From the IMG/VR virus record IMGVR_UViG_3300005915_000045, positions 1 through 40,237 of that record: a stretch of DNA of 40,237 bases. One strand, written 5' to 3'. The DNA comes from a virus. A model generated the notes under the pieces. The model did not search any database, was not told the origin of the DNA, and worked only from the letters and a program-made list of their open reading frames with translations. Below, in pieces: positions 1-40,237 of this stretch; within the stretch, counting starts at the first letter, position 1; each line of letters begins with the position of its first letter. The position numbers were made by a program, and so were the translations under genes.

Positions 1-727
1 TAGCCGTTAGGAAACCAACAGCTTGAGTCATTGTTTTTGAATAATAACGAGGGTCTTTTAATCCACCCTCAAATACACCAGGAACGTCAGCCATTGATTG
101 AGCACTCGCTCTTCGGCTTTCCTTCTCTAGTGTTCTGTCTGCAAATTGTTCTCCCCACTTTCTAAGCTCTGGATTATTACTTTGTAGTCCGGCCTGTTCA
201 ACAACTGTTCCAATGGCCGGTTTAATAAATCCAGTGAAAACATTGCTAGTATAGCCACGGTATTTTGCTACTTCGCCTAACTTCCCCCAGAAATCTGTTG
301 GAGGAACATATTCGTCTACTTCTTTAGTAACACCAGCTATATTTTCTTCTTTTCTCTGTCCGCGCCAGTATGATTGTTTAGCATTTTCTGATTCCTGTAC
401 ACTCAGAGGTTTACTTGGGTCTTCGTTCATACCAAAATAGTCTTCCATTCCTCTAGGGAGAACGGCTCTGGCTATCTTATTCCAAGTGCTAGGAGCTTCC
501 TTCGCTCTATTTCCGCCCTGGGATAAAGTTTCACCCTTGCCAACCGGGTCGGCTGGTGTTGGCATTACCCGCGGGGTTGGAGATTGGGTTGGAGCTTGAG
601 TCGGGAAGGTGCTAAAAAACTTCTTCATGGAAGGAGAAGGATTTAGTTTAGGCATTTCCTGGCTAGGAGAAGCCTGATTAAACGGATTTTTCTTATCCGC
701 TATTGTAGGATTAAACGGATTTATCAT
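1..727 (-). CDS. Large virion protein, N-terminal part (3' end beyond window)
   Basis: An open frame runs from an ATG at 727-725 to the window edge without a stop, giving 242 codons. The N-terminus is rich in Pro, Asn, Ser and Gln and contains a repeated KNPFN/INPFNP motif. A more ordered region follows, including YFGMNEDPSKPL and KDPRYYSKTMTQAVGF. It lies 13 bp after the preceding gene's stop, as the last visible gene of the late operon, where podovirus-type phages often encode long internal virion or ejection proteins. That role is inferred from position only; no catalytic motif is visible in the part present. The start follows an A/T-only leader (AATAAAATG), like its neighbours. Confidence 0.75.
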   Translation of the reverse strand, partial: MINPFNPTIADKKNPFNQASPSQEMPKLNPSPSMKKFFSTFPTQAPTQSPTPRVMPTPADPVGKGETLSQGGNRAKEAPSTWNKIARAVLPRGMEDYFGMNEDPSKPLSVQESENAKQSYWRGQRKEENIAGVTKEVDEYVPPTDFWGKLGEVAKYRGYTSNVFTGFIKPAIGTVVEQAGLQSNNPELRKWGEQFADRTLEKESRRASAQSMADVPGVFEGGLKDPRYYSKTMTQAVGFLTA

Positions 728-740
728 TTTATTAATTTTA

Positions 741-1715
741 TTATAATAATCCCCAGATGTTCTTCCAGCTTTTTTCTTTTTCCGGGGCATCCAATGGCAG
801 TTGTTCAATAAAGTAATGCTTCACTGGATTTGGCAGTGTGCTTTCTACTATCATATCATTTACTTTCTGTGCTTTGATATCCCCTGCTTCAATTTTTCCA
901 AAGTAGTTATTGAATACCTCATACATTGGGACTTTCTTTTCCATGTCGTCCAAGCCCATAGGAGGATTTATATAGAAGTTTTTAATATCATTATCTAATG
1001 TGCTAAAAATTTCTAAGCCTAAACCTGAGTTGCTGGAACCGTTGTTAAGTTGAGTTTGAGTGAAAAGAGCCTTGGGGTCACTTGAACCACTCTTTTTTGT
1101 TCCAGTGGTAGCCTGCCATTGACGAATAGCTTCGTTAGTGGCGAAGACTCTGTCCTCCCTGGAAGCAATCTTAGCGTCTTCAGCCTGCTTGTCCTGTAGT
1201 CTTGAGAATACATCGTTTAAAGCTGGGTCATAGACACCCGCATAAGCATTTTCGATAGCTTTCAATTCAGTAGGACTATAGGCAATGCCAGATTTATTTC
1301 CAACTCCGTAGGGGTCTTTTGTTCCAGTTGCTATATCATTCCTTGCATTGGTCATATCTCTAGCCCTTCCTTTTAGTTCATTCGCTGACTGGTTAGGATT
1401 AGTCATAGCGTCTCCGGCGTAGTTAGGAATTTGTCCTGTGCCTTTAGGTATTTTGTTACCCAGGGACAGAGCATATTCGTTAGGAGGCATTATATCCCCA
1501 GTTTTGGGGTCTCTATATCTAGCGTACACATCATTCTCCGGGACTATGGTTGATTTCCCAGCAGGGTTATAAGAACCTCCGCCGTAGGGAAGTGTTTGAT
1601 TTGATGTCTTAGGGTCAGAACCAAAGAGCGGTGACGAACCAGGATTCAATACTGGCATCTCCGGCAAATTGATAGGCTCCGGACCTCTGTTAAAAAGACT
1701 TTGTAATGGATTCAT
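741..1715 (-). CDS. Hypothetical virion-associated protein (324 aa)
   Basis: Product not recognised. The first ~110 residues are Pro/Asn/Gly-rich and look extended (MNPLQSLFNRGPEP...). They resemble the start of the next gene (INPFN...), suggesting shared targeting or assembly segments. The middle (about 110-210) is charged and helical, with repeated basic/acidic stretches. The C-terminus (YFGKIEAGD, IEQLPLDAPEKEKSW) looks folded. No signal peptide or membrane span is seen. The gene is co-directional and 4 bp from the next upstream gene, inside the late operon after the tail fibre. A structural or ejected virion role is the likeliest reading, from context alone. Confidence 0.7.
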   Translation of the reverse strand: MNPLQSLFNRGPEPINLPEMPVLNPGSSPLFGSDPKTSNQTLPYGGGSYNPAGKSTIVPENDVYARYRDPKTGDIMPPNEYALSLGNKIPKGTGQIPNYAGDAMTNPNQSANELKGRARDMTNARNDIATGTKDPYGVGNKSGIAYSPTELKAIENAYAGVYDPALNDVFSRLQDKQAEDAKIASREDRVFATNEAIRQWQATTGTKKSGSSDPKALFTQTQLNNGSSNSGLGLEIFSTLDNDIKNFYINPPMGLDDMEKKVPMYEVFNNYFGKIEAGDIKAQKVNDMIVESTLPNPVKHYFIEQLPLDAPEKEKSWKNIWGLL

Positions 1716-1719
1716 ATAT

Positions 1720-2712
1720 TTAATATTGATTTTTATATCCTGTACCTAGCAGTTTATTTCCCTTGTTCCAAAGATAACCTGCGGCCCTAGTGTTAGAGGC
1801 TGCACTTCTTTCAGTATTCCTGGTTCCTTGATAGTTATATTTGTTTGGATTATAAACGCTTGAAAGTCCAGAAGACCCGACTCCGCCTCTGGCTACATTA
1901 GGATTGTAAGTATTTCCACCTGTTTTGTAGTATTTATTTAGACCCTGAGCAGCATCATTTCCATATTTGTATTGGTAGTCACTCGCTGTAGTTCCAATAT
2001 TTCTAGCTAACTTACCTTGTTGATATGACTGGTCTTGCTCGTAGGCTCTCTGCATATTCTTCTCTCTCTGAACTCTTCCACCAGAAAATAGCACACCTGA
2101 GTTAGCCGCCTGTTGGTCAATTTTAGATTTGTCTGATTCGAAAGATTGTCCAGCATTAAGTAGATATTCCTGATAGTTAGCCTTATCTTGCTCGAGTGTA
2201 GATTCAGCTTCGGCAGTTTCTTTATTCTTCAGAGCCTCGTAGTACAACTTGTTATCCTCATTAGCCTGAGTGAGAGCCGCCTGTTGGTCTTCGACACTGA
2301 AAGGTTGACCATTCCAGTCAACTACACCTGATAGATTACCTGTGGATAAAGCGTTGATAATTTCTTCAATTGTACTGCCACCCTGAGTTAACTCACTAAT
2401 GGCGGGGTTATTAGCAGCCTCGTCTGCGTAAATCTTATCCACAGCTGCTTGGGTTGGCGGAATTTCTACTCCATAGTTAGAAGCTTCTTGTAGTTCTGGT
2501 TCATTCAAAATCTGTTGTCCATTATCAGAATAAAAATAGTCATTACCGATTTTATAAAAGTCCCTATTTCCATCCGAGTTTCCACCCGGTTCAGAGTAAG
2601 GTACTTCTGTTCCGCTTTGAGCAGCTTCTTGTAGTTCAGCCTCATTATAAATCTTCTGATTATTATCAGCGTAATAGTAGCTACCGTCTTTTTTGTAAAA
2701 ATTTCTTGCCAT
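1720..2712 (-). CDS. Hypothetical virion protein with duplicated N-terminal motif (330 aa)
   Basis: Residues ~4-38 and ~51-85 are two copies of a motif of the form FYK-x-(G/D)-x-YYY/FYSDN-x(4)-NE-x-ELQEA, an internal duplication. A Gln/Glu/Ala-rich helical segment follows (about 130-260), then a Tyr/Asn/Gly-rich C-terminus that looks disordered (YKYGNDAAQGLNKYYKTGG). The middle helix contains SGVLFSGGRVQREKNMQR. The start follows ATAAACATATG, the leader seen before several late genes, with no Shine-Dalgarno. Between the tail fibre and further virion genes, a minor virion component is plausible. The family was not recognised. Confidence 0.7.
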   Translation of the reverse strand: MARNFYKKDGSYYYADNNQKIYNEAELQEAAQSGTEVPYSEPGGNSDGNRDFYKIGNDYFYSDNGQQILNEPELQEASNYGVEIPPTQAAVDKIYADEAANNPAISELTQGGSTIEEIINALSTGNLSGVVDWNGQPFSVEDQQAALTQANEDNKLYYEALKNKETAEAESTLEQDKANYQEYLLNAGQSFESDKSKIDQQAANSGVLFSGGRVQREKNMQRAYEQDQSYQQGKLARNIGTTASDYQYKYGNDAAQGLNKYYKTGGNTYNPNVARGGVGSSGLSSVYNPNKYNYQGTRNTERSAASNTRAAGYLWNKGNKLLGTGYKNQY

Positions 2713-2719
2713 ATGTTTA

Positions 2720-4861
2720 TTATATTACTTTTTTGTCTTTTTTAACAGTCTTAATCTCAATGCTTTTTATTTTTTTCATTTTTTCAACTAAGATTCTATC
2801 TTTTGCAACAAGTGACTTATCATCTATATCTAACTCTACCGCTGCACCTAGATATCCATTTCTGATAGCCATTACTTCATAATGGAAATCGACATTGGGG
2901 TTTGAGCTTCCGACTCTCACCCTCTCGTTAGTCGGCTCGTCTTGCAAGAAAATACGATTATCTCCAATGACAGTGAGGTTAACTGTAACGTCTCCAGCTG
3001 GGTCTGTTATTAAAGTGAAATGAGAAGGAAGGGTAATTTCGGCTTTACCTAGTCCATCTGTACTAGCTTTACCTCTATGTCTCAATATAACTTCAGGGCT
3101 TTCTTGTGCAGTATATCTTAATAGTTTATCTTTTTTTCCATCCGGATGAGAGGTTAAGAATGTTTTTGAACCGTCCGCCAGTAAGTCTCCATTAGTCCAG
3201 ATATTAGCGTCTATAACAGCGTCAACTGAGGCCGTACCTCCAACATAGAAATTATGGTCGTTAGGGGCTTCGTAAGATATGACCGTTGAGGAACCTTGTA
3301 TTCTACAGTTTGTTCCAGCTCCTGATTGTAAGTATATAGGAATACTCTCAAATCTAGCTGCATAGCCTCCCCCAACATTAAAATTACCCTCTGAATTGAT
3401 TCCGTCATAAAAGATAGCTTGAGCGCTATCGCTCATATAAACCATATTAGTTCCAGCATTATTCTTTATGTAAAGGTCGTCAGCAGTACCACAAGTTATT
3501 ATTAAATGATTTGAATTGTCAACACCAATTCCACCGTATTCGCTAGAGCCACCAGCAGTTGAAGCAATCCAGTATGATTTGTTATTTGCTACATAGAAGT
3601 CTCCGGTATTTCTACATCCGCCGTTTCCAGATGATGTTCCGTCTAACGTAGCTCTGAGAGTTCCACCGGAATAAAATTGAATACTATCGCTAATTAGTTT
3701 AATCCTTTCATTACCAGATGATGTTTGAACCGTTACAGCACTAAGAGTTCCGGTTGTTATGTTGCTAGCTGTAATTATTCCGGTAGTAATATAACCACCA
3801 GTGATAAGTGTAGTGCCATTAGCCTTAGCGTTATCAATATTTGCACCAGCAGTCAAAGCTGTTTGAGTCACGTCAGCATCCGTACGAGACACTGATAGTG
3901 ACCCTGTTGTTATTTTTGAAGCATCTAAATTTCCTATATAAGCAGAAGCAATTGCATTACCGGTCCAATCAGACCCAGCAGTAGCAGTTACGTCTCCAGT
4001 GATTGTTACTGAGGTAGCTGTCAGCGCTCCAGCTGGAGTCACATAAAATGTAGGTGCACCAGTCGGTCCAGCAAAAATAGCGTTAGCTCCTGCTGGAGTA
4101 AATCCTACGGTGTTGCCTCCATTCACGACGAGCATTGAACCAGCAGTAATCTGCCCAGTTGCCGTTATGGATAGAGCGTTCACATACCCAGTGGTGACTG
4201 TGTTTCCAACAATAGTAGTAACCCCGGCCGCATCTTCTGCTGACCCTAATCCTACCCAAGCATCACCAACAACCAACTGACCAGTTGTAATTTTAGAAGC
4301 GTTAATGGTGTTAGCTATTATATTATCACCAACTATCTGAGTGGCCTCGGAGAGCATATAAGTTGCAGTTGCTGGTCCATTCTCAGCTACGGCGACAAGA
4401 ACCTTACCAACTCCGACCGAAGTTGATGAGGTGGTAGTTTTCTGATACACGGTCTCAGATACGTTTAAGTCTAAATATATATAAGTTTTAGCGGCCATCA
4501 CTCCAGTAGTGCCAGCACTGATTGCATAGGCCTCGCCATCAGCTGAGGTAAATGTTCCAGCTCCCCAGGTCACAGTATTTAGAGTGGCAGAAACGAAGGC
4601 ACAAGTTTGACCCCAGCCCCAGTTTGAGACATCGAGAGTGGTTGTCGGATATGTACCAGGTTCCAATTGGGCTCCATCTATTTGAACGTTTCCGGTATTT
4701 ATATCTTGGGCAGCACCTCCGGAAGGGATAGAAGCCGGGTCTATCTCAGAAGAATCCGCAGAAACAAAAGCAGAGTCCTTCGTTTCCGAGTTCTGTTTAT
4801 TGTCCCTGTATAGGAATCTATTTAAAAATAAATCTGCTAGTTTCATATTAGTTTTCTTCAA
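2720..4861 (-). CDS. Tail fibre / receptor-binding protein (713 aa)
   Basis: A long Thr/Ser/Gly/Ala-rich beta-type protein. Residues ~50-170 carry a small domain with SADGEAYAISAGTTG, ending in a KVLVAVAENG segment, of a type common near the base of phage fibres. Residues ~175-370 contain repeats such as NASKITTGQL, DASKITTGSL and ASNITTGTL, typical of trimeric fibre shafts. Near the C-terminus (~555-665) lies a domain with HPDGKKDKLLRYTAQESPE, ITLPSHF and FHYEVMAIRNGYL. It resembles a C-terminal domain found on many bacterial and phage surface repeat proteins, with conserved HP-P-YxxxESPE, LPxxF and W/YxVxxIR motifs. A Lys-rich tail follows. Its start overlaps the upstream gene by 14 bp. Host recognition is inferred. 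Confidence 0.85.
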   Translation of the reverse strand: MKKTNMKLADLFLNRFLYRDNKQNSETKDSAFVSADSSEIDPASIPSGGAAQDINTGNVQIDGAQLEPGTYPTTTLDVSNWGWGQTCAFVSATLNTVTWGAGTFTSADGEAYAISAGTTGVMAAKTYIYLDLNVSETVYQKTTTSSTSVGVGKVLVAVAENGPATATYMLSEATQIVGDNIIANTINASKITTGQLVVGDAWVGLGSAEDAAGVTTIVGNTVTTGYVNALSITATGQITAGSMLVVNGGNTVGFTPAGANAIFAGPTGAPTFYVTPAGALTATSVTITGDVTATAGSDWTGNAIASAYIGNLDASKITTGSLSVSRTDADVTQTALTAGANIDNAKANGTTLITGGYITTGIITASNITTGTLSAVTVQTSSGNERIKLISDSIQFYSGGTLRATLDGTSSGNGGCRNTGDFYVANNKSYWIASTAGGSSEYGGIGVDNSNHLIITCGTADDLYIKNNAGTNMVYMSDSAQAIFYDGINSEGNFNVGGGYAARFESIPIYLQSGAGTNCRIQGSSTVISYEAPNDHNFYVGGTASVDAVIDANIWTNGDLLADGSKTFLTSHPDGKKDKLLRYTAQESPEVILRHRGKASTDGLGKAEITLPSHFTLITDPAGDVTVNLTVIGDNRIFLQDEPTNERVRVGSSNPNVDFHYEVMAIRNGYLGAAVELDIDDKSLVAKDRILVEKMKKIKSIEIKTVKKDKKVI

Positions 4862-6299
4862 ATCCAGCGTCGTCTAATGATAGTATTTCGACACCGTTAA
4901 ATATTATCGGGTCTCCAGTAGAGTTTCCGCTTATTCTTAATCTAATTAAATTAAAGTCCTTGGTCACCTCGTTAGGGAATAGAGCCGCGTAATCTATTTT
5001 AATAGTCCCAACGTTGTTCCATTTATTAACATCATCCTTATTAACTTGATACTGAACGACTGAGCCTCCGGCATTTTCACTCATGACAGCTATCCCGGTC
5101 ATTGTTTTAGAACGAGAGTACATCTCAGTGAATGAACGCCATCTGTCAATCATTTCATAGTAAATCTTTGTTCCAAAATCTGTATGTCCTGAATCAAGTT
5201 TTCCAACTAAACCAGTAGAGGTCCCCGCAATCTGCTCGATGGTAGTTCCGTCGTCATAACGAACCAGTGCTGTAATACTGTTATCTGCAAAATCATAGAT
5301 AGTCCAAACCTGAGTAGATATAGAATATCTCATCTGACAGTTAGCATAGGTAACTCCTTCAACAGTAAGTGGCCCAACAGACCATTTTATGGCATCCCTA
5401 CCATCATATACCCCCGCTACGTTTTCATAATTAGTTCTAGGGATAGCCTTTATAAAGTCACTAACCCTGCGAGAAATTTCAGTAGGCTGAGTATCGTAAG
5501 TAAACTTATAGAAACCGGAAGAATGATGGAAATAAACTCCATCTTTCCCCTGGACAATTGATTCCTGGGAGTAAGTACCAACGTTGTAAGCCGGATACGG
5601 GTCAACATTAGTTGTTCCGTACACCCTATAAATATGATTTTGTTTAAAAAGAAGGAGCGCCTTGGGCACCCTGAATAACCCAGTTATGGATTCCCCGTCT
5701 TGAGGAGAAAATTTGCTAATAAAGTTAGTAGTTATGTCAAAAGTCAATGGGGTAATATAATTGATTCCGTCAGTTGACTGAACAATATCTGTGAAGTAAA
5801 GGATATCATTAGCTGAATCAGCCACCCAAACTCTTCCATCAAACCCAGCTTCAATAAAATCAGCAGCAGGGAATGTAGCTGGAACATCTGTCCCGGCGAA
5901 AGCTCCTCCATTTGAAGTCTGGGGGTCGTCTCCAGCATTTCCATTTACCATCCAGGTTCTATTTAGAAACTGACTAAACCTAGCGATTGTAGTTACGGTG
6001 GTTGTCCTTACTGAAGCCCAGGTAGTTCCGTTCCATACTGAAATGTCCTTAGCTACCTGTCCGAATAATCTCTTGTTTCCTCCTTGTATATTTAAAGTCC
6101 CGAAAGCAGTTACGCTTCCTGCTAATTGGTCTGCGTAATTAGCAATTCCAAGTCTAGTAGTCATTGAACCAATCCTATCGAAGTGCATATTGATTGCTAG
6201 TTGAACAGAGTTCTCCGGGCAAACAGTGTCACTTAATTGAGACGAGCGTATAACTCCTTCCGTTGGGTATGGGATTATAATGTTTTCCATGTCTGGCAT
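4848..6299 (-). CDS. Beta-propeller-like virion/tail protein (483 aa)
   Basis: All-beta protein with recurring blades containing WNGTTWASV, FDGRVWVADS, NDILYFTDI, LLLFKQNHIYRVYGTTN and GVYFHHSSGFYKF. The pattern resembles podoviral tail hub or DNA-stabilisation proteins with propeller folds (P22 gp10-like by analogy, not by alignment). The N-terminus has an (N/L)xxRxG-type segment (FDRIGSMTTRLGIANY) often seen in these proteins. It sits between the collagen-like protein and the long fibre, consistent with a tail-tip structural role. It overlaps the downstream fibre gene by 14 bp, suggesting translational coupling. Confidence 0.75.
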   Translation of the reverse strand: MPDMENIIIPYPTEGVIRSSQLSDTVCPENSVQLAINMHFDRIGSMTTRLGIANYADQLAGSVTAFGTLNIQGGNKRLFGQVAKDISVWNGTTWASVRTTTVTTIARFSQFLNRTWMVNGNAGDDPQTSNGGAFAGTDVPATFPAADFIEAGFDGRVWVADSANDILYFTDIVQSTDGINYITPLTFDITTNFISKFSPQDGESITGLFRVPKALLLFKQNHIYRVYGTTNVDPYPAYNVGTYSQESIVQGKDGVYFHHSSGFYKFTYDTQPTEISRRVSDFIKAIPRTNYENVAGVYDGRDAIKWSVGPLTVEGVTYANCQMRYSISTQVWTIYDFADNSITALVRYDDGTTIEQIAGTSTGLVGKLDSGHTDFGTKIYYEMIDRWRSFTEMYSRSKTMTGIAVMSENAGGSVVQYQVNKDDVNKWNNVGTIKIDYAALFPNEVTKDFNLIRLRISGNSTGDPIIFNGVEILSLDDAGFEEN

Positions 6300-6323
6300 A
6301 ATTTTATATTAATTTTACTAACC

Positions 6324-6351
6324 CCCCACTCATCCGCAAAAAGAAGTGGGG
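6324..6351 (-). terminator. Hairpin between collagen-like and propeller genes
   Basis: CCCCACT (6324-6330) pairs with AGTGGGG (6345-6351), a 7-bp GC-rich stem with a 14-base loop, in the 62-bp gap between two late genes. In the direction of transcription the 3' side is GG-rich then A/T mixed, with no clean U-tract. It is therefore a weak candidate terminator, or an mRNA processing or stability hairpin. Confidence 0.35.
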
Positions 6352-6361
6352 AATAGGAAAA

Positions 6362-7066
6362 CTAAAGAGTTATTCCTGTGACCAAACCATCAACAATTGT
6401 GATTGTTTGTATTGGACCAGTAGGACCGGCATTGAAGCCGTTTCCGGGTCCAGTGTAACCAGTGAATCCTGTGTAACCAGTAGGACCATCAGGACCAGTG
6501 TAGCCAGTAGGGCCAGTAGGACCATCAGGACCAGTAACTGAAGAATCAGCTCCTGAGTATCCAGTGTAGCCTGTATAACCAGTAGCTCCGTCAGGACCAG
6601 TGTAGCCAGTTGCACCAGTGTCAGTAGCTGCTCCGTCAGGGCCAGTGTAGCCAGTAGGACCAGTTGGGCCGTCAGGACCAGTGGCACCAGTGTCAGTAGC
6701 TGCTCCGTCAGGACCAGTGTAGCCAGTAGGACCAGTAGCTCCATCAGCGCCAGTGTAACCAGTTGCACCAGTTACTCCAGGGCCTGTATAACCTGTATAT
6801 CCTGTATAACCAGTTGCACCAGCGGCACCTGAGCCGATTGTTGACCAAGCTGGAACAGCAACTGTACCAGTCATTTGGTAAACAGCTGAACCGTCTAAGT
6901 CTTGGAGTAAGCACTCTAACGCAAAGATATTTGCGTAAGTAGCACCGGCGTAAGGGCTTCCACCAGTTATTGTACCAAAGGTAACCAACTGATATGAGCT
7001 CTCATTACTTGGCTGTTCCTGTTGTTGAATATCAACTAAAGGAATCAGCGGATTTGTATATGCCAT
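6362..7066 (-). CDS. Collagen-like virion protein (234 aa)
   Basis: Residues 1-~80 form a non-repetitive head ([18 protein letters not shown]..., with [15 protein letters not shown]). From about 81 to 212 the chain is almost entirely Gly-X-Y triplets, mostly GYT, GPT, GPD and GAT, as in collagen triple helices. A short C-terminal cap contains [14 protein letters not shown]. Collagen-like segments in phages form trimeric fibres or whiskers. Unusually, nearly every triplet carries Thr, and GPT triplets are O-glycosylated in Bacillus BclA. A glycosyltransferase gene lies two genes upstream. The DNA is repetitive with many near-identical GGACCAGTGTAGCC-like units (plus strand), prone to recombination. 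Confidence 0.9.
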
Positions 7067-7074
7067 ATGTGTGT

Positions 7075-8466
7075 TTAATTAGTTATTATTGTAGTATCTT
7101 GACCCGTATAAAGGTTGTTGAACAGAGCTTGCACTAAGTTCTCGAACTTCTTCAAATCTGGGTCGTCACTGCCTAGAGAAGTATCTTTACGATACTTAAT
7201 GGCATAACGTAGATACCACTTATAAATCTCTCTATAGTGCTCTGGGAGCTCCTGAGAGAGACTTACAACCTCATCAATCTTTTTATAGTAGTCAATGTAG
7301 AGATTCTGTCCCTGCATTGAATCTGGAACTATTCTGTCGAAATACAATTTATCATCAAATACTGTGTAATAGATAGGCTGTGAAATTGTGGGTCTCGACC
7401 AAACCCTGGTTCCAGTAGGAATCGTTCTAGTGATTCCAGTAACTCCAGTAAGTTGATTTGTTGTTGCATTTATTCCGGTGTAAGCTATCTCTTCAATTTC
7501 TTCCGTATAAGCTGCCGTTGCTACATAAGCTACACCGGATGAACTATCGGGGAAGTCCCCAACGTTTTCCAATACTATTTCGGTAGCGCCTATGGCTGTT
7601 GAGCCAGAGGTTGCTCCACCCATTACTGAAAATGAAACTTGATTCCAGTTACGTTTGTCAATATATCTCATATTGAACGGTGTCAATATGTTGTCTAACA
7701 ATAATCTTGCCGCTAAAATTGATTGGTCTGTTTCAATAAAATCAACGTTTGAAGGTAGGTTTACAAAATTAGTTCCAGCCAACATCTTAATCGGATACTC
7801 AAACTCCTGTTGCCAGGCGTGACGAATACCGTAAAGTTTGGCAGCTACAAATTTTCTAGCGTCGTTAACAGCCTCTATGCAGAAATCAGATGTAATTCTA
7901 TTATCCTCATCACTAATTCCCATTGCCTTACGCACTGGTTTTACTATCGAATTAACTGAGTCAGTCGGATAAGCATCTACACTCATCTCCGTTGAGTAAT
8001 CTGACAACAGTCCTGTTAATGAATTTTTCCATTGAAGTTTATAGTAATCAGTTGAGAGACCGATAGTGTCATAAATAACTGTGTTTTGCTGTGTGGTGAA
8101 GATTGTCTGAGTAGCAAGAACAGCATAAGCTCCTCCAGCTTCAGTAGCTTTAGATATAACTATCTGGTCCCACTTAATCTCACTAACGTTGTCACCACGG
8201 TTATGAGCCATTACTGTAGCCAGAGTTACGAAACTCTGGACTGTGTTTGAGGCTGACGTTACTATTTCAGAATTCTCAGTTCCAATTGAGGATAACAGCA
8301 ATAAAATTGATGCACCATCGGTGAAATCAGTGGTGTTATCAACAGGAACGGCAATCACCCCCGCCGCTATATTGCTGCTAAGATAGGTAAGAGCCTTCAC
8401 GTCCAACTGATTCGGGATATGAAGTGTGTTACCTATGTCATTTATAATTTTTATTTGAGGGTACAT
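7075..8466 (-). CDS. Head-tail adaptor / tail connector-like protein (463 aa)
   Basis: The N-terminal ~170 residues are beta-rich with an immunoglobulin/fibronectin-like look ([17 protein letters not shown]). From ~175 on, the sequence resembles phage adaptor and tail-tubular proteins: [42 protein letters not shown], then a helical C-terminus with [20 protein letters not shown] and [15 protein letters not shown]. That C-terminal pattern, with YYK...LPexy...l..ya, is usual in connector proteins contacting the portal ring. It sits in the late operon between the glycosyltransferase and the collagen-like gene. The assignment is by pattern and position. Confidence 0.6.
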
Positions 8467-8527
8467 CTTATTATATTTTAATTATTATTTATATTTTATT
8501 TATACCATTTTTTAGGGTTTTTATCAA

Positions 8528-10273
8528 CTATAGCTCTGACAATTTCTTTTTCAATAGAGCCCGGTCCTCTTCTACTTTTGACCAACCAAGTTCGTATGTC
8601 TTATCCATTTCTGCTCCTTGAGTAAAGTGGAAATGTTTAACTACGGCCTTGTCAGCTCTCCTGAATACTCCAAGTTTCCTCATCTTAGCTAGAAGTAAAT
8701 TATCACAACCGGCATGCCAGAAATCTGTATCAAATACTTCTCCTATCTTTTCAATAATATCTTTCCTTATCATGAAATGTTCATTGATATTCCCTTCATC
8801 CGGAGATACCTGCCCGGTGTTGAAAGCAACGTATCCTAATTCTCCAACAGCCAAGGCTTCATTAATTGATTCCGGAGTAAATTCTATATCGTTAGAAGCA
8901 AACACCACCCATTCTCCAGTTGATTCCTCAACTCCCTGCTTAACTAATTTCGGTACTCCAGTTCTGTTTTCAAAGCTATCTTGCTTAATAATCACTTCAA
9001 CCTTGTCTTTTGGATAATTTAGAGCCTCTATAGAGTCCGTACAGCGATTTAATCCTTCTTCGCGACCCAATGTAGGTATAACGAATGAAATCTTCGGAAC
9101 TACTTTTTCAACCGGTTCGTCTCTATAAAACTGAGCGTCTGAAATGTACTTAGGGTTACCAGGCATAAACTTAATAGCCTTCTTCCAATGCTCTTTACTT
9201 TTAACTCTATCACCTAATGCCCAGTATGATACATAAAGAAGTTCGTGAGGGGCATGCTCGTAATACGGTTGGTGATTTGAATAGAACGGTAACTGAGTAA
9301 CTGATAAAGCAGCTTCGGCGTAAACAATAGCTTGCTTGTGCATCCCTCTTCCAAAATAGAATTCAGACATTCTCATCAGAGGTTCCCTTCTAGCTTCTTT
9401 TTCTACTGACAGTGAATACCACATAACCATCTTAGGGATATCGCCCAACTTCTTATAACAGTCTCCAATATAAAGCATTGACTGAGCTGCTTCCGTTCCC
9501 CACTTGCCCATTGAGATATGATTTTCAAACTCTTTGATAGCTGATTTAGTTCTACCGAGATAGGATAATTCTCTAGCAAAGTAATGAGAGTTACGGTCAT
9601 TATTCGGGTTATTGAAACAGTCTATAGCCAGGCCTCTAATATAACCAGAGCGATTAGTCTCTTCATTCTGGTAGTGCTCTAGCTTAATTACATCTTCTTC
9701 AACGTTAATAATGTTAGCTGGACCTCGAAGGACCTCGTGAATTATCCCTACCCATTTTGTTTTTGTTTTGTTATAGAACTTGCTTTGTTTAAATTTGATT
9801 ACCGGATTACCCAGGGCATCATGGCTGAAAACAAAACTGTATTCGAACTGTTCATAACCATCATCTATAGCCTGATTTATTTTATCTATATCAAGCTTGG
9901 TGAAGATTTCATCGCAGTCCATTGTAGAAATCATGTCTAGTTCTGTAAAACTAACACTGTGATTTCTAGCACTTGCGAAGTCAAAAAATGAATCACCAGC
10001 TTTGACGACAGGGGCTTCACCCTCGACAATAAATTTGTTGTTAATATTATCAGCTAATTCCTGGTCAACTTTTATTCTGAACTTGTCTCCAACAGCATTG
10101 ACTATACACCCTAAACTCTTCGCTACTTCAACAGTCTTATCAGTTGAACCCGTGTCAAGTATATAGACGTTACCACCTCTAGCTTGGAAGTCCTTTAAGG
10201 AACTCATCATCTTTGGAATGTGCTTTTCTTCGTTCCTCGCTATAGCTACGATGTCAAATTTTGGCTTATTCAT
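8528..10273 (-). CDS. Bifunctional glycosyltransferase: GT2 - TPR - GT2 (581 aa)
   Basis: Two family-2 (GT-A fold) glycosyltransferase domains flank a helical repeat linker. Domain A (~1-200) has IVAIARNEEKHIP, the DTGSTDKT nucleotide-binding loop (40-47), MDCDE (118-122) as the metal-binding DxD-type motif, and KWVGIIHEVL. Residues ~225-375 look like TPR repeats (ALGDRVKSKEHWKKAIKFMPGNPKY). Domain B (~390-565) restarts with ISFVIPTLGREEGLNRC, then VVFASNDIEF (456-465) and FWHAGCDNLLLAKMR. It should act in the cytoplasm on nucleotide-sugar donors. Placed among virion genes and close to two collagen-like fibre genes, its substrate may be those Thr-rich fibres, but modification of host surface glycans is the alternative. 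Both domains appear intact. Confidence 0.88.
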   Translation of the reverse strand: MNKPKFDIVAIARNEEKHIPKMMSSLKDFQARGGNVYILDTGSTDKTVEVAKSLGCIVNAVGDKFRIKVDQELADNINNKFIVEGEAPVVKAGDSFFDFASARNHSVSFTELDMISTMDCDEIFTKLDIDKINQAIDDGYEQFEYSFVFSHDALGNPVIKFKQSKFYNKTKTKWVGIIHEVLRGPANIINVEEDVIKLEHYQNEETNRSGYIRGLAIDCFNNPNNDRNSHYFARELSYLGRTKSAIKEFENHISMGKWGTEAAQSMLYIGDCYKKLGDIPKMVMWYSLSVEKEARREPLMRMSEFYFGRGMHKQAIVYAEAALSVTQLPFYSNHQPYYEHAPHELLYVSYWALGDRVKSKEHWKKAIKFMPGNPKYISDAQFYRDEPVEKVVPKISFVIPTLGREEGLNRCTDSIEALNYPKDKVEVIIKQDSFENRTGVPKLVKQGVEESTGEWVVFASNDIEFTPESINEALAVGELGYVAFNTGQVSPDEGNINEHFMIRKDIIEKIGEVFDTDFWHAGCDNLLLAKMRKLGVFRRADKAVVKHFHFTQGAEMDKTYELGWSKVEEDRALLKKKLSEL

Positions 10274-10297
10274 ATTTTTGCGGATTATGTTATTTAA

Positions 10298-10555
10298 TTA
10301 TAAAAAACTTTTTTCTCCCTCTCCCTTCTCATTTGAGTCAGAGTCTAAATATGGCAATACTCTCTTCGTCACTGCCGGAGCGATTGAAGTTGCTGGGATT
10401 CCTTTATCTGGAGTTTCCACTACTGGCTCAGTTGGAGTCTCTACCACTGGCTCAGTTGGAGTCTCTACCACTGGCTCAGTTGGAGTCTCTACCACTGGCT
10501 CAGTTGGAGTTTCCTTCTTTTTACCAAACCAGTTTTTAATCTTGTCGTTAATCAT
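10298..10555 (-). CDS. Small protein with (TPTEPVVE)n repeats (85 aa)
   Basis: N-terminus MINDKIKNWFGKKK is amphipathic and basic. It is followed by four copies of the octapeptide ETPTEPVV (residues ~16-48), then a Pro/Ala segment and an acidic/basic tail. The repeat is encoded by a 24-bp tandem array and is extended and Thr/Pro-rich. No signal peptide or membrane span is visible. It lies between the endolysin and glycosyltransferase genes, 7 bp from the amidase stop. It may be a spacer or virion linker peptide and a possible O-glycosylation target. Function unknown. Confidence 0.65.
   Translation of the reverse strand: MINDKIKNWFGKKKETPTEPVVETPTEPVVETPTEPVVETPTEPVVETPDKGIPATSIAPAVTKRVLPYLDSDSNEKGEGEKSFL
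10411..10514. repeat. 24-bp tandem repeat, 4 units plus partial
   Basis: Four consecutive 24-bp units of the form GAGTCTCTACCACTGGCTC + AGTTG start at 10411, 10435, 10459 and 10483; a partial unit begins at 10507. The first differs from the other three by a few bases; the last three are identical. The period is a multiple of three, so copy-number change keeps the reading frame of the small repeat protein. Confidence 0.9.
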
Positions 10556-10562
10556 ACTTTTG

Positions 10563-11084
10563 TTATTTTAATTTAGTTAATAATTCTATTATTTGTTTTA
10601 TAATTTCTGCGTTTGATTGTTCCGGTGGTGAAGATATTGGCTCTTCTTTTTTGAACCCGGCCACCTTCTTAAAATAGCCAATATCTACATTCATTCCTGG
10701 ACAACTCTTATTGGCATAATCCCTGTGAGCGATTATGTCTTTAATATTATATTTTGATATTAACGATTTTAATAAATCTCTTACAGCAAATAACTGAGGG
10801 GCAGTATATTTCTCTTGGTCAAAATTTCCATCCAAGCAAATGTGAATACATTTACCATTGTTCATACCATCCTGATAACAGGCCGCAGTAGTTTCTCCAT
10901 CCGCCCTGGCCTGTCTGACCTTACCATTCTTAGCTATCTCATAATTATATCCTAAATAGTAACCGAGACTGCTCCTGAAATTCCATAGCTTTCTATGATA
11001 ACTATTATTAGCTCTAAACTGGTCCCTATTTTTTTTATAAGATACAGCCGAATGGTGAATCATTATATATTCTGGTGTCTTCAT
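10563..11084 (-). CDS. N-acetylmuramoyl-L-alanine amidase endolysin (173 aa)
   Basis: Amidase_2/PGRP-type zinc amidase that cleaves the MurNAc-L-Ala bond of peptidoglycan. Visible features are IMIHHSAV (His10/His11, first zinc ligand), YHRKLW and LGYYLGYNYEI, CIHICLDGNFD, and IIAHRDYANKSCPG with His120 and Cys128 as the other ligands. The catalytic domain fills residues 1-~145. The tail is a short Pro/Ser linker plus a Leu/Ile-rich amphipathic helix (AEIIKQIIELLTKLK), which may contact membrane or wall. There is no signal peptide, so release should depend on a holin. The 38-aa membrane protein just upstream ends 1 bp before it, and larger membrane candidates lie further upstream. Confidence 0.93.
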   Translation of the reverse strand: MKTPEYIMIHHSAVSYKKNRDQFRANNSYHRKLWNFRSSLGYYLGYNYEIAKNGKVRQARADGETTAACYQDGMNNGKCIHICLDGNFDQEKYTAPQLFAVRDLLKSLISKYNIKDIIAHRDYANKSCPGMNVDIGYFKKVAGFKKEEPISSPPEQSNAEIIKQIIELLTKLK

Positions 11085-11085
11085 A

Positions 11086-11202
11086 TTATTTAAATGCTAA
11101 ATAAATTATTAATAAAACTGCTCCCCAAACTACTACGAAAGAACAACCTAAAATACACTTGCCTTTGAATATGTCTTCTGCTGTAGGACGGCTACTTTTC
11201 AT
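11086..11202 (-). CDS. 38-aa single-span membrane protein (holin/pinholin candidate)
   Basis: ATG at 11202-11200, TAA at 11088-11086. After a 14-residue polar N-terminus (MKSSRPTAEDIFKG) the rest is a single hydrophobic helix (about 17-36, with CSFVVVWGAVLLIIYLAF). Its stop is one base from the endolysin start, and its own start overlaps the stop of the preceding gene by 11 bp (ATGAAAAGTAG). Tight coupling to the amidase and its size suggest a lysis role, but a 38-residue one-span peptide could also be a regulator. Two other membrane proteins nearby compete for the holin role. Confidence 0.6.
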   Translation of the reverse strand: MKSSRPTAEDIFKGKCILGCSFVVVWGAVLLIIYLAFK

Positions 11203-11326
11203 TCAATTTAAATACTTTTCTATCCTTATACTCAGCTGATTTCCCCAGATTATAATTCTTAGTAGGCGTAAGCCAGCCGACTACTCGACTGTAGACTATG
11301 CACTCTTGTCTTCCTTCATTTGCCAT
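11192..11326 (-). CDS. Stand-alone NrdD C-terminal glycyl-radical-type peptide (44 aa)
   Basis: ATG at 11326-11324, TAG at 11194-11192. The peptide reads like the extreme C-terminus of class III (anaerobic) ribonucleotide reductase. CIVYSRVVGWLTPTKNYN is followed by GKSAEYKDRKVFK, matching the family pattern E-VYSRVVGYLxPVxxWNxGKxxEFxxRK. Gly17 in RVVGW corresponds to the glycyl-radical residue of NrdD. The catalytic barrel is absent, and no room exists for it here: an HNH-like gene ends 48 bp upstream. By analogy with GrcA/YfiD it could act as a spare radical domain for a host NrdD, or be a relic now used otherwise. The match is from memory of the motif, not an alignment. Confidence 0.7.
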   Translation of the reverse strand: MANEGRQECIVYSRVVGWLTPTKNYNLGKSAEYKDRKVFKLNEK

Positions 11327-11351
11327 ATAATCGTTATTAGTTTGTAAAATT

Positions 11352-11378
11352 ATAGGGGCAGTTTACGTCCACCCCTAT
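11352..11378 (-). terminator. Hairpin at end of HNH-like gene
   Basis: ATAGGGG (11352-11358) pairs with CCCCTAT (11372-11378), 7 bp with a 13-base loop, overlapping the stop codon of the HNH-like gene. In the transcribed strand the stem is followed by AATTTTAC, a short U-run. It is a possible weak intrinsic terminator or attenuator before the lysis genes. Confidence 0.4.
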
Positions 11379-11647
11379 TGGTGCCGTTCCTGATTCTTCT
11401 TCGCCCTAGCTACTCTGAGTAGCAATTCTGCTGCCTCCTCAAAGGAGAGATTCTTGAATAAGAAGTGCCAAGCCTTTTCTCTAGCTTCGTCCATATAAAG
11501 TAAATTGCATTGACAGTCATTACCGCCGTTATACTTGTTAACAATATGGTGATGAATCTTCTTTCCGTTACTTTTCCAATTGTCGTCCTTATCCATCCAC
11601 TCTCTGAATCTCTTCCGTTCCCGGTCTTCGTGCTTTTTAGTTTTCAT
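11375..11647 (-). CDS. Short HNH-like protein (about 90 aa)
   Basis: The core is IHHHIVNKYNGGNDCQCNLLYMD followed by AREKAWHFLFKNLSFEEAAELL. It matches a small phage and bacterial family with an HHI-nKx-GG-x-NL-LD...R-AWHxLF pattern, an HNH/His-Me-like half site without the flanking zinc CxxC pairs. The basic N-terminus (KTKKHEDRERKRFREW) may bind nucleic acid. I chose the start at 11647 because it overlaps the previous stop as ATGAAAACTAA, the same 11-bp geometry as the 11202/11192 pair. An in-frame ATG at 11656 is the alternative. Nuclease activity is uncertain given the minimal motif. Confidence 0.65.
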   Translation of the reverse strand: MKTKKHEDRERKRFREWMDKDDNWKSNGKKIHHHIVNKYNGGNDCQCNLLYMDEAREKAWHFLFKNLSFEEAAELLLRVARAKKNQERHQ

Positions 11648-11846
11648 TGGAACCATTCTTCAATAATTGTTTTGCGGCAATATCGCCAATTTCACTTCTA
11701 CAGTCTATGCACACGCAGATTTCATAGTTTATGTTATCAGGATTATCACCGATATAGTCCCAAACTGCATCGATAACGTTCTCACTCTGGAATCTGCCTA
11801 CTAAATTGCAACTGTGACATTTCATACAAACCTCTACTGTATACAT
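11637..11846 (-). CDS. Small Cys-rich zinc-binding-like protein (69 aa)
   Basis: Contains CMKCHSC near residues 7-13 and CVCIDC near 44-49, two clusters able to form a zinc ribbon, around an acidic helical middle (ENVIDAVWDYIGDNPDN). The family was not recognised. It is unusual here because its ATG is preceded by AAAGGAGGTCGAG, a textbook Shine-Dalgarno, while nearly all other genes in the window lack one. This suggests different expression control or separate acquisition. It overlaps the HNH-like gene downstream by 11 bp. Confidence 0.7.
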   Translation of the reverse strand: MYTVEVCMKCHSCNLVGRFQSENVIDAVWDYIGDNPDNINYEICVCIDCRSEIGDIAAKQLLKNGSNEN

Positions 11847-11849
11847 CTC

Positions 11850-11859
11850 GACCTCCTTT
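11850..11859 (-). promoter_or_regulatory. Strong Shine-Dalgarno (AAAGGAGGTC)
   Basis: Read on the minus strand, AAAGGAGGTCGAGATG places GGAGGT four bases before the ATG at 11846. It decides this start and is the only strong anti-SD match found upstream of a gene in the window. Confidence 0.8.
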
Positions 11860-11876
11860 TTTATTTAATGAACAAT

Positions 11877-12152
11877 TTATTTATGATAAATATCAATTTT
11901 TGCTGTGTTCCCGGCAATCGCTTGCATTAACTGTACTTGAGTTTCGTTTAGTTTTTTTATTTCTTCATTATTAGTTTCAATATTTTTAGTCATTGTCTCC
12001 ATATGAGCAAAATGATTTTGTTTAATCAGGGCCACATCCTGCTTAATACTATAATAAGGAGCAACAACACCCACTACAAAAACTACAATAGCTATTATAT
12101 ATTTAACCTCTGTTGTCAAAAGTTTTCTTAATTTGTCATTACTCCCAGCCAT
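11877..12152 (-). CDS. Membrane protein with coiled coil (91 aa), lysis-region
   Basis: A single transmembrane helix at about 18-37 (YIIAIVVFVVGVVAPYYSI) is followed by a polar region with coiled-coil heptads (~40-85: ALIKQNHFAHMETMTKNIE, NNEEIKKLNETQVQL). The basic N-terminus suggests N-in, C-out topology. Its position beside the two-span protein and upstream of the amidase suggests a lysis accessory or holin-associated protein, similar in layout though not in order to XhlA-type proteins. A spanin-like role is possible only if the host has an outer membrane. Confidence 0.65.
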   Translation of the reverse strand: MAGSNDKLRKLLTTEVKYIIAIVVFVVGVVAPYYSIKQDVALIKQNHFAHMETMTKNIETNNEEIKKLNETQVQLMQAIAGNTAKIDIYHK

Positions 12153-12165
12153 AGATTTTGTTTTA

Positions 12166-12390
12166 TTATTTTTTATATTCTTTAGCCCAGTCTAACGCAT
12201 TGTTAAATAATGGAACTAAAGCAAATTCCCAGGCTAACTTAAACGCTGACCTTGCAGCTGCTAATATAGCCCCTAAAAAAATTCCAGACTCCCAGTTCCC
12301 AAGTTCGATAGCTGGATAAAGAGCTAGTAAAAACATTGCTATGAATGTGACGACGAACGAAATTAAATGTCTTTTAATTGTATTTTTCAT
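12166..12390 (-). CDS. Two-span membrane protein, putative holin (74 aa)
   Basis: Two hydrophobic segments, about 9-27 (LISFVVTFIAMFLLALYPAI) and 36-58 (GIFLGAILAAARSAFKLAW...), with a charged N-terminus (MKNTIKRH) and C-terminus (DWAKEYKK). Size, topology and position in the lysis cluster fit a class II-type holin that would permeabilise the inner membrane for the amidase. It lies 13 bp upstream of the one-span coiled-coil gene. The family is inferred from topology. Confidence 0.65.
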   Translation of the reverse strand: MKNTIKRHLISFVVTFIAMFLLALYPAIELGNWESGIFLGAILAAARSAFKLAWEFALVPLFNNALDWAKEYKK

Positions 12391-12412
12391 AAAAATTATA
12401 ATTAATTAATTA

Positions 12413-13756
12413 TTACAATCCGTCAAATGATTTAACACTTGCTATAGCTAGACCATTAACTGATTTTATTGAAGCATATGCTAGTCCATTAATTGATTTT
12501 ATTGAAGATGATGGTAGTGGGTCTTCTGCTATATAATCTAAATAGAAATATTCTGACACCGAGTAGTCTCTTGATGTCATACCGAATCTACTAATTCCGT
12601 ATGTCCAAGCAGCAAAAGGCGCGAACCATGAGGTCCACGTACCGCCGTCTATCCTATGCCTCATTTTATGGTCTACGCTTCGCCATTCTGTTTCTACCAA
12701 ATACCACTGGCTTTCATTGTAAGCCTGAATGTCGTGATATGCCGCTGCACTATAATACTGAATATTGCCAGAATCATTGATATAAATTATTGCCACGTCA
12801 GAAGTTCCTTCGTTTAGATACACATAGGTTCTAGCAGCGTGACTTGATTTATAAAAGTAGAATGAGCATCTTCCATCATCAACTAAAGTACCTACTTTAT
12901 TTATAAGAGCTACTGCTGTGGTATGGAATCCCATAGCATTTACTCCCTCTTTTACCTCAGTTGTTTCAGCTCGGTAATCTGTTGAGCCATCCCAACCTCC
13001 GTGACCATCCAGTGCTCCTACATCATAGCTTTCAAAATCATCAAAGAAAGGTGTCGCTTCTACTGGAGGTACGTCTTCAACAAACACTGCGCTGTTATTA
13101 TTAGTTAAGTCGTTATCATTGGAAGTTTGGTCTAATAAAGAGTCATCTAAAGGCCAGGATGCAACAAGATTTGCTTCAGTTCCCAGTAATTGCACATTTT
13201 TATATTGCAATATTTCATCTGCTGTTCTTAAATCTGACCAAACCCTCAGTCCCATTATTAACCCGTCAAAAAATGATGCCCCATTTTCTGCTCCAATTAC
13301 AAATGGCTCTGATGTGTCTCTAATTGCAGTGGCCGCTGTATTGACTGCTCCGCCGGCCATAACAACACCATTCATATAAAACAAGACTGTCGGGGTTGAT
13401 ATATTTACCACCACTGCAACGTGAATCCAAGTAGCTAAATCGCCTGAATCAAATTCAAGGTTCGCGTTAAATCTTGATAGATTATTTGAAGAATCTCTCC
13501 ACAAAACCCTTAATTGATTGTGAATACTATCAGCATCGGCTGTTTCAAATCTGAAGTCGTATGAAAAATCTGCTGAGGTTGCACCAGCCTTACCGGCGAT
13601 AACTCTCACGCCGTCACCAGAAATAAGGCTTTCTAATTTAATCCAAGCCTCTATTGTAAAGTCAGTAGATAAATCTAAACCTGTCTGGTCTCCATCAGTA
13701 ATAGATAAGGACTGACTTGAGCCTGCTTCTAAATCTATTGAATGAGTAGTTGCCAT
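12413..13756 (-). CDS. LamG-like fibre/adhesin protein (447 aa)
   Basis: Residues ~5-220 form a laminin-G/concanavalin-like jelly-roll domain: SIDLEAGSSQSLSITD, FTIEAWIKLES, WIHVAVVV, VLFYMNGVV, GLIMGLRVWSDLRTADEI and ASWPLDDSLLDQT follow the classic LamG_3 order. A second beta domain (~235-415: FFDDFESYDVGAL, YLVETEWRSVDHKMRHRID) is of the kind seen in surface and carbohydrate-binding proteins. The C-terminus ends in three short repeats, SIKSINGLAYA, SIKSVNGLAIA and SVKSFDGL, probably a capping or trimerisation motif. It is adjacent to the large collagen-like fibre. A glycan-binding accessory fibre is likely. Confidence 0.82.
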   Translation of the reverse strand: MATTHSIDLEAGSSQSLSITDGDQTGLDLSTDFTIEAWIKLESLISGDGVRVIAGKAGATSADFSYDFRFETADADSIHNQLRVLWRDSSNNLSRFNANLEFDSGDLATWIHVAVVVNISTPTVLFYMNGVVMAGGAVNTAATAIRDTSEPFVIGAENGASFFDGLIMGLRVWSDLRTADEILQYKNVQLLGTEANLVASWPLDDSLLDQTSNDNDLTNNNSAVFVEDVPPVEATPFFDDFESYDVGALDGHGGWDGSTDYRAETTEVKEGVNAMGFHTTAVALINKVGTLVDDGRCSFYFYKSSHAARTYVYLNEGTSDVAIIYINDSGNIQYYSAAAYHDIQAYNESQWYLVETEWRSVDHKMRHRIDGGTWTSWFAPFAAWTYGISRFGMTSRDYSVSEYFYLDYIAEDPLPSSSIKSINGLAYASIKSVNGLAIASVKSFDGL

Positions 13757-13760
13757 ATAA

Positions 13761-16370
13761 TTAAATGTGAACTATGTAATCGTTAGATGGATTAAAGAAT
13801 AAATCTTCTGCTGTTATTGCATAGCCGACTATTCTTATTGCAAAATTGGTTGTTGTTGGCTGGGCTACAACTATATTACCAGCTGTATCGTCAAGATAAA
13901 CAGGGGCTCCAACTGTAAAGGCTGGAAATGCCGCACTTCTAACTTTTCCATACACCAACATCTCGGTCGCAGCGTCTGCGTCTGCCGCTAATATACATAT
14001 TCCTAATTGTAGTTTGAATCCAACGTCTGTTCCGTCTAAAATTCCATCAACTAACTCCCATTTACTATCAGCTGTTTGCAGGTAACAGATATCACCTACT
14101 GCCAAAGTTGCTCCGGCAGTTCCGGTCATAGTAAGGCCAGACCATTTTTCATCGCCAGAAAGAACAGCATCGAACTTCGTGCTTAGCTCCCCTAGAGTTA
14201 TAGTGCTTGTCTGAGTTCCCCCAAGAGTAGCCGGACCAGTGTAGCCGGTGTAGCCTGTGTAGCCAGTGGCTCCGTCAGCTCCGTCTGGACCAGTGTAGCC
14301 TGTAGGACCAGTAGGACCGTCAGGGCCTGTGTAGCCTGTGAAATTACCAGCCCCTGTGTAACCTGTATAGCCAGTAGGGCCGTCAGGTCCAGTGTATCCA
14401 GTAGGACCAGTAGAACCATCTGGACCAGTATAACCTGTAAAGTTACCAGCTCCAGTATATCCAGTATAACCAGTTGGACCGATTGGACCAGTATATCCAG
14501 TTGGACCGGTAGGACCATCAGGACCAGTATAACCAGTTGGACCAGTTGGACCAGAACCTACGCTATCGTCAACATACTTCTTATTTGCAATATCAGCATC
14601 ATCAGTCGGAGCAGCGTCAGTAGCTAATTGAGAAGAATCTCCAAGTGTGGAAGCTCCTGAAGTTTCTAAAACACCATCACTAGGTGAATTAACGTAAGTG
14701 TAAACTCCACCGTTTGAATTATCTACTCCATCTGCTGCAAGAACATCATCAAATTGACTGATAACTGTTGTATCAGAGTCCTCTATTATTAAGAAATTTG
14801 CTGTTCCTGACGTACTTTCTATGTGTATATGGTTGAAAGAACTACGGAACAGTAAAGAAGAACCGTCGCTATCAAAGCTTCCTCCCGCAGCTATATGTCC
14901 TGCTGTATTATTAACTACGTGAATATCATTATATTTTGTTTCTATATCCCCATTTCCATTTATAACAGAAAAGGCACAAGTTTCAAGAGATTCATTATCA
15001 GTAACATCTATATCACATTTATCTAAAATAACAGTTCCTGTTGATGTGCTTCTTATGGCTGCAATCAATGAACTTGTTCCACTACCTGTAACAGTAAAAG
15101 TTACATCATCAATATTCCAATTACTTCCAGCTTCTACATTAACTGCTTTTTTACCTTTGCCAACTCCTCTATCAGATGTGTCTGTATAAACGATAGAACC
15201 TTCTACTATTTTATTTGTTCCTGAACCTGCATAACAAGCAGCTCCTCCAGCATCAGAGTTTGTTCCACTTATTACAGCTTCTGTATGACAGAATTTGAAA
15301 TTACAACTTCCTGTACCAGTTACGGTATTATCAATAGCATTAGCTACTGGTGTCATAACCATTTTAATATTTTCTAATACCCCACCAGTAGTTGCTCCAT
15401 AATCACATATTTGAGTAGCCTTAGTTACAAGTACAGCCTTTGGAGAACACCCCACACCTTTAACACACTGGTTATTCGCAGTTAAATTTATAGTATCGTC
15501 CGTATAAGTACCTGGATAAACTAGGAATAAAGTATCAGCAGTAGCATTATCATCTAATGCTGCTTGAATTGTTGTATAATCTCCACCGGATGTAGCAATA
15601 GTTAATGTATTTGCATAAGCATTATCAGGACCAGTGTATCCAGTATAACCAGTATATCCAGTTGAACCAATAGGACCAGTATATCCAGTAGCTCCAGTAG
15701 GACCATCAGGACCAGTATATCCAGTGTATCCAGTAATTGAAGGACCAGTATATCCAGTGTAGCCGGTTGCTCCAGTTTCAGCCGCTATTCCTTCAGGACC
15801 TGTATATCCGGTTGGACCAGTAGGTCCGTCAGGACCAGTGTAGCCGGTGAAGTTTCCTGGGCCAGTAGGTCCGGTGTAACCTGTTGGACCATCGTTTCCT
15901 ATCCATCCAGTTTCTCCAGTGTAGCCTGTAAACCCAGTGTAGCCGGTTGGGCCAGCAGGGCCAGTGTAGCCTGTAAAATTACCAGCGCCAGTGTAGCCAG
16001 TTGCTCCAGTAGGACCGATTGGGCCAGTGTAGCCGGTATAGCCAGTGGGGCCGTCAGGACCAGTATATCCAGTTGGGCCGGTTGCTCCAGTGGGGCCGGC
16101 GACTGTTGAATCAGCGCCTGACTCTCCTGTATAACCAGTTGGACCAGTAGCTCCTGCCGGGCCTGTATAACCTGTTGGACCAATTGGACCAGTTGTTTTA
16201 GTATCAACCCAGTCCGCAGTGTCTGAATCCCAAACCCATATAGAATCTGTTGAGCCCACCATAGCAAAATAGCCATCGGCTCCAACAGGATAAGCTGTTC
16301 TTAAAGCATCTGGCGTGGCGAACCACCCTAGATTCATTGGGTCCCCTATTTGATTTGCTAGGTAACTCAT
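13761..16370 (-). CDS. Collagen-like / beta-helix fibre protein (869 aa)
   Basis: The N-terminus (~1-58) is a short folded domain, [22 protein letters not shown] then [14 protein letters not shown], a common virion-attachment module. Residues ~60-275 are Gly-X-Y triplets dominated by GPT, GYT and GPD. Residues ~280-590 look like a right-handed beta-helix ([46 protein letters not shown]), as in pectate-lyase-type tailspikes. A second collagen-like block (~605-715) follows, then a globular C-terminal domain ([32 protein letters not shown]). This is a trimeric adhesive fibre. No catalytic residues of a depolymerase can be assigned by eye. Confidence 0.9.
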
Positions 16371-16375
16371 ATATT

Positions 16376-16993
16376 TTATTCTTTAATTTTTATTAATGTC
16401 TCTCTTGTTTTTAACAAGCCAGCCTTTTGAAGTTCCATCATCATAGCTGGTAATTTTTCTATAACAATATTAGTCTCGAGAACATTCTTTCTATTAACTG
16501 AGATTATTTCTTCAAGACTTACAGCTAAATTAGAAACAAGTGAATTTATCTTCTCTGCATTACCTTGACTGACGGTTGCTACTTTATCATTAATTTTTTC
16601 TAATAAAAGAGACTCACCTTTAATGACTTCGAAAATAGACAATGCTTTTTCAATATCTGATTCTAAAGGAGCTTTTTGGGCTTTCAATATATCAAGTAAT
16701 TTTATAGTAACTTCAATTTCTGTTTGCAAGGAAGTTTTTTTAGATTCTAATAAAGCTATCTCCTTGGAGATAACTAATGGTAATTCGCTTTCTTTTATTT
16801 TTAGTTCCTCAATTCTGCCTTGAATGATAAGCATCCTAGACTCGATGTCGGAATTAGAACTAGCCAACTCTGTATTTATGGACCGAAGCTTTTCCTCACT
16901 GGTTTTTAGACCAGAAATTTCTAAGAGAAGTTCATCTCTCTGTTCAGCCCAAGTTTTAAGTTGTGCTTTTTGTTCTTTAGTAAACTCGTCCAT
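16376..16993 (-). CDS. Coiled-coil protein (205 aa)
   Basis: Almost entirely Glu/Lys/Leu/Ile heptads, with long coiled coils at about 5-120 ([40 protein letters not shown]) and a helical C-terminal region. No membrane span or enzyme motif is seen. It sits between the small beta virion protein and the big fibre, co-directional, with a 5-bp gap to the fibre start. It may be a fibre-attachment or assembly factor; the specific function is unknown. Confidence 0.7.
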
Positions 16994-17005
16994 ATTTTTA
17001 ATTGA

Positions 17006-17332
17006 TTAGTATCTAAAGCTATAACTGCAAGAACCATTGAAAGTACCACCAGTGACTTCTAAGATGAAGTCTTCGCCTGGTTTTATTTCAAATCGAGGAA
17101 CATTATCATTTCCCGGTTGGTCTTGCTCTGTAAGCCCTTGGCCTGCGTCAAGAGCGAATGAAGCGAGTTCGTCTGTCCCACTTCTTACAATTAGATTACC
17201 AGCTCCTGCTAGGTCTCCAATTATTTCGTGAATATAAATCCACCTAGATTCTTCTCCGGCTACAATGACATTAGTGCCAACGGCCGCAGCAAGAACTATT
17301 GAGGTTTTTTTTGTGTGCGCATCTTGTAACAT
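17006..17332 (-). CDS. Small beta-sandwich virion protein (108 aa)
   Basis: Predicted all-beta, with SRWIYIHEIIGDLAGAGNLI, ELASFALDAGQGLTEQDQPG and RFEIKPGEDFILEVTGG ending in a CSYSFRY strand. The pattern of a 'sGt...la.f.l.aGqG...prf..kPGE.f.l' core recurs in small proteins encoded near phage capsid genes, often virion decoration or fibre-base proteins. Its leader is the A/T-only AAAAACATATG. The HNH endonuclease gene separates it from the capsid gene. Confidence 0.7.
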   Translation of the reverse strand: MLQDAHTKKTSIVLAAAVGTNVIVAGEESRWIYIHEIIGDLAGAGNLIVRSGTDELASFALDAGQGLTEQDQPGNDNVPRFEIKPGEDFILEVTGGTFNGSCSYSFRY

Positions 17333-17338
17333 ATGTTT

Positions 17339-17926
17339 TTAAATTATTTTAGTTAATTTATGTTTTAATTTATGGCACTCCTTGCAAAGTGTTACTACGT
17401 TTGATTTCACAAATCGCAACTCTTTATATTCTGAAAATGATTTTATGTGGTGTACATTTATAACAACTCTATCACCTGGCTTTCTTTTTCTTCCACAATC
17501 ATTACAAGTATAATTATCTCTTTTGAATATTTCTTCTCTAAAATCTTTATATTTCTGTGACCACCTTACTTTTTTATGTTCAGGGGTTATTCCACCTCTC
17601 CACCCTGGATTATTAGGTCCGGAGAAATATGGATTTTTCTTTCCTTTCCAGTAAGATATATTTCCCTTTTTAAATTCTGTACCAGGAGATATATGTTGTC
17701 CCTTTTTAATATGAGTTCTCCCCGTATTAGTCGTTCTACCTTTTAGTACCTTACTAAGGTGGAGCTTCCTCTCTTCCGATAAAGGTAAACCCTTATTCCA
17801 AGAAGAAACTCCTACCTTAGCGCATGACTTTGAGCAAAATCTCATTGTCTCCCATTTTCTCTTACTTACGTTTACTTTTTTTTCAAAAACTTTACCGCAA
17901 GTTTCGCATTGTTTAATTTTCTGCAT
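17339..17926 (-). CDS. Free-standing HNH homing endonuclease with NUMOD3-like motifs (195 aa)
   Basis: N-terminal zinc finger (CETCGKVF ... FCSKSCAK), then NUMOD3-like DNA-binding motifs (WNKGLPLSEERKLHLSKVL; KGNISYWKGKKNP), then a C-terminal HNH nuclease: YTCNDCGRK, VHHIKSF and LCKECHKLKH supply the Cys pairs and His residues. It is inserted between the major capsid gene and the next virion gene. It has its own probable promoter and a more basic, Lys-rich composition, consistent with a mobile intronless homing gene. It probably nicks or cuts DNA at related loci lacking it. Confidence 0.9.
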   Translation of the reverse strand: MQKIKQCETCGKVFEKKVNVSKRKWETMRFCSKSCAKVGVSSWNKGLPLSEERKLHLSKVLKGRTTNTGRTHIKKGQHISPGTEFKKGNISYWKGKKNPYFSGPNNPGWRGGITPEHKKVRWSQKYKDFREEIFKRDNYTCNDCGRKRKPGDRVVINVHHIKSFSEYKELRFVKSNVVTLCKECHKLKHKLTKII

Positions 17927-17955
17927 ACTTTTTTGTATTAATTAATAATACATTA

Positions 17956-17983
17956 AGTATAGCATATATTAAACTGTTGTCCA
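17956..17983 (-). promoter_or_regulatory. Probable sigma-70 promoter for the HNH gene
   Basis: Minus strand TGGACA (17983-17978), 16-bp spacer, TATACT (17961-17956), about 30 bp upstream of the HNH start and just after the capsid stop. One mismatch to each consensus hexamer. Confidence 0.5.
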
Positions 17984-17987
17984 GTCC

Positions 17988-19025
17988 CTATACGGTATTT
18001 CCGTCGCCGTCACTCCACATCCAACCACGAAGGTCAGAAGCACCCATAACTGCGAGTGAGTTAAAGTTAAGTACCAAATCCTGGTTACCTAGCAAGTCAA
18101 TGACTGCTGGTTCCGCACGAGTGGCTAAAGCCTCAACATATTTGAAACCGTAATCTTCGTTCATCATCTTGGAGTCAAACATACCCCATTGCAAACCATC
18201 CATAGCCAAGTTTTGGTATGGTGATAATTCAACTACTTTGAATGTATCAGTTGCTGGAGCGTTGTTGAACAAATTAGTTTGCTGTGGAGCTAAACCTTTG
18301 TCAATTGTGCCCTTAATAGTTTTGGCAAATTGAGCAGTGGTTGAACCTCTTCGGCATACTAAAGTATCTAAATCTGAAATTAATGGATTACCACGACCAT
18401 CTTTCTTAACTGACTGTAGTCTACGGGCAGCTAATAGAGATGAGTAAGTGAACTGTGGTGAGCTTGTAGCACCGTCTACAATAACATTTGACCAAGCTGT
18501 TCCGCCGTCTTCACGAGGATGAGCCTGTGACCAATACTCCACAGCATCGGCACCGATAGTTGCAACAGGAGTTGAAGTTCCTACAGCGTTAATTGGTGTC
18601 CATGTGAATGAAGTAGTAAAGCCTTGTGCTAACAATGATTGAGCTAAGTAATTCTTAGCGTGCTCGATTGAATTCTTTCCTTCTAAAACTTTACCCTTAA
18701 CAGAGCCTTTAATCTTAGCGGCTGCTGATTCGAATAAAAAGAAATTACTTTGGAAAGTCAAACGTACTTTTTTAGTAAAGTGCATTTGAACGTAATTTTT
18801 TGAGTAACCTTGAATTGGGGCATCAGAAGCTCCGATACCACCGTCTGGGATTATTTGGGCCATTCCAAGTCCTGTAACACCAACGTCAGTATAAGTTCGT
18901 TCACTATTGTCGACTTTATACATAAAGTCTAAATATTCACTTCGAACTGTTGGAGTGACTTTCGGAGCAATGTGTTTTAAGACATTGTTCACAATAACCG
19001 CATAATCATTTATTGTTCCTACCAT
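17988..19025 (-). CDS. Major capsid protein (345 aa)
   Basis: Length and layout suit an HK97-fold major capsid protein. The N-terminal arm is followed by a loop region (GMAQIIPDGGIGASDAPIQG, YVQMHFTKKVRLTFQS), a long helix (KNSIEHAKNYLAQSLLAQGF), a central region (LDTLVCRRGSTTAQFAKTIK) and a C-terminal beta section (KVVELSPYQNLAMDGLQWGM; RAEPAVIDLLGNQDLVLNF). Its immediate upstream neighbours are a small head protein and an acidic scaffold, the usual order. Codon use and leader (AATAAACATATG) match the rest of the late operon. Confidence 0.88.
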   Translation of the reverse strand: MVGTINDYAVIVNNVLKHIAPKVTPTVRSEYLDFMYKVDNSERTYTDVGVTGLGMAQIIPDGGIGASDAPIQGYSKNYVQMHFTKKVRLTFQSNFFLFESAAAKIKGSVKGKVLEGKNSIEHAKNYLAQSLLAQGFTTSFTWTPINAVGTSTPVATIGADAVEYWSQAHPREDGGTAWSNVIVDGATSSPQFTYSSLLAARRLQSVKKDGRGNPLISDLDTLVCRRGSTTAQFAKTIKGTIDKGLAPQQTNLFNNAPATDTFKVVELSPYQNLAMDGLQWGMFDSKMMNEDYGFKYVEALATRAEPAVIDLLGNQDLVLNFNSLAVMGASDLRGWMWSDGDGNTV

Positions 19026-19046
19026 ATGTTTATTTTTTTAAATTGA

Positions 19047-19460
19047 TTATAGAGTTAGAAACTTACAAATAATAAGTTTGTCGCTAGCGGCACCATAGGG
19101 TTCGACTTGTACAACGATACCGGCGGTATCAGTTGTCCCTGTGTTATTTGCCTCAGTTGCACTCGCTAAAATCATTTGCTGATTATTATGAGTGGCATCA
19201 GAATTGTTGGATGTTGCGATGATAAAGGTATCATCGGTATCCGGCTTAATATATAGAACACGAGTTAGTGCATCTGCTACTGAAATAGTTTGGTTACAGA
19301 TACCCAAAAAGTCCGCAACAACGGTTCCGTTATCTGCGGCTATAGCCAAACCAGCTGTTATTTGCATTAGACTTCCTAATGTAGTAACAGTTCCGGTTGC
19401 TTTATTTGCTTCGAGCAATTCACGAGTGTTCTTTATGGTAGCCTGTTTTACAGTTGCCAT
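19047..19460 (-). CDS. Head decoration-like protein (137 aa)
   Basis: Small, Ala/Thr-rich and predicted beta. Segments include GTVTTLGSLMQITAGLAIA, VADFLGICNQTISVADALT, VLYIKPDTDDTFIIATSNN and IVVQVEPYGAASDKLIICKF. Between scaffold and capsid genes, proteins of this size and composition are usually head decoration or stabilisation proteins. It is not recognised beyond that pattern. Confidence 0.7.
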   Translation of the reverse strand: MATVKQATIKNTRELLEANKATGTVTTLGSLMQITAGLAIAADNGTVVADFLGICNQTISVADALTRVLYIKPDTDDTFIIATSNNSDATHNNQQMILASATEANNTGTTDTAGIVVQVEPYGAASDKLIICKFLTL

Positions 19461-19485
19461 ATAAGTTTTCGTTTAAAGGATTAAA

Positions 19486-20472
19486 TTAATCCGATAGAAT
19501 CTCGACTGCTTTTTCTTCTGACATTCCAGTCGCTACAAGTTCATCTAAGGACTTGCGCATCTCTGGAGAGTAATCAGTTTTCGCTACGGTTCCACCTGGG
19601 AACTGCATAGCGTTGACTTTTTCTTGAACATTGGCACCTTTCAATACCCTTTCTTGGATAGACTCAGATGGCTTGAACATACTTTCTCTAGCGAGTTCCA
19701 AAACTGTCATTAAATCTTTCCCGCCTTTTCCTTGCCATTTATAATTAACGTCAACGAAGTCAAAGAATACTTCTCTAGCATCAATGTCTTCTAACTCCTT
19801 ATGTCTTCCAACAAAAGTATCCAAGGTATTTTTGACATCTGTAGCTAATCGTTCCTGTTGAACTATAGCTTGGATGTCTTCTTTCGTCGCTCCACCTAGT
19901 TCTTTGAGACGTTCCTTGTCAGCGTCCAAAGCTTTTTCGTCTTCAGTTTTATCTACCGGTGGGTCAGTTGTCTCCGCTGGTTTTTCATTCAACGGATTGA
20001 CGAACCTATCAGTCCCATTGAGAGTTTTGATTTGGTTTTTAGCCGTCTCAATTTTTTCTGATATTTTGTCCTTTTGCTCAGTAGTGTTAGCAAGCTTTCG
20101 TTTCTTGACTAAGTCTAAAAGCTCAACACGCTTTTCGAATGACTCGTCAGACTCAAATTTACCCTTGTTAGGAATACGAAATTCGTATCCTTCCGGCTTT
20201 TCTTCTTCCGCTACTGCTTCTGGGACTGGAGGGGTGCTGGGGTCCTCCACCTTTGGAACTTCGGGAGTCTCTTCTGGAGCCTCCGCTGGTGTTTCCTCCG
20301 GTTTGGCCTCTTCCTTCTTCTCAGGAACAAGCTCATTTCCAGCTTTGACAGATTCTATTGAGTCCTCTAAAACTTTATCAAGTTCAGATTCGTCTTCCAC
20401 CTCGGGTACTACCTCTGGTACTACCGCGGGCGTTTCCTCTGTTTCTATCTTTTTCTCATTATTAATATCCAT
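19486..20472 (-). CDS. Scaffolding protein (328 aa)
   Basis: Very acidic, Pro/Glu-rich N-terminal third (PAVVPEVVPEVEDESELD), a helical middle with coiled-coil potential (KRVELLDLVKKRKLANTTE, EKIETAKNQIKTL), and a C-terminal region DYSPEMRKSLDELVATGM ending EEKAVEILSD. Location immediately before the head genes, composition and lack of catalytic motifs fit an internal assembly scaffold. It is probably transcribed from its own promoter (20519-20547). The mRNA would begin almost exactly with a 35-bp leader element duplicated upstream of the next gene. Confidence 0.78.
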   Translation of the reverse strand: MDINNEKKIETEETPAVVPEVVPEVEDESELDKVLEDSIESVKAGNELVPEKKEEAKPEETPAEAPEETPEVPKVEDPSTPPVPEAVAEEEKPEGYEFRIPNKGKFESDESFEKRVELLDLVKKRKLANTTEQKDKISEKIETAKNQIKTLNGTDRFVNPLNEKPAETTDPPVDKTEDEKALDADKERLKELGGATKEDIQAIVQQERLATDVKNTLDTFVGRHKELEDIDAREVFFDFVDVNYKWQGKGGKDLMTVLELARESMFKPSESIQERVLKGANVQEKVNAMQFPGGTVAKTDYSPEMRKSLDELVATGMSEEKAVEILSD

Positions 20473-20476
20473 ATAT

Positions 20477-20511
20477 TTATCCGCTCGTATCGTGAACGGT
20501 ACCGATGGTTA
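20477..20511 (-). promoter_or_regulatory. Leader element copy 1 (35 bp) in scaffold 5' UTR
   Basis: Identical at 33 of 35 positions to 21054-21088, and likewise immediately upstream of a start codon. On the transcribed strand CCGTTC pairs with GAGCGG across a 7-base loop, with one G-U. The hairpin ends a few bases before the ATG, so it may control translation or mRNA stability. Confidence 0.75.
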
Positions 20512-20518
20512 TAATTTA

Positions 20519-20547
20519 ATTATACAATATTTTGGACTATTGTGCAA
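20519..20547 (-). promoter_or_regulatory. Sigma-70 promoter for scaffold/capsid genes
   Basis: Minus strand TTGCAC (20547-20542), 17-bp spacer, TATAAT (20524-20519). The -10 is perfect and the -35 matches 4 of 6. The expected start of transcription near 20512 falls at the first base of the duplicated leader element. Confidence 0.65.
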
Positions 20548-20548
20548 A

Positions 20549-21049
20549 TTATCTATCGCTGTAGTTTACAAATTTGTTAATCCTCTCTAGCTTTTGTCTC
20601 ATGCTATCAAGATTAACTGAACCTTCAGTCAAAAATGAAATAGCATGCTTCTGAAAGTCCCCATCCAGTGAATCATTAAAGTCTCCAATAGACGTTGCGT
20701 ACTTAATAGGGATAATTACGATGTAGACTTCCTTGTCCAACTGTTTGTAGAACAAAATATTATCCGCTGGTTTGAAGACCTTATGAAATACATCTATTAA
20801 GTCTTCTCTGTCCACTGATTTTCCACAAGTCCCAACAAAACCCGGTGGGGTTATATCTTTGTAGAAGTAATCAGTAGTCGGCACTTCCTTACCAAGAACA
20901 TTCTTCAAAACTACCTTATTCTTAGCAATTTTGTCTTCTTCCTCTTTTTTAGCTTTAGCCTCTTTAGCTTCAGCGTCTTTTTTAGCCTTGGCCGCCTTAG
21001 CGTCAGCTTCTTTTTTTAACTCCTCTGGAGTTTTTGTTGTATTATCCAT
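20549..21049 (-). CDS. Hypothetical protein with Lys/Glu/Ala-rich N-terminal helix (166 aa)
   Basis: Residues ~8-45 are a charged AKAKKDAEAKEAKAKKEEE-type helix, followed by a folded region (TTDYFYKDITPPGFVGTCG, EVYIVIIPIKYATSIGDFN) and a C-terminal helix (SMRQKLERINKFVNYSD). It is encoded between the portal and scaffold groups. Its 5' leader carries copy 2 of the 35-bp element. An accessory head-assembly role is possible; the family is not recognised. Confidence 0.7.
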   Translation of the reverse strand: MDNTTKTPEELKKEADAKAAKAKKDAEAKEAKAKKEEEDKIAKNKVVLKNVLGKEVPTTDYFYKDITPPGFVGTCGKSVDREDLIDVFHKVFKPADNILFYKQLDKEVYIVIIPIKYATSIGDFNDSLDGDFQKHAISFLTEGSVNLDSMRQKLERINKFVNYSDR

Positions 21050-21053
21050 ATAG

Positions 21054-21088
21054 TTATCCGCTCGTATCGTGAACGGTGACGATGGTTA
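21054..21088 (-). promoter_or_regulatory. Leader element copy 2 (35 bp)
   Basis: Second copy of the element at 20477-20511, differing at two adjacent bases (GA for AC on the plus strand). It sits 4 bp upstream of the ATG at 21049. The CCGTTC/GAGCGG hairpin is preserved. No convincing promoter was seen directly upstream of this copy. Confidence 0.75.
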
Positions 21089-21097
21089 ATTAATAAA

Positions 21098-21574
21098 TTA
21101 TTTTTTATTTAAATCTACGTTCTTAAAACTTCTATAAAATTTACCGATAAATTCATCCTGCTCAGGTTTCAACTTCTTTTTAGTTTCCTCAATATATTCT
21201 TTAGTCAGTATAAAGACCGGAGTGTCCGCCTTTATCTTCGCAATTCCCCAGACTTGTTCTATGATAGCAAACTCTAACGGATATGGGTGAGTGTAATTCA
21301 TGTTAATCTTCTCTCCTTTTTTCATGTCTCTATCTAAAACACACTCTAGCTGTCTGCCAACTTCCACAACGTTAATCTTCTTAGAATCAACAAAAGTGGC
21401 TTCCAGGGTGTCTTGATTAACCCCACCTATAAGCATTGAAGATAATTCCTCAGCGCTTATTTCGAATTCATCACCGGACTTTGAAATAAACTTGAGAAGT
21501 TTTTTCTTATTAGCTTCTTTAGAATATCCAATTTGTACCGTGTAATTATCCTTTTTAATTTCTCTTGCTTTCAT
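21098..21574 (-). CDS. Hypothetical head-region protein (158 aa)
   Basis: Mixed alpha/beta protein, basic N-terminus (MKAREIKKDNYTVQIGYSKE), a central beta region (EISAEELSSMLIGG, TLEATFVDSKKINVVEVG) and a C-terminus with TPVFILTKEYIEETKKKL. No motif is recognised. It is part of the portal-to-scaffold stretch of the late operon, one base from the next gene. Function unknown. Confidence 0.68.
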   Translation of the reverse strand: MKAREIKKDNYTVQIGYSKEANKKKLLKFISKSGDEFEISAEELSSMLIGGVNQDTLEATFVDSKKINVVEVGRQLECVLDRDMKKGEKINMNYTHPYPLEFAIIEQVWGIAKIKADTPVFILTKEYIEETKKKLKPEQDEFIGKFYRSFKNVDLNKK

Positions 21575-21575
21575 A

Positions 21576-21824
21576 TTATTTATCCTTAGAATTATCCTCG
21601 TGTAATTTTCCTTTCCTAATATCCTCCATTAAATCCACCATACTTCTTAGCATAGTTCCCTGAGTCTCTAGGGTTATTGCATTAACAATAGTGTCCCACT
21701 CGGTCTTACCAACTATAGGACTTTGAGACATACAATCTTTCATCAACTCAATAATAACCGGGGCGTGCTCGCTGGCCGCCAAGGTCATTTTTCTTTGTTT
21801 CATGCTTTGTTCACCTTCTGACAT
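21576..21824 (-). CDS. Small hypothetical protein (82 aa)
   Basis: Helical, Met-rich protein (MSEGEQSMKQRKMTLAAS, VIIELMKDCMSQS, MLRSMVDLMEDIRKGK). An internal Met at residue 8 is a possible alternative start. It is encoded 15 bp after the portal stop and ends 1 bp before the following gene. Not recognised; an assembly cofactor is possible from context. Confidence 0.6.
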   Translation of the reverse strand: MSEGEQSMKQRKMTLAASEHAPVIIELMKDCMSQSPIVGKTEWDTIVNAITLETQGTMLRSMVDLMEDIRKGKLHEDNSKDK

Positions 21825-21839
21825 ATATTTTAATTATTA

Positions 21840-23963
21840 TTAACCTGGAAAAAATCCACTATTAGCCGCTGCTCTTCCAACACTTCCGTCAACCGCACTG
21901 CCCATTGGACTCTGTGGTCGAGGTACTTCATTAGGATTCTGTGGTTGCAGTGGGTCTGTTCCGTCCTGAGACATTCCTTGTCCAGGGGCTGGTGTGCCAG
22001 TTCCTCTTCCGCTTCCACCGGCTTTGTCTTGCATTGCTGTCTCTTTAGCTGCCCTCTGCATTTCTTCTTCCTGCATTTGTCTTTGAGATTCAGACGGCTG
22101 CTTTCCTATAATAGCATCGTAGTCAGCTTTAGGTATGTAGTTAAATATGTCTCCACCCTGGATATCAAGTAATTTCTCTAATGCCATCAACTGAGAAGCT
22201 GCTCCTTCTGGGTCCTTATTCCTCATAGAATAAATCAATGTAATCTGATTCGTAATAATAGGGAATAAAGCCATATAGGTTTGCTTCTGAATTTCTATTG
22301 ATGGTAATAGCATTGAGTCTGGGTCAATAGTGAAATCAATATAGTCAGACATATGCCCGGCGTTCTTTATTTCATCAAATAATCCTTTCGCTGAAATTTG
22401 ACGAGTTGCAACGTTCTCCATAACCTCGCCCTCTTGGTCGAAATCAAAATTAAGTCTAAGATTTGGGGAAGCGGCCGCAACCATTCCAACAGGGATTCCG
22501 TCGTCATTTAATACTTCCTGTGACTCTACGAAGTAGTCAGGGTTCTGTTTAGCAAACTCAGCTAACTGCTCATCAGAGTCAATCATAAATATTTTGTCAA
22601 CAGGATAAATCTGTATCATCCAGGTGTTAGCAATGTGAGCATCGTTCTCAAGACCTATCACCATTGAATTCCTTGGTGCTGTCAATCTATTGTAAGCGGC
22701 TTCCTTCATAATAACTGTAGAACCGAGAGTGTCTTCACTTCCAGAACCGGCCACAATATTATTGATACCAGTATTAGACTCGATATTTTCCTTCTGTTTA
22801 TCTCCATATAGAATACCCTGCTGAACATTGCCTGACGTTTTAACAACATCGATTTCTGTTCCAGGATTTTTAGGGTTAATAATATTTGGACCTCTCTTAT
22901 ATGTAGCTGAACCATTCTGAACTTGAGCACCAAAAAGCAACGGAAATATTTCCGCTTCTACTTGCTGTGCATTTAGTGAGTTTATATATGTATATAAAGC
23001 TGTGTTTCCACGCATCATTTCGTAAAGACCTACTCCATGAGGGTCATTCATATTTTTCTGGAAGCAACGAGTTACAACAACTGACCCGTGAGACCCGTCA
23101 TTTGGGAGCTCACCGTCGTAGATTTTCATTTTACCGCAGACCACAACATATCTATTAGTTAATACATTTTCGTAATAGCCGATAGTAACGCTAGTCTGAA
23201 CCTTCTCATTGTTTTCATCCTTAGCCTCTTCAGACACTGAACAATAATCTAACTTCTTTTTATTCTTCTTAGCCTCCGGATACATAATGAAGAATTCTTC
23301 TTTTGGCATGTCCTTTTCATAATAGACTTCAGTCTGTGACCAAACATCTCCGTTATTAAATCCTGCTCCGAGCCAGGTTCTAGTACATTCTAATGGTTCT
23401 CTATAAATATCATCGAATAGAATTTTTTGAACTCCATTTCGTGGGACTTGGACTCGCCTTGGATAAACTCTCCAGGCCGCCCATCCGTATGTAAATAAAT
23501 TTTGATAAGTGAGCATCAATGTATTTTCTCCATTTGCTCCGGACATGGACCAGTTACGTTTCCACAATTCATACATTGCTTTTCCGTAAACCTTATTGTC
23601 GCACGCGACTTGAGCATCCGGAAGTTTACCTGCTAGAACCTGCGTAGCAATCATAATCTTTGAAAACGCTATTGGCTCCTGAGATACTGGAACGCCAGAC
23701 TTGTTCTGGTCTCTGTCAGTTAACTTCTGCGGGTAGACATTAATATCATATGACCCGTTAGCCATCTTGTTGTAAAATACCATTGAACCCCAACCACTCT
23801 TCTCGTATAATTTTTGTCCGTAAGAAACGGCAGTGTTCATCAAATTTTGTTGAATCTCAGAAGCCAGCGCATCGAACTTAACTCGATACTGACTCTTCTT
23901 CATCTCCTTTTTTTTATCAGCAATAAATTCTATAGTAGCTTTATCGCTTTTTTTGTTTTCCAT
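21840..23963 (-). CDS. Portal protein (707 aa)
   Basis: Length and organisation match large portal proteins of the podovirus type. There is a charged N-terminal helix (NKKSDKATIEFIADKKKEMK), a wing region (KIMIATQVLAGKLPDAQV, TYGWAAWRVYPRRVQVPRNG), a central beta/clip part (VYYEKDMPKEEFFIMYPEAK), and a stem/crown part with NALYTY-like and NTGINNIVAGSGSEDTLGST. The C-terminus is Gln/Gly/Pro-rich. The order terminase large subunit, portal, scaffold and capsid supports the call. The portal would form the DNA-entry ring and dock the terminase. Confidence 0.88.
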   Translation of the reverse strand: MENKKSDKATIEFIADKKKEMKKSQYRVKFDALASEIQQNLMNTAVSYGQKLYEKSGWGSMVFYNKMANGSYDINVYPQKLTDRDQNKSGVPVSQEPIAFSKIMIATQVLAGKLPDAQVACDNKVYGKAMYELWKRNWSMSGANGENTLMLTYQNLFTYGWAAWRVYPRRVQVPRNGVQKILFDDIYREPLECTRTWLGAGFNNGDVWSQTEVYYEKDMPKEEFFIMYPEAKKNKKKLDYCSVSEEAKDENNEKVQTSVTIGYYENVLTNRYVVVCGKMKIYDGELPNDGSHGSVVVTRCFQKNMNDPHGVGLYEMMRGNTALYTYINSLNAQQVEAEIFPLLFGAQVQNGSATYKRGPNIINPKNPGTEIDVVKTSGNVQQGILYGDKQKENIESNTGINNIVAGSGSEDTLGSTVIMKEAAYNRLTAPRNSMVIGLENDAHIANTWMIQIYPVDKIFMIDSDEQLAEFAKQNPDYFVESQEVLNDDGIPVGMVAAASPNLRLNFDFDQEGEVMENVATRQISAKGLFDEIKNAGHMSDYIDFTIDPDSMLLPSIEIQKQTYMALFPIITNQITLIYSMRNKDPEGAASQLMALEKLLDIQGGDIFNYIPKADYDAIIGKQPSESQRQMQEEEMQRAAKETAMQDKAGGSGRGTGTPAPGQGMSQDGTDPLQPQNPNEVPRPQSPMGSAVDGSVGRAAANSGFFPG

Positions 23964-23985
23964 ATAAATAAAATATTACTATCTT

Positions 23986-24195
23986 TTAGTATAATCTCAA
24001 TAATCTATGCCAAAATCTATTCCATTTACTAATCTTTACATCTAAGGCACACATATAAGCGTCAGCTATCATTTCAAAGATTTCTTCTTCTGTCTTTCCT
24101 TGGGTAATTCCAATATTCTTTCCATCTTTATAAATACCAGCTAAATACCAATCTCCATCTTTATATATTCTAAACTTGTATTGTCCTTCTATCAT
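23986..24195 (-). CDS. HicB-like protein, orphan (69 aa)
   Basis: Reads FRIYKDGDWYLAGIYKDGKN, then ITQGKTEEEIFEMIADAYMCALD, closely following the HicB N-terminal pattern (F-v-i-e.d-gwyvA..p-l-g..tqGkT.eEAlenl.ea). A DNA-binding C-terminal helix of classic HicB antitoxins is replaced by a short aromatic tail (RFWHRLLRLY). No HicA-like partner is seen next to it. It may neutralise a host HicA toxin or regulate RNA. It is transcribed with the portal region and probably has its own promoter. Confidence 0.68.
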   Translation of the reverse strand: MIEGQYKFRIYKDGDWYLAGIYKDGKNIGITQGKTEEEIFEMIADAYMCALDVKISKWNRFWHRLLRLY

Positions 24196-24227
24196 ATCTT
24201 TTAAGATGATGCTACCGCTATATTACT

Positions 24228-24256
24228 ATTATAAACTATTTAGTACAAAGACGCAA
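24228..24256 (-). promoter_or_regulatory. Probable promoter upstream of HicB-like/portal genes
   Basis: Minus strand TTGCGT (24256-24251), 17 bp, TATAAT (24233-24228). The -10 is perfect, the -35 poor. Two further TTGACAAAAAG copies lie just upstream (24268 and 24299 on the minus strand), 31 bp apart. Confidence 0.45.
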
Positions 24257-24282
24257 GCTTTTTGTCAAGTTTTGAATAATTT

Positions 24283-24307
24283 TATCACCTTTTTGTCAAA
24301 AGTGATA
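24283..24307. promoter_or_regulatory. Imperfect palindrome TATCAC...GTGATA
   Basis: TATCACC-TTTTTG and CAAAAGTGATA form a 25-bp near-palindrome five bases after the HNH stop and upstream of the 24228 promoter. It could be an operator or, as RNA, a stem-loop ending the HNH transcript. There is no clear U-tract. Confidence 0.4.
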
Positions 24308-24311
24308 ACAT

Positions 24312-24797
24312 TTAATGATTTATTTGTCCAGTTTGTTCACTTTTTTTACGATATTCACCATTTATTTCACGTTTTATCCAATTACAGTTGCAACAAAGCA
24401 GTTGATAACGCTTTTTTCCTGCTAAAAAACTCTTTAATACATTCGGATAGTAGTCATTTCTGCTCAAAAGATGTCTTTCTTTTTTACCATCACCGTTAAT
24501 ATGGTCAATTTGAAGAGCTCTGTAATCATTAAACCCACATTCTACACATTTTCCTCCCATAGCAGTATAACAATCATCTTTTCTTTTTTTTCTTTCTAAA
24601 CGAAATCTATCACTATTAGCTTTACTATACTTTTTTCGAGATATTTTATAAGAATCAGTCTTTTTATATTTATCATTTACAATTTTCCATCTACCAGATT
24701 CTTTATATTTTTTTCTATCAGCGATAATTTTTTCCTTATTTTCAGCTCTCCACTTTTTTTGATACTCTTTTTTAGATTCTTCTGTTTTAAATGGCAT
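24312..24797 (-). CDS. HNH endonuclease (161 aa)
   Basis: Very basic N-terminal half (~1-75) of Lys/Arg/Tyr-rich helices (KKEYQKKWRAENKEK, SGRWKIVNDKYKK), then an HNH nuclease. KCVECGF and LLCCNCNW supply the zinc Cys pairs, and LQIDHINGDG gives the central catalytic His/Asn region. It lies directly after terminase large subunit. HNH proteins here either assist packaging cleavage, as in cos phages, or are homing enzymes. The NUMOD-free, Lys-rich architecture is common in homing HNH genes. AT-rich composition relative to the neighbouring terminase supports transfer. Confidence 0.88.
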   Translation of the reverse strand: MPFKTEESKKEYQKKWRAENKEKIIADRKKYKESGRWKIVNDKYKKTDSYKISRKKYSKANSDRFRLERKKRKDDCYTAMGGKCVECGFNDYRALQIDHINGDGKKERHLLSRNDYYPNVLKSFLAGKKRYQLLCCNCNWIKREINGEYRKKSEQTGQINH

Positions 24798-24834
24798 ATT
24801 ATATTATTTAATAATTATAATATAATTATATATT

Positions 24835-26565
24835 TTAATGAGGGATTTGTCCACCCTGTTCACCGAACATTGCTTTATGGACAGAAAAACCCTCCTCTTC
24901 GCCGGAATGTGAGTCAAAAGCACCCTGCTCTTGAAGGATTGCGTAGCCGATTGACGCTGCCATGATGACATCATCATGCTTTTTATCCATTGCCTCCGGC
25001 TTTCCCTTGCTATTTCGAACAAATGTGAACATCTCGTTGAGTATTGCCGCCGGGAATCCGGTGTCTTTTCGAAAGAACACCGCCTTGAGAGCTGCCAGCG
25101 AGAATGGTCTCGTAGCAGATGTTGTCTTCCACCCGAAGAACTTCGTCATTTTTTTAGTTATATCATCAAAGGACTTCCTATAATAGAGATTTATATACCC
25201 CATTTTCTCCAGCGCATCATTAACCCAGAGCCCGTCCTTGTTAACTTCGATTCCAAGCATCGCCCAATTATAAAATTTTCCGAGCTTGTAGGCCTCGGTT
25301 GCCAGTTCATCCGGCGCGACCTTCGATATATAAAGAGCATCGCACTCTTCTGTCTCGTGATTTATCACATATAGCACCTGGGAATCTCCGTGAGCCAGTC
25401 CTTCTGCCGTATCTCCTCCCACAATATACTTAGCCCCCTCTTTCGGCTGCTTAAATATTTCTAAACTCCCGGAGGATACCGGATTAAATTTCAATTCTCC
25501 ATTTGTATCGTGACCCATCTCACCTTTTTCTCCAGATTTAGCTGTCAATAAACACGAAGCAACCTTCGCCGTAGAGAAATATGTCTGTCCGGTAGATAAA
25601 AACGCCTCTTCTTCCGTGGTTGGGTACTCCTGCATCAGCGATTTCATCGCGTCCGGACTATTCTTACCACCGAACTGAAGCCATTTCATATAATAGTATG
25701 TGATTTCCTTGTCCGTAAGCTTATGTTCCACCTGATATGAGGCCCAATCTATCTCGCACTCGTCCATATCCGCTACTGGAATGTTCTCGTAAATCTTTTT
25801 CATCTCCATATCATCATACTGCCAGTTGTAGAAATGAGGTAAGAACTGCACCTGAGATATCTGAGGTGTTATTTTCTTTCGCGTCAGCCAATTCTGCTGG
25901 AACATCTCGTAGAATCGTCCGGCCATACCCTCGGCTGTACTCTCAATAAATATAAACCCGTCGAACGGTACAGTCGGGAAAGTACCACGCTCTACTTCCT
26001 CAGCTCTTTTCGGATAAGCAACGCAAAGCTTCGCGAACTCAGAAACGTGAACGTAATGATAGGTACCGGAACGCCCGGAAACAGCCACAGCGATACTCGA
26101 AGTGGAACCCTTTTCTGGTCCGTAGTCGATAACCACCTGCACCTTCCGAGCGGAGCGGTGATTGATTTTGAAAAAAGCTCCTTTAACATCGTCGGCCATG
26201 TTACGAAGAGCGAACTCCACCTTCTTATCGAAGATAGATGTAGCGTCCTCAACCTTATGGGCAATAACAATTGAGTCCTTATTAGGATTAAACAGTATCG
26301 AATCCAATATAAAAATGTCTATAAACGTAGTAAAGCCCAGCTGTCTGGACTTTAAAATCACATGCCTATGATAGGGACGTGGAATATTTATATAGTTATC
26401 GTAAAAATGCTTCTGGGCCCGGTTCATTTTGAACACCTGCTTATCCCCATCCTTTGTCACAATCCAGTATAGGTTCCGAAGTCTCCAGTCCTGGTTCTTT
26501 ATAAGGGACGGGTCCTCAGTCAGCTCTTCTACAATCCTATCGTTATGTTGCTTCTGAGTTTCCAT
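24835..26565 (-). CDS. terL: Terminase large subunit (576 aa)
   Basis: ATP-driven packaging motor plus nuclease. The ATPase part shows a variant Walker A ILKSRQLGFTT (70-80), Walker B-like YHYVHVSEF (170-177, with SE in place of DE), and the coupling motif FIESTAEG (206-213). The RNase H-like nuclease part has VGGDTAEG with Asp385, LGIEVNKDG with Glu440, and KKHDDVIMAAS with Asp531/Asp532. Total length is normal. Its start overlaps the upstream 77-codon gene by 23 bp. The GC content is noticeably higher than in the adjacent HNH gene. Confidence 0.95.
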   Translation of the reverse strand: METQKQHNDRIVEELTEDPSLIKNQDWRLRNLYWIVTKDGDKQVFKMNRAQKHFYDNYINIPRPYHRHVILKSRQLGFTTFIDIFILDSILFNPNKDSIVIAHKVEDATSIFDKKVEFALRNMADDVKGAFFKINHRSARKVQVVIDYGPEKGSTSSIAVAVSGRSGTYHYVHVSEFAKLCVAYPKRAEEVERGTFPTVPFDGFIFIESTAEGMAGRFYEMFQQNWLTRKKITPQISQVQFLPHFYNWQYDDMEMKKIYENIPVADMDECEIDWASYQVEHKLTDKEITYYYMKWLQFGGKNSPDAMKSLMQEYPTTEEEAFLSTGQTYFSTAKVASCLLTAKSGEKGEMGHDTNGELKFNPVSSGSLEIFKQPKEGAKYIVGGDTAEGLAHGDSQVLYVINHETEECDALYISKVAPDELATEAYKLGKFYNWAMLGIEVNKDGLWVNDALEKMGYINLYYRKSFDDITKKMTKFFGWKTTSATRPFSLAALKAVFFRKDTGFPAAILNEMFTFVRNSKGKPEAMDKKHDDVIMAASIGYAILQEQGAFDSHSGEEEGFSVHKAMFGEQGGQIPH

Positions 26566-26776
26566 CTTTTTTATTTTTTAGTTGATTAAAACCAAGCTCC
26601 GCTATAGCTAATAATCGTGCTTCTTCATCCTCGAAGTATCGTCTCTGCGCTCGAACTCCCTCCAACCTTTTGAATATCACAAAAAGAGATACTGATTCCG
26701 GCCGAGTATTTATCGGGTGGAACCTCTCAACAGTCGGAGTATTCTCGAACTCTTTGTAAAATTGATGCAACTTCAT
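26543..26776 (-). CDS. Small protein between terminase subunits (77 aa)
   Basis: Reads MKLHQFYKEFENTPTVERF, then SVSLFVIFKRLEGVRAQRRY and DEEARLLAIAELGFNQL, a basic/helical protein. It overlaps the terminase large subunit start by 23 bp and starts 4 bp after the small subunit stop, so it is translationally embedded. Not recognised as a known family. A packaging accessory protein is a reasonable guess from position. Confidence 0.65.
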   Translation of the reverse strand: MKLHQFYKEFENTPTVERFHPINTRPESVSLFVIFKRLEGVRAQRRYFEDEEARLLAIAELGFNQLKNKKDGNSEAT

Positions 26777-26780
26777 ATAT

Positions 26781-27236
26781 TTAAAAATCTAATTCCTTTT
26801 CCACATCCTGCACTTCTACAACCTCCTTCTTCACTTCCGAAGCGGTAGCATCTGCAACCGGTGCTACAACCGTTTGGTTTTCAATCTGCTGTAGGACCAC
26901 TGTGCGGAGCTTATTACCGGCTGCGGATGGGTCTTTATCTTTAGGCTGAGCATTAAATTTCGACCAAGCATTTCCAATTGCGTTCAGCGCTCCAATCAAA
27001 TCCTTATTAGAAAAGTCACTGAAACCCCTGGCCTTGAATTCGTGCATTGCTGCCAGGGCTAAATTATTAGAATCCACAGCCAAAGCAGTCATGGCATTGT
27101 GGAACCCAGGCTTGTTTTCAATATGTGATGAAACAGAATTGGCAACGTTCGGCGAGTACCCAGAGTTGAGTGCTATCTGTTTCTTAGTCTCTCCTTGACC
27201 ACCAAGAATTCTTTTAGCGTATGCCATTTGTTTCAT
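26781..27236 (-). CDS. terS: Terminase small subunit (about 151 aa)
   Basis: N-terminal helix-turn-helix (AYAKRILGGQGETKKQIALN, SGYSPNVANSVSSHIE) of the kind that recognises the packaging site. A helical middle follows (NALAAMHEFKARGFSDFSN-like, LIGALNAIGNAWSKFN), then an acidic Val/Glu-rich tail. Placement immediately before terminase large subunit fits. I prefer the ATG at 27236: it has GAGG about 8 bases upstream and leaves a ~27-nt leader. An in-frame ATG at 27263 coincides with the predicted transcription start and would be leaderless, adding nine residues. Confidence 0.82.
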   Translation of the reverse strand: MKQMAYAKRILGGQGETKKQIALNSGYSPNVANSVSSHIENKPGFHNAMTALAVDSNNLALAAMHEFKARGFSDFSNKDLIGALNAIGNAWSKFNAQPKDKDPSAAGNKLRTVVLQQIENQTVVAPVADATASEVKKEVVEVQDVEKELDF

Positions 27237-27269
27237 AGTTGAACCTCGTTGTTTTATAAACATATTCCT

Positions 27270-27298
27270 ATTATAGACGAAATCCGAAAACGTGTCAA
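27270..27298 (-). promoter_or_regulatory. Perfect sigma-70 promoter for the late (packaging) operon
   Basis: Minus strand TTGACA (27298-27293), exactly 17 bp, TATAAT (27275-27270). Both hexamers are consensus. The predicted start of transcription (~27263) lies at the edge of the terminase small subunit gene. The nearest iteron (27324-27332) lies just upstream of the -35, so an iteron-binding protein could control it. Confidence 0.9.
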
Positions 27299-27323
27299 AG
27301 CTTGGGTGCTAGATTTGTATCTC

Positions 27324-27708
27324 TAGGCATAACTCTGACATAACTATTTATAACTATTACCTAATCTTAGCGAATCAGTAGGCATAAGGTAGGCATAACA
27401 TAATACTTATGCCTTGTCAAAACGGCACTAACATTAGCCAAGAACCAGGGGGTTTAGGCATAAGGTCCCTGATTTGGAGAAAAGTTCTGTTCTACAGTAT
27501 ATAGCAATATTTAGCTATATAATATTCCAAAGAATTAGTTTTCTCTAAAATAGGGGGGTTATGCCTAAATAGGATTTGACTTGGCTAATATTAGCCCTAG
27601 AATGACCCTATTTGACAAGGCATAAGTATTATGTTATGCCTACCTTATGTCTTTCGGTGACTAATATTAGCCAAAAAAGCATAGGCATAAGAAATGGGGT
27701 TATGCCTA
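27324..27708. repeat. TAGGCATAA iterons (8 exact, 2 near-exact)
   Basis: Exact copies: 27324-27332, 27379-27387, 27390-27398, 27455-27463 and 27682-27690 in + orientation; 27559-27567, 27634-27642 and 27700-27708 as TTATGCCTA. One-mismatch copies: 27407-27415 and 27617-27625. Such clustered, mixed-orientation 9-mers are typical of initiator or regulator binding sites. Confidence 0.88.
27383..27649. repeat. Nested inverted repeat (267-bp dyad, 39-bp perfect arms)
   Basis: The arms 27383-27421 and 27611-27649 are exact reverse complements over 39 bp. Inside, around nearly the same centre (~27511), pair 27428-27442 with 27580-27594 (one mismatch), 27453-27463 with 27559-27569, 27477-27483 with 27539-27545, and at the middle TATATAGC (27498-27505) with GCTATATA (27514-27521). 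The 3' side also holds the 14-bp palindrome GGCTAATATTAGCC (27583-27596). Confidence 0.9.
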
Positions 27709-27799
27709 AAAAACCTAAAAATAAATTTTTTTAGACTTTTTTGAGTCAGTTTTTGATATCTGCTGGATGGAGGTAGGGGGAGATGTTTTAGATTTACTA

Positions 27800-27821
27800 G
27801 GGGTAGGGGGTCGGGAAGGGG
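27800..27821 (+). promoter_or_regulatory. G-quadruplex motif
   Basis: Four G-runs (4, 5, 3 and 4 G) separated by two-base loops TA, TC and AA on the plus strand, inside a wider G-rich tract starting near 27766. The short loops predict a stable quadruplex. Confidence 0.65.
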
Positions 27822-28191
27822 TAGACCCCTAGCTTCATTATAATGAAACAAAAAAAGAAGGAGTGCTACGCACAATCTATCAATGAGCCTGGAAGTCAAT
27901 CAAAAAAAATGATTGACATATATATAATGAGCCCAGACTCAAGCCTATCGGCGAGCCTTAAAAGGAAAGTCAACGAGATTTGTTTTTACATCCTTGGTAT
28001 AATTCCCCGCCCCCGCACCATAGCCCCAGCAATACCACCCCGCACCCTAGCACCTAAGCCCACGAATTGCCGACCTAGTCAAGCCCTCTAAAAATACAAG
28101 CCCACACAAGCCCCGCCACAGCACCGCAACAACAAAGCCGACCCAATACACTCACCACGAAAAGCCGTATTTAAAGGCTTTCATATAATAG

Positions 28192-28200
28192 TTATCCACA
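28192..28200 (+). promoter_or_regulatory. DnaA box (TTATCCACA)
   Basis: Exact match to the consensus bacterial DnaA box, in non-coding DNA, 10 bp upstream of the early promoter -35. It could recruit host DnaA to the origin or modulate early transcription. A single copy could arise by chance. Confidence 0.6.
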
Positions 28201-28209
28201 GCTAAAAGC

Positions 28210-28238
28210 TTGACAGGCACCGCCACATTTGATATAAT
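28210..28238 (+). promoter_or_regulatory. Perfect early promoter P1
   Basis: TTGACA (28210-28215), 17 bp, TATAAT (28233-28238), both consensus. The spacer end ATTTGA and the bases after the -10 are shared with the promoter at 33196. Transcription should start near 28245, which sets the first gene's start at 28276 rather than at an upstream in-frame ATG (28210) inside the promoter. Confidence 0.9.
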
Positions 28239-28275
28239 GATTACAGATAGACATTTAATAATTAACATAACTATT

Positions 28276-28659
28276 ATGTATTTAAAGAGAAAACACTTTT
28301 CAGAAGTGCTGAAAACAGCAGGACTGAAAGAAAAAAGGCTATTTAATAATAGCAACAGGATTGGAGGTTCTGGTAATGCTATGATTTTTTATAGCGGAGA
28401 AGTGATTTTTGAAGCTGAAAATGTAGCCTTAATATACATCAATACAATAATTGTATTGAAGCAAGGAGACAGGACGACACTTAATACCGACGGCTATCAG
28501 ACAATGACTAGCAAAAAATGGCTCAATCACGGCTTAGCTTTAACAGGCTTCAACCATTACATCCAGCAAAAGAAATTCAGTTGGTATATCGTGAACGGCA
28601 TAACAGGAGCTAAAAAACAGGATTACAGAGACAAAATAACATTAACAAAAACAAAATAA
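28276..28659 (+). CDS. Small early protein, paralogue A (127 aa)
   Basis: Start at 28276 (MYLKRKHFSEVLKTAG), downstream of the P1 promoter. It is clearly paralogous to the protein at 28874-29221: YLKxxHFxEVL, a central ALIYINTIIVLKQGD, then TLNTDGYQTMTSKKWLNHGL and a terminal WYI. The pattern 'a..Y.T.I....g....LnTdGW.T.TskkwiN' occurs in small phage and plasmid proteins of unknown role; I recognise the pattern but not a function. As the first early gene behind the strongest promoter it may be a takeover or regulatory protein. It adds a Lys/Thr-rich tail absent in its paralogue. Confidence 0.8.
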   Translation: MYLKRKHFSEVLKTAGLKEKRLFNNSNRIGGSGNAMIFYSGEVIFEAENVALIYINTIIVLKQGDRTTLNTDGYQTMTSKKWLNHGLALTGFNHYIQQKKFSWYIVNGITGAKKQDYRDKITLTKTK

Positions 28660-28691
28660 CTACAAACAACTAGACCAAGAGAATAGACCCC

Positions 28692-28716
28692 GAGCGGGTA
28701 AAATGTTTACCCGTTC
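28692..28716 (+). terminator. Hairpin after first early gene (terminator-like)
   Basis: GAGCGGGTAAA (28692-28702) pairs with TTTACCCGTTC (28706-28716), 11 bp with one G-U and a 3-base loop, followed by AAATTTATTCTTT. It could attenuate transcription beyond the first gene. It contains the GAGCGG motif found in other leaders here. Confidence 0.55.
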
Positions 28717-28740
28717 AAATTTATTCTTTAATATAAAACT

Positions 28741-28869
28741 ATGATTAAGCACAATCAATCAGACTGGAAAAAGAATCAGTCAAGACAATATAAAACCAAC
28801 CTAGCAGGCTATAAATTTACAACATTTTTATTGCTTGCGGTTGTTATCATTTTATTAACTAACATTTAA
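28741..28869 (+). CDS. 42-aa membrane peptide
   Basis: ATG at 28741, TAA at 28867-28869. The polar, Gln/Asn/Lys-rich N-terminal half (MIKHNQSDWKKNQSRQYK) is followed by one transmembrane helix (about 26-40, TTFLLLAVVIILL). It is placed between the two paralogous early genes. Function unknown; a small membrane effector is possible. Confidence 0.5.
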   Translation: MIKHNQSDWKKNQSRQYKTNLAGYKFTTFLLLAVVIILLTNI

Positions 28870-28873
28870 TTCT

Positions 28874-29221
28874 ATGAAGTATTTAAAAAACGAGCATTTC
28901 AACGAGGTGCTAAGCCTGGACAACCTAGACAAAGACAAGTTATTTCACCACCAAGAGCGGTTAAGCAGTAAAGCCATGCTATTTTCTAGCGGTGATAACT
29001 TGGCAATTGTCTACATCGATACAATCGTATTTTTGAAAGTTGGCAAGACTGTCACATTAAACACGGACGGCTGGCAGACACTGACTAGCAAAAAATGGAT
29101 TAATGAAGGCTTGAGCCTGGCGGGAATTAATGCCTACATGCACCGCGAAAACTGGACTTGGTATATCAGCCAGGACGGAACGAAAAAAGAATATCAAGAC
29201 GGTATGATAATAAAAAAATAG
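28874..29221 (+). CDS. Small early protein, paralogue B (115 aa)
   Basis: MKYLKNEHFNEVLSLDNLDK, then AIVYIDTIVFLKVGK and LNTDGWQTLTSKKWINEGL, ending WYISQDGTKKEYQDGMII. It aligns along its whole length with the protein at 28276-28659 and is slightly more compact. Retention of two diverged copies suggests separate targets. The gene is followed by a 62-bp repeat containing a strong hairpin. Confidence 0.8.
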   Translation: MKYLKNEHFNEVLSLDNLDKDKLFHHQERLSSKAMLFSSGDNLAIVYIDTIVFLKVGKTVTLNTDGWQTLTSKKWINEGLSLAGINAYMHRENWTWYISQDGTKKEYQDGMIIKK

Positions 29222-29283
29222 TATTATTGATTTATACCGACCTGGAGCGGTTCCAGGTTGGTAATAAGTTAATAAAATAACAT
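29222..29283 (+). repeat. 62-bp repeat with hairpin, copy 1
   Basis: Identical to 29879-29940. It contains ACCGACCTGG and CCAGGTTGGT, a 10-bp stem (one G-U) closing the loop AGCGGTT, and ends in the AATAAAATAACAT that precedes the start motif. It acts as an intergenic leader or processing element. Confidence 0.85.
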
Positions 29284-29290
29284 CAAAATT

Positions 29291-29458
29291 ATGACAATAA
29301 CAGAGTTTAAAAAGTATTTATTGATTGACAACCAATATAAGCTTTATAATGACGGAGTAATTTATAACACGGTAAACGATAAAGATATACCGCAATGGAT
29401 TTTCCAGCTTCGGGACTTCGTGCTAAAAAATAGCGACAAAATGGATTTAATAAATTAA
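29291..29458 (+). CDS. Small hypothetical protein (55 aa)
   Basis: ATG at 29291, TAA at 29456-29458. Reads MTITEFKKYLLIDNQYKLYN, then VNDKDIPQWIFQLRDF and a polar tail. Its codon use (GAC, GGA, CGG) resembles neighbouring early genes. No motif is recognised. It follows repeat copy 1 by 7 bp. The 90 bp after it hold only a weak hairpin (29481-29505). Confidence 0.55.
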   Translation: MTITEFKKYLLIDNQYKLYNDGVIYNTVNDKDIPQWIFQLRDFVLKNSDKMDLIN

Positions 29459-29548
29459 TAATAAACAAACGACACGAAATATATCGTCAGAATTGACGGC
29501 GATATAACTAAGGACGCGGAACTAATAATAAAATAACATCAAAAATGT

Positions 29549-29878
29549 ATGAATTACACAAAATTAATTGAGGAAAACAAAGACCAATTTAACGATTGGA
29601 AACAGCTTGACGATTTTATAAGTAATTACGAGGACGAAAACAACGAGCCGGACAGCCTAGAGGATAACATCACAGAATATGCCGACGGATTATGCCCGAT
29701 TTATTACAATGAAATTGTAAGCGAGTGGCAAGAAAATGCCGACGCACGAGGACTTGCCGACGAGCAGGGATTAATAGAGAATACCAAAGACCCGTATAAA
29801 ATCATGACCGCAGATTTATACTGTTATTATGACCAACAATTACGCGAGGATTACAACGATTTTATAAATTTACTATAA
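29549..29878 (+). CDS. Acidic early protein (109 aa)
   Basis: Strongly acidic (NYEDENNEPDSLEDNITEYA) with an ordered centre (GLCPIYYNEIVSEWQENADA) and tail MTADLYCYYDQQLREDYNDF. Highly acidic small early proteins are often DNA mimics or anti-defence factors, but nothing specific is recognised. Its ATG is preceded by AAAAATGT, the motif shared by eleven right-arm genes. Confidence 0.72.
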   Translation: MNYTKLIEENKDQFNDWKQLDDFISNYEDENNEPDSLEDNITEYADGLCPIYYNEIVSEWQENADARGLADEQGLIENTKDPYKIMTADLYCYYDQQLREDYNDFINLL

Positions 29879-29940
29879 TATTATTGATTTATACCGACCT
29901 GGAGCGGTTCCAGGTTGGTAATAAGTTAATAAAATAACAT
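29879..29940 (+). repeat. 62-bp repeat with hairpin, copy 2
   Basis: Perfect copy of 29222-29283, again directly after a stop codon and before the next start motif. Exact identity over 62 bp between non-coding segments 657 bp apart implies recent duplication or strong selection. Confidence 0.85.
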
Positions 29941-29949
29941 AAAAAATGT

Positions 29950-30099
29950 ATGAGAAATATGAGATATATTGAAATACACGAAAAGAAGACTAAAAAACTT
30001 GTAAGGATAGTTTTTTGTAGTAGTTTTGAAAAAGCAAAAGATTTGTTTATTCTAAAAAATGAACATAAAAATGTATATTGTAAAGATTCTATTATTTAA
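29950..30099 (+). CDS. 49-aa basic protein
   Basis: ATG at 29950 after AAAAATGT, TAA at 30097-30099. Reads MRNMRYIEIHEKKTKKLVRI, then VFCSSFEKAKDLFILKNEHK and a Cys-containing tail. The form (strand, turn, helix) suggests a tiny folded protein. Unlike its acidic neighbours it is basic and AT-rich. Not recognised. Confidence 0.55.
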   Translation: MRNMRYIEIHEKKTKKLVRIVFCSSFEKAKDLFILKNEHKNVYCKDSII

Positions 30100-30119
30100 T
30101 AAAATAACATAAAAAATGT

Positions 30120-30419
30120 ATGAGTAGATTAGGAACCTGGACGACTTACGACAGCCCGACAGAAAACAAGGCGGAAGCTTTGAAGTGGCTGGAAAAAGAG
30201 TTTAAAAAAATTGGTGGATTAGTCTGGAAAAAGACCAACCCCCACGAGTTTGGAAGCTACCCGAGCTTTGAGATTGACCAGCCTGAAGAGTTTGACGGAC
30301 TGGACAAAGACGACGACAGCGAGGACGGACTAGATTTACTAGGAGCTTTTGAAGACTGGCAAGATAAAGCCAACGAAGTGGAAGACAGGTATAGCGAAAA
30401 ATTTGGAGATTATTTATAA
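30120..30419 (+). CDS. Acidic hypothetical protein (99 aa)
   Basis: MSRLGTWTTYDSPTENKAEA then WLEKEFKKIGGLVWKKTNPH, and an acidic second half (GLDKDDDSEDGLDLLGAFED). The N-terminal half could form a small alpha/beta fold; the C-terminal half is helical and acidic. It uses the AAAAATGT start motif. Function unknown. Confidence 0.7.
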   Translation: MSRLGTWTTYDSPTENKAEALKWLEKEFKKIGGLVWKKTNPHEFGSYPSFEIDQPEEFDGLDKDDDSEDGLDLLGAFEDWQDKANEVEDRYSEKFGDYL

Positions 30420-30438
30420 ACTTGACAAAATAACCATA

Positions 30439-30533
30439 AAACAGAGCGACAGGAGCGAGTTTAAGCCATTTTAAATTGTTCCGGTTATGATTGGACCTTA
30501 ACCGGAGCAGTAAAAAGAGTTTAAATAACTAAC
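30439..30533 (+). ncRNA. Structured RNA element, type I copy 1
   Basis: A ~95-nt non-coding element closely related to 33017-33109. The stem TGTTCCGGTTA (30477-30487) pairs with TAACCGGAGCA (30499-30509). The flanks are nearly the same as in copy 2 (GAGCGACA..., TTTAAGCCATTTTAAATTG, GCAGTAAAAAGAGTTTAAA). Two base pairs differ between copies by double compensatory changes. Confidence 0.7.
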
Positions 30534-30543
30534 ATAAAAATGT

Positions 30544-30675
30544 ATGAAAGACAAACAAAAAAGACTGGACGCGATTTACCAGGACTTGCGACGAGAAGTT
30601 GGAAGCTCTACAATGGATTTAATAAACGAACTTGTCAATCTTGAGATTGAGATTGAGCAAGAGTGTAATAATTAA
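30544..30675 (+). CDS. 43-aa helical protein
   Basis: ATG at 30544 after AAAAATGT, TAA at 30673-30675. Reads MKDKQKRLDAIYQDLRREVG then TMDLINELVNLEIEIEQECN, probably a helical hairpin. It lies between RNA element copy 1 and a zinc-ribbon gene. Function unknown. Confidence 0.55.
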   Translation: MKDKQKRLDAIYQDLRREVGSSTMDLINELVNLEIEIEQECNN

Positions 30676-30690
30676 CTAACATAAAAATGT

Positions 30691-30912
30691 ATGAAAAACT
30701 TTAGCATTATACTCAACACAACAATTTTAGCCGACAATAAAGAAGAGGCTTTACAGGAATTGTTCAAACAAATTGAGCTTACAACGCAGGAAACACTAGA
30801 AACTTATTTAAGCGAGAATATAGTAGTTAAAGAAATTTGTAGCGGTTGCGGGATATCTTTAAATTTAGACGAGGAAAAAGAAGACGGAAAATGCGTTCAA
30901 TGCGATAATTAA
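30691..30912 (+). CDS. Small zinc-ribbon protein (73 aa)
   Basis: N-terminal half is beta-alpha (NFSIILNTTILADNKEEAL). The C-terminal half has a zinc ribbon, CSGCGISLNLDEEKEDGKC followed by VQC, giving two CxxC pairs. It uses the AAAAATGT start motif. It could bind nucleic acid or a host protein; the specific role is unknown. Confidence 0.68.
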   Translation: MKNFSIILNTTILADNKEEALQELFKQIELTTQETLETYLSENIVVKEICSGCGISLNLDEEKEDGKCVQCDN

Positions 30913-30928
30913 TTAATAATAAAAATGT

Positions 30929-31315
30929 ATGAAAAAAGTAAAAGAGTTTATCAAGGAACTTAAAAAACTTGACCCGGAGCAATATATTAATTTAGCCTGC
31001 GACGAGGAGTGGAACACGATTTTTACAGATGTAAAAGTGGAGCAAGACGGAGAGTTTGGAGCATTTGTGATGTTTGGATTATCCGGGAGCGAGGAGGAAA
31101 GCTACCAGGATGTAGTTGAGCACAAATTTGACCATAACCTGGAACCAGGAGAAGGTGAAGAGCAGTGCCCGAATTGTAATAGAGTTGTAAACGACAACGA
31201 GATTTACACCACCCACGAAGACAACGAGCACCCGGACAACATAACTTATTGTGTAAAGTGCCAGGAAGAGATTCTGATTGACCAAAGAAATAAGAAAATT
31301 AATAAACTAACATAA
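30929..31315 (+). CDS. Acidic protein with zinc ribbon (128 aa)
   Basis: The N-terminus MKKVKEFIKELKKLDPEQYI with LACDEEWNTIFTDVKV forms a small alpha/beta domain. The C-terminus carries CPNCNRVV ... YCVKCQEEI, two zinc-binding CxxC pairs. The centre is acidic (GLSGSEEESYQDVVE). It shares the start motif with its neighbours and ends 6 bp before the next gene. Function unknown. Confidence 0.72.
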   Translation: MKKVKEFIKELKKLDPEQYINLACDEEWNTIFTDVKVEQDGEFGAFVMFGLSGSEEESYQDVVEHKFDHNLEPGEGEEQCPNCNRVVNDNEIYTTHEDNEHPDNITYCVKCQEEILIDQRNKKINKLT

Positions 31316-31321
31316 AAATGT

Positions 31322-31495
31322 ATGAAGACTTATAAAGTATTTACCAACGAGATTCTTTACTATTGCAAGAAAGAAGTTGAGGCTAACAGTGAAGAAGAGG
31401 CAAAAAATAAATATTTTGAAATGATAGCCTTGGGAGAAGTAGAGGTCAACAAGAGCAGTTATTGTGATATCACAATAAATAATAAACTAATATAA
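31322..31495 (+). CDS. 57-aa hypothetical protein
   Basis: ATG at 31322 after AAAAATGT, TAA at 31493-31495. Reads MKTYKVFTNEILYYCKKEVE then ANSEEEAKNKYFEMIALGEV. The beta-helix pattern resembles the N-terminal half of the 73-aa zinc-ribbon protein (adjacent 'NSEEEA/NKEEAL' motifs), suggesting distant paralogy. Function unknown. Confidence 0.58.
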   Translation: MKTYKVFTNEILYYCKKEVEANSEEEAKNKYFEMIALGEVEVNKSSYCDITINNKLI

Positions 31496-31501
31496 AAATG
31501 T

Positions 31502-31822
31502 ATGAAACAATTAATTACAAAGAAGCAGTGGGATGAGCTAGATGCTGATAAAAAGATGACTTTAGTTGGAGCTATGGGCTGGGATAGTTATGATGAAACT
31601 AGTTATACTTATTGGGAGTTTGTTAATATTGGTCAACTAATAGAATTTCTAGGGGATGACTTAGAAGAAATTAGCAGAGTGATTAACCCAAGTTTATTAA
31701 GTAAGAAGCCAATTAAGGTATTAAAAAGTTGGTGGTTAGCATTAAAAGATTTAGATGAGATGAGGTTTAAAAAGAAAGAACTAATAGACTCGCTCTGGGA
31801 AGCAACTAAATATAAATTATAA
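31502..31822 (+). CDS. Hypothetical protein (106 aa)
   Basis: MKQLITKKQWDELDADKKMT, MGWDSYDETSYTYWEF, and a C-terminal helix SLLSKKPIKVLKSWWLALKD. Trp-rich. Its start carries AAAAATGT, but its codon use (GAT, AGT, TTA) is clearly more AT-biased than flanking genes. That composition is shared with the methyltransferase-like gene 4 bp downstream, so the two look like one acquired cassette. Confidence 0.72.
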   Translation: MKQLITKKQWDELDADKKMTLVGAMGWDSYDETSYTYWEFVNIGQLIEFLGDDLEEISRVINPSLLSKKPIKVLKSWWLALKDLDEMRFKKKELIDSLWEATKYKL

Positions 31823-31826
31823 CAAT

Positions 31827-32375
31827 ATGAAACAAGAATATAATGCTAAGGTTTATTACAATCAAGGTGGCGGAGATGAGCAAATGACCCCTGAATATGG
31901 AGTAGAAATATTGTTGCCTTATATTCAACATTTAAAAGAAAAGATTATTTGGTGTCCATTTGATACTAAAGATAGTCAGTTTGTTAAAGTTTTAACTGAA
32001 AATGGATTTAAAGTAGTTTATTCACACCTAGAAAGTAACCAAGATTTCTTTACTTACGAGCCTGATGAATGGGATGTAATAATTAGTAATCCTCCATATA
32101 AGAAAAAAAGAAGCTTCTGGGAAAGGGCTTTGGACCTTGGAAAGCCATTTGCTTTACTTTTACCAGTTAATATTTTATCTGATAGTGTAATTAATGTAAC
32201 AATGCGAGAGCGAGAGCGAGAGCGAGAGTTTCAGTTGTTAGTCCCCAGTAAAAGAATGCGTTTCTACAATTCACTTACTGGTGAAGTAGGAAAAACACCA
32301 ACCTTTAAAGCAGCTTACTTTGGAGTTAATATATTCCAGCAGTCAATGATTTTGGCTGATATGGATATAAAATAA
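31827..32375 (+). CDS. Adenine-methyltransferase-like phage protein, degenerate motif I (182 aa)
   Basis: The catalytic motif IV is intact: WDVIISNPPYKKKRSFWERA, then LGKPFALLLPVNIL, as in N6-adenine methyltransferases. The usual SAM-binding FxGxG is replaced by IIWCPFDTKDSQFVKVL, a form common in a small phage family whose activity is unproven. DFFTYEPDEWD precedes NPPY. A run MREREREREF interrupts the fold and is encoded by a (GCGAGA)n repeat at 32204-32230. No restriction enzyme is adjacent. It could methylate phage DNA or be a catalytically altered relative. It lacks the AAAAATGT start motif of the flanking genes. Confidence 0.78.
   Translation: MKQEYNAKVYYNQGGGDEQMTPEYGVEILLPYIQHLKEKIIWCPFDTKDSQFVKVLTENGFKVVYSHLESNQDFFTYEPDEWDVIISNPPYKKKRSFWERALDLGKPFALLLPVNILSDSVINVTMREREREREFQLLVPSKRMRFYNSLTGEVGKTPTFKAAYFGVNIFQQSMILADMDIK
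32204..32230 (+). repeat. GCGAGA hexanucleotide microsatellite in coding sequence
   Basis: About four tandem GCGAGA units encode alternating Arg/Glu in the methyltransferase-like protein. The unit is two codons, so slippage changes length without frameshift. Confidence 0.85.
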
Positions 32376-32423
32376 AACAAGAGGATTTAACAAATTAAAA
32401 TTAATAAACTAACATAAAAATGT

Positions 32424-33011
32424 ATGAAAACTTATGAGAAGACAGAGACAACAACGGAACCGCTATTGAAAATTAGATACGATAGCGACGCAGAGAGCCC
32501 ACGAAGGTGGAGCAATCTAGGATACTTTATCACGGTTGATAGCAATTATAACAGCCCGGACGAGAACGCGACAATGGAAGATATTGTCAAGGACACCGGG
32601 AACGAAGCAGACAATCAAGAGCACCATATGAAGCTTATAAAAGAAGAGATTGAAGATACCGGCGAGAAAGTTTTAGCGATTTATCCTATTACCAAGTACG
32701 AGCACAGCGGAGTGAGTTATAGTTTAGGAACCGCCCACGGATTTGATAATAGCAACAATGGATTTTATATCATAACTGAGAAGAGCCAGGCAGATATAGG
32801 AACCGCCAAGAAAGATTTTGAAAAGTGTATTAACCAGGAGTTGGAAGTTTACAACAAATGGGCAAATGGAGAAGCTTTTGCCTTTACACTGTTTAACAAG
32901 GAAGGAGAAATTGAAGACAGTTGTAGTGGATTTTTCGAACTGGACGAGATTAAAGCTTATTTGCCGAAGGAGTGGAAAGACGAAGATATGAGTGAATACC
33001 TGGAAAACTAG
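32424..33011 (+). CDS. Conserved phage protein of unknown function (195 aa)
   Basis: LGYFITVDSNYNSPDENATM, then HHMKLIKEEIEDTGEKVLAI, YPITKYEHSGVSYSLGTAHG and FDNSNNGFYIIT. The order 'GyfiT...Y.SPD...Hi..I......i.Pi..YeHSG..ys.G...GFD.s..GfYi.T' is familiar from phage and plasmid accessory proteins, but I know no assigned function. The C-terminal half is helical and acidic. It uses the AAAAATGT start motif, returns to GAC/AGC-rich codon use, and is followed by RNA element copy 2. Confidence 0.78.
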   Translation: MKTYEKTETTTEPLLKIRYDSDAESPRRWSNLGYFITVDSNYNSPDENATMEDIVKDTGNEADNQEHHMKLIKEEIEDTGEKVLAIYPITKYEHSGVSYSLGTAHGFDNSNNGFYIITEKSQADIGTAKKDFEKCINQELEVYNKWANGEAFAFTLFNKEGEIEDSCSGFFELDEIKAYLPKEWKDEDMSEYLEN

Positions 33012-33016
33012 GAAAA

Positions 33017-33109
33017 AACAGAGCGACACAAGCTAATTTAAGCCATTTTAAATTGCTCCAGGTATGGAAAGACCCGCCTGGAGCAGTAAAAAGAGTTTAA
33101 AAAACTAAC
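33017..33109 (+). ncRNA. Structured RNA element, type I copy 2
   Basis: Homologue of 30439-30533. The stem TGCTCCAGG (33054-33062) pairs with CCTGGAGCA (33077-33085). Relative to copy 1, one pair changes G-C to A-U, another U-A to G-C, and a U-G to C-G, with the single-stranded flanks nearly unchanged. Conserved structure with changing sequence supports a functional RNA. Confidence 0.7.
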
Positions 33110-33120
33110 GATATAAATTC

Positions 33121-33195
33121 ATGATAGATAATATAATTCTAGTATTTTGGCTAGTGGTAATGATAATATCATTATCAATGTTGTGGAGAGTGTAG
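33121..33195 (+). CDS. 24-aa membrane peptide (tentative)
   Basis: ATG at 33121, TAG at 33193-33195. The peptide MIDNIILVFWLVVMIISLSM ending LWRV is essentially one transmembrane helix. It directly follows the RNA element, and its stop abuts the -35 of the 33196 promoter. It may be a micropeptide or chance. Confidence 0.35.
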   Translation: MIDNIILVFWLVVMIISLSMLWRV

Positions 33196-33224
33196 TTGAC
33201 AGACAGCGACAGATTTGATATAAT
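33196..33224 (+). promoter_or_regulatory. Perfect early promoter P2
   Basis: TTGACA (33196-33201), 17 bp, TATAAT (33219-33224). Aligned with P1 over 31 positions, 27 match, including ATTTGATATAATGA. The spacer similarity beyond the hexamers suggests common descent or a shared regulator. Confidence 0.9.
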
Positions 33225-33249
33225 GAGAGAGTAATAAATAAGAACCTAT

Positions 33250-33378
33250 ATGAAAACAAAAAAAGCAATCCTGGAGGCAATCCTGGAAATAATGTACAGA
33301 TATAATATAAGGATAGGCAGAGCCCGGCTCAGTCTCAAGCTAGACGTAGAGAACGAGAAAATAGAAAAGACTAGATAA
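33250..33378 (+). CDS. 42-aa basic protein
   Basis: ATG at 33250 about 20 nt after the expected P2 start, TAA at 33376-33378. Reads MKTKKAILEAILEIMYRYNI then RIGRARLSLKLDVENEKIEK, an amphipathic basic helix pair. First gene of the P2 transcript. Function unknown. Confidence 0.55.
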   Translation: MKTKKAILEAILEIMYRYNIRIGRARLSLKLDVENEKIEKTR

Positions 33379-33398
33379 TTAATTAATAATATAAAATT

Positions 33399-33551
33399 AT
33401 GAATAGAGAAGAATTCGCAGTTGTTGATAAAATGGCGAAACAAGGAGGAGGCTTTGTAAAGGCATTGGCAGAATGTTTTTACCGAGCTGACCCTGGAAAT
33501 TTTATTAAATTAAAGGATACATTTAGTGAATATTGGGAACAATATTCTTAA
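33399..33551 (+). CDS. Small conserved protein (50 aa)
   Basis: ATG at 33399, TAA at 33549-33551. MNREEFAVVDKMAKQGGGFV, then KALAECFYRADPGNFIKLKD and TFSEYWEQYS. The 'vkaLaecf..AD..Nf.klk.tF.eYw..Y' pattern recurs in small phage and bacterial proteins without known function. No Shine-Dalgarno; leader AATATAAAATT. Confidence 0.65.
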   Translation: MNREEFAVVDKMAKQGGGFVKALAECFYRADPGNFIKLKDTFSEYWEQYS

Positions 33552-33557
33552 CTTAAA

Positions 33558-33668
33558 GGAGATTAATTATCTCCTGTTCCGGAAGTAGTATTGTGGCGGG
33601 GACTGACAAGCACCCTGGTTAGTTTAGACACTCCTGAGGACAATCACATAATGCCTCGGGCCGGAGCA
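33558..33668 (+). ncRNA. Multibranched structured RNA (type II)
   Basis: No ORF. A first hairpin GGAGAT/ATCTCC (33558-33574) abuts a closing helix TGTTCCGG (33575-33582) with CCGGAGCA (33661-33668), the same outer helix as RNA element type I. Inside are ACTGAC/GTTAGT (33602-33607/33618-33623, one G-U) and CCTGAGG/CCTCGGG (33633-33639/33654-33660). The latter is directly stacked on the closing helix. It may be a small RNA or 5' leader. Confidence 0.6.
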
Positions 33669-33690
33669 AAAGATAATTAATAAAGATTAT

Positions 33691-33822
33691 ATGAAGAAAG
33701 AAAAGGAAAGTCTTTGCTCAAGGTGTGAGGAGCAAGAAGATGGTTATGGTATATATGGAGAGCTTTGTGCTGATTGTGAACACGAGATGAAATTAATAAA
33801 AGCCAAGGAGAGAAATAATTAA
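33691..33822 (+). CDS. 43-aa zinc-ribbon protein
   Basis: ATG at 33691, TAA at 33820-33822. Contains LCSRCEEQEDGYGIYGELCA followed by DC, two CxxC pairs, and a Lys-rich helical tail. Third small zinc-ribbon protein in this arm. It follows the structured RNA by 22 bp, which may control it. Function unknown. Confidence 0.6.
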   Translation: MKKEKESLCSRCEEQEDGYGIYGELCADCEHEMKLIKAKERNN

Positions 33823-33838
33823 CTAATAATAAAAATGT

Positions 33839-33964
33839 ATGTTTAGACTAGAGATAATTTTAGCAATAATATTTGGGATTATAGCGTTTGTATTGCTAGG
33901 CTGGAAAATATTCCTTGGAGTTTTTTTAATGTTGTGGTCAATTAATGTAATGGAGGCAGAATAA
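33839..33964 (+). CDS. 41-aa hydrophobic membrane protein
   Basis: ATG at 33839 after AAAAATGT, TAA at 33962-33964. Nearly all hydrophobic: MFRLEIILAIIFGIIAFVLL, then a Gly-Trp-Lys turn and a second span FLGVFLMLWSINV. Probably a two-helix inner-membrane peptide. Function unknown. Confidence 0.58.
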   Translation: MFRLEIILAIIFGIIAFVLLGWKIFLGVFLMLWSINVMEAE

Positions 33965-33966
33965 AT

Positions 33967-34188
33967 ATGAAAATACCAGAAAAAGAAATAAACGCAGTGG
34001 ACGCTGAGTTTAGAAAAGAGTTAGAGGGATTCAAGTTGGAGTTTGGGAACCTGGACCACATAAAAGTTGTGGAGAAGACCGGGCTCATAGCTAAAAAAGA
34101 AAAGGTGCTGAAGAAGACACCTAAAATGATAAAAGATATTATGGACTTGAAGAAGTCGGTAATATGGTTAATAAAATTAGATTTTTAA
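33967..34188 (+). CDS. Basic hypothetical protein (73 aa)
   Basis: MKIPEKEINAVDAEFRKELE, then a Lys-rich stretch (TGLIAKKEKVLKKTPKMIKD) and a hydrophobic tail KSVIWLIKLDF. It begins 2 bp after the previous stop and ends 4 bp before the next gene, so it is tightly coupled. Not recognised. Confidence 0.62.
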   Translation: MKIPEKEINAVDAEFRKELEGFKLEFGNLDHIKVVEKTGLIAKKEKVLKKTPKMIKDIMDLKKSVIWLIKLDF

Positions 34189-34192
34189 ATTT

Positions 34193-34402
34193 ATGAACAA
34201 ACTTGAAAATATTTTATTAGTAATGCTTTTGTTTTCACTTATGTTAGCAGTTGTCAATTGTATTGTCTTACTGATTGTTGGAAATGAAATAAGTGAAACA
34301 TTCAGCGCATGGCTGAAATATTCTTCTTTCGTGGTAATTGGTACTGGCATAGCAGTAGTGGTTTGGCTAATTGTGACTCACTTAAATTTACTAAAAAAAT
34401 AA
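34193..34402 (+). CDS. Two-span membrane protein (69 aa)
   Basis: Two transmembrane helices, ~7-30 (ILLVMLLFSLMLAVVNCIVL) and ~44-63 (SSFVVIGTGIAVVVWLIVTH), with short polar ends. It starts 4 bp after the preceding gene and ends 1 bp before the zinc-finger gene. It could act in superinfection exclusion or membrane takeover; no motif decides this. Confidence 0.62.
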   Translation: MNKLENILLVMLLFSLMLAVVNCIVLLIVGNEISETFSAWLKYSSFVVIGTGIAVVVWLIVTHLNLLKK

Positions 34403-34403
34403 T

Positions 34404-34889
34404 ATGAGTAATTGGAAAGTAGAAATTAGAGACAATTGTAAAATATGTGGCGGGCCTCTCCCAAATGCTAGGTTCCGGACTTATTGTAGCGAGAAATGCC
34501 GGGCCAAGAGGAATAATGATAAGCAGAAAGAGAGTGGATATAATACTCAGTGGCAAAGAAACAAAAGAGACGAAGTGGCAAAAGCTCCCAGCGACAAGAA
34601 ATGTCAATGTTTGATATGCGGAAAGTGGTATGTCCAGGTCTGCTCCCATGTCCACCAAGTACACGGAATGACTGGCCGGGAATACAGGGAATACTTTAAA
34701 CTTGAAGTAAAAAGAGGAGTTGTTCCGGATTGGTACCGGAAACTGAAAGGAGAGCAGGCCATAGATAATGAGACTTATAAAAACCTCATTAAAGGTGCAA
34801 AGTTTAGATTTAAAAAAGGACAGGAGGGAGTCGGAGTTTATAAACGCTCACCTATTACACTAGATAGATTAAAAAATCAACATAAATAA
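34404..34889 (+). CDS. Ros/MucR-like zinc-finger protein (161 aa)
   Basis: N-terminal zinc motif CKICGGPLPNARFRTYCSEK then C, followed by a basic linker. It then has a C2H2-type module CLICGKWYVQVCSHVHQVHG with MTGREYREYFKL, the signature order of Ros/MucR-type DNA-binding domains. The C-terminus is Lys/Gly-rich (GAKFRFKKGQEGVGVYKRSP). Probably a DNA- or RNA-binding regulator. The downstream non-coding DNA, with a weak promoter and palindrome, is a plausible target. An HNH-like or recombination role is less likely. Confidence 0.75.
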   Translation: MSNWKVEIRDNCKICGGPLPNARFRTYCSEKCRAKRNNDKQKESGYNTQWQRNKRDEVAKAPSDKKCQCLICGKWYVQVCSHVHQVHGMTGREYREYFKLEVKRGVVPDWYRKLKGEQAIDNETYKNLIKGAKFRFKKGQEGVGVYKRSPITLDRLKNQHK

Positions 34890-34909
34890 TATACACAAGT
34901 TATACCTCT

Positions 34910-34937
34910 TGTGCCGACATCCGTATTAGTGTATAAT
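34910..34937 (+). promoter_or_regulatory. Possible promoter P3 for replication genes
   Basis: TTGTGC (34910-34915), 16 bp, TATAAT followed by GAT (34932-34937). The -10 and following bases match P1 and P2; the -35 is poor. The hairpin CACAAG/CTTGTG (34895-34914) overlaps the -35. Confidence 0.45.
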
Positions 34938-34978
34938 GATTGAGCAAGTTAAAATTTCAAGGTCGATGGAATAAAATC

Positions 34979-34998
34979 TTATCCGAATTATCGGATAA
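34979..34998 (+). promoter_or_regulatory. Perfect hairpin TTATCCGA-ATTA-TCGGATAA
   Basis: 8-bp perfect stem with a 4-base loop in the leader between P3 and the SSB-like gene start. There is no U-tract, so it is a leader hairpin or operator rather than a terminator. The arm shares TTATCCG with the late leader elements at 20477 and 21054. Confidence 0.55.
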
Positions 34999-35046
34999 AC
35001 TAATTAAAAAATGATAGTATTACTATCAATTAAACAAAATAAACAT

Positions 35047-35721
35047 ATGGGATTAGATAACAGAATAGGTGGTAACTATATAACCATTTTAGGTGGCAAA
35101 TTTTGTCAGAGAGTACAAGAAGGAACAGAGGGCGCGATTAAAAGAACTAATAAAATCGGCAATGTCGTTTTCGAGAAATTTTACGACAGCTTCACTGGTA
35201 AATTGGTTGACATCAAAGTTCAAGAGGGCGGAGAATACGGTCCAACTTGGAATTTCATGTTTCAAGATAAAGAAGAGGTTTATACCCTTCAGTTATCTTA
35301 CTCAAACAGTTTCTCAACAGCCTTTCTGAAAATGCTACCTAACATTGACTTAACTAAGGAAATGAAAGTTTCCCCTAGTGTAAAAGAAGTGGAAGGTAAA
35401 AATAAGAGTTCACTATTCATTAACCAGGACAACAAACCTTTAAAGCATGCCTACACCAGAGAGGCTCCAAATGGTATGCCTGACATGGAGCAGATTACTA
35501 TTAAAGGTGCGTTAGTATGGGACGATACTAAGAGATTAGTGTTCTTACGAAATATGGTTGATACTACTATTATTCCTAATCTTCCAGGAGCAACTGCTAC
35601 ACCAGTCACACCGGCTACACAGCCAACTGGAGTAACTAATGTACCAGACGGCGCGTTGTCTTCTACACCTCCTCAAGCTGACGACAGCGAGGAAATCAAA
35701 GTAGACGAGGTGCCTTTTTAA
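35047..35721 (+). CDS. SSB-like single-stranded DNA-binding protein (224 aa)
   Basis: Starts MGLDNRIGGNYITILGGKFC after ATAAACATATG, the favoured leader in this genome; an in-frame ATG at 35011 would add 12 residues. A beta-rich N-terminal domain (VVFEKFYDSFTGKLVDIKVQ, WNFMFQDKEEVYTLQLSY) fits an OB-type fold. A Pro/Thr-rich linker (TATPVTPATQPTGVTNVP) and acidic tip DDSEEIKVDEVPF follow. A flexible linker ending in acidic residues plus Pro-Phe is the hallmark of SSB proteins, which recruit replication partners through it. Its position ahead of primase/helicase fits. Confidence 0.75.
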   Translation: MGLDNRIGGNYITILGGKFCQRVQEGTEGAIKRTNKIGNVVFEKFYDSFTGKLVDIKVQEGGEYGPTWNFMFQDKEEVYTLQLSYSNSFSTAFLKMLPNIDLTKEMKVSPSVKEVEGKNKSSLFINQDNKPLKHAYTREAPNGMPDMEQITIKGALVWDDTKRLVFLRNMVDTTIIPNLPGATATPVTPATQPTGVTNVPDGALSSTPPQADDSEEIKVDEVPF

Positions 35722-35739
35722 TTTATTAACCATAAATTA

Positions 35740-36309
35740 ATGTTCACAAATAATTGGTTTCAGATTACAGGAGAAAATAATTTCAAGAAATATCTTTTGC
35801 CGTTGGCTCAAATAGAAGATAGGAGTTTCCTGGAAGTCGGTTGCTATGAGGGTAGAGCCTCAGTGTGGTTGCTAGAGAACACAAAAGGAGACTTAACAGT
35901 CATTGATACTTTCAAAGGTAGCAAGGAGCACGACTCTCAATTTGAGAAGACTTTACTTGCTAGATTCACTGAAAATATTAAACCGTATAAAGATAGAGTT
36001 GAAATAATTGAAGGAACCTCTAGCAAATATTTAAAGAGATTAGTAGATAATGCTTACGACTTTATTTATATTGACGGTTCACATCAGGCAAGCGATGTTT
36101 TGGAAGACGCGATTCTCGTGTTCCCATTACTAAAGACAAATGGTATAATGATATTCGACGATTATACCTGGGGGCAAGGAATGGATTACTATGATATTCC
36201 TGTCACCGGTATTGACGCATTTCTCAATGTATATGGCAATCAGTTAGATATATTGGAAAAGAACTCACAGGTTATCATTAGAAAAAAATCATTAGAACCT
36301 AAAACATAA
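35740..36309 (+). CDS. Class I SAM-dependent methyltransferase (189 aa)
   Basis: SFLEVGCYEGRASVWLLE (about 29-46) is motif I of a Rossmann methyltransferase. DLTVIDTF gives the acidic residue for the SAM ribose. YDFIYIDGSHQASDVLEDA and IMIFDDYTWG are characteristic of the Methyltransf_24 family, often found with sugar-modifying enzymes. The substrate is unknown: candidates are a glycan made with the late-arm glycosyltransferase, a protein, or a small metabolite. It is co-directional between SSB-like and primase genes. Confidence 0.85.
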   Translation: MFTNNWFQITGENNFKKYLLPLAQIEDRSFLEVGCYEGRASVWLLENTKGDLTVIDTFKGSKEHDSQFEKTLLARFTENIKPYKDRVEIIEGTSSKYLKRLVDNAYDFIYIDGSHQASDVLEDAILVFPLLKTNGIMIFDDYTWGQGMDYYDIPVTGIDAFLNVYGNQLDILEKNSQVIIRKKSLEPKT

Positions 36310-36325
36310 GACAATTAAATCTCCC

Positions 36326-36461
36326 CCGGTAATGTAGAATTTTTTTAACAAAAAATATCGGAGGAGAGTAAACTATGAGCGGTATTAGCGCGTTGGAGCG
36401 GTTTCTACATTCCTATCCTCCTGCACAGTACCGCTTTTAGTTTACTCTCTCTCGATATTTT
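36326..36461 (+). ncRNA. Long structured leader RNA with possible pseudoknot, before primase gene
   Basis: A near-continuous helix of about 33 pairs: AAAATATCG/CGATATTTT (36352-36360/36453-36461), GAGAGTAAACT/AGTTTACTCTC (36364-36374/36439-36449) and GAGCGGTA/TACCGCTT (36377-36384/36429-36436). The 44-base apical loop contains TTCTACATT (36403-36411), a perfect complement of AATGTAGAA (36331-36339) upstream of the helix, so a pseudoknot can form. It ends 13 bases before the primase ATG. Confidence 0.72.
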
Positions 36462-36474
36462 AAGACAAAAATGT

Positions 36475-38865
36475 ATGAACAAACAATTTCTAACTTATTT
36501 TCCTAACCACGTTTACCGGTATATTGACTCAACCGGGCAAGGAAGAGCGCCTCAAGCCTCAAAGGAAATAAAAACAGAACTGAATCTCAAAGGCTATGAG
36601 AGTTATTTTACTGTTAACGGATTTGCAGGTTCTGCAGATGCTAAGAAAAATAATTGCTCTAACCTGAATGCCTTCTTTATTGATATTGATGGACGAAAAG
36701 ACCTTGAGGAGTTAGAAGATATTAAAATTAAATTTAATCCAACTTTTATAACAGAGACTCAAAATGGATTTCACCTCTATTGGCTTTTAGACGAAGTAAT
36801 TTATAAAGAAGAGTGTTCCGAGGAGGAATGGACCAAGCACATTGCCAGGTGGGAAAGAATTGAGCAGGCAATCGTAAAGGAATTTAATGCCGACCCGGTG
36901 GTCAAAGACGTTCCTCGTATTCTTCGCGTTCCTGATACTTTCTACTGGAAGAAGACCGGTGATAAGTGGAAGAGCGGAACTAAAGGAGTATTTAAAATAA
37001 AAGGCTTATATAAAAACACTTCGAATACTTACTCAATGAATGACATCGAGGATATAATTACTGTAACCGACGTGCCTGAGAAGGTGAATGATGTAACTAA
37101 ACTCACTGCCGAGAAATCTAAAAAGTTTGCTGAGGCTGAGAAAAATAACTTCTTCGAGCGAGTCAACGAAGAGTACCCAATCGAAGAGAGAGATAGTTTT
37201 CAAAAATTAATTAGCAACAATGCTGACAGTATTTATCCGTCAGTCGGTCGCAATACAACACTTCACATCACAGCCTGTCTAATGAGGCAAGCTGAATGGA
37301 CCTCCGAGAAAGCCCTTAAACATATTGGCAAGGTTGGTTGGCACGGAATGGAACTCGAGCCAGGAGGAGCCCAGGAGATTGTTAACACTATTCAGAGTGC
37401 TTTCGCCGGGAACTATACTTACTCCTATAAAAATGAGGTTATAGCCTACAATATGTCTCCGGTTGAGAACCAAAAGATACAGCAGGCCTACACTAAAGTT
37501 ATTAAGGACCGCAAAGACCAGGACAAAGTTAGGTTCTCCGCCTATGAGCGCGAGATTTTAATCAACAATCCTCACCTAAGAAAGAACGAAATCGGGATTA
37601 TCTTCCAATATGAAAAGGGAGTTTACAAAATGCTGTCTGACCAGGATATTTCTGATATGGTTTTAAATGGGCTCTACGACGATATGCTCTGGGGCTACAG
37701 AACCAAGAGAAATGTTTCAGACAAAGTAGCCTGTCTACTTTCAATCATACCGAAGTTAGTTGTCTCAGACGACGGGGGCTACATAGCTAACGTAAAAAAC
37801 GGCTTGCTTAATATTTATACTAAAGAATTATCACCTCACACTCCGGACTTTGTTTCATTGATTCAGTACCCGGTTAATTACGACCCTACTGCAAAATGTC
37901 CTACTTGGGACCAATGTATAGAAGACTGGATGTTAGGAGACGAGCAGGAAGAAAAGACTAGGTTGCTACAGCAGTTCTGTGGTTATTGCCTGTCTTCTTC
38001 AATGCTCCACGACAGAGCCTTATTTATGGTTGGAGACGGTGGAAACGGTAAGTCTACTTTTATAGATACAGTCGCAATGATAATCGGGCCGGACGCGACT
38101 TCTCACATTGACCTTGAAAGTTTGTATGGTCAGTTCGGTTTCAAAGGTTTGATAGGAAAGAGATTAAATATAATCGAGGAGGTTCACGGAAATTACTATC
38201 AGAGTAATAAGCTGAAAAAATTAGTCTCCGGTGAGCAAGTAACTATTGATATAAAATATAAAGACCAATTTAAATTCAGACCTCAAGCTAAGTTTGTCTT
38301 CGCTGTAAATATGTTACCTAGAGTTGACGATACATCTACAGCTACCGAGCGAAGAATTTGCTGTCTAATGTTTTTGAATAACTATCGTGATAATCCAAAC
38401 ATCGAACTGCGTTCAGATATTGGATTGCTAGCAAAAGAACTGCCGGGGATACTAAATTGGATGATTGAGGGGGCTATTGACTTGGCTGAAAGTAAAAAGT
38501 TTGTAGTAACTAAAGAACAGATTGCAATGCTAGATGAATACCGCGAGGAGAACTCCTCAGTTGAAGGCTTCCTATCTCAATGTATTGTTCTTAATGAGTG
38601 GAGCGATATAGAAACTCCGGCCCTTTATATTGAATATAAAAACTGGAGTGCTACTGACGGCGGAAGAAAAACTAAAGCTAATATAACTTTCACTAAAGAA
38701 GTCCGAGCCTACGGGGCAAAGGGAAATCGATTTGGATTTGAACCACGAAAGGGTGGCGGAGGAGAGTCCAGGTTCACAGGCATAGCCCTAAGTCCTCAGT
38801 GGATAAAGCAAAACGAAGTTAACGGAGGTTTAAATAATAATCCTTATCAAGATTATACTAAATAA
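36475..38865 (+). CDS. Primase-helicase: AEP-type primase + SF3 helicase (796 aa)
   Basis: Replicative primase/helicase. The N-terminal primase region has AFFIDIDGR (66-74, metal-binding DxD), GFHLYWLL (98-105) and VPRILRVPDTFYWK (146-159), the three motifs of archaeo-eukaryotic-type primases. A helical D5_N-like middle (LSIIPKLVVSDDGGYIANVK, GLLNIYTKEL) leads to an SF3 ATPase: Walker A VGDGGNGKSTF (~519-529), Walker B NIIEEVHGN (~565) and FVFAVNMLPRVDD (~606). The C-terminal domain after ~690 is DNA-binding-like. It uses the AAAAATGT start motif and is preceded by the long structured leader, which may set its level. Confidence 0.93.
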   Translation: MNKQFLTYFPNHVYRYIDSTGQGRAPQASKEIKTELNLKGYESYFTVNGFAGSADAKKNNCSNLNAFFIDIDGRKDLEELEDIKIKFNPTFITETQNGFHLYWLLDEVIYKEECSEEEWTKHIARWERIEQAIVKEFNADPVVKDVPRILRVPDTFYWKKTGDKWKSGTKGVFKIKGLYKNTSNTYSMNDIEDIITVTDVPEKVNDVTKLTAEKSKKFAEAEKNNFFERVNEEYPIEERDSFQKLISNNADSIYPSVGRNTTLHITACLMRQAEWTSEKALKHIGKVGWHGMELEPGGAQEIVNTIQSAFAGNYTYSYKNEVIAYNMSPVENQKIQQAYTKVIKDRKDQDKVRFSAYEREILINNPHLRKNEIGIIFQYEKGVYKMLSDQDISDMVLNGLYDDMLWGYRTKRNVSDKVACLLSIIPKLVVSDDGGYIANVKNGLLNIYTKELSPHTPDFVSLIQYPVNYDPTAKCPTWDQCIEDWMLGDEQEEKTRLLQQFCGYCLSSSMLHDRALFMVGDGGNGKSTFIDTVAMIIGPDATSHIDLESLYGQFGFKGLIGKRLNIIEEVHGNYYQSNKLKKLVSGEQVTIDIKYKDQFKFRPQAKFVFAVNMLPRVDDTSTATERRICCLMFLNNYRDNPNIELRSDIGLLAKELPGILNWMIEGAIDLAESKKFVVTKEQIAMLDEYREENSSVEGFLSQCIVLNEWSDIETPALYIEYKNWSATDGGRKTKANITFTKEVRAYGAKGNRFGFEPRKGGGGESRFTGIALSPQWIKQNEVNGGLNNNPYQDYTK

Positions 38866-38869
38866 AAAT

Positions 38870-40147
38870 ATGATACCTAAACTCTATGCACACCAAGAGA
38901 AAATAATAGCCGAGGGGAAACTTAAATGTGGCCTGTTTTTAGGCACTGGAGCCTCTAAGACACGAACTGCACTGGAGTTAGCTACTGGCGAAACCTTGGT
39001 CATATGTCCTAAGCAACAAAGAGAAGATAAAACCTGGGAAAGAGAAAATAAAAAGTGGGCCACTAAAGTTAACCTAACAGTTATAAGTAAAGAAGACATC
39101 CGGAAAATGTGGGATGAATTAGAATATTTTGAAACAGTTATAATTGATGAGTGCCACAATAATTTAGGTATACTCCCAATGTATGTTCAGAAGAATAAGA
39201 TACAGAAACCTAAGACCTCCCAGATTTTTGAAGCTACTCTGAATTATGTAAAAAAGCACAATCCGAAAAGACTTTATCTATTGTCAGCCACCCCGGTCCC
39301 CAAGCCAATGAGCATGTGGGGTATTGGAATATTGTTCGGCCAGGAATGGGACTTTGACCAGTTCCGTAGAACTTATTACGTTGAAATCAGAATAGGTGGA
39401 ATCCGTAGAATTTGGATGCCTAAGAAGGATGAGGCTATTAAACAGCGGTTAGCTAACCTAGTCCAAACCTTTGGATATACAGGTGGTTTAAATGATTTCT
39501 TTGATGTACCCGAGCAAACCCATAAAACCGTTGGAATTGAGCTTAGCGGGGAGCAAAGGAAGGCCGTAGCAGATATTACCCTATCTGAGGCTGACCCGCT
39601 TGTGAGGCGCTCCAGGCTCCGTACAATAGAGAATGGAGTGCTATATGGGAAGAAGATTGAGGAGTTAGAGGGTAAAATAGACAAAATGACCAATCATACC
39701 ACCCTTTTTAAGTCAAATAAGATAGATTATATAGTAGAAAGAGCCCAAGAGTTCCCTAAATTACTTGTTTTTGCCAACTACACAGCCCAAATCGAGGAGA
39801 TTGCTAGAGTATTAAGGAAGGAAAACTATGAAGTGTCAATACTAAACGGGGCTACGAAAGATAGAAGCTTTATAAAAACCGTAAATGATAGTCCGGAACC
39901 CCACATTATTGTTGCCCAAAGTTCGATTTCTTCCGGTTACGAACTTCCAACATTCCCCTGCGTTATCTATGCCAGTAAGTCCTGGAGATACGTTGACTAC
40001 GAACAATCTCTTGGCAGAGTCCTACGCGCCAATAAACTGAAGAAGAATTTATATATCCACCTTGTGGTCGAGGGGTGTGACAAAGATTGCCACGATACTA
40101 TAATGTCAGGACAGGATTTTCAAGAAAAGCTCTCTCTAAACATATGA
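38870..40147 (+). CDS. SF2 DEAD/DECH-box helicase (425 aa)
   Basis: Phage SF2 helicase with Walker A variant GLFLGTGASKT (21-31), motif II VIIDECHNN (DECH 93-96), motif III LLSATPVPK (SAT 139-141), motif IV/V region LLVFANYTAQIEEI and VAQSSISSGYELP, and motif VI QSLGRVLR (~378-385). Length is typical for compact phage helicases. It starts 4 bp after the primase/helicase stop and overlaps the next gene by 4 bp (ATGA). It probably acts in replication or recombination-dependent DNA remodelling. Confidence 0.92.
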   Translation: MIPKLYAHQEKIIAEGKLKCGLFLGTGASKTRTALELATGETLVICPKQQREDKTWERENKKWATKVNLTVISKEDIRKMWDELEYFETVIIDECHNNLGILPMYVQKNKIQKPKTSQIFEATLNYVKKHNPKRLYLLSATPVPKPMSMWGIGILFGQEWDFDQFRRTYYVEIRIGGIRRIWMPKKDEAIKQRLANLVQTFGYTGGLNDFFDVPEQTHKTVGIELSGEQRKAVADITLSEADPLVRRSRLRTIENGVLYGKKIEELEGKIDKMTNHTTLFKSNKIDYIVERAQEFPKLLVFANYTAQIEEIARVLRKENYEVSILNGATKDRSFIKTVNDSPEPHIIVAQSSISSGYELPTFPCVIYASKSWRYVDYEQSLGRVLRANKLKKNLYIHLVVEGCDKDCHDTIMSGQDFQEKLSLNI

Positions 40148-40237
40148 CAAAAAAACATAAAAAACACGGATATGCTACTGGCGGTATTTCTAAAATATAT
40201 AGAAGGTGGTATCAAATGGTTGATAGGTGTGGTAATC
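40144..40237 (+). CDS. HNH/AP2-type protein, N-terminus only
   Basis: Begins at the ATGA overlapping the helicase stop and runs off the window (31 codons). Reads MTKKHKKHGYATGGISKIYR then WYQMVDRCGN, matching the opening of many phage HNH/AP2 proteins ('HG.s.t.iYriW..M..RC.np'). Probably an endonuclease or DNA-binding protein. The nuclease part lies outside, so the call rests on this opening. Confidence 0.6.
   Translation, partial: MTKKHKKHGYATGGISKIYRRWYQMVDRCGN

Follow-up and report, generated by a model that had tools for sequence, protein, structure and literature searches.

The intergenic iteron array at positions 27324-27708 of the virus record analysed here (the window; 40,237 bp) is very probably the replication origin of the phage, and the phage's own P4-family primase-helicase probably binds its iterons by means of a C-terminal winged helix; we put the probability of this reading at roughly 0.87. 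Judged from sequence, the origin is best read as being of the P4/SaPI type, with a rapidly diversifying specificity. The array has a geometry that is conserved among related phages, is unique in the genome, and is built from a 9-mer that changes between phages together with the wing of the primase-helicase.

The iteron array in the window

The array contains ten sites for the 9-mer TAGGCATAA, eight of which are exact. The exact sites are located on the plus strand at 27324-27332, 27379-27387, 27390-27398, 27455-27463 (inner left iteron) and 27682-27690, and on the minus strand at 27559-27567 (inner right iteron), 27634-27642 and 27700-27708, while the two sites with one mismatch are found at 27407-27415 (minus) and 27617-27625 (plus), as in the count of eight exact and two near-exact sites given in the initial annotation. 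When 27264-28210 was shuffled 500 times (order-1 Markov), no 9-mer reached more than five copies, versus the eight observed, and a scan of the remainder of the 40,237-bp window revealed no exact TAGGCATAA outside the array. Read along the minus strand, the pattern of the array is +9-39+8-49+95-39+8-2-46-. Five sites are placed on either side of the centre, along with degenerate ones such as AAGACATAA at 27645-27653 (minus), which a comparison of the arms identifies as the decayed mirror partner of 27379-27387. The 95 bp between the inner iterons (27464-27558) are a candidate melting region, although with 67% AT versus about 62% in the surroundings this centre is only mildly AT-rich. A second element, GGCTAATATTAGCC, forms a perfect palindrome in the divergent gap at 27583-27596 and has degenerate copies at 27429-27440 and 27660-27672.

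The array is overlaid by a large dyad, in which the left arm at 27383-27421 (plus) and the right arm at 27611-27649 (minus) form a perfect inverted match of 39 nt (42 nt at 98%) with a span of 267 bp, as had been described. The next-longest perfect inverted repeat in the whole window, with arms at most 600 bp apart, is 15 nt, and the longest arms in the 500 shuffles of 27264-28210 reached a maximum of 15 and a mean of 9.3. The initial annotation had also listed at least four further nested arm pairs, but only two further long pairs, 27453-27483/27539-27569 and 27428-27442/27580-27594, share the centre of the dyad, and the pair at 27581/27674 has a different one. The array is no assembly artefact, since it lies within 4,237 bp over which the independent contig L003 is identical to the window. 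A DNA similarity search with the array among phage records gave no match.

Arrays in related phages

We collected about 130 contig loci from relatives in scans with the large terminase, the small terminase and the primase; primase scans with two extra queries added almost no new contigs. The initial annotation had suggested a search of related phages for the dyad, and arrays are indeed present in the syntenic position, upstream of the small-terminase-like gene (terS). Perfect dyads of up to 35-36 bp are found there, but the more consistent feature is an array of about 5-12 copies of a 9-mer in mixed orientation. The exact iterons are essentially confined to this single locus. The 9-mer is constant within one phage and differs between phages: it is TAGGCATAA in the window and AGGGCATAA, GTGACATAA, GGGACATAA, GTGGCATAA, GAGGCATAA or CAGGCAYAA in others, while still other phages contain ACGGCACAA, CCAACATAA, TCGACATAA, GGGACATAC, GGGGCAGAT, GGGGCAAAT, GTGGCAGGA, GGAGCATAA, and more.

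The features that are constant across phages are a CA core, mostly in the form RCAYAA, and the geometry of the array. In 33 arrays, the gap of convergent pairs is 8-10 bp in 36 of 95 pairs and 18-19 bp in nine more, and the gap of divergent pairs is 37-40 bp in 45 of 73. An AT-rich centre of 54-121 bp divides the array in nearly all of these 33, and its AT content is 67-91% in nearly all relatives. Within the phage family, a second box that approximates GGCTnA...TnAGCC is about 7-fold denser inside the divergent gaps than outside.

The arms do not share this constancy. Among the relatives they can fall to less than 20 bp or be lost, while the spacing of the iterons persists. This bears on the idea that the dyad acts as a structure, either as a cruciform or as a single-stranded DNA hairpin, to which the 9-mers are incidental. 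The DNA folding z, −12.7, and the 39-bp perfect arms of the window would fit such a role; however, the conserved pattern is that of the iterons and not of the arms, and we regard a structural role as the least probable of the alternatives. Extrusion of a cruciform, as proposed initially, lacks support and is not needed: iteron pairs that are placed symmetrically give rise to arms by themselves, and the relatives differ widely in the length of their arms but not in the spacing. Homogenisation of the half-arrays accounts best for the perfect arms, which would arise incidentally, as conversion, or duplication together with selection on the sites, maintains the similarity of the two halves, and not as a cruciform device.

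With the searches used here, a clear array was not recognised in several relatives (for example, G013, G032, L010, L019 and L021), and G006 contains only a weak one; perhaps the iterons in the relatives without a recognisable array have diverged further. Scans for iteron pairs, intended to supply an independent test set, returned only already-known contigs or chance palindromes without arrays. Short direct tandem repeats with a period of 12 are placed beside the arrays about 0.8 kb upstream of terS in L025/G004 and at −700 to −560 in L006, with the units GAGCATGAGCAT and GCGTGTGGTAAA. L057/L084 (G039) is a relative by its terminase (75-78%), but its sole primase match is remote (29%), and its array appears to be a mixture of GTGGCATAA and GTGACATAA, so that a swap of the initiator is possible.

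Genomic context of the array

The contig L106 matches the right end of the window with 100% identity over 3,046 bp and the left end with 99.2% over 1,346 bp. Since it joins both ends and adds 7,279 bp between them, the genome has a size of about 47.5 kb. The bridging segment (L106 3047-10325) contains an ORF with a weak match to PD-(D/E)XK-like proteins and an ORF with a WDGH domain. The tail fibre-like proteins at 13761-16370 and 6362-7066 have collagen-like GPTGYTG repeats, and a short ORF at 10298-10555 contains four PTEPVVET repeats that are encoded by near-identical tandem DNA. A scan of a collection for the bacterial host retrieved distant non-relatives only.

The array was correctly placed by the initial annotation at the switch between the transcription arms: the leftward terS gene (26781-27263, minus) starts at 27263, and the first rightward promoter-like site is at 28210. 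The terS gene, which serves as the synteny anchor, was named by its position before the large terminase; we found no family match for its product. The leftward sigma70-like promoter of terS and the late genes (TTGACA-17-TATAAT; 27270-27298, minus) is placed just beyond the edge of the array, leaving about 26 bp between the late −35 box and the outermost iteron, and has TAGCACCCAAGC upstream at 27300-27311, an element that several relatives also possess. Elements similar to TAGCACCYAAGC, at 27300-27311 in the window, also directly precede the −35 box of terS in L006, L018, L033, L039 and L054, with up to three repeats (L006, L053), and are a possible site for an activator of the late promoter. 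The rightward early sigma70-like promoter (28210-28238, plus) has TTGACA and GATTTGATATAATG in common with another rightward promoter-like site at 33196-33224. A near-perfect short palindrome with overlapping arms of 15 nt is located between early genes at 31459-31478.

A DnaA-box match, TTATCCACA, is found beside the early promoter at 28192-28200, as had been noted, but some 480 bp separate it from the array, and two further boxes are found at 2341 and 2435. The cumulative GC skew had been proposed as a check, and on the closed map of about 47.5 kb its minimum falls not elsewhere but close to the array (28226, about 0.5 kb away), which lends weak support to an origin since the skew in this part of the genome also tracks gene direction.

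The position between divergent promoters, 27298 (leftward) and 28210 (rightward), and the closeness of the outermost iteron to the late −35 box would also suit an operator hub, in which a repressor or activator of the phage acts on the 9-mers to switch early and late transcription. In L033, L054 and L072, small ORFs between the array and terS that are absent from the window look ribbon-helix-helix-like by eye, which would fit such a role. Against this, the sites occur at essentially one locus and the late promoter is outside the array, which leaves the master switch of the initial annotation without support, although the array may have such a function in a secondary capacity. The sites also lack the genome-wide scatter of dispersed repressor operators (stoperators), as all exact sites in the window are within 385 bp.

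Covariation of the iteron and the primase wing

As the 9-mer changes in concert at about ten sites, a protein that binds it is expected to co-evolve with it. Besides terS, the early-side genes common to the relatives encode the primase-helicase, a 236-amino acid protein (35011-35721) and then the helicase. The alignment of the primases revealed a loop near the C-terminus that follows the iteron. In the 19 phages with both an array and a primase, a histidine at the position corresponding to residue 762 of the window protein was present in 11 of 11 phages with GG-initial iterons and in none of the other eight (phi 1.0), in a GG/His grouping that was chosen after most of the 19 phages had been seen. 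Of 5,386 residue-by-column tests in four proteins (the primase, TerS, the early protein 35011-35721 and the helicase), no other gave a perfect association, and the next best reached 0.73.

On a primase tree from which the C-terminal domain had been left out, His762 and the GG-initial iteron each changed five times, on identical branches, and four of four strongly supported independent pairs went in the same direction. The probability that an independent trait at the fitted rates would yield the identical tip pattern is about 7e-6. An unbiased partial-Mantel scan ranked residue 762 first but gave a permutation P(max) of no better than 0.105. The other wing classes are represented by one to three phages each. 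The scan of all columns was restricted to well-populated states, because rare states gave many perfect but meaningless 2-against-2 associations; with these included there was also one 4-against-4 association, at the degenerate iteron position 7.

One prediction was recorded before the array was inspected, namely that the wing RKSGHD of G034 should correspond to GGG(A/G)CA iterons. The outcome was as predicted, with 9 of the 15 GGGRCA sites in 16 kb clustered at the position of the array. Four phages that were assembled later agree on both the histidine and GG, namely G049, G051 and G052, together with G053, in which the wing STH goes with GGA iterons. In these four, the wings RTNGHS, RTNGHN and RENNHS are paired with GGGGCAYAA, GGGGCACGA and GGGGCATAA, respectively, while RTSTHG is paired with GGAGCATAA and differs both in the loop and at iteron position 3. 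The sister pair G005/G007 has primases that are 85% identical, yet five of the eight wing residues differ, and the iterons are CAGGC and GTGAC, respectively. The remote G014 has both the iteron GTGACATAA and the EHS wing, as in G007.

None of the other shared proteins behaves in this way. The helicase has no association comparable to that of the primase. The early protein 35011-35721 is the only early protein upstream of the primase that is common to all relatives, but none of its columns follows the iteron, and the gene for the Ros/MucR-like protein is present in only 11 of 19 relatives. The initial annotation had considered early small proteins and the Ros/MucR-like protein as candidate binders; the covariation points to the P4-family primase-helicase instead. 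With iteron identity following the primase wing, we consider an operator hub unlikely, if the least so of the alternatives. A packaging site (pac/cos) bound by the adjacent small terminase seems still less likely. The array adjoins terS in the relatives, and small terminases in general bind sites close to their own gene. However, no column of TerS tracks the GG class, the best association being 0.63 and lineage-like versus 1.0 for the primase, and a symmetric array of 385 bp with an AT-rich centre suits an origin better. The initial proposal of an initiator-binding origin is thus strongly supported by the syntenic arrays and by an iteron that tracks the primase wing, and since the two change together, the protein that reads the iteron can be named from sequence alone.

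The primase-helicase and its winged-helix domain

The proposed initiator is encoded at 36475-38865 (plus). It matches the P4-family model TIGR01613 with 197.9 bits (NCBIfam cut-off 108.7), is above the cut-offs for both D5_N and DUF5906, and has a D5-like C-terminal domain (Pox_D5, 22.6 versus a cut-off of 21.4). Its only sequence relative in PDB is 7ola/7om0, which we take to be the SaPI5 primase-helicase. While the model of the full-length protein is poor (pLDDT 61), the C-terminal domain (residues 676-796; 38500-38862) was modelled as a winged helix with a pLDDT of 82.8. In this model, residue 762 (38758-38760), which covaries with the iteron, is placed in the loop joining the two wing strands, within the wing loop RKGGGGES (residues 758-765; 38746-38769). 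A Foldseek search with the modelled domain gave the DNA-binding domains of RFX5 and RFX1 as top matches (E 1e-3, 15% identity), followed by part of the African swine fever virus PrimPol. The DNA-binding domain of RFX1 reads DNA bases in the major groove mainly via its wing.

Proposed mechanism and implications

We propose that the wing loop 758-765 reads the variable 5' half of the iteron, TAG in the window phage, and that the remainder of the winged-helix domain would hold the half that is conserved in the family, mostly RCAYAA. The two half-arrays, each with about five to six sites, flank the AT-rich centre, and by analogy with SaPI Rep each may load one hexamer. One ring per half is a natural reading, because five sites are placed on each side of the centre, in addition to degenerate ones. 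The centre would be melted, and the two rings would depart in opposite directions and prime en route, resulting in bidirectional replication.

Throughout this phage family, the specificity of the origin might act as a fast-switching password, in which a few wing residues set three to four iteron bases and about ten sites switch jointly, so that co-infecting relatives or satellites could not share origins; we give this idea even odds. The repeated parallel switches, five in the GG class alone, represent a natural experiment on the joint change of specificity in an initiator and some ten sites. Origins and initiators are mostly unknown for uncultivated phages, and here synteny, geometry and covariation jointly name both, with a link between array and initiator that survived one advance prediction. 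If true, a readable wing-to-iteron code would allow origins to be found and matched to their initiators by their sequences.

Comparison with known replication systems

The closest known systems are the SaPI and PICI replicons, which share the primase-helicase family, with 7ola as the only sequence relative in PDB. SaPI Rep and Cch2 bind the origin iterons via the C-terminal domain (PMC7581432), and the same is proposed here. PICI origins always consist of two iteron sets around an AT-rich region, a layout stated to occur in no other known bacterial replicon (PMC6092414). In the array, an AT-rich centre likewise has a set of iterons on each side, and the occurrence of this layout in full-size phages, as their origin, has implications for the source of the PICI replicon. 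However, the origin belongs not to a satellite but to a complete phage with a genome of about 47.5 kb: a PICI lacks virion genes, whereas the window encodes a large terminase, tail fibre proteins and an endolysin. The SaPI origin is located directly 3' of rep, whereas the array lies beside terS, with the primase gene about 8.8 kb downstream, and is well upstream of the primase in the relatives too. The halves also differ from those of SaPI and PICI origins in that they hold convergent and divergent pairs at fixed gaps of 8-10 and 37-40 bp, and in the presence of the second box.

Cch2 of SCCmec is similarly a Primase_Cterm/D5_N helicase, with a C-terminal domain that binds AAGTG iterons in isolation (PMC7581432). 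It differs in having a separate primase and three direct iterons of 5 nt. The RFX DNA-binding domains (1dp7, 8zjr), which Foldseek ranked first for the modelled domain, use the wing to read DNA, and the wing is the part that covaries here, although RFX proteins are eukaryotic transcription factors and the likeness is in fold only.

The alpha protein of satellite phage P4, which acts with ori1/crr, is likewise a TIGR01613 P4-family primase-helicase, and it reads the iterons of its origin by its C-terminal domain. The phage described here differs from P4 in having one symmetric array and different iterons, and in being autonomous. The lambdoid origin with the O protein is also a phage origin with iterons and an AT-rich element. 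In lambda, the iterons are direct repeats within the O gene and the AT-rich part lies next to them, whereas the iterons of the present array are intergenic and of mixed orientation, with the AT-rich part at their centre.
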